Source: a virus
DNA: 51,328 nt
IMG/VR virus record: IMGVR_UViG_3300020220_000076
Location: 1 to 51,328 of that record
Strand: one strand, 5' to 3'
Shown: one piece after another, positions 1 to 51,328 of the stretch
Numbering within the stretch: the first letter of the stretch is position 1
Layout: every line of letters begins with the position of its first letter
Position numbers and translations under genes: made by a program
Notes under the pieces: generated by a model
The model's input: the letters and a program-made list of their open reading frames with translations, nothing else
Database searches by the model: none
What the model was told of the DNA's origin: nothing

Positions 1-1085
1 TTAAGTCCAATCCGAGTATTGTTTTGAGAAATCTCATGATTGAGTTTCGTAATCTCCTTAGAAAGTGCAATGAATTGACGCTCTCTCTCCTGTTCTATTT
101 TTATAGTCTCCTCTAAGTCTTGATATCCTTTTTGGAGTTCCTTTGCCTTATTTTGAGCGTCGGTAATTTTATTTATTCTGAACTCCTCCTCAATGGACTG
201 TGTGCATGTGGGGCAGACCGTATTTTCAGTAAAAAACTTATGCTCTTTAGTAATTGCAGTTACTTTTTGAGATATTTTACCCCTAAGATTGTTAAGCTTT
301 ACTAACTTACCATCCGCACCAATGACTTCTTCTTGTTCCTTTGTATACCTAAAAATATCCTCTTCTGTGCGGGCATTCTCAGTCATATAAACACCAACTT
401 CCGAATCCAACTTGGCAATCTTTTCTTGGTTGGCATTAATATTGGCATTACCACGATTCTCAAGTTCTTCAATGAACTCTTGCTGCATTTTCATCTTGTC
501 CTTAAGAGTTTCTTTCTTCAGTTCAAGAGATTTAACTTGATCCTTTTTTTCACGAATCTTGTCTTTGATCAGAGCATTCATTGCGGAGAAGATGCGAATA
601 TCCAAAAGATCTTCAATCACCTCACGACGATGTGAAGTGGCAAGTTGCATAAAAGGCACAAAAGTACTACTACCCAGAATCACAATCTGAGTAAAAGACT
701 TGTAATTAACTTTAAGGATATTTTCTTCTAGAATTCTTTGATTTGCACGATCATCTGCTTCTTTATGAAGTGCATTACCATTCACCTCAATATCAAAAAT
801 ATTTGGTTTAATTCCACGACGAACCAAATAGTCACGACTATTGACAGTAAATTCAATCTCAACCAAACAATCTTTCTCATTGCTTGTATTCACCAATTGA
901 GGTTTATTGATCTTACGAAATGGTTTGTTGAATAGAACAAAAGTGAGAGCATCGAGAACAGTAGATTTACCTGCACCATTAGTTCCGATAATCAAGTTTG
1001 TATGATTTTTTTCAAAGTCAATCTCTGTAAATTGGTTACCAGACGAGAGAAAGTTCTTATATCTAATCTTGTGGAATACTAGCAT
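1..1085 (-). CDS. 46: Recombination endonuclease subunit gp46 (Rad50/SbcC-like ATPase), partial
   Basis: This is the ATPase subunit of the phage Mre11/Rad50-type complex, which with gp47 resects DNA ends for recombination-dependent replication. Translation starts at ATG 1085-1083 (MLVFHKIRYKNF) and stays open to the left edge, so only about 361 N-terminal residues are present. A P-loop GTNGAGKST lies near residues 34-42, and a CPTC zinc hook at residues 291-294 lies within the predicted coiled-coil stretch. The Walker B and signature motifs would lie outside the window. The start overlaps the end of the DUF3110-like gene by 23 bases, which suggests translational coupling. The family assignment is firm from P-loop, zinc hook and the neighbouring gp47. 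Confidence 0.93.
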   Translation of the reverse strand, partial: MLVFHKIRYKNFLSSGNQFTEIDFEKNHTNLIIGTNGAGKSTVLDALTFVLFNKPFRKINKPQLVNTSNEKDCLVEIEFTVNSRDYLVRRGIKPNIFDIEVNGNALHKEADDRANQRILEENILKVNYKSFTQIVILGSSTFVPFMQLATSHRREVIEDLLDIRIFSAMNALIKDKIREKKDQVKSLELKKETLKDKMKMQQEFIEELENRGNANINANQEKIAKLDSEVGVYMTENARTEEDIFRYTKEQEEVIGADGKLVKLNNLRGKISQKVTAITKEHKFFTENTVCPTCTQSIEEEFRINKITDAQNKAKELQKGYQDLEETIKIEQERERQFIALSKEITKLNHEISQNNTRIGL

Positions 1086-1338
1086 CTTTTGGAGGAATAA
1101 CGATATCGTCAGGAGTGATCACGGCATAACGGTAATTATACATCTTACAAGTCTTTATGGCAAGGTCATCATCAACCTCAACCACATCCATTTCAGTATC
1201 TTCTTGGTCTTCTAATTGTAGAGCATATCTTACCGCATCATCCTCATCCTCAAATAGAAATAAGACTTTTTGACCATATTGATCCTTAACTGCATAAGCA
1301 CCGTCGTCTTTTTTGTCTTTGAGTGTAAGGAGAAACAT
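1063..1338 (-). CDS. DUF3110-like conserved protein
   Basis: The product is a 91-aa acidic protein. I choose ATG 1338, which shares one base with the gp47 stop (TAATG), over an upstream in-frame TTG at 1353. The order of elements (FLLTLKD, then VLFLFEDEDDAVRYALQLE, an acidic stretch, then YRYAVITPDD and a final VIPP) matches what I recall of DUF3110, a small family widespread in cyanobacteria and present in cyanophages. Its function is unknown. The position between gp47 and gp46, overlapping both, implies co-expression with the recombination nuclease. Any role as an accessory factor of that complex is inference only. Confidence 0.75.
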   Translation of the reverse strand: MFLLTLKDKKDDGAYAVKDQYGQKVLFLFEDEDDAVRYALQLEDQEDTEMDVVEVDDDLAIKTCKMYNYRYAVITPDDIVIPPKDASIPQD

Positions 1339-2375
1339 TACTCTACTTCGCAAGCTTGCCTGTAAAGATCTTGAAAAATGCCTTTGATGATGTTCTTATC
1401 AAATTCAAATTCTGCTTCGTCAATATAACGATTTAGAATTGACATTGTATTTTCTTCTTCGTCAATCTCAAAATCTTCATTTTCTTGAATATCAAAGTTC
1501 TCAACAATTTTGAGATCTTGAATACCTACAGTATAAAGTTTGTCAATAAACTTTTCAAAATCTTTAGGTTTTGATTTCTTACGAACAATCACCTTGACAA
1601 TTTTGTTCTCATATTCAGTCGCATCAAACAACTGATATGGAGTATCTTCATAGTAGATATTATAGAATAATTTATAAGGATTGTTAATTGGAGTATGCTC
1701 TAGTGTTTCTGTATCAAAAATATGAAACCCACGAGTATCATTTACATCCGTCCAGTACATCTCATAAGGATTGCCAAGATAGAAAATGCGTCCATTGTCA
1801 GAACGAGTATGGTAATGACCTGAAAATACCTTTGTCAAGTTCTTAAAAATATCTGCATCCAGTCCATGCTCCTCCATAATCAGATTGCGATTGACACGGA
1901 ACCCTTGAAGTTCTAGGTGTCCCATTGCAACTTTTGCTTTGGTTTTTTTAATTTGTTTGAAGGTTTGTTCTTGATTTTCTGGGTTAATCCAAGGCAAGAA
2001 CAAAATCTTAAGTCCACCAATAGTAACTTCTGTTGCTTCACTATAAGTCTTAATATTTGAATAAGTCTGGAGAAGAAGACCTGGAGAATTAACACTATTG
2101 GTTGATTTGTAGTAGGTGTCGTGATTGCCGATGATCATGTGAACATCATACTTTTTCAGATGGTCAAATACAACTCTTTTTGACCACTCCAAACTTTGAT
2201 AATCAATTGACTTACGACTATCAAAAGCATCACCCATATGAATGACTGCTTCTACCCCGTGTTCTTCGAGGGCAGGAAAAAATACATTCTTATAGAAAAG
2301 TTCAAAGTAGTCGTGAAGATACTTTGATCCTTTTTTTGCACCATAGTGACTATCTGTCAAAATTCCGATTTTCAT
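1338..2375 (-). CDS. 47: Recombination endonuclease subunit gp47 (Mre11/SbcD-like)
   Basis: This is the metallophosphatase nuclease partner of gp46, acting on DNA ends during recombination. At 345 aa it is close to T4 gp47. All calcineurin-type motifs are visible: DSHYG (residues 8-12), GDAFDSRK (48-55), GNHDTY (83-88), MGHLEL (151-156) and SGHYHTRS (185-192). The C-terminal part is acidic and lacks an obvious motif, as expected for the region that contacts the ATPase subunit. The start overlaps the HNH stop by four bases (ATGA) and its stop overlaps the next start, so the gene is tightly packed in the operon. No metal ligand is visibly missing. Confidence 0.95.
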   Translation of the reverse strand: MKIGILTDSHYGAKKGSKYLHDYFELFYKNVFFPALEEHGVEAVIHMGDAFDSRKSIDYQSLEWSKRVVFDHLKKYDVHMIIGNHDTYYKSTNSVNSPGLLLQTYSNIKTYSEATEVTIGGLKILFLPWINPENQEQTFKQIKKTKAKVAMGHLELQGFRVNRNLIMEEHGLDADIFKNLTKVFSGHYHTRSDNGRIFYLGNPYEMYWTDVNDTRGFHIFDTETLEHTPINNPYKLFYNIYYEDTPYQLFDATEYENKIVKVIVRKKSKPKDFEKFIDKLYTVGIQDLKIVENFDIQENEDFEIDEEENTMSILNRYIDEAEFEFDKNIIKGIFQDLYRQACEVE

Positions 2376-2902
2376 AACAACTTATTACTTTTACGAATAT
2401 TTTCAATAGCAGTCAAAATCTGTAAATTATCTGGATGATGTTTTCCACCTTTAGAGATAGGGTGTACATGATCAACATGATGGAGAATTCTAGTTTCCTC
2501 AGTTATTCTAGCACACTCCTTGTAAATTTCCAATATTTGTTGATGCTCTTCCTCAGTCAAGATAGGTGCTTCACCAAACTTTTTAGATCTATATCTATAT
2601 GTTTTATTACTTTGCTTCTCTTTTGTCCTATAAGGTTTCATCAACTCTTCATTATTAAGTTTTTCTAAACCTCTTGATATGGCGCAGGGAGCACAACTCC
2701 AAGTAGAAACATATTTTTCATAACTGCCACAATGTTTACAAGCAACTGATCCAATGTAAGTTTTTTTACCTTCTTCTATTGCCTTTTCACGAGCAACACT
2801 TTTTTGTGTATAACCATTTGATTTTGCCTTTTCTTTGTTTTTTAATAAATTTTCCGCCATTATTCTTTTTCTTTCTTCTGGTGTGTATTTTGGTTTAGTC
2901 AT
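2372..2902 (-). CDS. HNH endonuclease, probably a free-standing homing nuclease
   Basis: The 176-aa protein has a Lys/Arg-rich N terminus, a zinc-ribbon CKHC...CAPC (Cys55, 58, 70, 73) and a C-terminal HNH fold. The HNH part reads HHVDHVHPISKGG (about 141-153), then HHPDNLQIL, then IENIRKSN, so the catalytic and structural positions look intact. Such genes in T4-like phages are usually selfish free-standing homing endonucleases that cut near their insertion point in genomes lacking them. It sits between gp55 and gp47 and overlaps gp47 by four bases. A perfect 20-bp palindrome lies just upstream of its ATG. Its target is unknown. Confidence 0.85.
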   Translation of the reverse strand: MTKPKYTPEERKRIMAENLLKNKEKAKSNGYTQKSVAREKAIEEGKKTYIGSVACKHCGSYEKYVSTWSCAPCAISRGLEKLNNEELMKPYRTKEKQSNKTYRYRSKKFGEAPILTEEEHQQILEIYKECARITEETRILHHVDHVHPISKGGKHHPDNLQILTAIENIRKSNKLL

Positions 2903-2907
2903 ATCTA

Positions 2908-2927
2908 TTTCTAACTCGAGTTAGAAA
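2908..2927. repeat. 20-bp perfect palindrome between gp55 and the HNH gene
   Basis: The sequence TTTCTAACTCGAGTTAGAAA is a perfect palindrome filling most of the 28-base gap between the gp55 stop and the HNH ATG. As RNA it can form an 8-bp stem with a TCGA loop ending about five bases before the start codon. It could limit HNH translation, protect the upstream mRNA, or be a nuclease recognition site. Confidence 0.8.
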
Positions 2928-2930
2928 AGG

Positions 2931-3455
2931 TCATCGGTTCCTGTATTGAATAGCATCTTTGATACTATTATAATCGCTACTATGCCCAGAAAGCAAGCTA
3001 TCGTCAACCATCATAACCTCATCAAACCCAGTGCGTTCAATAATCTTGGTCTTAATTTCCAGTTGTTTCTTTTCCTTTTGAATTCTTCTCAAAAATGCGT
3101 AGTGAATGATTTGAGTAAAGTAGGCAAAAGGGTTCTTTGATTTCTCCGGATCAAAATTGTGAATATATTGAACACAGTTTTCAATTCCGTCAGAAATCAT
3201 ATCCTCACGGAACATATAATTCACAAAGTTTGGTTTGTATGATAAATGAGTCGCAATCTTCAAGAAACACTCACCCAGATAATTTGAGATCGGTGGTTTA
3301 CCTTCCCAATGCTTTGCTCTTTCTTCCTTTGGTTGCTTAGTTAAATCTTTCCCATACTTTTTTAAGTATTCTGCTTCAACCTTTGAGCGATAAACTACCA
3401 ATGCTTCTAATAACTCTTTGTTATTTACATAATGTTCAGTTTTCTTTTTTGACAT
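2931..3455 (-). CDS. 55: Late-promoter sigma factor gp55
   Basis: Gp55 is the T4-type sigma factor that directs host RNA polymerase to NATAAATA late promoters. The core DGIENCVQYIHNF, then NPFAYFTQIIHYAFLRRIQKEKK, is the sigma region-2-like signature of this family. I prefer ATG 3455 (MSKKKTEHYVNNKELLEAL, 174 aa) because it parallels the T4 start as I recall it (MSETKP...YVNNKELL). An in-frame ATG at 3473 would add six residues. The C terminus ends with YNSIKDAIQYRNR and shows no LDFLY-like sliding-clamp-binding tail as in T4 gp55. Promoter-like boxes, including a late box, lie immediately upstream. Confidence 0.93.
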   Translation of the reverse strand: MSKKKTEHYVNNKELLEALVVYRSKVEAEYLKKYGKDLTKQPKEERAKHWEGKPPISNYLGECFLKIATHLSYKPNFVNYMFREDMISDGIENCVQYIHNFDPEKSKNPFAYFTQIIHYAFLRRIQKEKKQLEIKTKIIERTGFDEVMMVDDSLLSGHSSDYNSIKDAIQYRNR

Positions 3456-3482
3456 AACATTGGACTCATTCATTATAATTTT

Positions 3483-3517
3483 TATTTATTATAACACACT
3501 TCACAAAGGCTTGACAA
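3483..3517 (-). promoter_or_regulatory. Overlapping sigma70-like and late promoter boxes upstream of gp55
   Basis: On the minus strand a TTGTCA (3517-3512) is followed after 18 bases by TATAAT (3493-3488). A late box AATAAATA (3490-3483) overlaps the latter. A start near 3483-3476 would leave almost no leader for ATG 3473 but about 20-28 bases for ATG 3455, which favours the second start. This suggests early/middle and late expression of gp55. The rest of the gap from 3474 to 3566 holds only an imperfect hairpin (3538-3570) and no gene. Confidence 0.5.
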
Positions 3518-3566
3518 GATATAAAATTACCAGTAGACTAGGTTTGTCTCCGTTGAAGATGAGAAT

Positions 3567-3974
3567 CTAGCTTTCTTTAATACCTTTAAAGAGATTCTCA
3601 AGTTTCTTGCGAGCATCTTCGACTGAAGAGATATAACCCATCTTTGAGGATGGTTTTACTTTACCTGATGGATTATAAACATCTATTGTATCATCGTCTT
3701 CAATATAATTGTTGTAAATATTAATTAATCTTTTATCTTTAGTTTCTGTCATCGTAATAATTTTATCAAGTTTAATCATAAAAAAATCATCATCAGACAT
3801 TTCAATCCATGGTTTAACCTTGAGATGTGTTCCTTGATGATTATGAAAAGTTTTCATGGTCACTGGATTTTGTAGGACAATCACAGGGTCACCATTATTT
3901 TCATCTACCATGACTAATGATAGAATCTCTTCTCCTGATACTAGTTTAATGATTGCGTAAAACTCCTCTCCCAT
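3567..3974 (-). CDS. Conserved hypothetical protein between uvsW and gp55
   Basis: I do not recognise the function of this 135-aa protein. It begins EEFYAIIKLVSGEEILSLVMVDENNGDPVIVLQNPV, an alternation of short beta strands resembling an SH3/Sm-like barrel, and ends with a short charged helix (SVEDARKKLENLFKGI). The pattern 'xKLxSGEEIxxLV' is familiar from small proteins at this locus in cyanomyoviruses. The start overlaps the uvsW stop (TAATG), so it is translationally coupled to the helicase. An Sm-like nucleic-acid-binding role is speculation from the strand pattern alone. Confidence 0.7.
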   Translation of the reverse strand: MGEEFYAIIKLVSGEEILSLVMVDENNGDPVIVLQNPVTMKTFHNHQGTHLKVKPWIEMSDDDFFMIKLDKIITMTETKDKRLINIYNNYIEDDDTIDVYNPSGKVKPSSKMGYISSVEDARKKLENLFKGIKES

Positions 3975-5437
3975 TAGTTCTTTAGCGGTATGTTTACAAT
4001 ATCATAATTAAAATTTTCTTCGTTATAAACTTTGATTCTTTCGATTAAGTGATTGAGTGTATAATTTTTTCTTGACTTATAACTGATATCATCAGCAATG
4101 TCATATAGAGTTGCTTTGGTTTTATTGTCACCTTTTCTGAGAACTCTACCGATTGACTGAAGATTTCTGATTCTTGATTTGGACGGTGAAGCAAAGATAA
4201 CATTATGTAAGTTCTTAATATTAATACCAGTAGAAAAAGTTCCGTATGAAGCAACAATGATTGCGTTATTTTCTTTTTCGGTAATTTCTCTGACTTTTTC
4301 TCGGTTTTCTGTATCTACACCACCATGCACAAAGAACACATGGCGTTGTTCAACTGTGCTACTATTTATGAGTTCGTATAAAGGTTGTCCATGTCCTTCG
4401 ACTCTAGAAAATAGAATTAAAGTATTACCTTTGAGATCAAGGGCAAGATTTCTGATAAACTTATTACGCTTCTCATGATTAATAATGTATTGAACTTCCT
4501 CTTCAAAATTTTCAAATTTATGTGGTGAGTGTTTCAATAGAAGTATATTAATATCCAATTTAGCAACGTGACCTTTCTGCATCAGTTCTTCTGTTCTGAT
4601 GATTTTATAGGAAGGACCAAATAGACCTTCTAGAACCCACTTGTGTGTTTGTGTGCCGTCTAGAGTTCCTGTGAAACCGTAACGAAATTTAGCATCTGAA
4701 AGTTTTGTCATTATAGATACTAATGACTTTGATTTAAACTGGTGTGCTTCATCTCCTACGACCACATTAAATCTTGAGAAATATTGTCGGGGAAGTTTGT
4801 AGATGGACTGCCAGGTCGTAATGATCACCTGAGAGTCCGTTTCTCTTTCTTTTCCAGCATAGATCTTGTGACAGTATGAACCCACATCCCATCCATAATC
4901 TGCAAAGTCTTTATACATCTGCTCTACAAGGGATGTCGTCGGAACGACTATCAGAGTATTTTGTCCTTTCTCAACGTAATATCGGACAATCGAATATATC
5001 ATCAACGACTTTCCAGAAGCAGTTGGAGATATCAACAACTTTCGATTATGTCTTAAAGCGTCGTATACTCCCTCAACTTGGTACTCACGGGGAGCATACT
5101 TGCAAATAGAAGTCATATAATCCTTGACTCCTTCTTTTGAAATCATATCATTGACTTCAAAGGGAAGACCATAATATTTGTTATTTCGAAACTCATAAGT
5201 GTAGTTGTGTTGTTCGCAGAATCTTATGAGTTTATCTAATAGACCAACGTATATTTCTTTTGTATTGATATTAAAAAGATAGATAAATCCATCCCACCAC
5301 TTATTTTTGTAAGCGGGAGCAAATTTGGCGTTTGGGACTTCAAATTGAAATGCGTCTCTTAATTCATAATAGACGTGTGCTTCTGCCTCAACTTGAAGAA
5401 ATACCTCATTCTTTTTTGAGATAATCAAATGGGACAT
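3974..5437 (-). CDS. uvsW: RNA-DNA and DNA-DNA helicase UvsW
   Basis: UvsW is an SF2 helicase that unwinds R-loops and branched DNA, ending origin-dependent initiation and promoting recombination-dependent replication. The 487-aa length is close to the roughly 500-aa T4 protein. Motifs are complete: an N-terminal UvsW-specific domain (1-110), Q-motif-like YAPREYQVEGV, Walker A SPTASGKS (about 137-144), DEAH (about 229-232), FTGTLDG (motif III region), STGINIKNLHNVIFASPS (motif V) and QSIGRVLRKG (motif VI, about 427-436). The start lies inside a 9-bp inverted repeat next to a late-promoter box. It follows uvsY by 32 bases. Confidence 0.95.
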   Translation of the reverse strand: MSHLIISKKNEVFLQVEAEAHVYYELRDAFQFEVPNAKFAPAYKNKWWDGFIYLFNINTKEIYVGLLDKLIRFCEQHNYTYEFRNNKYYGLPFEVNDMISKEGVKDYMTSICKYAPREYQVEGVYDALRHNRKLLISPTASGKSLMIYSIVRYYVEKGQNTLIVVPTTSLVEQMYKDFADYGWDVGSYCHKIYAGKERETDSQVIITTWQSIYKLPRQYFSRFNVVVGDEAHQFKSKSLVSIMTKLSDAKFRYGFTGTLDGTQTHKWVLEGLFGPSYKIIRTEELMQKGHVAKLDINILLLKHSPHKFENFEEEVQYIINHEKRNKFIRNLALDLKGNTLILFSRVEGHGQPLYELINSSTVEQRHVFFVHGGVDTENREKVREITEKENNAIIVASYGTFSTGINIKNLHNVIFASPSKSRIRNLQSIGRVLRKGDNKTKATLYDIADDISYKSRKNYTLNHLIERIKVYNEENFNYDIVNIPLKN

Positions 5438-5466
5438 TCATAACATATCAGTTATGAATATTTATT
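5436..5466 (-). promoter_or_regulatory. Late promoter box overlapping a hairpin at the uvsW start
   Basis: AATAAATA lies at 5466-5459. The inverted repeat TTCATAAC/GTTATGAA (9 bp with the flanking A/T pair: 5451-5459 and 5436-5444, loop 5445-5450) begins directly after the box and its second arm covers the first two bases of the uvsW ATG (5437-5435). A read-through transcript would contain both arms. A transcript initiated about 6-7 bases after the box would lack most of the first arm. Confidence 0.6.
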
Positions 5467-5469
5467 TCA

Positions 5470-5901
5470 TTAATTGAAACCTGCTTGAAAACGGTGCCAT
5501 TCTAGAGCGTTCTTAATTTGAAACGTTCTATTTGATATGCACTTAATCACTTCCTCTAAAAACTTAAGCATAATATCATAGTATCTAATTTTAAGGTCTA
5601 TTTTATTCAACCTCTCATCAGCGTCCATATGCCTCTGTAACGCCTCTTTATCTCTAACCTTATAAGGGAAAGGTTCTTCCTCATAGACCTCTACTGGCGC
5701 CTTTCCAGTGTAATAATTATACCTTTCAAGTTTGACTCTATTATAAGTTTCTCTTGCTTTTTCACGCAACAGAGTAATTGTATTATAGATGGTATAATAT
5801 TTTGAGTGTAATTGAGGAATTTTTAAAGATTCATCATGTAAATTATCAGGGTCAATGACAGAATCTCTCTGCCACATCTCCTGAATTTCATCAAGATTCA
5901 T
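5470..5901 (-). CDS. uvsY: Recombination mediator UvsY
   Basis: UvsY loads UvsX recombinase onto gp32-coated single-stranded DNA. The 143-aa length compares well with 137 aa in T4. The family pattern is recognisable: an N-terminal MNLDEIQEMWQRDSVID, a central Lys/Arg/Tyr-rich helix (VKLERYNYYTGKAP), then DADERLNKIDLKIRYYDIMLKFLEEVI and a final SNRTFQIKNALEWHRFQAG that parallels the T4 ending (SRGFAIKHIQDMRAFEAG, from memory). The ATG overlaps the stop of the upstream tube-fold gene (ATGA). Its proximity to uvsW places two recombination genes together directly downstream of the capsid cluster. Confidence 0.9.
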   Translation of the reverse strand: MNLDEIQEMWQRDSVIDPDNLHDESLKIPQLHSKYYTIYNTITLLREKARETYNRVKLERYNYYTGKAPVEVYEEEPFPYKVRDKEALQRHMDADERLNKIDLKIRYYDIMLKFLEEVIKCISNRTFQIKNALEWHRFQAGFN

Positions 5902-6431
5902 GGATTTGTATTGATAGTGTAGATAGTATACTTGAAAGATACCTCTGCTGTAAAGTACTGAACATCCGTTTGAGTTGAATTGAACTCAAGAGATGTCAAA
6001 AAAACCGGAAATAAATCCTTAAATTTTACAACAGCGTTTGTATTATAATTACTATCCAAAATATAAAGACTTCCATCACTGAATGCTTTTTTTGGATCTT
6101 GTAATCCATTTTCATCTTTAATTAGATTTCCATATTGTTGAGTTGTTTCTGGAAATCCAAGACCAGTAATCCAATTATGAATTGCCATATAATTTACCAT
6201 GTCTTCATCAACTAAAAACCTTAAAGATAAATCACCATAAACAATTTTATCTCCAGGTACATCAATATCTTTCAGATATGAGGACTGCAATTCAGTTTCT
6301 AATGTAATTTCAGGTATTTTTGCACTATTACAAAAAAATGCAACTTTTGGTTCTTTTGCTAAAGTAAATTTAAAACCAACAGGTGAAAGAAAATTTCTAT
6401 TTTGTAATTGATTAGCAAAAGTTGATGCCAT
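5898..6431 (-). CDS. Tail-tube-fold virion protein, possibly gp3-like
   Basis: The 177-aa protein resembles the gp19 tube protein of the same window. FFCNSAKIPEITLE, VPGDKIVYGDLSLRFLVDED and NYMAIHNWITGLG correspond to gp19 FLVKGANLPASNVT, VAGDRTFESWTITILND and AMENWMNKIN. DLFPVFLTSLEF and QYFTAEVSFKYTIYTI correspond to DVFPTSIGAITL and QEFTAEFQILWWEA. It is therefore probably a tube-related tail protein; gp3, which caps the T4 tail tube, is a candidate identity I cannot confirm. It lies downstream of the gp23 terminator and overlaps uvsY by four bases. An imperfect late box TCTAAATA (6451-6444) precedes it. Confidence 0.7.
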   Translation of the reverse strand: MASTFANQLQNRNFLSPVGFKFTLAKEPKVAFFCNSAKIPEITLETELQSSYLKDIDVPGDKIVYGDLSLRFLVDEDMVNYMAIHNWITGLGFPETTQQYGNLIKDENGLQDPKKAFSDGSLYILDSNYNTNAVVKFKDLFPVFLTSLEFNSTQTDVQYFTAEVSFKYTIYTINTNP

Positions 6432-6452
6432 GATTTTTATTTGTATTTAGAT

Positions 6453-6480
6453 AAAAAAAGGACCCCATGTGGGGTCCTCT
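6453..6480 (-). terminator. Intrinsic terminator after gp23
   Basis: On the minus strand a GC-rich stem GGACCCC-ACAT-GGGGTCC (6477-6471 with 6466-6460, extended by one A/T pair) is followed by seven T residues (6459-6453). It starts about 20 bases after the gp23 stop. It would end the abundant capsid mRNA and let the downstream tube-fold gene, uvsY and uvsW be expressed at a lower level. Confidence 0.92.
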
Positions 6481-6499
6481 GTAACCTTGTGAGAAAGAC

Positions 6500-7903
6500 T
6501 CACATGAGGTTTGCAACCTTGACTCTTCTGTAGTAAACGTTGGAGTTGGTTGAAATATTGTCTCCAGCAGAAGCAGCGGTAGCACCCTTCGCAAATGGAT
6601 TCGCAACGACTCCATAACGAGTCTTGAATCCGATTTTTGGTTGGAAGGTTTGCTCACCAACGGCACGTACCATTTGGAGAGGTACATATGGGCAGTAGAA
6701 GAGACCAGCATCATAAGGAGATGCACCCTTATAACCGACAACGTAGAACTGGTTAGCAGCAACGTTTGCCGAATATGGGTCGATGTAGACTCTGTACTTA
6801 CCTTGGAGAACACCAGCAAAGGTGTTGCCAGTGTCATCAACGTTCAGGTTAGCGTTGAGTGCAGGGGTGTAATCCAGAACACCAGCCATGGTCAGTGCTG
6901 AAGCAACGTCTGCAGAGCACAGGATGGTGTTACCTTTCCCTCTACGGGTTTGTTGGGCGATTGCGTTTGCATCACGCTCGATCTGGAAGATCAGACCCTT
7001 GAACTTCTCAACCGACCAACGACCGTTGGAGTCAACATCGAGGTCAAAAGTACCAGCGGTAGCAGTGTTAACCTGAGCACCAGGAACAGCAACCTTATAG
7101 ATGGTACGGATGATTTCTCTGTTGATTTCTGCGAGGATCTCAGTGGAGAGAATGTTAGCAAGTTCTGCTTCTGCATTCAGACCGTGAATTGCCTTCAGGT
7201 CTTGTGCGAGTTCGAGTGAATATTCAGCCTTCAGTGCGCGTGACTTAGCGGTAACAGTCAGTTTCTCAATCGAGAATGCCATCTCGTTGAAGTAGTTGCC
7301 GTTAGCATCGCCAAGTGCTTCAGCGTTACCAGTGGTCATACCCTCGCCAACGTTATAGTCGGTTGGGGATGTTCCTTGGTTTGTTGGGCTCAGAAGACCT
7401 GGATTAGTTCCTTGCTGAGCGGTTGTACCAAGACCTACAGATCCATCAATGAAACCTGCCGTGAGGTTACGGTTACTGTTCTGACCAGAGAATGCTGAAT
7501 CTGCTTCGCCGTAGAATGCTTCAGTTCCACTCTGATTGGTGTAGCGTGAACGCATCGCGAAGATCAGTCCAGTAGGACCATTCATTGGTTGAACGCCACA
7601 CAGATCATAAGCGATCAGATTAGGCATTGAACGGCGGATCAGTGAGATCAGCACGGGGTCGAAACCAGCAACAGGTGAACCTGTGCTATTGGATGCGCTA
7701 CCACCAAAACCACCAGTACCGGCAGAGTTGGTTGGGGATGCTTCGTAAAGGAATGAACGCTCTTCACGAAGTTCTCTTTCTTGGTTTTCGAGCAGGATAG
7801 CGGTTACCGATCTACGATGCGAATCTTTGATTGGATCCATTCCTTGATAATCAAGGATTGGTGACCACTTTTCCTGCAGATATTCAGCGTTGTACATCTG
7901 CAT
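6500..7903 (-). CDS. 23: Major capsid protein gp23
   Basis: Gp23 forms the hexamers of the T4-type capsid. The 467-aa length is typical of cyanophage gp23 and shorter than the 521 aa of T4. Recognisable stretches are SHRRSVTAILLENQE near the N terminus, SLIRRSMPNLIAYDLCGVQPMNGPTGLIFAMRSRY, KSRALKAEYSLELAQDLKAIHGL and FYVVGYKGASPYDAGLFYCPYVPLQMVRAV. A gp21 processing site fits (L/I)xE|(A/G) at FLYE54|A55. Start ATG 7903 is supported by GAGG nine bases upstream; ATG 7897 is an alternative. A strong terminator follows. The gene is probably transcribed with gp22 from the late promoter at about 9100. Confidence 0.97.
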   Translation of the reverse strand: MQMYNAEYLQEKWSPILDYQGMDPIKDSHRRSVTAILLENQERELREERSFLYEASPTNSAGTGGFGGSASNSTGSPVAGFDPVLISLIRRSMPNLIAYDLCGVQPMNGPTGLIFAMRSRYTNQSGTEAFYGEADSAFSGQNSNRNLTAGFIDGSVGLGTTAQQGTNPGLLSPTNQGTSPTDYNVGEGMTTGNAEALGDANGNYFNEMAFSIEKLTVTAKSRALKAEYSLELAQDLKAIHGLNAEAELANILSTEILAEINREIIRTIYKVAVPGAQVNTATAGTFDLDVDSNGRWSVEKFKGLIFQIERDANAIAQQTRRGKGNTILCSADVASALTMAGVLDYTPALNANLNVDDTGNTFAGVLQGKYRVYIDPYSANVAANQFYVVGYKGASPYDAGLFYCPYVPLQMVRAVGEQTFQPKIGFKTRYGVVANPFAKGATAASAGDNISTNSNVYYRRVKVANLM

Positions 7904-7951
7904 TGGGAATTTACCTCTTTAGAAAGTTTTGTTTGACTTATAATCTAAAAA

Positions 7952-9070
7952 TCAATTTTTAGCGACTCTACTAAGAGTCTGAAGATATGCTTCCATAATT
8001 GGTGAAACTGAAGATCGTTCAATTCCATCATGGTTTGCTTGTTCCGACAGATTCTCAGAATCGTCTCTTTGAGTACCAGTATTTGATGGGAAATATGATT
8101 CCCTTAGAGTTACCAGTTTCTCACGATAGTTTGTTTCACCATCAAACTCAACATTTTTGGCAAGAGCAGTGAGTTTGTCTTTCTGAGAAAGTGCGAGACC
8201 CTCAGCGACATCTGCAAAGATTACATCAGCAACCGACTCTGCTAATCTTTTATTAAGAGCAACATTTCTTTCGATTTGCTCGTTGAGTTTAGACTCCATT
8301 TCATCTAGTTTATCTACCATACTCTCGATAACATCATATCTATCTTCAGGGATTGAAACATAATGATCTTCAAAAAGTTGCTTCATTCCACCAAGGAATG
8401 ATTCAGTCATTTCGGTCTTAAGACCTTGTTCAACTGCGAGTGCATTTTCAGAAATCCACTCGTCAGCAACATACTCAAGATAAGAATCAACACGCTCGGT
8501 GAGTTCTTTCTTAATAAACTTAACCTCTTCAATTAAAGCATTTTCATAAGTTTGCTGAAGTTCTTCTTTGATTTCAAAAACTTTTGAACGAATAGCAGCT
8601 TCAAAAATAGTACGCGCTTTTTCTTGGAACTCTTCAGAAAGATCTTCTCCTTCTAAGAGAGCATTGACATCTTCTTCGATATCAAACTCCTCTTCCCCTT
8701 CTTCTTCTCCTTCTTCTTTCTCTTCTGTGGCATCTTCAGCAACTACTTCTTCGTCTTCATCGACTTCTTCTTCATCGACAAGATCCTCTTCCTCTTCAGT
8801 TTCCTCTTTTGCCATGGTTTTCATGGGTTCAGCAGGTGCAGCCTTTGCATTGACTACATCTTTAACTTGAGCAAGAGTTGCACCAGGAGTTTTGAGTGCA
8901 GCTGAATCGTCGTCTGGACGATAGTTTTCTGGAGTAGGGCCACCGAGATCTTCCCAAGCGCCAGTTTGTCCTGGAGTAATATCCCCAGTACCAGATTGCA
9001 TTGGTTCGGCAGGTGCAGCTCCTTTGGTTACTACGTTTTCCATTTCTTGTAAATTTCTACCAACGGACAT
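7952..9070 (-). CDS. 22: Prohead core scaffold protein gp22
   Basis: Gp22 is the main scaffold of the prohead and is degraded by gp21 during maturation. The 372-aa protein has a disordered N terminus (GAAPAEPM occurs twice in variant form), a very acidic Glu/Asp tract at about residues 90-135, and long helices predicted to form coiled coils (KEELQQTYENALIEEVKFIKKEL, VESMVDKLDEMESKLNEQIE). Several LxE sites, for example ALLEGEDL, fit gp21 cleavage. Acidic composition, helical content and position between gp21 and gp23 identify it. Tandem late-promoter boxes lie just upstream. Confidence 0.92.
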   Translation of the reverse strand: MSVGRNLQEMENVVTKGAAPAEPMQSGTGDITPGQTGAWEDLGGPTPENYRPDDDSAALKTPGATLAQVKDVVNAKAAPAEPMKTMAKEETEEEEDLVDEEEVDEDEEVVAEDATEEKEEGEEEGEEEFDIEEDVNALLEGEDLSEEFQEKARTIFEAAIRSKVFEIKEELQQTYENALIEEVKFIKKELTERVDSYLEYVADEWISENALAVEQGLKTEMTESFLGGMKQLFEDHYVSIPEDRYDVIESMVDKLDEMESKLNEQIERNVALNKRLAESVADVIFADVAEGLALSQKDKLTALAKNVEFDGETNYREKLVTLRESYFPSNTGTQRDDSENLSEQANHDGIERSSVSPIMEAYLQTLSRVAKN

Positions 9071-9094
9071 TTGTTTTGATTTTGTTATAATCTA

Positions 9095-9106
9095 TATTTA
9101 TTTATA
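9095..9106 (-). promoter_or_regulatory. Late promoter upstream of gp22 and gp23
   Basis: A perfect T4-type late box TATAAATA lies at 9106-9099 and overlaps a second box AATAAATA at 9102-9095. With initiation about six bases beyond, the leader before the gp22 ATG at 9070 would be roughly 20-25 bases. The gap between gp21 and gp22 is only 38 bases, so little else can be encoded there. Confidence 0.8.
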
Positions 9107-9108
9107 AA

Positions 9109-9759
9109 TTAAAGATTTGAAAGAAATTTGTTGAATAAATCTAACTTATGTTCTTCTAATCTTTTCTGATCAACTAGAGTATTAATTCTCTTTTGAGTTT
9201 GCTCGGCAAGTTTTTCACGAAGAATTCCACCTTCCCAAACCCACTCTTTACCTTCCATAATTCCCTGAACAAAAGCATCAGGTGCAGATGGGTCGGCAAC
9301 AATATCAGCAGCAGTTGCAAGCATGAAATCTTCACCAACAATTTTATGACCCTCATTAGTCATCTTGAGTGACCCAACACCACGAGAAGAAACACCGAGA
9401 CAAACTCCTTCACTAATTAAAGATTTTGCAATCTTACCCATTGGAGTTTCAAGGAGTTGTGCCTTACCTCTACAATTAGTTCCCTCAAAAGTAAGAGAAA
9501 CAATTTTATGAGAAACACGATCAAGATTTACGGTTGGACCATCTGGATGACCAAGTTCGCCAAGAGCACGACCTTTATTGACAAATGCCTCTGTATATCT
9601 TTTTACCTCACGGGAAAGAGTTTCCATCGGATACATTCTTCCATTGCGATTACAAATATCACCCTGAAGGAAAATACCTTCAATAAACATTTTTTTATCA
9701 GCACCTTTTCCTTCGGTGATGAATTTTACTTGTGATACTTCTTCTGTGATGAGTTTCAT
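9109..9759 (-). CDS. 21: Prohead core protease gp21
   Basis: This is the maturation protease that cleaves scaffold and capsid proteins after (L/I)xE motifs. The 216-aa length matches the family. The catalytic pattern is visible: GELGHPDGPTVNLDRVSHKI with the presumed catalytic His71, GVCLGVSSRGVGSL with Ser124/125, and TAADIVADPSAPDAFV with Asp152/156. NRNGRMYP near residues 37-44 is the conserved substrate-groove motif of the herpesvirus-like prohead protease family. It sits between a 175-aa unknown and the gp22 late promoter. Confidence 0.95.
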   Translation of the reverse strand: MKLITEEVSQVKFITEGKGADKKMFIEGIFLQGDICNRNGRMYPMETLSREVKRYTEAFVNKGRALGELGHPDGPTVNLDRVSHKIVSLTFEGTNCRGKAQLLETPMGKIAKSLISEGVCLGVSSRGVGSLKMTNEGHKIVGEDFMLATAADIVADPSAPDAFVQGIMEGKEWVWEGGILREKLAEQTQKRINTLVDQKRLEEHKLDLFNKFLSNL

Positions 9760-9761
9760 TT

Positions 9762-10289
9762 TTATTCGGAAACTAATTGAACTATTTCTGTAATACTAAT
9801 ATTTGTTGATCCACCATCAGCAAGAGCGGCAATTTTTACACTTCTAGAAACAGTTGCGCCAGTAACTGTAATTACACCAACAATAGATGATGTGTTTGCT
9901 GATAATGTTAAAGTTGAATCTGTCAGATCTGTTACTAACTGATGAACAGTATTTATTCCAGATGGTTGAGCATTTTCAATAGTTACATAATCTCCAATTA
10001 AAAATGGATTTCCTGCATTATTTGGAAATGTAATCACAGTGGAGGTTCCTGTTGTAATCCCAGCAATTTGCTGCCTAGCAATTCTTTCCTTTAAAACTTC
10101 ATTTCCATATGGAGAAATATAAAAAGAATTTGTAGTGACTACAGGATTTCCACCACTTTCTACATATACTGCAGTAAGTCCAGCAGCAACTCTAAGATAT
10201 CCACTCTTAAGAGCAATCGGATTACTTGTTGAAGCTGTTGAAACAGTTGGAGAAATTCTGTTTACATTTTGAACAACTTTTATTGCCAT
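9762..10289 (-). CDS. Probable virion structural protein in the prohead cluster
   Basis: I do not recognise a family for this 175-aa protein. It begins MAIKVVQNVNRISPTVSTAS and is rich in Ser, Thr, Val, Ile and Gly with little charge, giving a beta-rich prediction (SGYLRVAAGLTAVYVES, FYISPYGNEVLKERIARQQIAGI, TLSANTSSIVGVITVTGATV). In T4 this slot, between gp67 and gp21, holds core protein gp68, but I see no gp68-like acidic helical character. A surface or capsid-associated role is inferred only from composition and context. The ATG shares one base with the gp67-like stop. Confidence 0.7.
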   Translation of the reverse strand: MAIKVVQNVNRISPTVSTASTSNPIALKSGYLRVAAGLTAVYVESGGNPVVTTNSFYISPYGNEVLKERIARQQIAGITTGTSTVITFPNNAGNPFLIGDYVTIENAQPSGINTVHQLVTDLTDSTLTLSANTSSIVGVITVTGATVSRSVKIAALADGGSTNISITEIVQLVSE

Positions 10290-10456
10290 TATTCGGTATC
10301 TCCTGTTTGATCTTCACCACCAAACATTAATGCTGCAACTTCTGGACGAGCAGAATCTACTCTTTCAGAAGATTTAGCATATAATAATTCTTTAATTTTG
10401 TCGGAAACATCCGAAGGTGATCCGTCAGTCGCAATCAAATCGATAAGTTCTTCCAT
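10289..10456 (-). CDS. 67: Prohead core protein gp67-like
   Basis: This 55-aa gene begins MEELIDLIATDGSPSDVSDK and continues with KELLYAKSSERVDSARPEVA and a final MFGGEDQTGDTE. It parallels the start of T4 gp67 as I recall it (MEGLIEAIKSND...AARTIDLIKEEKIAIARN), a prohead core component. The long acidic tail of T4 gp67 is reduced to a few residues. Position between portal gp20 and gp21 agrees with T4 order. The stop overlaps the next ATG (TAATG). Two late boxes lie directly upstream. No Shine-Dalgarno sequence is visible. Confidence 0.8.
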   Translation of the reverse strand: MEELIDLIATDGSPSDVSDKIKELLYAKSSERVDSARPEVAALMFGGEDQTGDTE

Positions 10457-10468
10457 AAAATGAGTTTA

Positions 10469-10488
10469 TATTTATAAGATTATTTATA
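10469..10488 (-). promoter_or_regulatory. Tandem late promoters upstream of gp67, the 175-aa gene and gp21
   Basis: Two perfect TATAAATA boxes occur 12 bases apart on the minus strand at 10488-10481 and 10476-10469. The first overlaps the end of gp20. Starts downstream of them would give leaders of about 18 and 7 bases to ATG 10456. The pair would boost expression of the core and protease genes relative to the portal. Confidence 0.8.
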
Positions 10489-12169
10489 TCTTCCCACCTT
10501 TGGGTTCTGGTATTTCGACTGTCGTGGCATCTATTGATGGTTCAATTGGAACCTCTCCACCAGCACCTTGTTCTATTCCTTGTGCTTGATCCTGTGGAAT
10601 TGGATTACCCATTTCATCTACTGGTGCATTGGGATCAGGAAGAATTCCTTTTGCAATTTCATCTTCAATTTGAAGATCAATCTCAATAATTTCTGAATCC
10701 GTTTGACGAAGAATCTTTTTACGAATATATTCGGTGGAATAATATTTGCCGATATATGGTTCGATAGTCGTTGCAAGAGTTAATCTATTTGTTAAAAGTT
10801 CTGCTTCTTTAAGTTCTGCAAAATGATTATCATATAAGAAATCATATTGAATATGATCACTCATTTGCTCCCAATCTTCTGGAGAGACAATGTTTTTTAG
10901 AAGTAATTGAGTGCGAAGTATGTCGTTAAAAAGATTAGCAAATCTCTTTCTAAGTCTTCCGACAAACTTGGAGAACATCAATTCATCACGAAGAATTTCT
11001 GAAGATCTTCCAAGATTGAATCCATCACCACCGCCAGCAATTCTTGTTTCAGGAACTCCAAGTGCTCTATAAAGTTTCTTTTGGAAATACTCAACATCGT
11101 TAAGTTCTCCAAGATTTTGACCACCGGGAAGAGTTGTGATCTCCGTTCCACGACCACCTTCTCTTCTTGGAAGCCAGAAATCTTCAAGCATACTCATGAA
11201 TTTACGATCATCACGAACTTCACCTGTATTTGCATCATATACAAGTTTATTACGATAACGACTCATAACCTCTTTGAGGTATTGCTCTGCTTTTACTTTA
11301 GGAAGATTGCCTACATCAATATAAAAAATTCTTCGTTCTGGAGCACGAGATAATCTATAAATGACAAGACTATCTTCAATCATTCTAAGTTGATTGAGTG
11401 CTTTAATTGCTTTATGTAAATATGAAAGAATAGTTCCTTTATTTCTATCAACTAATCCAGATGTACAGTATGTGATTGTATCTTTTGCAATTTTAACTCC
11501 TTTTTTAGATCCTCCACTAATTGTTCCTGTAGGGAAATTTGGAGTTGGAGTATAAACGAAATATTCTTCGATTTCAGGAAAACTATATTCTTGATCTTGT
11601 GCAAAAGATCTAGATATCAAATTTAAATTTCTAAATCCGTTTTCATCACCATTAACTTTTTTTTCTTGACGCACATGCTTCATTTTCATGGGGTCAATAT
11701 ATCTCAATTCCTGAATACCTGCCTCAGGATTTTTTTGATCAATAACTTTTAGGTAAAATAATCTACCATCAATATACCAATTTCTAAAAATTTCATGGCA
11801 CTTTTTATCAAAGTCCATGATTTCTTTGATGTATTTAAATTCTGATCTGATAACTTCTTTTAGACGATCACTAGCATTAAGATTTGATAGTTCAATTTCT
11901 ATAGGTGAATCGTACAGATCACTTACAATTGCTTCATTTACAACACTTTCAATTGCGTTATCACACTCTGGATGAAGTGCCATTTCACGATAACGACGAA
12001 TTAAATCATATTCCGTTCTATAAACACCTTCAATATCTACATATTGACCATAAAATCCTGATTGGATAAAATGATCAACCCCGTCCTCATTGTTAGGAGG
12101 AACGGGGGAAACTACAGATTTAGGTGTTTTTACATTATCTTCAATCGAAAAACCAAAAAGTTTCGCCAT
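10484..12169 (-). CDS. 20: Portal vertex protein gp20
   Basis: Gp20 forms the dodecameric portal at the capsid vertex through which gp17 pumps DNA and to which the neck attaches. The 561-aa length fits cyanophage gp20 (T4: 524). Family stretches are clear: QSGFYGQYVDIEGVYRTEYDLIRRYREMALHPECDNAIESVVNEAIV, RYIDPMKMKHVRQ, SRAPERRIFYIDVGNLPKVKAEQYLKEVMSRYRNKLVYDANTGEV and EDFWLPRREGGRGTEITTLPGGQNLGE. The C-terminal tail is Pro/Glu/Gly-rich. An imperfect box ACTAAATA (12205-12198) at the end of gp19 could serve as a weak late promoter. Confidence 0.97.
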   Translation of the reverse strand: MAKLFGFSIEDNVKTPKSVVSPVPPNNEDGVDHFIQSGFYGQYVDIEGVYRTEYDLIRRYREMALHPECDNAIESVVNEAIVSDLYDSPIEIELSNLNASDRLKEVIRSEFKYIKEIMDFDKKCHEIFRNWYIDGRLFYLKVIDQKNPEAGIQELRYIDPMKMKHVRQEKKVNGDENGFRNLNLISRSFAQDQEYSFPEIEEYFVYTPTPNFPTGTISGGSKKGVKIAKDTITYCTSGLVDRNKGTILSYLHKAIKALNQLRMIEDSLVIYRLSRAPERRIFYIDVGNLPKVKAEQYLKEVMSRYRNKLVYDANTGEVRDDRKFMSMLEDFWLPRREGGRGTEITTLPGGQNLGELNDVEYFQKKLYRALGVPETRIAGGGDGFNLGRSSEILRDELMFSKFVGRLRKRFANLFNDILRTQLLLKNIVSPEDWEQMSDHIQYDFLYDNHFAELKEAELLTNRLTLATTIEPYIGKYYSTEYIRKKILRQTDSEIIEIDLQIEDEIAKGILPDPNAPVDEMGNPIPQDQAQGIEQGAGGEVPIEPSIDATTVEIPEPKGGKI

Positions 12170-12200
12170 CTTATAAATTTGAACTACTTGTATGTATTAT

Positions 12201-12791
12201 TTAGTTAATGTCTTGACCGCCTGCAGCAGGTGAATTACCTTTCATTGCTTCCCACCAAAGGATTTGGAATTCTGCGGTAAACTCCTGAATCGTGCTTGTT
12301 CCATAATCAAGAGTGATTGCTCCAATCGAAGTTGGGAATACATCATAAAAATGATACGCTCTTAAAGTCGATCCATCACGATCAAGTTGATAAACAAAAG
12401 CGTCTGCAGTATATGCTGTTGGATCAGTTTCTCCAGTATTATCAGAAACTTTATTAATTTTATTCATCCAGTTTTCCATAGCTGAACGAATTGAAAAATC
12501 AGTGTCGTTCAGAATAGTAATAGTCCAACTTTCAAAAGTTCTGTCGCCAGCGACTTTTAAAGTTCTACCTCTAAAAGGAACATCGAGTGGGGTAACATTT
12601 GATGCTGGTAGGTTTGCACCTTTTACCAAAAATCTTGCTTTGTCAAGAATATTAGTATCTGCTGGTGCAATATCTGGGAATGAAAGTACAACTTCAAAAA
12701 GATTACTTCTTGCGCCACCACCAGTTAACTTACTTTTGAAGTCAGTAATCTTTCTTAAAGGAGGTGGATTTAGTTGTTGTCTAGTTGCCAT
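12201..12791 (-). CDS. 19: Tail tube protein gp19
   Basis: Gp19 stacks as hexameric rings to form the inner tail tube. At 196 aa it is somewhat longer than T4 gp19 (163 aa). The tube-fold pattern is present: RSNLFEVVLSFP, ARFLVKGANLPASNVTPLDVPFRGRTLKVAGDRTFESWTITILND, IRSAMENWMNKI, VYQLDRDGSTLRAYHFYDVFPTSIGAITLDYG and IQEFTAEFQILWWEA. It follows gp18 by about 20 bases, with GAGG 11 bases before ATG 12791. A related tube-fold protein lies at 5898-6431. Confidence 0.95.
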   Translation of the reverse strand: MATRQQLNPPPLRKITDFKSKLTGGGARSNLFEVVLSFPDIAPADTNILDKARFLVKGANLPASNVTPLDVPFRGRTLKVAGDRTFESWTITILNDTDFSIRSAMENWMNKINKVSDNTGETDPTAYTADAFVYQLDRDGSTLRAYHFYDVFPTSIGAITLDYGTSTIQEFTAEFQILWWEAMKGNSPAAGGQDIN

Positions 12792-12810
12792 AATTGTTTA
12801 AACCTCTAAA

Positions 12811-15222
12811 TTAAAAGTTTCCGATTACTTCTTCAAAATCAACACCAGTCTTGGTGGCAATAAAGTTCAGACCAATGAAGTTAATTGATCTTGCTGGTTT
12901 GACATAGATGTCTGCAACAAATTCATTATTATCAATTACTGCAGCAGTATTATTTGTTTCATCACAAATAACAATATAATTAAAAATACCTCTCTTTGCC
13001 TGTACATCACGAAGGAAAGGTTCAATAGTATTTACAAAGTTTGTTCTTGTAACCTCATCATTAAATTCAAAGAGAGCATCTTTTGCTGCCCTTGAAATTG
13101 CATCTTCAAGATAAACAAAGAGGCGACGAACATTAATTCTGTCAAACGCAGATGCTCTAGCAAGACCAGTTTTATCACCAAAGAGAATGATTCCAGATCC
13201 TGGTGAGAAGATAACTGGGTTAATTCTGTTTGAATAAAGTTTGTCTCTTTGAGTTTTTGATGGATTATATGCTAGTTTAACTGCATTAAGAATTGAACCC
13301 CTTGTTGTCCCTGCTGGTGAATACCATGGGAAATTATTAATATCATTACGAGCACAAAGACCTGCAATGTCACCATTCAATGGTACATATCTGTAAGTAT
13401 TTGAAAATCTATCATACATGTATTTGTAACCACTATCAAACACAGCGTAAGAAGATGAAGCTACTGAAGCATAGAAACTAAGTACATTAGTAGTAATGTC
13501 AACAGCAGAATTAATATTTACTTCTGTTTGAGATAACGTATCAGTTAATGCAGCGCCTCTGTATGGTGAGATGAATGCAATTGCATCTTTTCTTAACTCT
13601 GCAACAGAGATCAGTTTGTTTGCTAAAGCTTGAGCAGTTGTAATATTATATGCTGCAGATCCCATCAAGAGAAAATCGATAGTATAGTTATCAGTATTTT
13701 CAAATAAATCATAACCTTCTGAAAGTTTTCCTAGTGATGCTGTAAGAGCACCAGTCGATTCAATTCCAACTATTCCGCCGTAGTCTTTACCACCAGCAAG
13801 AATATTTGTTGAAGATCCAGTAGCAGCAAAGATAATTCCTTCTGCTTCTTGATCCCAACCAACATCAGAGGCAAGAGTAAAATCGGAACTATATGCAGTT
13901 GTTACAATTCCTGCGGGAGCACCAAGACCAAAAATATACTTTGAATTATTTACAAGATACTTTCTCCAATAAGATGGACTTCCTACTGAGAATTCCGCAT
14001 CAGTTGCTTTTGATAGTCCTAAATGCTTTTCAATGATTGAACCAGCATTTCCAGTAATTGATCCGAGAGCGTCAATTACTACAACATGGACTTCATCAAA
14101 TCTTGAATTTCTTGCTGCTGCATATGCTGAAGTTGCGGGTCTTGGTGCAATGGTATTCCAATTAATTGATGATGATGTAGTTAAACCAATCGTTTGTTGA
14201 TCAAACCAGTCTGCTCTTGATGTATATGTAGTAGTTCCATAAGAAACTGATTGACCATTAGTATGAACTCCAATAGAACCTGAACTAGAAAATGCCCAAG
14301 TACCTAATGGTTGATAATCTACTTGTGTTTCAGTTCCAACCTCAGAAACATGAGAAAGAATTTTAACATCAATAGATGATTCTCCAATTTTTGTAATAAT
14401 TCCCTTTAGATAACCATCAAGAATTGAAGTTGATCCTGCGCCTGGATTTATTTTTCCTGCAACAGACTGTTCAATTCCATATCCAACTTGCATAGGATTA
14501 GAAGTTGTAGTCGTACCAAAATCAAAGGTAGCGGTTACAATTCCTGCTTGTCCAGATGAATTTGATATTGTAATAACACCATTTCCAATAGCAATGACTG
14601 TTGTGCCTGTGCTAATTACATCACTAGTATCACAACGAACTTCTAATCCTAAAGTTATAGAATCAGTACTAATACCAATTGTATTAGCACTACCTACAAT
14701 AGTTCCTGTTAAATTACTAATATCTTCTACAAATTCAACAATTGCTCCAGTATTAATACCTGATAAAGTCTGATCAGCTTTACTGTCAATAATTGCTACT
14801 CTTAAACCATTAGACCAAGATCCTGGATTTCTAGCAGCAACTACGACTCCAGCAAGTGTATTTTCATCATATCCTAAAGCATCGTAATGCTCTAAACTTT
14901 TAATCTTTATACTTGAAGTTGAAGGTCCTACAAATCCATTTCTTAAAAGAGTGTTATCTGCTCTTACAACTCTTAATGAACCACCATATGCAAGATAAGA
15001 TGAGGCAGATAACCAATGCTCATAATGCTTATCTGTTGAGTATGGTTCTCCAAAATTAGTTAATAAATCATTTTCATTTTCTACTAATGTTGGTTCGTCT
15101 ACAGGTCCCTTAGCAAAAGGAGCAACAATTGCACCAGTTTTATTTGATGATGGGATAACTCTTCCGAGTGTTAAATCAATTTCCCTTACTACAATTCCAG
15201 GAGATGCTAAATTTAGCGGCAT
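12811..15222 (-). CDS. 18: Tail sheath protein gp18
   Basis: Gp18 is the contractile sheath subunit. The N terminus NLASPGIVVREIDLT and the C-terminal domain (GLCARNDINNFPWYSPAGTTRG, LAYNPSKTQRDKLYSNRINPVIFSPGSGIILFGDKT, FDRINVRRLFVYLEDAISRAAK and the final NFIATKTGVDFEEVIGNF) are diagnostic. The 803-aa length exceeds T4 (659 aa). The extra sequence is a Ser/Thr/Gly-rich middle part at about residues 130-350, the region expected to be exposed on the sheath surface. The start is well supported by AGGAG seven bases upstream of ATG 15222, and a late box lies about 37 bases before it. Confidence 0.97.
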   Translation of the reverse strand: MPLNLASPGIVVREIDLTLGRVIPSSNKTGAIVAPFAKGPVDEPTLVENENDLLTNFGEPYSTDKHYEHWLSASSYLAYGGSLRVVRADNTLLRNGFVGPSTSSIKIKSLEHYDALGYDENTLAGVVVAARNPGSWSNGLRVAIIDSKADQTLSGINTGAIVEFVEDISNLTGTIVGSANTIGISTDSITLGLEVRCDTSDVISTGTTVIAIGNGVITISNSSGQAGIVTATFDFGTTTTSNPMQVGYGIEQSVAGKINPGAGSTSILDGYLKGIITKIGESSIDVKILSHVSEVGTETQVDYQPLGTWAFSSSGSIGVHTNGQSVSYGTTTYTSRADWFDQQTIGLTTSSSINWNTIAPRPATSAYAAARNSRFDEVHVVVIDALGSITGNAGSIIEKHLGLSKATDAEFSVGSPSYWRKYLVNNSKYIFGLGAPAGIVTTAYSSDFTLASDVGWDQEAEGIIFAATGSSTNILAGGKDYGGIVGIESTGALTASLGKLSEGYDLFENTDNYTIDFLLMGSAAYNITTAQALANKLISVAELRKDAIAFISPYRGAALTDTLSQTEVNINSAVDITTNVLSFYASVASSSYAVFDSGYKYMYDRFSNTYRYVPLNGDIAGLCARNDINNFPWYSPAGTTRGSILNAVKLAYNPSKTQRDKLYSNRINPVIFSPGSGIILFGDKTGLARASAFDRINVRRLFVYLEDAISRAAKDALFEFNDEVTRTNFVNTIEPFLRDVQAKRGIFNYIVICDETNNTAAVIDNNEFVADIYVKPARSINFIGLNFIATKTGVDFEEVIGNF

Positions 15223-15258
15223 CTTTATTCTCCTACAAGTCCAGAATTATTCTAAAAT

Positions 15259-15266
15259 TATTTATT
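15259..15266 (-). promoter_or_regulatory. Late promoter upstream of gp18
   Basis: AATAAATA (15266-15259) lies in the 83-base gap between the 75-aa gene and gp18. A start about six bases downstream gives a leader near 30 bases that contains the strong Shine-Dalgarno AGGAG. It could drive gp18, gp19 and gp20 in series. Confidence 0.75.
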
Positions 15267-15305
15267 AAAAAGGTTATTTCTAGTAGGGAAACGATGCGTG
15301 AACAA

Positions 15306-15533
15306 TTACCAGTCTGGATAATTCCACTCAGAAGAGTAATTTTTCTTTTTTCTAGAGTTTTGAATTCTTTTTACTGTACACTCTTTACATTCATATGAAT
15401 AAGAAGATGAAATGGTGCGACTTTTTCTTGTGCGATAAAAACTTTCTATTAAATTTTTTTTTATCCCACAAATTCTACACTTTCGATCAGTAAAACATAA
15501 ATGCTCTATCTCAAACTGATCGTCTAAGTCCAT
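15306..15533 (-). CDS. Small Cys4 zinc-ribbon protein between gp17 and gp18
   Basis: The 75-aa basic protein has two CxxC pairs, CRIC (Cys19, Cys22) and CKEC (Cys49, Cys52), separated by 26 residues with an ESFYRTRKSR segment, then VKRIQNSRKKK. This 'CxxCG...FY....SSYSYxCKxC' layout matches the zinc-ribbon that precedes the catalytic part of many phage HNH endonucleases, but no HNH motif follows. It may be a nuclease remnant or a DNA-binding protein in its own right. Its ATG overlaps the gp17 stop (TAATG), so it is translated with the terminase. It is not an established T4 core gene. Confidence 0.72.
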   Translation of the reverse strand: MDLDDQFEIEHLCFTDRKCRICGIKKNLIESFYRTRKSRTISSSYSYECKECTVKRIQNSRKKKNYSSEWNYPDW

Positions 15534-17230
15534 TATCTATATTCCCACATGTAAGAGTGATCTCCGTATTCATCTACATTCCAAACTTCCAATGGATTGT
15601 GTTCATTTTTAGATCCAGCAAATATCCAGCGATCTCCAGTTTCTTCATCAATTGTGACCATGAAATCATCTAATCCATCCGCAATGAATCCAAAAGGAGA
15701 CATATCCTGTTCAATCTGATTTTTTTGTTCCTCATAAATTCTTTTACGAACATCATTGTCCGTCATTTCTTTGAAATAATCTTGAGCGACCAACCAGGAG
15801 AAAATAACAAGACACATCGCCAAGTCATCGTTACAACCTTCTTCTGCTTCAAAAGAATTGTGTTTTTGAGCGAATGTTGTTAATTCTGAAATAATATCAT
15901 AATCAACTGTCAGTAATTTATCATCTTCCATCAAGGTTTTTAAGTTTGAGCAACCTAATTTCTTTACTGCTGCTGTTGTCCTTACACCAAGTTGAGATTT
16001 TTTACCACTAAATCCAGATCCAACTATTTGACCAGCACGGCCACGCATAGCACACATTAAAATATTATCATACTCAAGATCAAAGTGTAGAATATTTGCT
16101 ACCTGATCTCCAATATCATTAACTTCCACTAATAACCAGGCATCATTATATCCCTTTGCGACCTCATAAATTACACTTGGAAAAAGCATCGGTTTAATTT
16201 CATTGTTACGATATTTTGCTACAACCTTATAAGGAAAATTTGTAATATCAAAAACGATAAATGCTGAATAGTCATTACCAAGTCCACGAGCAACGTCTAC
16301 CGTGATTAGATAATTATTTTCTTCTCTTGGATCTTCATATACATCAAGACCGGCGTTTCGTTTAATAGGATTTTCATAAACGAAATTTCTTAATTTTGCT
16401 GGATTAATTAACGTATTAACAGATCCTAAAAATTCACATTCAAACTCAACCTTAAACTGTTGTTCTGATGTGTTAGCAATCGTCTGTTCCTTCCAGGCAG
16501 CGTCTCTACCAGGCACTTCAGACCAATGCACATCAGTAGGCACATATTCGTTCTTGCCCCTCTCAGAGTCATGCCACATGCGGTAAAAGTGGTTCATACC
16601 GCGTGGTGTGGATACAATGATTACCTTCGTGCTTTGTCCAGAAGAAATAGTAGGATAAACAGAGGCAAAGAAGTCATCAGCAATGTGATTCGGGATGAAA
16701 GCGAACTCGTCAAGAAAGATGACATTATAGGATCCGCCTCGGACAGCAGATGACGAAGTAGAGTTAGATGAAATTTTGGAGCCATTTTCTAATTCCAGAG
16801 ATCCTTTATTCCACGATATGATACCTTGTTGCATCCAACTTGGTAGATTCTCATAAGCAAGTTGTAATCTTCCAAGTAAATCTCTTGCAGTTGATGCTTT
16901 GTTTGCAAGAATGGCAATATTGACATTATCGTTGAATACTGCATAATGTAGTAAATAAGAAACAACAGTTGTAGATTTACCCGTTTGTCTGGGCATCTTA
17001 CAAATGTTGAATCTGTTCTTATGGAAATTATCAATCAATTTCTCTTGAAATGGATACAACTCAAAAGGAACTAGACCGTGATCCAGAGATACAATCTTGA
17101 TATAATTTCTTGCAAAATATACAGGATCTTCTTTACACTTTAAGAACTCAACAACTTGATGTTCGGTGAATTCTATTTGAATGTTGGCTTTTTTGAGCAG
17201 AGGATTGCCAAGATATACATTATCAGTCAT
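15533..17230 (-). CDS. 17: Terminase large subunit gp17
   Basis: Gp17 is the packaging motor and headful nuclease. The 565-aa protein has the ATPase domain with Walker A MPRQTGKSTT (about 79-88), Walker B VIFLDEFAF (about 170-178, Glu175 catalytic) and coupling motif STPRGM (about 207-212). It also has the RNase H-like nuclease domain with TVDVARGLGNDYSAF (Asp312), LLVEVNDIGDQV (about 367-378) and EEGCNDDLAMCLVIF (about 462-476). The two domains are intact and contiguous, with no intron or intein. It is separated from gp16 by two extra genes, unlike T4. A Shine-Dalgarno-like AAGGA lies 14-15 bases upstream. Confidence 0.97.
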   Translation of the reverse strand: MTDNVYLGNPLLKKANIQIEFTEHQVVEFLKCKEDPVYFARNYIKIVSLDHGLVPFELYPFQEKLIDNFHKNRFNICKMPRQTGKSTTVVSYLLHYAVFNDNVNIAILANKASTARDLLGRLQLAYENLPSWMQQGIISWNKGSLELENGSKISSNSTSSSAVRGGSYNVIFLDEFAFIPNHIADDFFASVYPTISSGQSTKVIIVSTPRGMNHFYRMWHDSERGKNEYVPTDVHWSEVPGRDAAWKEQTIANTSEQQFKVEFECEFLGSVNTLINPAKLRNFVYENPIKRNAGLDVYEDPREENNYLITVDVARGLGNDYSAFIVFDITNFPYKVVAKYRNNEIKPMLFPSVIYEVAKGYNDAWLLVEVNDIGDQVANILHFDLEYDNILMCAMRGRAGQIVGSGFSGKKSQLGVRTTAAVKKLGCSNLKTLMEDDKLLTVDYDIISELTTFAQKHNSFEAEEGCNDDLAMCLVIFSWLVAQDYFKEMTDNDVRKRIYEEQKNQIEQDMSPFGFIADGLDDFMVTIDEETGDRWIFAGSKNEHNPLEVWNVDEYGDHSYMWEYR

Positions 17231-17241
17231 AAAATGTTTTT

Positions 17242-17520
17242 TTATCCTTGATACACTACAGAAGTTGCGTAAATATCATTTCCACTATCGACAGATATAA
17301 TATTAGTTCTTTCTTTTTTCATTAATAAAAATGATTCGGACGGCATATAAACTGTTCCAACAGTGACTCCAGCACCAGTTTTTTCAATTACATAGTGATT
17401 TCCAGATCCAGTATGTTGAATTAAAACATACTGTGCTCCAAGTCCATTAATATCTGAAACTGTCGTTCCTATTCCTGATAATTGTTGAGAGTTTCCTAAA
17501 ATTTTAATAGGTCCGTTCAT
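17242..17520 (-). CDS. Small probable structural protein between gp16 and gp17
   Basis: I do not recognise this 92-aa protein. It is beta-rich: an N-terminal GPIKILGNSQQLSGIGTTVS, then QYVLIQHTGSGNHYVIEKTG, VTVGTVYMPSESFLLMKKER and a final DIYATSVVYQG. The pattern of an unremarkable beta sandwich with SESFLLMKK resembles small head- or fibre-associated proteins of marine myoviruses. The ATG shares one base with the stop of the 716-aa gene and it ends 11 bases before gp17, so the three are co-transcribed. Confidence 0.65.
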   Translation of the reverse strand: MNGPIKILGNSQQLSGIGTTVSDINGLGAQYVLIQHTGSGNHYVIEKTGAGVTVGTVYMPSESFLLMKKERTNIISVDSGNDIYATSVVYQG

Positions 17521-19670
17521 TAATTACAGTTCCAACGACGGAGGGCTTTGTTGATTCTTGAATCTGGGTCTCTTGCAGTTTTTGCTGAAGTTAATTTTTT
17601 TTTCATTCCACCCATTCTTGAACAGAATGATTTGCGACGAGATGCTCTTTTACCAGTTGGATTTTTTTCAGTTACAGCAGTTTTAAGTTTTGAACCTGGA
17701 TTCTCACGACGATATGCTTTTACAGCGGCAGGACTTAATCCATCAGTTTTATCTTTACGATTGACTTTTTGCCAATCCTCACTTAAACCCATTTCTGCTC
17801 TCCAGTTAGAGAATCCTTCTGCTTTAACACAATTTGGATATCTCTTACCAAACATCGTCTTCATACCTTTTTTCTTATAACCAGGCCAGCACTTTTCATC
17901 AATAACTTCACCCTCTGGTTCAAAGTGAGCAACTTGTGTTTTTGTTTCTTTTTTAGCAAGAGGTAATTTTACTCCTGGTTTTTTAATTTTTTTAATTAAT
18001 TGGATAGGAACTTCATCTCCTTTTTCTTGTGGAAGAATTGGATATTTGTATGTTGGTTTTGCATTAGGAATTGTAAAACTAACTTCTTCTCTCACACCAC
18101 GATATATTTGTGCTGCTTGTCTAAGAGCATTTATTTTCTGATCATTTGGTAAATTTCTTCTTCCTGTAGATTTAATTGCAACACTGAATCTTTCAATATT
18201 TTTTTCATCTGCTGGAATGCTAGTATCAGAAACCTGTTCTTTCATTTCACCACTATCAACATAATCTGCCGCAGTATCAAGATAATCTGCTGCTTTAGTA
18301 ATCTTTGATTGAACCCATGCCTCAATGTTACCTTCACCTTTCATTTTTTTACGAAGTCTTTTTGCAGCAGAAATGATTGTTGAAAGTTCAGAGCGAGCCA
18401 TTGAATACTCATGGTCATACCCTTCGGGCATATTACCAGGATGTGGTGTATTTGGTGTGTATTTTTTCCCTAAGTTCATTGGGAGTGAATATGTATCCCA
18501 GAACTTTGGGCCATATCTACATTCTTCTCTGGTTTCATTTTTTTCACATTTAGGGCAATAGCGAATCATTCCAATTGCTTCCGACAGTGGATCTCTTGAT
18601 TTTATATCTATTGATTCCGACTTATTTCCCCAGTTTGCCGCGCCAACTCTACGACACTTGACTAATGCTCCAGAGGCATATGCAGAGGGCCAGACGCTAT
18701 ATCTTGACTTGACCTTATGGTAACAGGCATCCTTTGTACCACTACCCTTACCTGGTTTATCTTTTGCTTCTTGTAAATCAAATTCTTCTTTCATTTTTTT
18801 TCTTTTCTTTCTTGGGGAATCGGTAGAAACATAAGTTGGTCTTGCAGCACCTGACTTTTGTTGTTGTCCTGGATCTGCTTTTTTCTTTCTTCTTGCAGCA
18901 GACAATCTTTCTGCTTTAGTCATACTTGCTCTTTTGGAAGAAGAAACGCATTTAGGAACTCCTTCTCCAGGTTCATCACTTGCACAAGTTCCACCCGTAA
19001 CAACATTTACCCAACCACGCTTACCACCCTTTGATTTGGATTTACCAAACCAGTCACGGAGACCTTCTTCAGATATACTAGAACCATTTCCATTTCCATT
19101 AGAACCATTACCTTCAGAATCATCTTCCTTATCAAGCATACCATCACGACCTATCACATATCCAGTAGGAATTGGTTTACACTTTTTATCTGTATAGCAA
19201 TAATAGTTTCCTGGTTTGCACCTATTTTTGTTTTTTTCCTCGTTCATTTCTTCTGTTTTCTTTTTCATTGAGTTAATAAATTTTCTAAAAATAGCAGCTT
19301 CAGAAGTCTTTCTCATCACTCTTGCTCTTTGTTCCATCGCAATTGCTGCTTGAATTTTATGAGCATGAGATCTTCCAGAATTTTTTATTTTAGAGACACT
19401 TTGTTTTGCAGTTGCAGCATCCTTAAATCCCAATCCGTGAATTGTTCCTTTTGGATCTTCATCTGTATAGAGATCAGAGTGTTTATCAGACTTATCTGGT
19501 TGTCCTGGTTTCTTTGGAATACGAGGATCGTTCATTTCATTGAAAGGTGATTTTGATTTAGTCTCTTCACCCTTTGCTCTTTTTTTACGAGCAGCACAAT
19601 GAGCTTTCTGAGAAAATCCACTAGGATTATCGCAGTTTATTGATCTTTTATATTTGTCAGACCAACTCAT
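17520..19670 (-). CDS. Large basic multi-module protein between the terminase genes
   Basis: The 716-aa, Lys/Arg-rich protein is a chain of short Cys- or Lys-rich modules. They are NCDNPSGFSQKAHC (12-25); a GTIHGLGF...HAHKIQAAIAMEQRA block (75-116); CKPGNYYCYTDKKCKP (151-166); a GWVNVVTGGTC...KAERLSAARRKKK block resembling DUF5872 (219-264); CYHKVKSRYSVWPSAYASGA (316-335), then KCRRVGAANWGN; CPKC...EEC (372-383); and AWVQSKITKAADYLDTAADY (451-470). The C-terminal block GLSPAAVKAYRRENPGSKLK (644-663) through KSFCSRMGGMKKK and RINKALRRWNC resembles DUF6321. No enzyme motif is visible. A DNA-associated internal virion or packaging role is inference. An imperfect late box TCTAAATA (19701-19694) and AAGGAG precede it. 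Confidence 0.85.
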   Translation of the reverse strand: MSWSDKYKRSINCDNPSGFSQKAHCAARKKRAKGEETKSKSPFNEMNDPRIPKKPGQPDKSDKHSDLYTDEDPKGTIHGLGFKDAATAKQSVSKIKNSGRSHAHKIQAAIAMEQRARVMRKTSEAAIFRKFINSMKKKTEEMNEEKNKNRCKPGNYYCYTDKKCKPIPTGYVIGRDGMLDKEDDSEGNGSNGNGNGSSISEEGLRDWFGKSKSKGGKRGWVNVVTGGTCASDEPGEGVPKCVSSSKRASMTKAERLSAARRKKKADPGQQQKSGAARPTYVSTDSPRKKRKKMKEEFDLQEAKDKPGKGSGTKDACYHKVKSRYSVWPSAYASGALVKCRRVGAANWGNKSESIDIKSRDPLSEAIGMIRYCPKCEKNETREECRYGPKFWDTYSLPMNLGKKYTPNTPHPGNMPEGYDHEYSMARSELSTIISAAKRLRKKMKGEGNIEAWVQSKITKAADYLDTAADYVDSGEMKEQVSDTSIPADEKNIERFSVAIKSTGRRNLPNDQKINALRQAAQIYRGVREEVSFTIPNAKPTYKYPILPQEKGDEVPIQLIKKIKKPGVKLPLAKKETKTQVAHFEPEGEVIDEKCWPGYKKKGMKTMFGKRYPNCVKAEGFSNWRAEMGLSEDWQKVNRKDKTDGLSPAAVKAYRRENPGSKLKTAVTEKNPTGKRASRRKSFCSRMGGMKKKLTSAKTARDPDSRINKALRRWNCN

Positions 19671-19682
19671 TAGAAATAAGAA

Positions 19683-20105
19683 CTACTCCTTATTATTTAG
19701 AAAACCTTGTTTGAGTAGTTTTGATAATTCAGAAGTTGATCCCACAAAAACAGCATTATTAGTCACATTATTTGTGGTTTTATTAGAATCTTCTTCAACA
19801 TCTTTTAATTTCTTTTGTAAATCTATAAGTTTATCAGTTACATCCCCAACCGATTTAATAAGTTGACCAGCTACCTCATATGCTCTTGGAGAACCACCCT
19901 CTCCAGCAAGTTCCATTATTCCATTTATTGCCTCTTGCCCCTTTTCAATTAATGAATACAAATTTGCACGAGTATACTCATAATCTTTTTTTATATCATC
20001 AGATTTTAATGGGGATATTGTCAACTCTTCTTTGACTTTATCTACCCCAATAATGCTACTTTCAATATTCAGAGTTTCATTTAATTTTTCATAACTATTT
20101 TTCAT
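19683..20105 (-). CDS. 16: Terminase small subunit gp16
   Basis: Gp16 recognises phage DNA and regulates gp17 during packaging initiation. The 140-aa protein has the family layout: a variable N terminus, a central helical hairpin for oligomerisation (DYEYTRANLYSLIEKGQEAINGIMELA, then SPRAYEVAGQLIKSVGDVTDKLIDLQKKLK) and a short C-terminal segment NNAVFVGSTSELSKLLKQG. T4 gp16 is 164 aa. It starts two bases after the gp15 stop. The call rests on the AYEV..QLIK..gdvtdkLidLqkkl pattern and the position next to gp15. Confidence 0.9.
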   Translation of the reverse strand: MKNSYEKLNETLNIESSIIGVDKVKEELTISPLKSDDIKKDYEYTRANLYSLIEKGQEAINGIMELAGEGGSPRAYEVAGQLIKSVGDVTDKLIDLQKKLKDVEEDSNKTTNNVTNNAVFVGSTSELSKLLKQGFLNNKE

Positions 20106-20107
20106 AA

Positions 20108-20905
20108 TTAAATATCTTTTTGCTGAGTTGGACTATATTCTTTACCATCAAAGAACATTTCAATAGATTCGTTAAATCCAAAATCATCATCTGGTGCAGC
20201 ATTAATGGGATCTGGAACAACGGTATATCTCATTTCTCTCTTAGCAGTTGAAGTTTCAGTTCCAGTATAATAATCAACTTGTACCTTACGAATTAATCCT
20301 TCAGTGCTTTCGGCAATTGGTCCAAAGAGATATGTCTTTGCAGTAAAGTTAAATGTATATATTAAAATTCTTCTGGTTGAAAAATCACCTTCATAATCAT
20401 CAGTAAAGGTAACACTATCTAAAACAACTGGAATATCCCTTTTTTCTCCAATTGAATTAACTAAATCTACAGTTAAATTAAAAGATGGTTGAAAATATGG
20501 TAAAACTTGCTCAACAATTTGTAAAGCATCATCCTGCACTTTACTCATTAAATTTAATTGAAATCCAATATTATATGGAACTGGTAAATAAACTTTTTTT
20601 AAATTTGAACCATCTAAAGTTTTAAAAGTTTGAGTTACATTTGCTTTTCTAGTTGCATCATATTGAATTGAAGTCATTTCAAATGCCATTCTTGGCAAAG
20701 TCATAGCAATTGGTTTATTCAATTCTGGTTGCTGCTCTATTCTGGCAAGAAACTTTTGAATTGGTCCATATGCCAAAGGAACTTTTATTTCGCTGATATT
20801 ATTATCATCTGAATCTTTATGTTTAATGTAAATTTCATTAAACAAAGTTCCAAATGCAATAACAGTTTTTCTTATAATTTGATGGTAATAGTAAGTTCCT
20901 AACAT
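20108..20905 (-). CDS. 15: Tail terminator / sheath stabiliser gp15
   Basis: Gp15 caps the completed tail and joins it to the neck. The 265-aa length is close to T4 gp15 (272 aa). Recognisable stretches are MLGTYYYHQIIRKTVIAFGTLFNEIYIKH, VPLAYGPIQKFLARIEQ, IAMTLPRMAFEMTSIQYDA, YLPVPYNIGFQLNLMSKVQDDALQIVEQVLPYFQPSFNLTV and RRILIYTFNFTAKTYLFGPI, all typical of the family. The ATG overlaps the gp14 stop by one base (TAATG), fitting the T4 neck order gp13-gp14-gp15. Confidence 0.95.
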   Translation of the reverse strand: MLGTYYYHQIIRKTVIAFGTLFNEIYIKHKDSDDNNISEIKVPLAYGPIQKFLARIEQQPELNKPIAMTLPRMAFEMTSIQYDATRKANVTQTFKTLDGSNLKKVYLPVPYNIGFQLNLMSKVQDDALQIVEQVLPYFQPSFNLTVDLVNSIGEKRDIPVVLDSVTFTDDYEGDFSTRRILIYTFNFTAKTYLFGPIAESTEGLIRKVQVDYYTGTETSTAKREMRYTVVPDPINAAPDDDFGFNESIEMFFDGKEYSPTQQKDI

Positions 20906-22296
20906 TAGAATGTGCCGAATGGATTAGACTCTGAAAAATCTATAATATTATCCGCTTCTGTTTCAATTTGGGTATTTTCACTATATTTATCATATTCATC
21001 CCAAGTATTATATGAAGATACTGCGTATGTGGCGCTAGACGCTGCTCCAACAATTAATTCACCTTTGTAAAATCCTTTTTTAGATGCATCATTGATAAAT
21101 GATACTTTAAGAACTTTTGTATCTTTGTCCCAAGATTTAACTCTTCCCGTAGTACCTGAAATTGATCCAGTAATAATTTCATTAAATTTATAAGTACCAA
21201 TTCCAGATATAATTGCTGGATTTCCAATTGTAACCGTTGGTGCCACTGTATAACCAACTCCAGAATTAATGATTCTGATTGAAGATATAGATTGATCAGT
21301 ACCCACTATTGCTTTTCCTATACCAGTTGTTCCTACTCCAACATTACCAACAATCGTAACCGTTGGTGATGTTGCATATCCAGATCCATTATTAGTGATT
21401 GTAAAGTTTGTAATACCTTTTAGTGTAGTTTCAATTGCACAAGTGGATGAAGCACCTACTCCACCACCTCCAGTAATATTAATAGTTGGTGCCTCAGTAT
21501 ATCCAGCTCCAGAATTTGTTAATTCTATCGCAAGTATTGATCTAATGCCTGCTCTAGATGTAGTTATAGCAACTGCTTGAGCATTAATTCCTCCAGCTGG
21601 AGCAGTTGATATTGAAACTGTTGGAGATGAAGTATATCCAGATCCATCGTTGTTTAAATATATTTGACGAATGTAACCACTATGAATTCCTGCAATTGCT
21701 GTTGCTGTAACTCCAATACCTATAAGTTGTAAAGTAGTAATATAACCTTCATCTTGAACTTGAGTATCAATTTCATCAATTGTAGTATCAATAACTTCAT
21801 CTTCATACTCAAATAATTCGCATTTCAATTCATAAACATATAGTTTACCTAATTGATAAAAATTAACTTCATGTTCGACAAATTTAACTTCAAAAAGTCT
21901 TTGCCCTAAAGGAAAATAAACTAAATCACCCTCTCTAGGTCTAGATGCAAGAACAATTTCATCATTATCTAAAGCATCTAAGAATGGAGAAATAAAATCT
22001 TCAAATCTTTCTTTAGATATAACTAAACTTAATTCATCCTTTAAACTCATTCCAAACTTTGTTAAAATATCTCCTTGACCAGTATATCCATCATAATTAT
22101 TGACATATGCTTCAATCGCAAAATTATCATTAAATTTTGATGACGATATTTCTTTAAGAATAGTTTGCTTTTTAACAAATTTTCTTGGAATATAAATTAC
22201 ATCAATTCCATAAATTTTTAGTTGTTCATTGATTAGATCTTGAACTAGTCTCTGTTCTCCAGAAGATCCTTGTAAGAAAAATGGATTAAGTGCCAT
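20905..22296 (-). CDS. 14: Neck protein gp14 with a four-repeat beta insertion
   Basis: Gp14 and gp13 form the neck below the portal. The first ~185 residues (NPFFLQGSSGEQRLVQDLINEQLKIYGIDVIYIPRKFV, LASRPREGDLVYFPLGQRLFEVKFVEH, FYQLGKLYVYELKCELFEYEDE) and the C-terminal tail match gp14. At 463 aa it is far longer than T4 gp14 (256 aa). The excess is an insertion of four tandem GSGYTSSPTVSI-type repeats at about residues 217, 262, 303 and 346, with a 41-45 residue period. The same repeat occurs in gp8, the DUF4815 protein and the gp7-like protein. Confidence 0.93.
   Translation of the reverse strand: MALNPFFLQGSSGEQRLVQDLINEQLKIYGIDVIYIPRKFVKKQTILKEISSSKFNDNFAIEAYVNNYDGYTGQGDILTKFGMSLKDELSLVISKERFEDFISPFLDALDNDEIVLASRPREGDLVYFPLGQRLFEVKFVEHEVNFYQLGKLYVYELKCELFEYEDEVIDTTIDEIDTQVQDEGYITTLQLIGIGVTATAIAGIHSGYIRQIYLNNDGSGYTSSPTVSISTAPAGGINAQAVAITTSRAGIRSILAIELTNSGAGYTEAPTINITGGGGVGASSTCAIETTLKGITNFTITNNGSGYATSPTVTIVGNVGVGTTGIGKAIVGTDQSISSIRIINSGVGYTVAPTVTIGNPAIISGIGTYKFNEIITGSISGTTGRVKSWDKDTKVLKVSFINDASKKGFYKGELIVGAASSATYAVSSYNTWDEYDKYSENTQIETEADNIIDFSESNPFGTF
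21217..21684 (-). repeat. Four-copy GxGYxxxPTVxI repeat block inside gp14
   Basis: The gp14 insertion encodes DGSGYTSSPTVSIS, NSGAGYTEAPTINITG, NNGSGYATSPTVTIV and NSGVGYTVAPTVTIG. Each copy is preceded by an (I/L)xxIxI strand and followed by a Gly-rich stretch. The regular period suggests a stack of small beta units projecting from the neck. Confidence 0.8.
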
Positions 22297-22298
22297 TA

Positions 22299-23141
22299 TT
22301 ATCCAATAAAATCGTAAGGTGGAAGTTCATAGTCCATGGACATTCTTTCTCTAATATTCTCTAACTCTCTTTCAGCATCCTCATATAATTCTCTACCATT
22401 AAGTTCAATTCCACCAGGGAGTTTTACTCCTCTGAATTTAATTAAATTTTGCCCCCATTGTTTTTTCATTAATGCAGTTAAATATTTTTTCAAAAAACTA
22501 TCATTGTAAACTTTAGTAAAATCATTTGGATCTAAAATTCTGTAACAATCGATAACTATAAAAGAATCTGCTTTTTGAGCCGCCCATTCAATATCAAGAT
22601 ACATTCTATTTTGTCTTTTATTAAATCTAATTTGTTTATCAGTAGTCAAAAGAAAATCTATATCCTCTAAATATGTCTTTACCATTGCATACTGTAAAAG
22701 TTCAACAGAATTGAAGTAATAAAGATCGTTCAAAAATAACTGATACTTAATACTAAACATTCCTCCAGAAATAGAACTAGTATCAAATTTAAATACTTTT
22801 TCAATACCAATTACTGAATCTGGAACTTGAATATAATTGGCAGTTTCATAAAAATTAAAAGAAGTTGTTCCTACTCCTACTATATTTGAAGATCCTGTTG
22901 TGGTTACAATACCAACACCATTAGTTCCTTTAGATTTACCTCTATCAATATCTTGCTGCGTTATCTTATATTTAAGATACATTCTTTCAACACCATCAAA
23001 GTGCCTTTCATGAAAGTATTGTAAGGCATCATCAACTAAATCATCTATTTGGTCATCATCCAAATTAATTTCTAGTACTGGAGCGCCCAAACGCCTTAAA
23101 CAATAATCGACAAGTTGTTGCCTAGATGCTGGTTTAGACAT
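22299..23141 (-). CDS. 13: Neck protein gp13
   Basis: Gp13 is the neck protein contacting the portal and gp14. I choose ATG 23141 (MSKPASRQQLVDYCLRRLGAP, 280 aa), which overlaps the upstream stop as TAATG; a longer frame would need TTG 23174. Family stretches are EINLDDDQIDDLVDDALQYFHERHFDGVERMYLKYKIT, IQVPDSVIGIEKVFKFDT, YYFNSVELLQYAMVKTYLEDIDFLLTTDKQIRFNKRQNRMYLDIEW and VYNDSFLKKYLTALMKKQWGQNLIKF. T4 gp13 is 309 aa. Confidence 0.95.
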   Translation of the reverse strand: MSKPASRQQLVDYCLRRLGAPVLEINLDDDQIDDLVDDALQYFHERHFDGVERMYLKYKITQQDIDRGKSKGTNGVGIVTTTGSSNIVGVGTTSFNFYETANYIQVPDSVIGIEKVFKFDTSSISGGMFSIKYQLFLNDLYYFNSVELLQYAMVKTYLEDIDFLLTTDKQIRFNKRQNRMYLDIEWAAQKADSFIVIDCYRILDPNDFTKVYNDSFLKKYLTALMKKQWGQNLIKFRGVKLPGGIELNGRELYEDAERELENIRERMSMDYELPPYDFIG

Positions 23142-23692
23142 TAGTATGAGCCTCCATCGATGACATTGGACCAAATAGGAATACCAGAGTTATCTGTTGT
23201 AAGTATGTAGTTAGTATAATCAATACTAGAACTTGTTGATCCTGTAGAGACCATTAATCCCGATGAATTAAAATATGCGACTCCATTAGTATATGATGGA
23301 GTGTAATAAAATGTATTTACTGTAGATATACCAGCAATTAAATTATTAGTTGATATAATACCAGTTACAATTGCATTTCTAGCAATAAATTCATCAAAAC
23401 GAAGATCATCCTGTATATAAAGATCTCCGTTAATATATACATCACTTAGAAATGTTGCAATCCCAATAAATGTTGATACACCAGCGACACTTAACCGGTT
23501 GGCAAAGAGTGTTGATTGGAATGTACTGACACCAACATGATTTGATACTCCAGAAACACTTAACTGTGTTACTGAGGCTATTCCACCAATTACATTTTTT
23601 GCAATTTCTGATCTACCTCCCGCAGCTCCAGAAACACTAGAAATAATTTTTACAGTATTTTGTTGCCCAACTCTAACTTTAATATCTGCCAT
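23141..23692 (-). CDS. Repeat-containing structural (fibre-like) protein
   Basis: The 183-aa protein contains a short-period repeat around SVSGVSNHVGVSTFQSTLF, then SVAGVSTFIGIATFLSDVY, then NGDLYIQDDLRFDEFIARN. The GVSTFxGxxTF pattern is common in fibre and structural proteins of marine T4-like phages and suggests a trimeric beta structure. The C terminus (FYYTPSYTNGVAYFNSSG, then NYILTTDNSGIPIWSNVIDG) resembles a fibre tip. It lies upstream of gp13, where T4 has fibritin (wac), but I see no fibritin-like coiled coil. It overlaps both neighbours by one base. Confidence 0.72.
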   Translation of the reverse strand: MADIKVRVGQQNTVKIISSVSGAAGGRSEIAKNVIGGIASVTQLSVSGVSNHVGVSTFQSTLFANRLSVAGVSTFIGIATFLSDVYINGDLYIQDDLRFDEFIARNAIVTGIISTNNLIAGISTVNTFYYTPSYTNGVAYFNSSGLMVSTGSTSSSIDYTNYILTTDNSGIPIWSNVIDGGSY

Positions 23693-24033
23693 TATCGGGT
23701 AACTCCCTCTGTTACGAGAACCATTCCCTCAATAACTCTATTTTTTGTTCCAAAATCATCAGTAATTACTACATCATAAACATATCTTCCAGGTTTTAAA
23801 CTAGTTGTTTGTGTAGAAGTTAGAGATATTGATATTTTTCCATCAGATGGTACGATAATTTCAGCAGTAAAATTTGTAGATGATGAACTACCATACCACT
23901 TTCTCATTTGAGATTCTACAGTATATCCATTTAAATCAAAAACAGAATTTGTTTCTGACCCCTCTAAAGTGAAAGATTGAGTAAAATCACTGCCAGCATT
24001 AATCACTAAATTATTGACATATACTGCTGCCAT
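23692..24033 (-). CDS. Small beta-sandwich structural protein
   Basis: The 113-aa protein begins AAVYVNNLVINAGSDFTQSFTLEGSE, then LNGYTVESQMRKWYGS, then SISLTSTQTTSLKPGRYVYDVVITDDFG and IEGMVLVTEGVTR. The sequence 'GxDFxxxFTL...lxGYtxxxQmRk...tsxLkpGrYvYDvv' is a recurrent module of phage upper-baseplate or fibre-associated proteins. Position among tail and neck genes agrees. A perfect late box lies at 24064-24057, so this gene probably heads a late unit running through gp13-gp17. Confidence 0.75.
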   Translation of the reverse strand: MAAVYVNNLVINAGSDFTQSFTLEGSETNSVFDLNGYTVESQMRKWYGSSSSTNFTAEIIVPSDGKISISLTSTQTTSLKPGRYVYDVVITDDFGTKNRVIEGMVLVTEGVTR

Positions 24034-24056
24034 CTATCTTTTAATATCCTACTTTT

Positions 24057-24064
24057 TATTTATA
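24057..24064 (-). promoter_or_regulatory. Late promoter before the neck gene cluster
   Basis: A perfect TATAAATA lies at 24064-24057 and contains the TAA stop of the upstream 58-aa gene. The leader to ATG 24033 would be about 17 bases. It is well placed to drive the 113-aa, 183-aa, gp13, gp14, gp15 and gp16 genes, which are linked by one-base overlaps or short gaps. Confidence 0.78.
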
Positions 24065-24236
24065 TTCCAAGATTACCTAAAAATCCTATAACTTCTTGTT
24101 GTTTTAGGTACAATTTGCAATATAGTTTTGCAAATTTTTTAAGATCTTCCAAATCTAAAGTATCAATGGCTCTTGAATGTTTTTCATACTCAAATAGTTT
24201 ATTCATTGATTCTAAACTAATTTCATTTGGATCCAT
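24060..24236 (-). CDS. Small conserved-looking hypothetical protein (58 aa)
   Basis: This gene encodes 58 aa starting MDPNEISLESMNKLFEYEKH and ending KLYLKQQEVIGFLGNLGI, mostly helical. A strong Shine-Dalgarno sequence AAAGGAG lies seven bases before the ATG, and the start overlaps the preceding 66-aa gene by 14 bases, so I regard it as real. The function is not recognised. It sits between the baseplate genes and the neck cluster, and its stop lies inside the late promoter for the 113-aa gene. Confidence 0.75.
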   Translation of the reverse strand: MDPNEISLESMNKLFEYEKHSRAIDTLDLEDLKKFAKLYCKLYLKQQEVIGFLGNLGI

Positions 24237-24423
24237 TAATAATCTCCTTTAATAAAAGTTTAATTTCTTCAATGTCTTTTTTCATTTCTTCAAGTTCAAA
24301 TTTTTGCAATTCACGATTATTTTTAGCATTCATATATTGATTATATGATTGACTATCATAATTTAATATAGCGCCAGTTTTTTCATCTCTGTATAAATTT
24401 GGAAATCCTTTGACCGGAATCAT
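24223..24423 (-). CDS. Small hypothetical protein with coiled-coil C terminus
   Basis: The protein has 66 aa from ATG 24423, which overlaps the stop of the DUF4815 gene (TGATG). A GTG one codon earlier is also possible. The N terminus IPVKGFPNLYRDEKTGAILN is followed by a charged helix ELQKFELEEMKKDIEEIKLL with heptad spacing, ending LKEIINGSK. Proteins of this size and pattern occur next to structural genes in cyanomyoviruses as I recall them. The function is unknown; coupling to the preceding gene suggests a structural or chaperone role. Confidence 0.72.
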   Translation of the reverse strand: MIPVKGFPNLYRDEKTGAILNYDSQSYNQYMNAKNNRELQKFELEEMKKDIEEIKLLLKEIINGSK

Positions 24424-27400
24424 CACGCTAAAGCAATACTTCTGAGATCTTTAAATCTTGGTGCGTATGCTTGATTAGTGCCTGATATTACTACTTTGAT
24501 AGTATATCCAGTAAAACTACCAAGATTATTAGCACTAAAATCATACTCTAAGAATTGATCATCCAAACTTTCTGGCACAAAAGTATCAGGAAGTCCACTA
24601 TTTTTGGAAAGATCGACAACATCTAAAAATCCATCTTGATTATTATCAACTGTTAAGTTTTCATAACCAGGGAATAACTCAAATGATGGTTCAACTTCAC
24701 TCGAATCTGGTCTAATCAAACTATATAATACTCTAAAATCTGCAGATGAATGTCTATAAGCACTCAAAATAACTTTAAGTGAAGTTGCTGGTTGTGCTAG
24801 TCTAACTGTATTTGATACATAAATTGCAGCATGTGGATCATTGAAGATACTATTAACTCTATTATCCCCAGAATAATCTTGTATTGGTTTATTTAATCTA
24901 CTATTTAAAAATTCAACAGAAGATTGCTTCCAGAAGATCATGGGTGAAAGATTAGAATCTGTAGTTTCTAAATTAACTTTCATTGTAAATGATTTATTTC
25001 TTAAAAGAGATCCCAAATATTCTTGTTCATTTACATTAGAGCATACAATTCTTGTAGAAATAAGTCTATTTTCGACCCCAAGTTCAACTGGTTCATATTG
25101 TTGATCAATAAATGATGTTTCATTTCCACTGACACTTGTTCCACTAACTGTTCTAATTTCTCCAGATACTGAAGTTGTTGAACTTGGACTTAATAGTCCA
25201 ATATGTGGAATTAAACTATTAAACTGAATATTTTCCGTTGCTTGAACATTATTTCCACCACAAGATAATTCAGAATTAAATGATAGTTGTGGAGAATTTT
25301 CTGGAGATCCTCCACTCCCTTGATCAGTAGATCTACTCGATACATTTGAATCAAAATTAGTTCTATCAAATTCAACATAGTAACTATCAATATCAATACC
25401 AGTATCACTGATGTCGTGAGTTTTATTTATTCTTCTTAATGATACGCCACCAATTTCATACTTGTAAACGGGATCAGTTGTATCGTGAGACGTTACTATA
25501 GTTGAATCAATTCCTCTAGTAACATTAATTGTCCCTGCACCAGGAGGAGATGTATATTTTAAAATTTCATTTCCTATCTTGATAAATCCTGGATTTGTTG
25601 CACTTACTGGTAAACCTTCAAAAGTTGCAAAATTTGCTGTTGACGCCAAACTAATTGCAGTATCGGAAACTAATACTGGTGTAGATAATGTTGTTGATGG
25701 TATATCACTTTGAACATCAAAAATTCTGACTTTATTTACATTTGAATACATTCCATGTTCATAATGATTAATCTTAAAGAAGTTTCCAGAATATACATCA
25801 CCGATAGAGGTTGATGATGTGATTGTAGCTCCAGTTGACGTGAAATTTCCAGAATTGTTGTAATATGCTAAAGAAGAAACGCCAACACTAAAAGAATTAC
25901 TCTGAACATTTGATAAGTATAATGTATCAATCCCATTTGATATTCCGGTAATTGTAATACGTGAATCACGACCTCCAACTGGACTTACAGTTGATGTAAC
26001 AATACCAACTACATCACCAACTGAATAACCATTACCTGGAACAGATATTCCAATTCCTGTTATGGCACCATTAGATACACTTAGAATGTTTACTTTTAAT
26101 CCTGAACCATTACCGGTAATATTATATGTTTCCACACTATTACAAACGCTATAATTTGAACCTCCCGTAGTGATCACAACTGAAGAAACTGAATTTCCTG
26201 TTTTTTCAATATAACCATAATTATATGAAGCATTTTGGACAGAAACTTTTCTTCCTATAGATAAAGCAGATATTAAACCAGAATCTGTAATTGTTGCGAC
26301 ACCAACTTTTAATTTTTTTGGTAAAATTGTAATAGGGTTGGATTCTAGTGTAGGTATATAATTATTACTTTGATTTAAAGTTGAATTATGGAAAAATGCA
26401 CTTCCTGAAGTAGAAGTAAATCTTGCTTTGTATAACTTAAACTTCATATCTTGATATTGGTTTGCAGTCCAAATAGAACCATTTTGAGATTTAAATAGAC
26501 TTCCCAATCCAAATTGTCTAGAATATCTGATTGCCTGAGTATCTGGAAGATTTTTGGTTTGAATTGTTTTTGCATCCATTTCAGCAATCCAAACTTGATA
26601 CTCGTTAGATTGTGGAGCAAGTAAAACTATAGCGTACTCTAAATTGGGAGCAAGATAAATTGGATAATCAAATGTTATTTTAGTTGCTATAGATGCATCT
26701 GCGGAAGTTGTAATATCGGATGGTTTTAATGTTACTGGATTGCCAACAATAATTCTAGTTGGAGTTCCTAATTCAACGGTTCTAACTTCTACTGTAAGAG
26801 GTGCATTATTTGAATCTTTAGTTGCAAAGAATATGTCAACTGCAGTTAAATATGCGCCATTTACATCTTCCTCTGGTTTAATACCATCAGATACCTCTGT
26901 AGAACCACCTACAGAAAAAGATTGTGCAAGTGGATCAACAAAATATGTTGTTGTCGTTGTGGTCGTAACTTTTTGCCTCTCTTCCCAGGTTCCCTCTGAT
27001 TTATAAATTGTTTCTCCAGAGGAAATTAATGTATCCCCAGGTAGTGGAGTTTCATTAGTTAAACTTGATGTTAACTTATAAACTTTTGAACCAGTTGATA
27101 TTCTAACAGCAGGAGGAGGATTTCCATTTGGGTCTCTTAAGAAGAATGATCCTGTTATAGAACCATTAATATCAGTGATTAATCTTAGATCTTTTACATA
27201 TGCAACAGCATTACTTGTTTGACCAACTAAAATCATACCCGTTGTTAAATACCCAGAGTATAAACCTTGTACTTCTGAACATAAAGAAGATATGTCAATA
27301 TTTAAAATTTTAGATGAAGCACTGTAAAACTCTGGTATAGTTTCTGAAGACAAATATGGGTTAGTTGTGTATGTTACTGATGGTGAATTGAATGCACCCT

Positions 27401-30400
27401 CTTTATGATTTGATGCAGCAACTCTAAAACTAATTAAATTGTTTCCATTAGCAGTTCCAATTACAGTTTCTCCTACTTGGAAAGCAGTAGACGCTCCATA
27501 ATTTTGAAGTGTTGAATCATTAGCAATTTCTACAAGTTTAGGTATGAAATCTACTCCGCTATTTCCGTCTAAGAATTGATAATATCTAGTTAGTGATTTT
27601 AACTTAACAGCACTAAACTGAGTGTTTCTAGATCTCATGTATAATTCAGAACCACTCGAAATTAATCGATCTTCTTCTGTTACTGTTGTTGTACGTCTAA
27701 CAACTGAAAAAGTTCCTGTTACACCTACTCTCTTTTTCTTTTTCTCTGTTATAGAAACATCTGCTAACCTAATTGTTCTTACCCAACTATCACTTGATGG
27801 ATTTAATATTATACTTCCACTATAAGAAACAACATGGAATGGGTTAACATTCTCAACTGTTGTTGCAAATGTTTGCTCAATCCAACCAACTGAATCATAT
27901 TTTAGTGTAATTACATCTCCAGTCTTTTGAACATTTGAATCAAGTAATTCAAAATTACTGTTTAAATCTAAATCTTCATCAGTTATATCTTGTGCAGATA
28001 CTGGTTTTAAACTAATACTATTTTTAGAAACTTTTGGTCTTAATTCATTATTTACTGAATCAATTTCTATAGTCGAAAATTCTGTATCTAATAAGTTATT
28101 ATTTTTAAAATCATCTACAAAAAATCCAGTTTTAAATCTATTAAGTCCCTGAGCATCTTGGATTTGTAAAGTTTGAGTATTCAGTTCTAATAGGGATAAT
28201 GAAGTTACTCTTTCTAAGTTTTCAACTCTATCTTCTATTTTACCAATATCACGCATTGTATATCTTCTATTATCAACTAAAGATATTGAAGCGTCTTTTG
28301 GATTATACAAATATGGCGGTAATGTAATTGTAGCAATTTCCATTACCTCGTCTGGATTCTTAGGTGCTTTCGGATCTGTAGATGGAATACCTTGTAGAAT
28401 TGTAAATACGCCAGATTTATCCAGATAAAGTTTATCAATCCTACCTAAGTAAAAATCATAACCAATCAATGCACTTTCATTTGGTGACATAATAATTTTT
28501 GGATCTGTACCAAATGTTCTAGAGGAAAAATCAAATGGAGATGCTGTAGTGCTAGTGAAAACTGGTACTCTAGGTCTAAAATCTAAAGTATCAGATGCTC
28601 TTAAACTATTTGCACCAATAGATGGAATATCTGATAAAAATCTTTCCTCATCATAACTATTTACAGTAAATACATCTCCAGTATCACTTGAAGGTACTGA
28701 ATAATAATCAAATATAATTAAAAGTTGTTTGGATGGAGAACTTTCTCCATTTTTTCTAATTAATTTGGAATAATCATAATACTGTTCTTTTTGACCTTTA
28801 TCTAATATGAATTTTGTTGTAATATTTCTATATTTTCCTAATGTAATAGATGCAATTGTTGTATTGACATTTGATTCTTCAAAAGTAACATTTTCACCAG
28901 AAATAAATTTACTATCATTTAAATAAACAATACCTAGTGTATCTGAAGATGGTTTTGATACTACTCTTGCAACTGATTTACTTGTACTACCTATAATATT
29001 TTCGCCTATAATTGCATTATTACTAACATTTGCAATTGAATTAAATAAAACTTGATCTAAAACTGGACTACTAGTATCTAAAGATTCATAAACAGCAATG
29101 ACATTTGCAACATCTGGATAGTTAAGACTTATTTCTTCATCTTGCACTCTTAATCCATAATATTGATTATATGTAAGACCATCATTTATCGATGTATTGA
29201 CTCCAACACCAGATTGAGGATCTTTAGATAAGGTTATATTTATTATTTTTGATCTATTAAATTGTTTAATTTTACTTTGAATCCCATTTTTAACAAAAGT
29301 TGCATTAATTGCCGAAATTTGTCCATTAGAAATATTTGAAAATGTAACCTGATTACCACTCACATTAACTTTATCTGATGTTAAATTTTCTATAGTACCA
29401 TTACTGTAGAAAATAGAATATCTTTCTTCATCATATGCTTCAAAGTTTACTGATGTTGAATTTATTCCTAAATTAAAGTTTCCTGTGTTTACAGTTAATG
29501 TATTTGTTGATACAGTAAATGTACTATTTGATTGTGCCGAAAAAGTAATTGTTGATGCACTTAAATCTGTTGATGAAACATTTGAATTTGGTAACTGTGC
29601 GTATAAAAATCCTCTTTCTTCATTTTTTAATATTGAAACTCCTAAAGAATATGAAACCTTAGAAGTTAAACCAACACCAGGAAGAGAACCATCGCAAATA
29701 TTAGAAACAGATGTAACCGCTTCTAGAGTCATAGAATTTAAAGATGGTGATATTGAAACAACACGATTATAAATTTCACTTGATGCACCATCTCTTTGAT
29801 ATCTAATTATAGTATCTGTTTTAATTCCACTAAAGGTTGCTGGAGATGAAACTGTAGCGGTACTAATTCCACCACTTGCCGCAGTTATAGTAATAAGTTC
29901 TGGTCTAGAAATTATATCCAATTGAGTATCTGATAAAAACGCTGTTGTAAATCCAGATACTGCTGTTGACTGATATACAGATTTTATGTCATCAATTCCA
30001 TAAATTTTTACAGAAGAAATTGTTCTTGGATATAATTCAACTCCATTAATAAAAATTTGTTCACCGACAGAAAAAGTTCCTGAAGTTTGTCTTACACTAA
30101 TTATATTTGTCCCAGATCCTGCTGAAACTGCATAACCACTTGCGCCACTACTTTTTCCTTTAATGAATGAAGTTGCAGGAATTTCCGATGAAGAAACAGA
30201 TTGATTTAATGTTAATTCAGTATAAGTTTGAATGTCATAAAGATAAATGTCCCAGTTTGTTGATGCACCACTATATGCAGCATCTGTTACATTAAAATTA
30301 TAAATTCTTGCCGATCCAATAGTTGATCCTGCAGGATTTATTGTACTATTTTTTCTTCTATTTTGTAGATAAACTATTTCTTTTTGTTTTGGTGCCCCTG

Positions 30401-31610
30401 TTACATTATTAACTCTCAATAAATTTCCCATTTCAAAGGGAATATTTACTGATGAAACTTTTTGAGTAGTTCTTGGTTTTGGTACATCTATAATTTCAAC
30501 ACCAGTTTTTTCTATATCATATCCCCTTACATAAGCTTTTCCTGGAGAAAGTTTTACACACATTAAATCATCATTTGGAGTATTTCCCTGATTCGTTTTT
30601 TCATTGCTGAAAAATAAACCATCATTCCCAAGTCTATTATTTAAAGAATTATTTAATGTAAATTGAAATGGTGTTACTGTATAATTTCCAGATTCATCAT
30701 ATGTTCTTTGCGCCAAATAATCTCTAATTAAAGAATAACTAGATTTAACTTGAATTTTTTGAATAGCACCATTTCTAACTCTTAAAAGTTCTACAAAATC
30801 AGTATCATCTAAATCAGTTAAAAGTTTTTTACTTAATATTAATGAAATTTTAAATCTATCTGCTCCTGGAGCAGCATAATTTGTAAATCCCTTTGCATTA
30901 TCATAAAGAGTGCTATCATCCTTAGCAGTAATGATTTGTTCATTAATTCTCAAACCAACTCTATATGATGGAGTGTTAGTATAATAATCTAAAATAATTG
31001 TTTGTTGAGGAACTCTTACAAAAATACCCCTAATAAAATATACACCTTCACCTATAGAAGCTGCAGACCCAATTGAAGATGCTTCAGATGAAATTGTTGT
31101 AGCAAAAGGAATACCAGATGTAATTGAATCTACAGTTTCTGATGCAGATAAAGTTTCGTTATTCTGAAATTGACTAATTTTAAAATCTGAGTCAGAATCA
31201 ATATATTTTACATAAAGTGTGGCATATTCAATATCTGAATTTGGAAGTTGAACTAACTGAACAGTTGCAGTAATTCCAGATACCTGTCCTGTAATTTTTT
31301 TACCTACAAAATTTTGTAAATATGTGGTAACATCAACATCATATTGCTTAGGATTTACTCTAACAGCATAAAATTGTCCATCATAAGTGATATTTCCTGG
31401 AATTACTACAGATCCTTCTTTAAAAATATGACTACCAAAAGTTTCTATTTGATTTTGCAATATTGACTGTAGAGTATTTAACTCACGAGTTTGAATTGCT
31501 TTTCCTGGGTTAAATAAAATCTTATAGTAATCTTTATCTTTAGCACCTATAGTTGGTTCGGAAAAGTCATCAAAATATGGACTTACATTAAGGTTAGTTT
31601 TTTGAGCCAT
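24423..31610 (-). CDS. Very large baseplate/tail protein with DUF4815-like N terminus
   Basis: The 2395-aa protein starts KTNLNVSPYFDDF, then DKDYYKILFNPGKAIQTRELN, then LQNQIETFGSHIFKEGSVVIPG, the signature of DUF4815-type phage structural proteins. The middle is Ser/Thr/Asn-rich beta sequence. Near the C terminus are SVVITTGGSNYSVCNSVETY and SVPGNGYSVGDVVGIV repeats shared with gp14, and a GFIKIGNEILKYT...VTRGIDST module shared with the gp7-like protein. It occupies the T4 gp9-gp12 interval after gp8, so a baseplate-periphery or fibre-attachment role is likely but not shown. It overlaps the next gene by one base. Confidence 0.85.
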   Translation of the reverse strand: MAQKTNLNVSPYFDDFSEPTIGAKDKDYYKILFNPGKAIQTRELNTLQSILQNQIETFGSHIFKEGSVVIPGNITYDGQFYAVRVNPKQYDVDVTTYLQNFVGKKITGQVSGITATVQLVQLPNSDIEYATLYVKYIDSDSDFKISQFQNNETLSASETVDSITSGIPFATTISSEASSIGSAASIGEGVYFIRGIFVRVPQQTIILDYYTNTPSYRVGLRINEQIITAKDDSTLYDNAKGFTNYAAPGADRFKISLILSKKLLTDLDDTDFVELLRVRNGAIQKIQVKSSYSLIRDYLAQRTYDESGNYTVTPFQFTLNNSLNNRLGNDGLFFSNEKTNQGNTPNDDLMCVKLSPGKAYVRGYDIEKTGVEIIDVPKPRTTQKVSSVNIPFEMGNLLRVNNVTGAPKQKEIVYLQNRRKNSTINPAGSTIGSARIYNFNVTDAAYSGASTNWDIYLYDIQTYTELTLNQSVSSSEIPATSFIKGKSSGASGYAVSAGSGTNIISVRQTSGTFSVGEQIFINGVELYPRTISSVKIYGIDDIKSVYQSTAVSGFTTAFLSDTQLDIISRPELITITAASGGISTATVSSPATFSGIKTDTIIRYQRDGASSEIYNRVVSISPSLNSMTLEAVTSVSNICDGSLPGVGLTSKVSYSLGVSILKNEERGFLYAQLPNSNVSSTDLSASTITFSAQSNSTFTVSTNTLTVNTGNFNLGINSTSVNFEAYDEERYSIFYSNGTIENLTSDKVNVSGNQVTFSNISNGQISAINATFVKNGIQSKIKQFNRSKIINITLSKDPQSGVGVNTSINDGLTYNQYYGLRVQDEEISLNYPDVANVIAVYESLDTSSPVLDQVLFNSIANVSNNAIIGENIIGSTSKSVARVVSKPSSDTLGIVYLNDSKFISGENVTFEESNVNTTIASITLGKYRNITTKFILDKGQKEQYYDYSKLIRKNGESSPSKQLLIIFDYYSVPSSDTGDVFTVNSYDEERFLSDIPSIGANSLRASDTLDFRPRVPVFTSTTASPFDFSSRTFGTDPKIIMSPNESALIGYDFYLGRIDKLYLDKSGVFTILQGIPSTDPKAPKNPDEVMEIATITLPPYLYNPKDASISLVDNRRYTMRDIGKIEDRVENLERVTSLSLLELNTQTLQIQDAQGLNRFKTGFFVDDFKNNNLLDTEFSTIEIDSVNNELRPKVSKNSISLKPVSAQDITDEDLDLNSNFELLDSNVQKTGDVITLKYDSVGWIEQTFATTVENVNPFHVVSYSGSIILNPSSDSWVRTIRLADVSITEKKKKRVGVTGTFSVVRRTTTVTEEDRLISSGSELYMRSRNTQFSAVKLKSLTRYYQFLDGNSGVDFIPKLVEIANDSTLQNYGASTAFQVGETVIGTANGNNLISFRVAASNHKEGAFNSPSVTYTTNPYLSSETIPEFYSASSKILNIDISSLCSEVQGLYSGYLTTGMILVGQTSNAVAYVKDLRLITDINGSITGSFFLRDPNGNPPPAVRISTGSKVYKLTSSLTNETPLPGDTLISSGETIYKSEGTWEERQKVTTTTTTTYFVDPLAQSFSVGGSTEVSDGIKPEEDVNGAYLTAVDIFFATKDSNNAPLTVEVRTVELGTPTRIIVGNPVTLKPSDITTSADASIATKITFDYPIYLAPNLEYAIVLLAPQSNEYQVWIAEMDAKTIQTKNLPDTQAIRYSRQFGLGSLFKSQNGSIWTANQYQDMKFKLYKARFTSTSGSAFFHNSTLNQSNNYIPTLESNPITILPKKLKVGVATITDSGLISALSIGRKVSVQNASYNYGYIEKTGNSVSSVVITTGGSNYSVCNSVETYNITGNGSGLKVNILSVSNGAITGIGISVPGNGYSVGDVVGIVTSTVSPVGGRDSRITITGISNGIDTLYLSNVQSNSFSVGVSSLAYYNNSGNFTSTGATITSSTSIGDVYSGNFFKINHYEHGMYSNVNKVRIFDVQSDIPSTTLSTPVLVSDTAISLASTANFATFEGLPVSATNPGFIKIGNEILKYTSPPGAGTINVTRGIDSTIVTSHDTTDPVYKYEIGGVSLRRINKTHDISDTGIDIDSYYVEFDRTNFDSNVSSRSTDQGSGGSPENSPQLSFNSELSCGGNNVQATENIQFNSLIPHIGLLSPSSTTSVSGEIRTVSGTSVSGNETSFIDQQYEPVELGVENRLISTRIVCSNVNEQEYLGSLLRNKSFTMKVNLETTDSNLSPMIFWKQSSVEFLNSRLNKPIQDYSGDNRVNSIFNDPHAAIYVSNTVRLAQPATSLKVILSAYRHSSADFRVLYSLIRPDSSEVEPSFELFPGYENLTVDNNQDGFLDVVDLSKNSGLPDTFVPESLDDQFLEYDFSANNLGSFTGYTIKVVISGTNQAYAPRFKDLRSIALA

Positions 31611-31613
31611 CTT

Positions 31614-33182
31614 TTAAAATTCCAGGATAATTTTAATGTCTTCTTTTTGTCTAGAATTTCTTGTAACTGTTTGCCTATTACTAATATAAATTACATCCCC
31701 AGACTTACTATTTATCTCTGGATTTGCAAGACCATTCGTAAATTGGACGCCAAGATTTATAATTTTATTTGAAATAGTCAATGTACTTGTGTTGTCAATA
31801 GATGCATCAACATTTGCACTCCATCCACTGCTTGTTATTTGTGTACTTGTATTAAATCCAACTAAATTTCCTGTAGAATCAAAAAATGATGTTATTCCAA
31901 TAAAATCCGTATGATTTGATCCACCTCCACCATTATAGTATAAAGATCTATCCTGATAATATTTTAAAATATTAGTCTCGGAATCATAGGAAGCAACCCA
32001 ACCAAAAGATTTTTTATCATTTGCTTGCAGTTGTTGTATTTTATCACCAACTGAAGGAGTTCCACCAATTATTCCAGTTAATGCCATCGAATAAAGGGCA
32101 GAAAAATCATTCTGATTATATACTGTGGTATTGATTCCTGTAGAATCATAAACTGTTGGATTTTTTAAAATTCCAACTTGTGCAAATTTACTATCTACTG
32201 GAAAATCTTTGGTAGAATCATCAAATCTTGCATATACTAGTACCTTATCTGCACCTAATTCATGATAGATATTAAAACCATGACCTTTAGATGGAGGAAT
32301 AATTGGTATTAATTCTGCAAAAACTCCGTTTAATCCCATCTTAGTAGTTCCTAAATCGACTAGAGCATATGTATAATTTTTTCCCCCAGATGTAACCACC
32401 ACATCACTAATTTTACTTGATGTGTCAATTGTTACTGAAACAGTTCCGCCAGAACCATCACCAACTAAATTGCAAGATTTAGTTCCAGTATCATATCCTA
32501 AACCTTGATTTTGTATATAAACTTTTTTAATTTGATTTTCATTTAAATTTGAATTTCCATTTTCTCTAACCGCAGTAATTTGAGAATCTGTAGAGGTATC
32601 CCAATCATTTGGAAGTGTAATATATTCAGTGGAATCAAACTTTATAATATCACTTTGAGACACTGTATATAGATATTTCCAAGTATACCCATCACTAAGT
32701 TTAGATGGTTCTAAATCTGTAAATGTTGGTTCAATTTGTGAAGCATTTCCCGTAGTTTTAATTCCAGAAGAACCATTATCAATACAAATATAAACTCTAT
32801 AGTCAGAATTTAAAACATAATAATTTGCATCATATAATCTTACTGATCCAGTAGTTGGTGAAGGATTTATTATACTATAATCTGATCTATACATTTCATA
32901 TTGTGTGCCAGAAATCCAATTAATTTTTCTAATTACTCTTCTAATATTGGCACTTGTAATTTTTTTACCAAATAAAATTGTTGATTTGTAATGATTTAAA
33001 TAATCACTATTATCTATTGGATTTGGTACTGTTGTATCCCAATTGTCATTTCTACCAAACCCAGAAACATTAGGATTAGACAATCCAACAAAAACATAGT
33101 AAGAATTTGAAGAATCATTAACAGAATCTACAAAACTAGTTGCATTAAGTATTCTAAATTGATCTGTTACAATTGCAGACAT
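31614..33182 (-). CDS. 8: Baseplate wedge protein gp8
   Basis: Gp8 is a dimeric wedge component. The 522-aa protein keeps the family frame: the start AIVTDQFRILNATSFVDS, SSNSYYVFVGLSNP, DGYTWKYLYTVSQSDIIKFDSTEYITLP (parallel to T4 YVWEYLFEIPPDV...EYIVVP, from memory) and a C-terminal SGDVIYISNRQTVTRNSRQKEDIKIILEF (parallel to T4 GEMIYMENRPPI...EEINILFTF). T4 gp8 is 334 aa. The extra length includes the Gly-rich repeat region NQGLGYDTG...VVTSGGKNYTYALVDLG at about residues 220-270. A late promoter lies just upstream. Confidence 0.9.
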   Translation of the reverse strand: MSAIVTDQFRILNATSFVDSVNDSSNSYYVFVGLSNPNVSGFGRNDNWDTTVPNPIDNSDYLNHYKSTILFGKKITSANIRRVIRKINWISGTQYEMYRSDYSIINPSPTTGSVRLYDANYYVLNSDYRVYICIDNGSSGIKTTGNASQIEPTFTDLEPSKLSDGYTWKYLYTVSQSDIIKFDSTEYITLPNDWDTSTDSQITAVRENGNSNLNENQIKKVYIQNQGLGYDTGTKSCNLVGDGSGGTVSVTIDTSSKISDVVVTSGGKNYTYALVDLGTTKMGLNGVFAELIPIIPPSKGHGFNIYHELGADKVLVYARFDDSTKDFPVDSKFAQVGILKNPTVYDSTGINTTVYNQNDFSALYSMALTGIIGGTPSVGDKIQQLQANDKKSFGWVASYDSETNILKYYQDRSLYYNGGGGSNHTDFIGITSFFDSTGNLVGFNTSTQITSSGWSANVDASIDNTSTLTISNKIINLGVQFTNGLANPEINSKSGDVIYISNRQTVTRNSRQKEDIKIILEF

Positions 33183-33201
33183 ATGAATATTGTTTTTTCT
33201 G

Positions 33202-33209
33202 TATTTATA
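33202..33209 (-). promoter_or_regulatory. Late promoter upstream of gp8
   Basis: A perfect TATAAATA (33209-33202) lies in the 45-base gap between the gp7-like gene and gp8, about 20 bases before ATG 33182. It would give gp8 and the DUF4815 gene their own late transcript, independent of reading through the 12-kb gene upstream. Confidence 0.78.
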
Positions 33210-33227
33210 TCATATAAAAAGGTCTTT

Positions 33228-36200
33228 TTAACTAATAGGACCAATACCCTTTAATCCAAATCCCCTTCTTTGAATTGTTGGGAATGTTGATAAACCAGAA
33301 TTAATTGTAAATCCAGAAATACCTATCGATATCGGAGATGAAGACCTAGTAAATCCTGATAATTTACCCCATGAAAATTTACCAATATTAGACCCAGTTG
33401 TGGCAATTCCAACAATTGATGTTTGAGAATGAACATTACAAGTAATAATTCCTGCAGAAACATTTTTTCCACTAATATAATACACATTATCTAAGAAAGT
33501 GGTTCCTACACCAACAATACTAGAATTATCATTTATAATTGATGTTACACCATTACCAACTTTAGTATTAAAAATATAAATTGGATTTCCTACTTCAATA
33601 TTATTCATCGAAGACAAAGTAAAATTAAGAGCAAGATCTGTCCCAATTCCTACAGTAGTGCCTATTCCTATAACATTTCCTGAGGTTCCACTAATATTAG
33701 TAATTTTAGTAATATTTTCATAAATTGGATCTGGAAGTGGAATGATTACTTGTGGCAGATTTGATGTAGTATAACCAGATCCTGCATTTATAATTGATAC
33801 TGTTGAAAGTGATCCATTTATAATGGAAATAGAAGCAGTCGCTCTAGTTCCAGGAGTAACTGATAAAGTAGTTCCAAATGCTACAATTGTAGGTAATGGT
33901 GATGCAATATTTACTTCAATTGAAGATCCTGTATATCCACTACCAACATTACTAATAACTAAAGATTGAATTGTTCCAGCACTAGAAACCACAGCAGTAA
34001 CAACACCTGATATTGGATCTTGTAACCCAGAAACAATTAATGCGTCAAAATCAACTGAAGGTTCTGCTTCATAATTAAACAAAGATATATCATCTACAAA
34101 TATTTGACTATCATTTTGACTTACATTTTTGATAATTTTGGATGTTGGATAAATTTGAGGTTCTAAAGATTCTCTTGCTTTAGAAACTAAATATCCATTA
34201 ATAATTTTATCAACTTTTTGTTTTGTCCAACTAACTGGTTTAAAATTAGTATCATCAACACCTTGTAAATTATAAAGATTAGTTTCAAGTACCTTGGATG
34301 AAATAATATTAGTTACTGTTCTTGAAGATTGTGTTATTGTATTTGTCAAAGAATTATTATTACTAAAAACTTGGACATCATCTCCAGATTTAATAGTTTC
34401 ATATACATCATCTTTATATTGACTATCAGAAGGACTACCTTTATAGAAATAAATTGACACATTATCTTCACTCTTAGGTGCTTCAGTAAATGCAAATGAT
34501 GCTCCACCATCAAATTGATATGTAGCAACTGGTTGTTGTAGAATTCCATTTACAAATATTACAAGCAATGAATTAAAATCTATTGCTCGAGAATCTTCAT
34601 CACTAGAACTTCTTTCAAAACTTAACAATTGAGAATTGTAATAAAGAGGAAATCTTTTTCTTACTCCATTTTGTAAGTTTTTAATAGAATCAATATAATC
34701 TAATTCTCCAAATTGCCAAGCCGAAAAAGAATCTGTAAAAGTATCAAGGATTGTTAATTCAAATTCGGTAATTGGTTGTGTAAGACCGTATGCTGTAACA
34801 AGACCTACTGGTTTAATTACATCACCTTTTTTAAATCCATAACCATTTCTTACAATGTCAAAACCAGTAACTTCAAATAAAGTTGAACCTATTCCTGTTG
34901 TTGAACTTGCCCCAACATCTACATTTAAAAGTAAACCAATACCACATTCAGTTGTTGCTCCAGTGCTTAATCTAGAAACACCAATCATAGAAAGATTACT
35001 ATAACTTGGTGAAGATATATTGATAGTTGGATTTGTATAATTTGTACCACCACCAACAATAACGAATGAAAGTGTTCCACCAGCACCTACAACGGCATTA
35101 ATTGTTGCTCCTAGTCCTGTATGACCACTTTCAGTCACTGCTATCGAAACTGGACTTCTATAACCAGACCCCCAACTGCCAGATGTTCCAATTCCAATGG
35201 AAGTAATAGATCCACCTGCACCAATTATTGCCGTTATTGCAGCGCCTATGAGGGGTGCATAACCAAGACCTGGAGTTGATCCAAGAGAAACAATAATTCC
35301 ACCTCTGGGTAGTTGATTCAGGTTTACATCTGATTCTGAAATAATAATAGATCCATTTGAAGATGTAATTCCTGAGAAAATTACGCTACTAATTCCAATA
35401 GATGAATTTTCAATTATTCTAAAATTATTATTAGTATTATTTTCTGTAGTTGGCGTTTGATATATTCCATTAATAAGAACAATACCATTTCCACCACTAG
35501 TTCCTAATCCAACAGTATTAGCTCCACCAACTGTTAGTGTATAAGTTTGTCCTATACCTGTAAATTTTTCTGAAAGATTATCATAAACTTGATTAGAAGT
35601 ATAATCTTTTCTTAAAAATACTCTTCCATTAAAATATGATCTAGCTTCCGCAAGATTATCATAATCTATAAACAACTGATCTTCTAAACTTCCTTCGGGC
35701 GGCTCTGTAAAATAAATGCGACTGTTAGTAATATTAAATGAACCTCTATAAACAGATACAGAAGTTGAATCTGAATGTGAAGTCGCTGAAGATCCAACAA
35801 ATCCTCTTCTAACACTTACTAATGGAAATGTTCCGGCAAAGGATATTGGTCCAGAGTATGTCGTACCCAAACCAACATTTTCAACTTTCATATATTCATT
35901 ATCAATTTTTAAAATATCTCCCAATTGAATGGATGAAATTCCACTTAATCCAAAAATTGTAGAGGAAGTTCCTATTGTTCCACCATTATTAACGGTATAA
36001 TCTAGTAGTGAGTATGCAATTGGAGATTGAATGACATTATCAATCGAAATAAGAGATTTTTCATTTTTCTTTACCATCTCCAATTCGTGAGCATTTCCAG
36101 ATCCAATAGATGTAAATGTAACAGCAATACCATTATTTGCATATTCTTTTCTTGTTGCTAATTTAAATACATCATTCGAAACTTTAATTGCATATACAGT

Positions 36201-39200
36201 TTGAGGCAGAATATCAGTGACAACTCCAACATGATTAAGTGTTGATCCAATTCCAACCGAACTTGCCGCAACTCCAACAAAAGTTGATTTTGGTCGATAA
36301 ATTAATTCTTCACCAGTGCTAAAGAAGTGATTTACTATCGTAAATTTACCTGTAGATTGATCTAAAATAGAAGAATCCGATGGATTAAATGTTTTCATAA
36401 AAATTGGTATGCCTTGATATTTCAGTTCAAAGTCAAGTTTATTAATGTCTTGATCATTGATTGCAAAATACTTAGCGACTCCAACTGATTCAGTAACATT
36501 ACTATAGTTCAAACTTGGTGGAATATTTACTTCATCATTTTCCCTATAAAAACTTTCATTAAAACTTAAAATTTCAATATCACCTGAAATTGAAGGATCT
36601 GGATAAAATACTAGTGAAACTATAGAACCAGACATTTCTCCACCAAAAGTTCCAATACCACTTGTACTTCCGATTGATAAAAATGGATATTGAGTTGTAT
36701 ATACATTTGATGAATCTGAAATCAACATTACTTGATGCAATGCACTCGTTTGTCCGATACTAACTTTTATCGTAGACTTTATAGAAGTAAAATCATTCGT
36801 ATCAAATCCTATGATAGTTGATGCTGTTGAAACATTTGAATATAATGAGTCATATTTAACGGTGCTTTCATATCCGTCAACCTGGCCAGTTTGTTTAAAT
36901 CTATAAGTACCTGCCCCAATTGCTGTTGTACCAAATCCAACATTTCTAGTTCTTAAAGTTATACTATTACTAGAGGTATTTGTATATTGTAATGATAGAA
37001 TTCCACTACTTATAGATGCTCCAAATGATCCAATAAAATTAGAACTCAAACCATCTTTAGTATCAAAATAAAATTCAGAAAGATTTGTATTTGTTCCATC
37101 ATGATCTACAAAAATTTCAACATAACTCATTTCATTTGTTACATTGTTAATTAAATGGATGCCTGAATGTATTGATTCTAATTTTGATGTAGATTTTTGT
37201 ATTAAATTGGAAGTTGAATCTGGAGAAACTGTTGAAGTTACTCCAAATAAATCAACATATCCAATTGAGGTAGTTCCAATACCCGATGTATAGTTTGTAA
37301 ATCTTGTATTTAAATACTTGATGTTATAGGTAGTATCATATCCATCCTTAGGATCAAATTTTAAATAACAATTTCCTAATTCATCAATATACCCAAAAAC
37401 ATCTCCCATAATATTAGTTTCATAACCAAATTCTGGAGATAGTTCAGTACTAATTGATCCTTTTTCAAGAGTAAAAATATCAGAATTATTATTTAAAACT
37501 ATAATTTCTGTAAATTGTGATTGTGAGTAGTCTTTATTTGAAACTTGAACTAAATATCTGTTATATTTGTTTGCTGGAATAATATCTACAATTTTTGTTG
37601 AAGTATCAATTGGTTTATCTGAAGATGAAAATTCTGAACTTATATCATCTATTTCTAAAACTCTATTAGTTTTACATTCAAAATAATCTGATAATATTTT
37701 CCTACTAAATTTTAAAAACTTTGATGAATCTCCAAAAGTATCAACATCAACAACTAAATCATAGTTATTAATTGTATCTACCCTATTTTGACTACTAAGA
37801 TTATATAATAATTTTATTTGATCTGTAGAAATAATCTCACCTGTGGTTACATTTTCAATAATTTCAGTATCGGCAAAGTTTTTAAGTCCAATTGGATGGA
37901 CAATGTTGTTTATTGGACTAATGATATCATTCCATTCTTGCTTACTCTTAATTGAATATGAGAGATTCTGATAATAATTATTATCAGAAATAACCTGAGT
38001 ATCTTCGTCAAGTTTGCCAGTATCATCTAACCATCCAATTCGTTGAATTGATGCATAGTCAATTGTAAATTGTCCTGAAGACTCTTTAATTGAATTAACT
38101 GTTGCTAAAGATCCCGATTCAATACCTCTCAATACATTATTTTTTTGTAAAACATCAGACCCAGTTACTTTAATATAATTATTATTAGATTCTGTAATTC
38201 TTAAATTTGATTGAGAAAAACCATTTCCACTATTTACTTCTAAAATTTCTCCTATAATAAAGTTAGAAAATTTCTGAGTAACATTAAATTTTGGATAGTT
38301 ATTATAATTTACAATAGTTCCATATAAATTTTCTATTATTTTTGGTGTTCCTGGATTTGTAGTTAGTCCAGATAAACTAAATTCTAGTTTTCTTGGATTT
38401 GCAACATTATTATATTCTGTAATTGTGAAAAATTGATATCCATAATCTTCAGAATTGACACCATCATCATTTTGATTTGATTTTTGTACACCCTCTACAA
38501 ATATTCTATCATATTGTGCAAAAGGTTCTATTTCAAAACCAGAAAGAGGAGTAACAATAAAACATGTTACAATTCCCGAAGAAGATGCTTGTATAGATTG
38601 AATGCCTACACCATTGGTATTATTAATTGCTCTTACAGTAACTATAGATTCTGGAAGACCATTTGGTTGAACCTCTATAGAAATTGAGTTGATACTTGAT
38701 CCTGAAACATTTGCAGTCAACAGTCCAGTATCAATTTTATTACCAGTATTTGTATCGACAATAATTAAATCTGGGCGATAAGTATAATTTTTTCCACCAT
38801 CAATAATACTAATTGATTCTATTGTCTTTGAATTTTTAATTGTTATAAAACTAGGTATTAAAGCTTCTGGTTTTAAAGTTTTATCTGAAGAATATTCAAA
38901 TCCCTCATTTAAAATTCTAATCTGATTAACTTTACCAATACTATTAGATTTTGGAATAATATATGCACCACTTCCAAGAACAGAATTTATACCATTAAAT
39001 GTGGGTAATTTTTTAAAATTATAACCAGGAGAAATTGTTCTGATTTTAAAAACTCCACCAAGAGCAGAGATTGATGATGTTGTGTATTTTAAAATATCAC
39101 ATTCGGATTGATTATAAGAAGTTTTTTCTGGATAATTTTTTAATGATATTGTAAATGTAGTGGCACCAACTCCAGAAATTTTATAAGAATTATTGTAATA

Positions 39201-42200
39201 ACTATCCACAAAATTAATTTGAGAATAATTTTTAACTTCTTTGTCTGATGCGATTATATGTCCAGATTTCTCCAGAGTATAGAATAATGGATTTGGTAAT
39301 CCTTCACCATTATCAATTGTCAAAGATGCACTTGGAGAAACTCCAATAATACCATTCTTACTTATTGAGAATGTAGTTGTTAAACCTGTTGAAATAAATT
39401 CATCTTTGAAATTTTGATCATAAAATATTTTAAAATTATATCCAGATAAAGAAGAATCTGATAAATCAAAAATAATGTTATTATTATTGAATATTGTTAA
39501 AGGTGGATTAACTAAAGAAATAATCTGAGAGGATCCGCCAATACTACTAATATTTACAATATTTGGTGAAATTGTGTCAATAGAATCAACATAGGTTTCA
39601 CATAATTTAATTTTATTATTATCAACTTTATAAACATAATAAAATCCTGTAGTTAATCCAGAAGATACATTATTTGCTGAATACTTAACTTTGTTTCCTG
39701 TTTTCAAATTATGTGAAGGTAAAGTAATTTCATCTGTTAATGTATTAATTCCAGATGAATTAAATTCAATTGGATTTATTAAAATATAATTAGTTAAAGA
39801 ATCTCTTTTTACTTTTATTGATGTTGATGTACCGATTCCAACAGAAAGACTTGGTTTGATAGAGAGATTTATAATGTCTCCTGATGTTAGGTTATGAGAA
39901 GTTGTTATTGTTACTAAAGAATCAATTTTTTCAATATTTCCCTTTACTTGTATAAAATTAGATTCTAAAGAGTATTGATAATCATCGGATCCATTAGATA
40001 TAAAGAATAAACCATCAGTTGTTGTAGTTAATCCAATTTGGGTTACAATTCCTACATAATCAGGCGATTTTTTAATAATGTAAACTGTTTGACTATCTCC
40101 ACTAAAAGGTAAATTAAACGAAGAACTGCCAGAAGTATTAGCTACTGAAATTTGTGAAGAAGATGATAATTTTTTAAAAATTACTTCTTGATTTGTTTTA
40201 AATGAATGGTTTGGTAGGTAAATTGATTGTGTAGGAATAGAAATAATATTGTTAGTTTGAATGCCAACATTAAATGTAACAGCAACTCCAATTCCGGAAG
40301 TTGTTCCAACTCCAACGGAATATTTTGGATTAAAATAAATCTTATCATTAAATTTAGATTCAAAATATTCTGTAGATTTATTGATCGTAAAAGTATCTGG
40401 AATAAAGTTTACTGTTGTAGTCAAAGTGTGAGATATTCCAGGCAATTCCCTAGAAACTCTAACTATATTTTGAGTATCAAAAATATTTAAAACTGATAAA
40501 GTTTCAGTTCCTATTCCAATACTACTACCAATTGAAATATTTTCAGGAATATTAGAAACATATATGTCAGTTATATTAGCAGATGCCGTAATATTTTTAA
40601 TTAGAGTTGATGTGTAAGAACTAACTCCAATCTGTTGATATCCATTTAAGAAACTTAATGATGTTGAAAAATCCGATATATTAACATAATCAGAATTTTT
40701 AAGATTATGATTTGGATTTATTTTTACTTTAATTTTATCTTTACTATTCCAGGTAAAAGTGGCATTATAATAAGATTCAATAGAAGTTTGTAAGTTTAAT
40801 ATTTCCTTTCCATTAATAAGTTCAACTTGAGAAATTAATCCGCCACCATCAGTATTGGTTTCATCAAATTGTAATAAATCACCTACCTTATAATCATCTC
40901 CTGAATCAATAATTTCAAAATTATCAATTGATCCAGATACGATGGATTCTACATTTACACTTTGATTGATAATTTCATTAGATTCAATGATAAAATCATT
41001 ATCAGCATATTTACTATTAACTTTATATGGGAAAGTATTACGAATTAAATTTGAATTGTTAAAATCAAATGATTGATTTAAAGTTTTATTCTCATTAACA
41101 AATTTTGATCTATATCTATCACCAATGAAGTATGGAAAACTACCAACAATATTATTTTCACTATCAATTATAGATGTTGCAAAGTATGCATATACCCCAT
41201 TAGGAAATTCTGGAGTAACACAAAATCTTCCATTATATTCATCCAAATCTCCAGAATTTGTAAATTTATAGTCTTGAATAAAAAATCCGTTAGAGAATTC
41301 AGATGGTCGATTTAAAATATTATTTGTATTTGATGTATAACCAGAGGTTAATCTTTTGATTGGTTTTGAATTTTTATTTTTTGGATCTGGATAACCGTAA
41401 GAACCATAAATTGGATTTCCATCATATGCCCATCCAATAATTGGAGAATGGTCTATTCCATCATCTTTAAAAATACTTGTAGTTAATACAGAGTGTCCAG
41501 AAATAAAGTATTGTAAATTATTATTTGAAGATTTAATAATTTCATTAGACTCTATAGTTGTACTATTAACATCATTATAAAGAAAATTATTATTAATATC
41601 TAAAGATCTTACTTGAGGGTCAAAAATAATATTTTTACCAGTTGGAACTGCGGTAATAAGTGTGTCTGTAGTGGAATAACCCGATCCACCATTGACTATA
41701 ATTATTCTGGATATCTTATTATTAACAATAACTGGTTGAAGAATAGCGCCTATACCACTACCAGAAACAACAATATCTGGAGTTGAATAATATTCGGTTC
41801 CAGAATATAAAACAGAAACACTGGTTATTCTACCATTAATGATAGTTGGATATAGTTGAGCATTTTTACCAGTTTTCACTAAGATAGATGGTTTTTTATG
41901 ATAGTTTAAAATTGATGATCCATAATCAGATCCTTGTTCATAGACATATACACCTACAATTTTTCCTCTTACTATTGGAGATACTGAAATTGAATTTGAA
42001 TATTGTGTAGTACCTAATCCAACGGGAGAATATTTAATATCTATTGATATTTCTGGATAATTAAATGTATGATATCCACTACCTGTCGATCCTAAGCTAA
42101 TATATTTTCTTCTTAAATAATTGCTTCTGTTAGTGCCACCTACTCCAGCATCTGATAGTCTAAATTTATCATTATCAGTCTTAAGAATATAATATTGATT

Positions 42201-45131
42201 TGAAGTAGATAATCCTGATATTGTTGAACCACTACTAAAATATGTAACTAAGTCACCATCAGTGAATCCATGATTAGTGAAAGAAACGATATCAGTTTCT
42301 GTAGAAATTCCTGAAGAAGTAACTCTTAATTTTCTATTTGTATAATTACTTCCACCATTTAAAATTTTAATTTGAGAAAGAGTATTTTTTGGTTCAGTTG
42401 CAAATTTTTGAATTCCAGAGTTTCCAGCAGTAGTAAATCCAACTGTGTTTATACCAGACCTGTAGTCTGAAAGTGATTGGTAAAGTTGTATTGTATTATT
42501 GCTTATGAACTTAGTATAATATGTTGATTCACTTTTTAAAGTATTTCCAGTGTTTTCATTTAATCCATTAAAAGTTCCAATACCTAGTAAGGGATTATTT
42601 CCTGGTCGATAAACAATTGGTTGTCCATCTACTAAATTATGATCTGTTAAAAATGTAATCGTTTCATAGGTTATATCTACTCCCCCTCCGATTGAAGTTT
42701 GTCTAGCATCAAATTCAATTTCTCTCCTTCTTTTTTCAATAACTGGTTCAAAAACAGCACCAAATCCATTTCCACCAGTAATTGCAACTGAAACCACAAC
42801 ATCTAAGTCAAAATCTTGTGGAGTAACGTAAATTTTTTCTACAGAACCATTTACAATCGGTTGTAATAATGCATTTCCTGTTGATACTGATAATAGAGGA
42901 GGATTAATTACATCATATCCATCTCCACCATTTAAAACATCAACTGATTCCAATGGTCCATAATAAACTTTATCATTGGATTTGTAACTAATAATTTCAA
43001 CACCATTTATCAATTGTCCTACTGTTCCAGGAGTAGTTAAATCAGACTCTCCATCTCCAATATTAACTTCTAATGGAAATTTTCTAAGTAATTTTTGTGG
43101 TGATAAAATTCTTTCTTTTTGAGAATTTAAAGTAAAATTATGAATTCCTGATGATAATGATCCAAAAGATATGTAATTCTCAGTGCCTATAACAGATCTA
43201 GAAGCATATAATCTAATCTCTAGGTTACCTGAAAAAACTTCAACATAGTAAACTCCTTCAGATAATCCCGATATTGGACTTCCTGATGGTTTATAATATA
43301 CTTCACTTCCAGTTATAAAAGAGATTTTACTTGAAAAAACAATTTTAGAATACAATCCAGTGGTTGAATTTTGATCACTAACATTAGATGCATTATATGA
43401 AAAAATTGATTTTGTTATTTGATATGATGGTAGTGAATTTGATGTTACATATAAATATTCATCATTTTCATTATAAACATTTTGAATATCAGCAAAAGTA
43501 GAATTAAATTCTAATGGAACTGAAGAACTAACAGATTTTTTAATTTTTCTTCTGATATCATAATTATCAGTTAAAGAACTTAGATCAATAGAATCAGGTG
43601 GTGGAGGAACTAAGATAGTTATTTCATTTCCACTGATCTCATTAATTTTTAGATTAGATCTAACTATTATTTGCGTGTCTCTAATAAGAATATCAATATC
43701 ATCACCGACTTTTAAACTAGATTTATCAACATTATCTGCTAATAATAATTGAGTAGTTGAAATAACTTTAGATACTTGATATCTTGAACTCGTATTGTAA
43801 ATCCAACTATTTGCAAATATTTCCTTATATGTTTTATCAATTTCTGGATTTTTAATAATTTCACCAATATTTTTAATTTTTATATTTTCACCTACACTAA
43901 TTGAAGAATCATTCGTGGAAGAATTATACCCCGATAAAACACCTGTGATTCTGAATATAACTTTTTTACTTAGATCTCCATTTTCATAACCATAATAAGT
44001 TTCATCAGAATAAATTGTAGATGCTGTAGAAATACCTGATGTGATTCCAGAACAACCAAAAAATTCATTAATACTTTTATCAGTATATTTGATTACATTT
44101 TCTCCGCAATAAACTTTTCCAGATTTTGGAAATCCTATGGTAGAATCTACAATGATGTTAGTACTATTAATATCAACATATTCTAAATTTTTTGTACTTC
44201 CAGTAATATTAAATTGTCCTGTAATGGTTGAAAATGAATCATCATATCCAATAAAAAGAAAAATTTTATAATATGTTTTTCCTTTTCTGCGGATTACTTC
44301 AACTTCTGATACTGATGCTGAGGTATTAGTATCAGTATTTTTAAATATAGTTTGTCCTTTTAATTTTGATAGATCTCCAGAAATTGCATCTGCAACTATT
44401 ACTGCTCTGCGTGAATATGATGCTGAAGATGGTTTAGAAAGAAATCTTTCAAGGTCAATTACCTTTGGAGTTTCTCCAAATAAAACATTGAATAAAATTT
44501 TAAAAGATTCATCAGTTCCTTTAGATCGATATAAAGTTCTTACTTCTTTTATAAAATTACCAACATTTAAATTAGAAACAAAATCTTTATTTTCTAATTC
44601 TGGTGTTAATGTAATTTTAAGTTTCTTATAAAATTCTTGTAGAAATAAAACACTTAGGTTTTGTACTTTAGATGAAGATGTATGAGATGCTTGATCTGTA
44701 TCAGAAAAAACTAATTCTTCAGAACTTAAGTCTTTATGATAATTTGTAATTCCAGAAAAACCCCTTATACATCCAGTAAAAGTGTTAGTTGTTAATCCAG
44801 TGTAAGTAATAATTTCATTATCAATTTTTAATAATCCATAAGTTGGAGGAAACCCCTTTGTAGATGAAACTTGAATTGTTGTTGCACTAGAAGAAATTGC
44901 AGAAGAAAGTGTAGTAAATCCAACTACTACCTCTGGAGTCAAATTATCGAGTTTTAAATATTGATCAAGATTTTCTGCAATATCGACAGTACCACCTTGA
45001 TATTCCTGAGAAATATAATATTGCTTTAAAAATTCTGCTGCTTTTGGACTTTCATCTAAAATGAATTCTGGTAATTGGTTATTAATTATTTGCTGTACTT
45101 TGATTCTAGATTCAAACCCCATCTGTATCAT
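33228..45131 (-). CDS. 7: Giant gp7-like baseplate wedge protein
   Basis: One open frame of 3967 aa, 23% of the window, lies in the gp7 slot between gp6 and gp8; T4 gp7 has 1032 aa. Residues about 160-245 (FLQEFYKKLKITLTPELE, VRTLYRSKGTDESFKILFNVLFGETPKVIDLERF) resemble the near-C-terminal core of T4 gp7 (FYSTKGIEASYKFLFKVLYNEEVEIE, from memory), so the conserved part is N-terminal here. A YHYH-family-like segment follows at about 1230-1300 (GWAYDGNPIYGSYGYPDP, DLDEYNGRFCVTPEFPNGVYAY). The rest is mainly repeated beta units with GIGTT motifs, GSGYxxxP repeats and DNEIIxYT...RG modules. The start is ATG 45131 or the in-frame ATG 45122. Confidence 0.88.
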   Translation of the reverse strand: MIQMGFESRIKVQQIINNQLPEFILDESPKAAEFLKQYYISQEYQGGTVDIAENLDQYLKLDNLTPEVVVGFTTLSSAISSSATTIQVSSTKGFPPTYGLLKIDNEIITYTGLTTNTFTGCIRGFSGITNYHKDLSSEELVFSDTDQASHTSSSKVQNLSVLFLQEFYKKLKITLTPELENKDFVSNLNVGNFIKEVRTLYRSKGTDESFKILFNVLFGETPKVIDLERFLSKPSSASYSRRAVIVADAISGDLSKLKGQTIFKNTDTNTSASVSEVEVIRRKGKTYYKIFLFIGYDDSFSTITGQFNITGSTKNLEYVDINSTNIIVDSTIGFPKSGKVYCGENVIKYTDKSINEFFGCSGITSGISTASTIYSDETYYGYENGDLSKKVIFRITGVLSGYNSSTNDSSISVGENIKIKNIGEIIKNPEIDKTYKEIFANSWIYNTSSRYQVSKVISTTQLLLADNVDKSSLKVGDDIDILIRDTQIIVRSNLKINEISGNEITILVPPPPDSIDLSSLTDNYDIRRKIKKSVSSSVPLEFNSTFADIQNVYNENDEYLYVTSNSLPSYQITKSIFSYNASNVSDQNSTTGLYSKIVFSSKISFITGSEVYYKPSGSPISGLSEGVYYVEVFSGNLEIRLYASRSVIGTENYISFGSLSSGIHNFTLNSQKERILSPQKLLRKFPLEVNIGDGESDLTTPGTVGQLINGVEIISYKSNDKVYYGPLESVDVLNGGDGYDVINPPLLSVSTGNALLQPIVNGSVEKIYVTPQDFDLDVVVSVAITGGNGFGAVFEPVIEKRRREIEFDARQTSIGGGVDITYETITFLTDHNLVDGQPIVYRPGNNPLLGIGTFNGLNENTGNTLKSESTYYTKFISNNTIQLYQSLSDYRSGINTVGFTTAGNSGIQKFATEPKNTLSQIKILNGGSNYTNRKLRVTSSGISTETDIVSFTNHGFTDGDLVTYFSSGSTISGLSTSNQYYILKTDNDKFRLSDAGVGGTNRSNYLRRKYISLGSTGSGYHTFNYPEISIDIKYSPVGLGTTQYSNSISVSPIVRGKIVGVYVYEQGSDYGSSILNYHKKPSILVKTGKNAQLYPTIINGRITSVSVLYSGTEYYSTPDIVVSGSGIGAILQPVIVNNKISRIIIVNGGSGYSTTDTLITAVPTGKNIIFDPQVRSLDINNNFLYNDVNSTTIESNEIIKSSNNNLQYFISGHSVLTTSIFKDDGIDHSPIIGWAYDGNPIYGSYGYPDPKNKNSKPIKRLTSGYTSNTNNILNRPSEFSNGFFIQDYKFTNSGDLDEYNGRFCVTPEFPNGVYAYFATSIIDSENNIVGSFPYFIGDRYRSKFVNENKTLNQSFDFNNSNLIRNTFPYKVNSKYADNDFIIESNEIINQSVNVESIVSGSIDNFEIIDSGDDYKVGDLLQFDETNTDGGGLISQVELINGKEILNLQTSIESYYNATFTWNSKDKIKVKINPNHNLKNSDYVNISDFSTSLSFLNGYQQIGVSSYTSTLIKNITASANITDIYVSNIPENISIGSSIGIGTETLSVLNIFDTQNIVRVSRELPGISHTLTTTVNFIPDTFTINKSTEYFESKFNDKIYFNPKYSVGVGTTSGIGVAVTFNVGIQTNNIISIPTQSIYLPNHSFKTNQEVIFKKLSSSSQISVANTSGSSSFNLPFSGDSQTVYIIKKSPDYVGIVTQIGLTTTTDGLFFISNGSDDYQYSLESNFIQVKGNIEKIDSLVTITTSHNLTSGDIINLSIKPSLSVGIGTSTSIKVKRDSLTNYILINPIEFNSSGINTLTDEITLPSHNLKTGNKVKYSANNVSSGLTTGFYYVYKVDNNKIKLCETYVDSIDTISPNIVNISSIGGSSQIISLVNPPLTIFNNNNIIFDLSDSSLSGYNFKIFYDQNFKDEFISTGLTTTFSISKNGIIGVSPSASLTIDNGEGLPNPLFYTLEKSGHIIASDKEVKNYSQINFVDSYYNNSYKISGVGATTFTISLKNYPEKTSYNQSECDILKYTTSSISALGGVFKIRTISPGYNFKKLPTFNGINSVLGSGAYIIPKSNSIGKVNQIRILNEGFEYSSDKTLKPEALIPSFITIKNSKTIESISIIDGGKNYTYRPDLIIVDTNTGNKIDTGLLTANVSGSSINSISIEVQPNGLPESIVTVRAINNTNGVGIQSIQASSSGIVTCFIVTPLSGFEIEPFAQYDRIFVEGVQKSNQNDDGVNSEDYGYQFFTITEYNNVANPRKLEFSLSGLTTNPGTPKIIENLYGTIVNYNNYPKFNVTQKFSNFIIGEILEVNSGNGFSQSNLRITESNNNYIKVTGSDVLQKNNVLRGIESGSLATVNSIKESSGQFTIDYASIQRIGWLDDTGKLDEDTQVISDNNYYQNLSYSIKSKQEWNDIISPINNIVHPIGLKNFADTEIIENVTTGEIISTDQIKLLYNLSSQNRVDTINNYDLVVDVDTFGDSSKFLKFSRKILSDYFECKTNRVLEIDDISSEFSSSDKPIDTSTKIVDIIPANKYNRYLVQVSNKDYSQSQFTEIIVLNNNSDIFTLEKGSISTELSPEFGYETNIMGDVFGYIDELGNCYLKFDPKDGYDTTYNIKYLNTRFTNYTSGIGTTSIGYVDLFGVTSTVSPDSTSNLIQKSTSKLESIHSGIHLINNVTNEMSYVEIFVDHDGTNTNLSEFYFDTKDGLSSNFIGSFGASISSGILSLQYTNTSSNSITLRTRNVGFGTTAIGAGTYRFKQTGQVDGYESTVKYDSLYSNVSTASTIIGFDTNDFTSIKSTIKVSIGQTSALHQVMLISDSSNVYTTQYPFLSIGSTSGIGTFGGEMSGSIVSLVFYPDPSISGDIEILSFNESFYRENDEVNIPPSLNYSNVTESVGVAKYFAINDQDINKLDFELKYQGIPIFMKTFNPSDSSILDQSTGKFTIVNHFFSTGEELIYRPKSTFVGVAASSVGIGSTLNHVGVVTDILPQTVYAIKVSNDVFKLATRKEYANNGIAVTFTSIGSGNAHELEMVKKNEKSLISIDNVIQSPIAYSLLDYTVNNGGTIGTSSTIFGLSGISSIQLGDILKIDNEYMKVENVGLGTTYSGPISFAGTFPLVSVRRGFVGSSATSHSDSTSVSVYRGSFNITNSRIYFTEPPEGSLEDQLFIDYDNLAEARSYFNGRVFLRKDYTSNQVYDNLSEKFTGIGQTYTLTVGGANTVGLGTSGGNGIVLINGIYQTPTTENNTNNNFRIIENSSIGISSVIFSGITSSNGSIIISESDVNLNQLPRGGIIVSLGSTPGLGYAPLIGAAITAIIGAGGSITSIGIGTSGSWGSGYRSPVSIAVTESGHTGLGATINAVVGAGGTLSFVIVGGGTNYTNPTINISSPSYSNLSMIGVSRLSTGATTECGIGLLLNVDVGASSTTGIGSTLFEVTGFDIVRNGYGFKKGDVIKPVGLVTAYGLTQPITEFELTILDTFTDSFSAWQFGELDYIDSIKNLQNGVRKRFPLYYNSQLLSFERSSSDEDSRAIDFNSLLVIFVNGILQQPVATYQFDGGASFAFTEAPKSEDNVSIYFYKGSPSDSQYKDDVYETIKSGDDVQVFSNNNSLTNTITQSSRTVTNIISSKVLETNLYNLQGVDDTNFKPVSWTKQKVDKIINGYLVSKARESLEPQIYPTSKIIKNVSQNDSQIFVDDISLFNYEAEPSVDFDALIVSGLQDPISGVVTAVVSSAGTIQSLVISNVGSGYTGSSIEVNIASPLPTIVAFGTTLSVTPGTRATASISIINGSLSTVSIINAGSGYTTSNLPQVIIPLPDPIYENITKITNISGTSGNVIGIGTTVGIGTDLALNFTLSSMNNIEVGNPIYIFNTKVGNGVTSIINDNSSIVGVGTTFLDNVYYISGKNVSAGIITCNVHSQTSIVGIATTGSNIGKFSWGKLSGFTRSSSPISIGISGFTINSGLSTFPTIQRRGFGLKGIGPIS

Positions 45132-45132
45132 A

Positions 45133-47073
45133 TTATGACCTCGTTAATGCCCCGTTTGAATAACTTGAACTGTAGTAATCGTTTGTAGAGAAAACAACTC
45201 CAGATGTATCATCGCCAGAAGCAATAACATCTTTAATCATATTTATTTTACTTTTTGAGATGTTAAAAGATAGATACAAATCCTTTAACCCAATAATATC
45301 ATTTGATTCTGGAAAAGCTTGAATTTCAATAATATCTTGATCTAATGATGTAGATGTAATCATTAAAGAATTTAATCTTATTTCACCTGCCTCATAATCA
45401 ACTGTCCCTGCAGATTGAACAACAACAGGTATTTTACTAATTATTGTTGATCCAGTGCTGACTAAAACTGGTGTTTCTTTTACAATTGATATGACACCAA
45501 TATTTGACAATGAACCATCTAAATTTCTTCTTGGAGTATCAGTCAAATAAACAGTATCTGGTACATTTAAAATTTTAAATCCAGTAGATTTAATGTTTCT
45601 ACCTTCTGGATTTATATGAAACTTATTACCATAACAAATTTCATATTGAGTTTGTGCATTAATCTGTGCCTTTAAATCTCTTCGAATTCTAACTTTTGTA
45701 ATATTTGATGTAATTGCAGCATCAGTGTTATCAATAACTTGAAGAACTTTACTATATTTAAATCTTCCACCAAAAGAATTTAAATTAGGAGATTGTGCAT
45801 ATAAATTTAAAGATTTAATTACTTTTGTCTTTAAGTTCTCAATATTATCTACTTGAGAATAATTGTAATAAATTGAAGAATCAATTTCAACATATAAAAT
45901 TTTAAGATCTACTATTTCAGGATTAATACCTGCTACAGTATATTGCTTAAGTTTATTTTTTATTTGCTGTTTATTAAAATCTGAAACATAAGTTCCATTT
46001 TTTGGTTTGATACTTATGAATACTTTGCCATATTGAGGCGGTGTCATTTCTTCACCACCAATTACAGAAACAGATTCTGTATCTGCATATATTTTTGATT
46101 TGATAATAGTTTCATAATCCTTTGCAGTCACTGCTCTATATTGCGAAGAATATAATCTTGGTGCAAAGTTTTTAATCGAATCTATACTTTCAATATCAGA
46201 TCCATTCTGTGAATTTTGAACAGTAGTAACTTGTATGGTATTGTTTAAAGTTTCTACGATAGAATTTTCATTCTTAAATGTTCCTGCAAAACTAAATGAG
46301 TTTGCCCCATTCCCTTCTTTCCCATCGGTTATAATATAAGTTACAGTAATTACCGCATTATTTTCAAGTTTTTTACCAAAAATACCATCGCCAAAAAGTA
46401 ATTCATATTTTTCATCCTTTACTTCTTGAAGTAAATAAATTTCTGAAGTAGAATCAATATCAAAAATATTTTCTACAAGATTATATGTTCTACCAAGTCC
46501 AGTATCAGAAGTACCCTTTACATAAACTCTAATTGTGGAACTATCAATAAATGAGTTGTCTAGAATGAATCTTTGATCTAGAGATCCATTAACTGTAAAT
46601 TGTTTTTTAAGAAATGTTCCTTGTTTAATTGTAAGATTATTAAAACTTGCGACTCCATTCTTTACAGTTGCTGTTGTGTTTTCTGGAATTGAAAACACAT
46701 AAGAAGTCCCACTTGCAGTTCCAGTACATACTAAACCTGCCTGCAGAGTAAGAGTAGATGTAGAACTCTTTGGTTCTGCCGTAAATGAAACTACCGCACT
46801 TGATGCTGATCTGGAACGAGGTACATATCCAATATTTCTTGCTAATGATACAACATTTTCTCTTACTGTTGCTGAGTCCAAAAAGGACTCATTCACAACC
46901 ATGTTTGAATTAAATGCTGTAATATAAGTATTATATGCTAAAGTATCGATTAAGATAGAAAAATTAGACCCCTCAAAGTCAAAATCCGTAAAATTGGAGT
47001 TCGCACGAAGGTAATCTTTGATTGAGGTCTTTATCTGATCAAAATCGAGATTAGTAAATTTAGTAAAAGGCAT
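45133..47073 (-). CDS. 6: Baseplate wedge protein gp6
   Basis: Gp6 forms the ring that links the wedges and the sheath-bearing baseplate. The 646-aa length matches T4 (660 aa). Family stretches are the start FTKFTNLDFDQIKTSIKDYLRANSNFTDFDFEGSNFSILIDTLAYNTYITAFNSNMVVNESFLDSATVRENVVSLARNIGYVPRS, shown here as key blocks only, then YELLFGDGIFGKKLENNAVI and FAPRLYSSQYRAVTAKDYE. This is the J-like fold found in contractile-tail baseplates. It starts one base after the gp25 stop region and ends just before the gp7-like ATG, so gp25, gp6 and gp7 form one transcription unit. Confidence 0.96.
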   Translation of the reverse strand: MPFTKFTNLDFDQIKTSIKDYLRANSNFTDFDFEGSNFSILIDTLAYNTYITAFNSNMVVNESFLDSATVRENVVSLARNIGYVPRSRSASSAVVSFTAEPKSSTSTLTLQAGLVCTGTASGTSYVFSIPENTTATVKNGVASFNNLTIKQGTFLKKQFTVNGSLDQRFILDNSFIDSSTIRVYVKGTSDTGLGRTYNLVENIFDIDSTSEIYLLQEVKDEKYELLFGDGIFGKKLENNAVITVTYIITDGKEGNGANSFSFAGTFKNENSIVETLNNTIQVTTVQNSQNGSDIESIDSIKNFAPRLYSSQYRAVTAKDYETIIKSKIYADTESVSVIGGEEMTPPQYGKVFISIKPKNGTYVSDFNKQQIKNKLKQYTVAGINPEIVDLKILYVEIDSSIYYNYSQVDNIENLKTKVIKSLNLYAQSPNLNSFGGRFKYSKVLQVIDNTDAAITSNITKVRIRRDLKAQINAQTQYEICYGNKFHINPEGRNIKSTGFKILNVPDTVYLTDTPRRNLDGSLSNIGVISIVKETPVLVSTGSTIISKIPVVVQSAGTVDYEAGEIRLNSLMITSTSLDQDIIEIQAFPESNDIIGLKDLYLSFNISKSKINMIKDVIASGDDTSGVVFSTNDYYSSSYSNGALTRS

Positions 47074-47074
47074 T

Positions 47075-47476
47075 TTATCTTGTTGCCTCTAGTATGAATG
47101 AAAATTGTTGTGTTGGTATTTCTTGCCCAATAATATCAAATGTAATCGTCACTTCAAATTGATTCAAATCTGATATTGGATCAACTTGTACGATTGTGTT
47201 TGTAACTCTTAGTTCATAATTAAGAATAACTTCATTGATTTGATCTTCTATTAAAGAAGCAGTTGCATAATCGACAAACTCAAATAAACTCGATCTTACA
47301 TTTGAACCAAGAGTTGAATTAAAAAATCTTTCAGTTGGTATTGTTTCAACTAAATTACGAACAGAACGAATAATTGCTCTTTGATTTATTAAAACAGGCA
47401 GATCTTTTGTCACAGGATGTGGATCAAAAGATAAACTAATATCTTTGAAAGATCTAGATATCCTGGTGATTGCCAT
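47075..47476 (-). CDS. 25: Baseplate wedge protein gp25
   Basis: Gp25 is the sheath-initiating baseplate protein, related to the gpW/gp25 family of contractile tails and type VI secretion systems. The 133-aa length equals T4 (132 aa). Diagnostic stretches are LSFDPHPVTKDLPVLINQRAIIRSVRNLVETIPTERFFNSTLGSNVRSSLFE, noted here as key motif blocks, and a C-terminal NQFEVTITFDIIGQEIPTQQF. A late box CATAAATA lies 23-30 bases upstream of the ATG. No Shine-Dalgarno sequence is obvious. Confidence 0.95.
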   Translation of the reverse strand: MAITRISRSFKDISLSFDPHPVTKDLPVLINQRAIIRSVRNLVETIPTERFFNSTLGSNVRSSLFEFVDYATASLIEDQINEVILNYELRVTNTIVQVDPISDLNQFEVTITFDIIGQEIPTQQFSFILEATR

Positions 47477-47498
47477 TTTTTAAATAAATTTCTTTACT

Positions 47499-47506
47499 TA
47501 TTTATG
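47499..47506 (-). promoter_or_regulatory. Late promoter upstream of gp25-gp6-gp7
   Basis: CATAAATA (47506-47499) fits the NATAAATA consensus and overlaps the stop of the 82-aa gene. The leader to ATG 47476 would be about 16 bases. It is the only late box seen before the gp25-gp6-gp7 series. Confidence 0.7.
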
Positions 47507-47750
47507 ATGATTCCCAGGAAGAACCGTATGTTGGCTCAGTTCCATAACTCCAATCATCATAATCTTCATCATTTCTAATCCTTTCATGCAACTCAAGTTG
47601 TTTTTTAAAGTCATGCTTTGGTGCAGTATCGTGCATCACTTCTTGAATAACCTTTTTTTGTGGTTCTGAATTGTAATCAGTAATTAAATGAGATGTTCCC
47701 CACATTTCTCTCATGTAGTTGGGGTCTCTATCGGTCGGTAAATTAGACAT
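47502..47750 (-). CDS. Conserved-looking hypothetical protein (82 aa)
   Basis: The 82-aa protein is acidic and hydrophilic: RDPNYMREMWGTSHLITDY, QKKVIQEVMHDTAPKHDFKK, then LHERIRNDEDYDDWSYG and a Gly/Ser/Trp tail. I do not recognise a domain. Its place between speD and gp25 separates accessory from structural genes. The upstream gap (47751-47817) contains an 8-bp hairpin CTGTTTTA/TAAAACAG (47760-47780 region) and a short GGAG/CTCC stem, but no clear promoter box. Confidence 0.68.
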   Translation of the reverse strand: MSNLPTDRDPNYMREMWGTSHLITDYNSEPQKKVIQEVMHDTAPKHDFKKQLELHERIRNDEDYDDWSYGTEPTYGSSWESS

Positions 47751-47758
47751 TTTAGATC

Positions 47759-47783
47759 CTGTTTTAATGAATAAAACAGAACT
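47759..47783 (-). other. Hairpin in the speD to 82-aa gene gap
   Basis: On the minus strand CTGTTTTA-TTCAT-TAAAACAG forms an 8-bp stem shortly before the 82-aa ATG. It is AT-rich and not followed by a T run in the direction of transcription, so it is more likely an mRNA structure than an efficient terminator. Confidence 0.5.
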
Positions 47784-47817
47784 TTTATAAAGGAGGTTGC
47801 TATCTCCGTATTTTTAT

Positions 47818-48144
47818 TTAACGATCTAATTCGCGCAGTGAATATGAGTTAGAATCAAGATATTTAAGCATCTCCAAAGCAATTAAACGCGGATTTCCTT
47901 CTCCACAGGTGTAAATATCCACTGCTAAACAACCATTTTCGGGCCAAGTATGGCAAGAAACATGACTTTCTGAAAGAGCAATTACGACTGTACACCCCTG
48001 AGGAAGAAAGCAATGTGAAAATGTATTCAAAATTGTCATCTTTGCCCGCTTAATGCCGCTTATCATGACTTCTTGAAGAGAAATCGAGTCATTTAAAAGG
48101 TTAAAATTGACATTATACACCTCTATGAGCAGGTGCTTACCCAT
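47818..48144 (-). CDS. speD: S-adenosylmethionine decarboxylase SpeD (auxiliary metabolic gene)
   Basis: SpeD makes decarboxylated S-adenosylmethionine, the aminopropyl donor for spermidine. From ATG 48144 the proenzyme has 108 aa; TTG 48159 would add five. The self-cleavage site SESH gives the pyruvoyl residue Ser60 (after Glu59), followed by HTWPE with His65 and YTCGEG with Cys80. The Ser-His and Ser-Cys spacings of 5 and 20 equal those of the Thermotoga enzyme (Ser63, His68, Cys83). The N terminus GKHLLIEVY is typical. A late box at 48188-48181 precedes it. The enzyme looks active and could adjust host polyamine supply. Confidence 0.93.
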   Translation of the reverse strand: MGKHLLIEVYNVNFNLLNDSISLQEVMISGIKRAKMTILNTFSHCFLPQGCTVVIALSESHVSCHTWPENGCLAVDIYTCGEGNPRLIALEMLKYLDSNSYSLRELDR

Positions 48145-48179
48145 GGAATGTTGTTTCAACTCAATTTCGAGTAAAAAAT

Positions 48180-48836
48180 TTATTTATTTTGCTTTTCTTG
48201 AGGTGTTTGCCAGAAATATTCATCACAATCACCCAGTCTACCCCATCTGACACCATTTTCAACCTGATAAACAGTGGTCGAAACCTTAAAATCTGGTGTT
48301 TTTGGATGTTCTGGAGTGATTGAGAGATCATAAACTCTCAATCGGTTGTTTGGATAGAGACAAAACTGACCATTCTCAAGCATAATGCAGTTATGTGACT
48401 TATGTTCTTGAGGAATTTCACTTACATTTGAGTCAATTGTGTCTGGATCCGCATGAAAGTTGTCTAGAGTGAATAAATATTGACCCTTTAAAGTTCCAAA
48501 GTTGCGACTATACACTTCAAAATCCATTGTAGAGACATGTTGCTTAACAATACAGCGAACACCATAGTCCATACAATTCCAAAATTGAAGACTAGGAAGA
48601 TCTAAATCGAGATCTGGTGTATTTGGAGACGAGACAAAGGCAGAAATCGGCAATTTATCGTACATTGCTCCATATTCTGGTAAATAAGTTTCGAAATAAA
48701 AAGCACGTCCAGGAATCGACTTTGCCGACACCCAGACGCCCTCTACAAATTCTCCATGCCCATCTTGTAAATCACGTAGATACTCTTTACGCACCCATAC
48801 TTTTTGTGCTGGAAGATTTACTAGAAGTTGACTCAT
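48180..48836 (-). CDS. Conserved hypothetical protein (218 aa)
   Basis: I do not recognise a domain in this 218-aa protein. Visible elements are VWVRKEYLRDLQDGHGEFVEGVWVSAKSIPGRAFYFETYLPEYGAMYDKLPISAFV as a conserved-looking N-terminal half (key blocks only), LPSLQFWNCMDYGVRCIVKQH, GQYLFTLDNFHADP and a C-terminal VYQVENGVRWGRLGDCDEYFW. It has no membrane segment or signal peptide and many aromatics, suggesting a soluble globular protein. Its ATG overlaps the 51-aa gene stop (ATGA), and speD follows within 40 bases, so it belongs to the speD operon. Confidence 0.78.
   Translation of the reverse strand: MSQLLVNLPAQKVWVRKEYLRDLQDGHGEFVEGVWVSAKSIPGRAFYFETYLPEYGAMYDKLPISAFVSSPNTPDLDLDLPSLQFWNCMDYGVRCIVKQHVSTMDFEVYSRNFGTLKGQYLFTLDNFHADPDTIDSNVSEIPQEHKSHNCIMLENGQFCLYPNNRLRVYDLSITPEHPKTPDFKVSTTVYQVENGVRWGRLGDCDEYFWQTPQEKQNK
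48181..48188 (-). promoter_or_regulatory. Late box upstream of speD
   Basis: AATAAATA (48188-48181) lies at the very end of the 218-aa gene. A start about six bases on gives a leader of about 30 bases to ATG 48144. It suggests late expression of speD in addition to read-through from the sigma70-type promoter upstream. Confidence 0.55.
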
Positions 48837-48988
48837 CCTTTACCTTGCCCTCTATATTTCTTTCGTGCTCCATTGCGAGAAGACGCTGCGTACTTAGTTC
48901 CTCCACCTTCTCCTTGACGAGATTTCTTAGGTGGACCAGGAATATAAGAACTATTCTTATTCAGACCGCCTTTTGCTTTTGTTGCCAT
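48833..48988 (-). CDS. Small basic glycine-rich protein (51 aa)
   Basis: This short gene encodes MATKAKGGLNKNSSYIPGPP, then KKSRQGEGGGTKYAASSRNG and a final ARKKYRGQGKG. It is very basic and rich in Gly, Ser and Lys, with the RQGxGxxTKYAASSRNxARKxYRGQGK pattern I associate with a small conserved cyanomyovirus protein. It overlaps the 64-aa gene by 28 bases and the 218-aa gene by four (ATGA), both consistent with a coupled operon. Nucleic-acid binding is plausible from composition but unproven. Confidence 0.8.
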   Translation of the reverse strand: MATKAKGGLNKNSSYIPGPPKKSRQGEGGGTKYAASSRNGARKKYRGQGKG

Positions 48989-49155
48989 GTATGATTCTCC
49001 AATAAAATTTCAGTTTCAAGATCTTCAGGACTTGGAGAACCTGTCTGATAAAATTTTATCGACAGATCCTCCATAACACTGAAATATTCTTCTTCTGTAA
49101 GACCCGTATAAATTCGACGTCCCTTACAGAGTATATTGTAAGTTTCGTTTGTCAT
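48961..49155 (-). CDS. Small conserved-looking hypothetical protein (64 aa)
   Basis: The 64-aa protein reads NETYNILCKGRRIYTGLTEE, then EYFSVMEDLSIKFYQTGSPS, then PEDLETEILLENHTWQQ. The YNIxCKGRRIYxxLTEEEYFxxMEDL pattern is familiar from small cyanomyovirus proteins; I know no function. It begins two bases after the glycosyltransferase stop and its end overlaps the next gene by 28 bases. Confidence 0.78.
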   Translation of the reverse strand: MTNETYNILCKGRRIYTGLTEEEYFSVMEDLSIKFYQTGSPSPEDLETEILLENHTWQQKQKAV

Positions 49156-49156
49156 A

Positions 49157-49912
49157 TCAAATCACTCTTGACTTCTCGTGACCAACGCGAATGCGAGGAT
49201 CACACCAGATTTCAAAACCTGCTTCCTTTGCATCCAAACAGAACGATACATCTTCTCCACACATATCTTGAACCTCACCAGATTCAAAGATTTGCATCTT
49301 TGGAGCAAACCATGGATACTTCATCTCTTCGTGTTCAAAAACACCATTTTTAATCAAAACCCACCCAAAACCTGTATAGTCTACAGTGAATGGTTTGCGA
49401 CGCTTGGAGATGCTCTCAACAGTTTCATGATTCATCACACCACCGTTTCCACGGAAGTCATCCTCGTCCAACCAATGTGCCACTGAGGTTGTATGACCAT
49501 CTTCAGTAGCATACCAACCTGCTGCAATATCTTTATCCATTAAAATCAACTGCCAGAATTTTTCTGTGTTGAAAACAATGTCAGAATCAATCCAAAGTTG
49601 CCAATTATAATTCAGTTTGCCATCCCATGGAATCTGATTCGGTCCACGCAACACGTTCGCACCTAAACACTTGCATCGTGCAAAGTTGACCATTGATGAA
49701 TAGTCTTGCGAAATTTGAATACTCGCACCACTTTGTACAAGATCAAAACAAAGTTGTACAAAATTCTTTAAGTAAGTATAAGAAACTCCTCTTCCTGGAA
49801 GACAAAATACGATGGACTTTCCTTTGACCATCTCTCTTGCCAAATTATAGTCCCACTCTTGTTCTTGTGATGGAGTGGGCGCTTTTGCTTTTACGGTAAA
49901 TCCTTTAGCCAT
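49157..49912 (-). CDS. GT-A-like glycosyltransferase
   Basis: The 251-aa protein has the elements of a GT-A nucleotide-sugar transferase: SIVFCLPGRGVSYTYLKNF as an early strand, SQDYSSMVNFARCKCLGAN, a metal-binding DSD (109-111) in QLWIDSDIVF, a FTVDYTGFGWVLIKNGVF segment, GEDVSFCLDAKEAGFEIWCDP as the likely ExD acceptor motif (about 219-240) and a final His in RIRVGHEKS. It has no membrane segment, so it probably acts in the cytoplasm on phage or host glycans or on DNA; the acceptor is unknown. A consensus sigma70-type promoter precedes it, and it heads the speD operon. Confidence 0.85.
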   Translation of the reverse strand: MAKGFTVKAKAPTPSQEQEWDYNLAREMVKGKSIVFCLPGRGVSYTYLKNFVQLCFDLVQSGASIQISQDYSSMVNFARCKCLGANVLRGPNQIPWDGKLNYNWQLWIDSDIVFNTEKFWQLILMDKDIAAGWYATEDGHTTSVAHWLDEDDFRGNGGVMNHETVESISKRRKPFTVDYTGFGWVLIKNGVFEHEEMKYPWFAPKMQIFESGEVQDMCGEDVSFCLDAKEAGFEIWCDPRIRVGHEKSRVI

Positions 49913-49934
49913 AATAGAAAGTAATTACATTCAT

Positions 49935-49963
49935 ATCATACAGTATTATCTATAAGATGTCAA
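49935..49963 (-). promoter_or_regulatory. Sigma70-type promoter for the glycosyltransferase-speD operon
   Basis: TTGACA (49963-49958), a 17-base spacer and TATGAT (49940-49935) give a near-consensus housekeeping promoter on the minus strand. Initiation near 49928 leaves about 16 bases to ATG 49912. The -35 element overlaps the stop of the AbrB-like gene. Such promoters drive early genes in T4-like cyanophages, so this operon is probably early. Confidence 0.82.
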
Positions 49964-50130
49964 TCTGCCTCTGATAGAATGACTTCACCACTCTCAATCG
50001 AAAACTTGATTTTTGTATCTTCATACCATTCGAGTTCATTCATAATTTGCTCTGGTATATGAACAAAGTATTCTCCACTGATTGGATCGATCTCTATGGA
50101 CTCAAAAATATCTCCGGAATTTTTTTTCAT
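49960..50130 (-). CDS. AbrB/MazE/SpoVT-like small protein
   Basis: This gene encodes 56 aa: MKKNSGDIFESIEIDPISGE, then YFVHIPEQIMNELEWYEDTK, then IKFSIESGEVILSEAD. The succession 'G-x-hhhIPxxhxxxLxhxxxxxhxhxhxxgxhhh' is that of the swapped-hairpin AbrB/MazE DNA-binding fold. No toxin gene lies next to it, so it is more likely a stand-alone regulator than an antitoxin. It is followed immediately by the sigma70-type promoter of the glycosyltransferase operon. No Shine-Dalgarno sequence is visible; TATAATG at its start looks like a -10 box but overlaps the ATG. Confidence 0.7.
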   Translation of the reverse strand: MKKNSGDIFESIEIDPISGEYFVHIPEQIMNELEWYEDTKIKFSIESGEVILSEAD

Positions 50131-50398
50131 TATAGGGGAAACTAAAAGTTATTTTTGTTTTTATATAGGGGGGTTTTTTGAATTTTTGAGATGGGGGAAT
50201 TTTTTTTAAGTCCACGTGTTTTTTTTTGAGCTCTTGTGTAACACTTTGTAGGTTAGGGTAGTGTTGCGTTTTTATATCGCATACCCCCGACCCGCCCATA
50301 AGGCGCCCTTAACTGTCAAACACGAACGCATAAAGTATACTCATCAGTCACGAATGAGGCGGCAGAGTATACCTAACTGCCGCCCCACTAAATTACAT
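50131..50398. other. Non-coding interval with homopolymer runs and hairpins
   Basis: I see no supported gene in this 268-base interval. Its left part (50155-50229) alternates runs of five to six G with runs of six to nine T. A 6-bp inverted repeat AACACT/AGTGTT lies at 50240-50265. TAAAGTATA at 50331-50339 recurs at the right end of the window. A GC-rich hairpin closes the interval. An open frame at 50102-50299 on the minus strand is low-complexity and overlaps the AbrB-like gene, so I do not accept it. Confidence 0.7.
50358..50384 (-). terminator. GC-rich hairpin after the 67-aa gene
   Basis: GGCGGCAG/CTGCCGCC forms a perfect 8-bp stem with an 11-base loop, starting 15 bases after the 67-aa stop on the minus strand. 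No T run follows it, so it may be an mRNA-stabilising end or a weak terminator rather than a classical intrinsic one. Confidence 0.5.
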
Positions 50399-50602
50399 TT
50401 AAGCGCCCAACTTCTCCACCAAATTATCATAAATCACCTGCCCATTTTCGGTCAGTGAATCATACCCAGACCACGCCATTCCAGGTCGAAAGTAATTACC
50501 AATGCGGCACAACTTAGCGTACAGATCGCTATACTGTCCGCCGTGATAATCGGCACAGAAAGCATAGTGTGCGCTGATAATGTCAAAACGGTCGAAATAC
50601 AT
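50399..50602 (-). CDS. Unrecognised small protein (67 aa), likely genuine
   Basis: The 67-aa protein reads MYFDRFDIISAHYAFCADYH, then GGQYSDLYAKLCRIGNYFRP, then GMAWSGYDSLTENGQVIYDN and LVEKLGA. It is rich in Tyr, Gly and Asp with a balanced helical composition, unlike a random frame. The ending 'SLTxNGxxIYDNLVxKxG' looks like a conserved short domain. The codons are GC-richer than those of the structural genes. No Shine-Dalgarno sequence is seen. It shares its neighbourhood with another GC-rich small gene; both may have arrived together. The function is unknown. Confidence 0.65.
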   Translation of the reverse strand: MYFDRFDIISAHYAFCADYHGGQYSDLYAKLCRIGNYFRPGMAWSGYDSLTENGQVIYDNLVEKLGA

Positions 50603-50638
50603 TTGTCTGAAAAGTGTAGGGTGGAAAGTGTAAGGAAA

Positions 50639-50657
50639 GGGGGAGGGATTCTCCCCC
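50639..50657 (-). terminator. GC-rich hairpin after the 105-aa gene
   Basis: GGGGGAG-AATCC-CTCCCCC forms a perfect 7-bp stem on the minus strand beginning nine bases after the 105-aa stop, followed by TTTCCTT. This resembles an intrinsic terminator with an interrupted T tract. The remaining gap contains an AAAGTGTA repeat pair and no gene. Confidence 0.6.
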
Positions 50658-50665
50658 CGATTGTA

Positions 50666-50983
50666 TCAGCCGACCCGCAAATAGTGGGTCACGTTCTTAA
50701 TAACGAACTCGCCCAAGTGGTCGAGTCGTGCTTTTTCTGCTTTGAGACTTGCTTCCAAAACCTTAACCGTTTGCCCGTAATCTTTAGAGGTTCGAGTACA
50801 CACAGTGATGGTGCCCTCTTTAACTTTAACCGCGCCGATGTTGTCGGCGGTAAGTTTCTTCAAGAAGTCACCTTTGAGACGCTCAAAGTGATTTTTTGCT
50901 TTCTCCAGTTTGTTATACTCTGCGATCAATTCCGCAGCGAGAGCATCAACGGAGAAGGGATCTTTAGCGTGGTTGGCAGACAT
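50666..50983 (-). CDS. Unrecognised coiled-coil protein (105 aa)
   Basis: The 105-aa protein begins SANHAKDPFSVDALAAELIA, followed by a helix EYNKLEKAKNHFERLKGDFLKKL, a strand segment GAVKVKEGTITVCTRTSKDY, a second helix QTVKVLEASLKAEKARLDHL and a final HYLRVG. This helix-strand-helix arrangement recalls the Gp157 and single-strand-annealing accessory families, but I cannot place it with confidence. Composition and codon usage are coherent, so it is probably real. Base composition is GC-richer than the structural region. A long structured leader lies upstream. Confidence 0.65.
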   Translation of the reverse strand: MSANHAKDPFSVDALAAELIAEYNKLEKAKNHFERLKGDFLKKLTADNIGAVKVKEGTITVCTRTSKDYGQTVKVLEASLKAEKARLDHLGEFVIKNVTHYLRVG

Positions 50984-51083
50984 GATCTGAAGAACGGGGG
51001 GAATAGTGTTTTGTCCCGTTGCATGTATCCTACATCATCGGGCACCGCTGCAGACGGTCAAAACCTGAAGAAACCCTGAAGAA

Positions 51084-51106
51084 ACCTATCAGCAACGCTA
51101 ATAGGT
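51084..51106 (-). other. 10-bp hairpin that pairs fully only as minus-strand RNA
   Basis: ACCTATTAGC-GTT-GCTGATAGGT (minus strand) forms ten pairs including one U-G wobble; on the plus strand the same position is a C-A mismatch. The stem is followed by TTTCTTCAGG and its tandem copy, a moderately T-rich tail. Confidence 0.6.
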
Positions 51107-51219
51107 CCAATCCGCCAAACGGTAGCAACGGATACAGAACCACAGACCAACCACACCTAGCCTAGAGGGCGGGAGGAGAGGGAATCCTGGCAGAGTTTGT
51201 ATAAAGAACTGAACAACCG

Positions 51220-51318
51220 TAAAGTATAAAGAACTAAGACAGGACTAAGTGTAGAGAACTAAACCACACCACTGACTAACAAACTACACTTAATCCTGAG
51301 TTAGTTCATTATACTTTA
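51220..51318. repeat. 35-nt imperfect inverted repeat at the right end
   Basis: Arms 51220-51254 and 51284-51318 match at 31 of 35 positions in inverted orientation, with a 29-base loop. The inner 15 positions (CAGGATTAAGTGTAG against CTACACTTAGTCCTG on the minus strand) pair completely if one U-G wobble is allowed. TATAAT (51313-51308, minus) lies in the outer arm. The matching -35 would lie beyond the window. Confidence 0.8.
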
Positions 51319-51328
51319 TCTTCCACTT

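Follow-up and report, generated by a model that had tools for sequence, protein, structure and literature searches.

Do the two hairpins at the right end of a cyanophage genome fragment belong to one transcribed RNA, from which strand would such an RNA be made, and on what would it act? The fragment is IMG/VR record IMGVR_UViG_3300020220_000076, analysed over its full 51,328 bases and called the window here. An earlier description made from the letters alone (the sequence-only reading) took both hairpins for attenuator-like stems of a leader or small RNA, made from the minus strand under its own promoter, that precedes a gene for a 105-aa protein.

Genomic setting and parts of the locus

The window is a fragment of a T4-like cyanophage with gp6/gp25-type baseplate genes at 45-47.5 kb. 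Its annotated genes encode baseplate and unknown proteins, and a simple gene call placed all but one of its 42 ORFs on the minus strand. The nearest isolate over 47-50 kb is Synechococcus phage S-SRM01 (Kyanoviridae; 81% identity). Contig L019 is nearly identical to the window end and continues beyond it, where it carries a 51-aa ORF whose stop codon lies 20 nt ahead of the large hairpin. The ORF upstream of the large hairpin is of one of three small types across the homologous loci, its stop being 0-82 nt away in most of them, and the gene downstream varies widely among phages. The window and L019 are homologous through the large hairpin, and their divergence begins just beyond the second hairpin, a point that marks a cassette junction.

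The site of the large hairpin is occupied by an HNH endonuclease cassette, between the same neighbours, in two hairpin-less relatives, S-SRM01 (L113:9931-10368; from annotation) and L003 (~2300-2720; from sequence similarity). A different, A+T-rich hairpin without the conserved loop lies at or near the syntenic position in phage DSL-LC03 (L002:3949-3997) and in S-SRM01 (L113:9890-9912).

We confirmed the 35-nt inverted repeat of the sequence-only reading. Its arms (51220-51254 and 51284-51318) are 89% complementary and enclose a 29-nt loop, and the inner 15 bp (51284-51298 with 51240-51254) contain a single non-Watson-Crick position, U·G in minus-strand RNA and C·A in plus-strand RNA. The outer helix also has a T·T mismatch and a CT/TC internal loop, which that reading had omitted. 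The T-rich sequence that it saw after both stems in the minus direction is present, as is its TATAAT box in the outer arm. The predicted fold of the large hairpin has −43.9 kcal/mol as minus-strand RNA (z −5.4; 0/200 shuffles) and −37.4 kcal/mol as plus-strand RNA (z −6.5). The parts of the locus are as follows.

51220-51318, minus strand: conserved RNA hairpin, whole (covariance-model match 51221-51317, 99.9 bits)
51299-51318, minus strand: outer helix, 5′ arm (GTATAATGAACTAA region; repeat and covariation)
51308-51313, minus strand: TATAAT in the outer arm, judged not to be a promoter (TATAAA in homologues, no −35)
51284-51298, minus strand: inner 15-bp helix, 5′ arm CAGGATTAAGTGTAG, bearing the U of the U·G wobble (covariation, wobble counts)
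51255-51283, minus strand: apical loop (fold)
51260-51276, minus strand: 17 nt of the loop that never vary, GTCAGTGGTGTGGTTTA, antisense to the leaders of cassette genes (alignment, leader matches)
51240-51254, minus strand: inner helix, 3′ arm CTACACTTAGTCCTG (covariation)
51220-51239, minus strand: outer helix, 3′ arm, U-rich (TCTTAGTTCTTTATACTTTA; alignment, covariation)
51199-51210, minus strand: second copy of the 3′-arm motif, AGTTCTTTATAC (repeat search)
51084-51106, minus strand: second hairpin, 10 bp with a GTT loop; only the core ATTAGCGTTGCTGAT (51088-51102) is conserved, not the outer stem
50666-50983, minus strand: 105-aa ORF downstream of the hairpins; relatives carry many alternative cassettes there

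Arm motifs recur around the hairpin. The AGTTCTTTATAC copy in L019 pairs with a further upstream copy, GTATAAAGAAT, to give a longer stem, and additional arm copies are able to nest outside the stem in 14 of 50 distinct loci. In 27 of these loci the 5′ arm could pair instead with a copy of the 3′ arm further upstream, the two pairings being mutually exclusive; this copy lies ~50 nt upstream of the large hairpin in L036, L040, L045, L068 and others. The alternative hairpin formed in this way is a possible two-state switch.

A conserved RNA family outside Rfam

Scans of viral contigs by arm pattern and by loop pattern located this hairpin in ~69 further contigs of T4-like cyanophages, and this recurrence puts it far beyond chance. 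Seven contigs with a 16-nt loop pattern but no stem (L041, L065, L066, L076, L080, L083, L085) were left out, as were three that had only the arm pattern and did not match the model (L115-L117). Every member recovered by two further arm-only scans of viral contigs had the same loop. When 34 records (one of 174.7 kb) were searched end to end, each had exactly one full-length copy; the other matches were the same site on the opposite strand or short neighbouring hairpins. A mobile repeat or invertible DNA was ruled out by the single copy and the constant orientation to the neighbours.

Among phage isolates the only match was a weak one of 64 nt in DSL-LC03, at a different hairpin, and a covariance-model search of DSL-LC03, S-SRM01 and S-SKS1 found the large hairpin absent. 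The exact 24-nt loop motif of the short form was not found in the bacterial and archaeal genomes scanned. A search for tRNAs was negative. No Rfam 15 family reached its gathering threshold at the window end or at six homologous loci, the only hit at the window end being a chance one to mir-221 (17.5 bits against a threshold of 46.6). The passages searched in reviews and in accounts of other cyanophage RNAs do not describe the hairpin. We conclude that the large hairpin is a conserved structured RNA family absent from Rfam.

Covariation was assessed in an alignment of 40 distinct homologue sequences with helices of 13 and 15 bp. Standard pairs filled 98.1% of the stem cells, and pairing fell to 33-44% when the partners were slid by 1-3 columns. 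Seven stem pairs showed two-sided changes, in 60 cells against a shuffled mean of 14.3, and none of 500 shuffles had as many cells (kinship ignored). The long and short forms of the hairpin are set apart by 1-nt indels and by a whole base pair inserted into the outer helix. The region is therefore non-coding, and a coding reading of the hairpin was dropped because of the 1-nt indels.

Read in the minus-strand sense, the non-Watson-Crick cells comprised 51 G·U (12 kinds) and 6 A·C (3 kinds), which generalises the argument that the sequence-only reading drew from its wobble positions. Since 31 of the 51 G·U cells fall in one column, this evidence for the strand is supportive but inconclusive. 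The claim of a structured minus-strand RNA was borne out for the large hairpin by the 98.1% pairing, the seven two-sided pairs and the excess of G·U over A·C, and the covariation analysis on related phages that had been proposed as a check showed its stems kept by compensating changes. Judged from these alignments, the large hairpin is very probably a functional structured RNA of the minus strand.

The second hairpin fared differently. Its 10-bp stem (51084-51093 with 51097-51106) is present, again with one position that is U·G in minus-strand and C·A in plus-strand RNA, and it folds at −16.3 as minus-strand RNA (z −4.5) and at −7.0 as plus-strand RNA. This strength is limited to the window. 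The outer pairs are broken and the stability is lost in relatives, the very outcome that the sequence-only reading had named as counting against it, and the second hairpin was accordingly dropped as part of the same structured leader. The related loci that possess the 15-nt core ATTAGCGTTGCTGAT, S-SRM01 among them, all have it unchanged; as it is invariant, covariation speaks neither for its 6-bp stem nor against it. The second hairpin looks like conserved sequence at a cassette border and not like a part of the large hairpin's RNA. The core adjoins the point where homology between the window and L019 ends, and it is possibly an operator or a recombination border.

The remaining claims for a regulated leader did not hold. 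Extending the sequence through L019, proposed as a way to find the upstream gene and a −35 element, yielded the gene (the 51-aa ORF) and no −35 element beyond the window end. The TATAAT box occurs only in the window phage and its closest relative, nearly all homologues reading TATAAA instead, and an own promoter is not supported. Neither is a leader of the 105-aa gene, as in most loci the hairpin sits 0-82 nt after the stop of the upstream ORF and the downstream gene is not constant. The large hairpin also lacks the make-up of an intrinsic terminator or attenuator: its loop has 29 nt, its U-rich tail is paired in the covarying outer helix, and a terminator scan called none at the element.

The loop and the leaders of small cassette genes

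The loop segment GUCAGUGGUGUGGUUUA was identical in 40/40 sequences, also in searches that used the arms alone. Its reverse complement resembles leaders that directly abut the start codons of small genes near the hairpin. We defined leaders as the 30 nt before the start, with gene starts taken from a simple ORF rule, and found antisense matches of at least 9 nt in 37 of 154 gene families, the match ending at most 12 nt from the ATG. When 9-mers were taken along the whole hairpin, most of those from the loop matched 9-18 of the 154 families antisense, and those outside the loop matched at most three; gene-middle controls gave at most one family, and loop 9-mers had no sense-orientation match to the leaders of the 154 families. 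At least 10 contiguous nt matched in 24 of 157 families (mean for dinucleotide-shuffled loops, 1.7; 0/200 as high), and all 28 non-redundant contigs had at least one matching leader, with 106 leaders in total where shuffles gave 6.2 (0/300 reached that number). Because the families, like the contigs, are related to one another, these counts are not independent and are inflated. Duplex energies with the leaders were −14.2 for the loop and −12.1 (sd 0.6) for shuffled loops.

Other results weigh on the opposite side. The leaders are C/A-rich in general, some shuffled loops come close to the observed counts, and the reversed, uncomplemented motif matched 16 families, compared with 24 for the loop antisense. 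A genome-wide scan of loop-complementary words gave no overall enrichment, the signal being confined to the cassette region. We also ranked coding-strand positions with models that were blind to the loop, in sets of 174,656, 116,168 and 51,317 positions. The hairpin ranked 52nd, 8th and 2nd with a leader model from one alignment (top 0.004-0.03%), 1,614th, 82nd and 76th with that from another (0.07-0.9%), and a de novo motif placed it 104th, 55th and 12th (~0.02-0.06%); it was never first. The loop was complementary to leaders at the start codon to a degree that composition does not account for, a signal that was weaker in the loop-blind ranking. Just downstream of the large hairpin, the G/T-rich stretch 51130-51165 of the window also has a high minus-strand anti-leader score.

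The hairpin-less S-SRM01 has similar leaders in similar number (a small sample), which means that the leaders do not depend on the hairpin. Target sites tied to the presence of the hairpin, a supporting though not strictly defining feature, were accordingly not found, and the leaders of S-SRM01 are the main evidence against antisense targeting.

Sequence inspection showed that a −10-like box (TATACT/TAGGAT/TAGACT) closely precedes many of the matching leaders. Small cassette genes at most 6 kb from the hairpin (in L005, L007, L019, L043 and others) share such a box and a C/A-rich leader without a Shine-Dalgarno site, and their leaders are of two types, AGTTCACCACACCACTGAACC-ATG and AGTCAACCACACCACTGAC-ATG. 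With a 5′ UTR of ~20 nt, the loop could cover most of it.

These observations suggest the following mechanism. The large hairpin would be part of the minus-strand transcript of its neighbouring genes, just after the stop of a small early-region ORF. Its two stacked helices would keep the loop open and 17 nt (GUCAGUGGUGUGGUUUA) exposed, and the loop would serve as an antisense seed. Its partners would be the leaders of small-gene cassettes nearby, which are short, C/A-rich and devoid of a Shine-Dalgarno site, of the type ..AGUUCACCACACCACUGAACC-AUG or ..AGUCAACCACACCACUGAC-AUG. Pairing over the region before the start codon would alter translation, most simply by repression, and might work in trans or, for a downstream cassette, in cis.

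Competing explanations and meaning for cyanophage biology

Structure and strand are well supported; the targeting is purely statistical. We regard a phage-encoded antisense hairpin acting on the translation starts of cassette genes as the best explanation, with a probability of roughly 0.45. Its position would also suit a 3′-UTR hairpin that processes, stabilises or terminates the transcript of the upstream small gene, with the loop kept for a protein or nuclease: in most loci the hairpin begins at most 82 nt past the upstream stop codon, U-rich sequence follows the inner stem, and stem-loops tailed by TTCTTTA(C/T)AC lie at the ends of some neighbouring genes. The long loop, the paired U-rich tail and the result of the terminator scan argue against this, and a terminator would leave unexplained both a loop more conserved than its stem and the antisense match to leaders. 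We consider such a hairpin unlikely, yet deserving of weight. Promoter-driven transcription of attenuator stems before the 105-aa gene, as originally proposed, deserves hardly any: the TATAAT, the two stems and the strand shared with the 105-aa gene agree with it, but the box is private to two phages and has no −35 partner, and neither the downstream gene nor the second stem is conserved.

Selection could instead act on DNA, if the arms and AACCACACCACTGAC were read in double-stranded form as an operator or as a recombination or boundary site of the PeSL (promoter-early stem-loop) type, and if the AACCACACCACTGAC motif in reverse orientation marked the cassette leaders. Differing downstream genes, the divergence of the window and L019 just past the second hairpin, the HNH cassette at the same site in S-SRM01 and L003, and the recurring arm motifs all fit such a device. 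The hairpin is a single copy, whereas PeSLs recur; 51 G·U to 6 A·C is not predicted by selection at the DNA level; and an invariant loop facing variable leaders is what one antisense RNA with many targets would give. A DNA device therefore seems distinctly improbable to us. It is less probable still that the loop acts on host RNA, as a sponge or a repressor of host mRNA, and that it matches phage leaders only because the loop is G/U-rich and the leaders are C/A-rich. Such leaders are general and occur also in a hairpin-less phage, and host RNAs could be partners too, but counts as high as those observed are rare among composition-preserving shuffles (0/200, 0-1/300) and there is no known host target.

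The antisense reading has precedents among phages. A review (PMC12197685) describes P22 sar, lambda OOP and lambda PreS as antisense or seed-pairing phage RNAs, and reports that pairing of sar hampers initiation of ant translation. Like these, the hairpin is proposed to be a small phage RNA that pairs with mRNA; unlike them, it has one loop matching many cassette-gene leaders in T4-like cyanophages, is not transcribed opposite its targets, and regulates only in our proposal. The same review describes CfrI of cyanophage S-PM2, ~225 nt long, cis-antisense to psbA and encoded beside a homing endonuclease gene. CfrI is a regulatory RNA of a T4-like cyanophage, as our hairpin is proposed to be, but ours is short and flanked by small ORFs of other kinds, and no psbA appears among the annotated genes of the window. 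PeSLs of T4-like phages, according to the account in PMC4503421 (citing Arbiol 2010 and Comeau 2014), recur and combine a terminator with an early promoter. Like them, the hairpin is a stem-loop at a boundary of shuffled small-gene cassettes; it differs in its single copy per record, its invariant loop and the lack of a promoter or terminator call. The Rfam families wcaG, manA, glnA and abiF, recorded in cyanophages in PMC9964418, are likewise conserved structured RNAs of T4-like cyanophages, and unlike them the hairpin has no Rfam match.

As summarised in a review (PMC3014915), T4 RegA competes for the AUG and the stretch directly ahead of it in ~30 mRNAs. The likeness would be one of role only, as RegA is a protein with A+U-rich sites and the hairpin is an RNA facing C/A-rich leaders. 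Carried further, the antisense reading would make the invariant loop of this single RNA a general anti-leader, an RNA counterpart of RegA under which any cassette arriving with the shared leader would fall. We put this forward tentatively, as a step that is rather more doubtful than not.

A widespread group of cyanophages gains a conserved RNA family outside Rfam, and the match of loop and leaders supplies a directly testable partner and sequence, with a bearing on translation initiation in cyanophage genes without Shine-Dalgarno sites. If the loop pairs with the leaders, a single control would govern fast-changing accessory genes, with no need for gene-by-gene regulators; and if the anti-leader reading is true, newly acquired genes would share a common translational switch.
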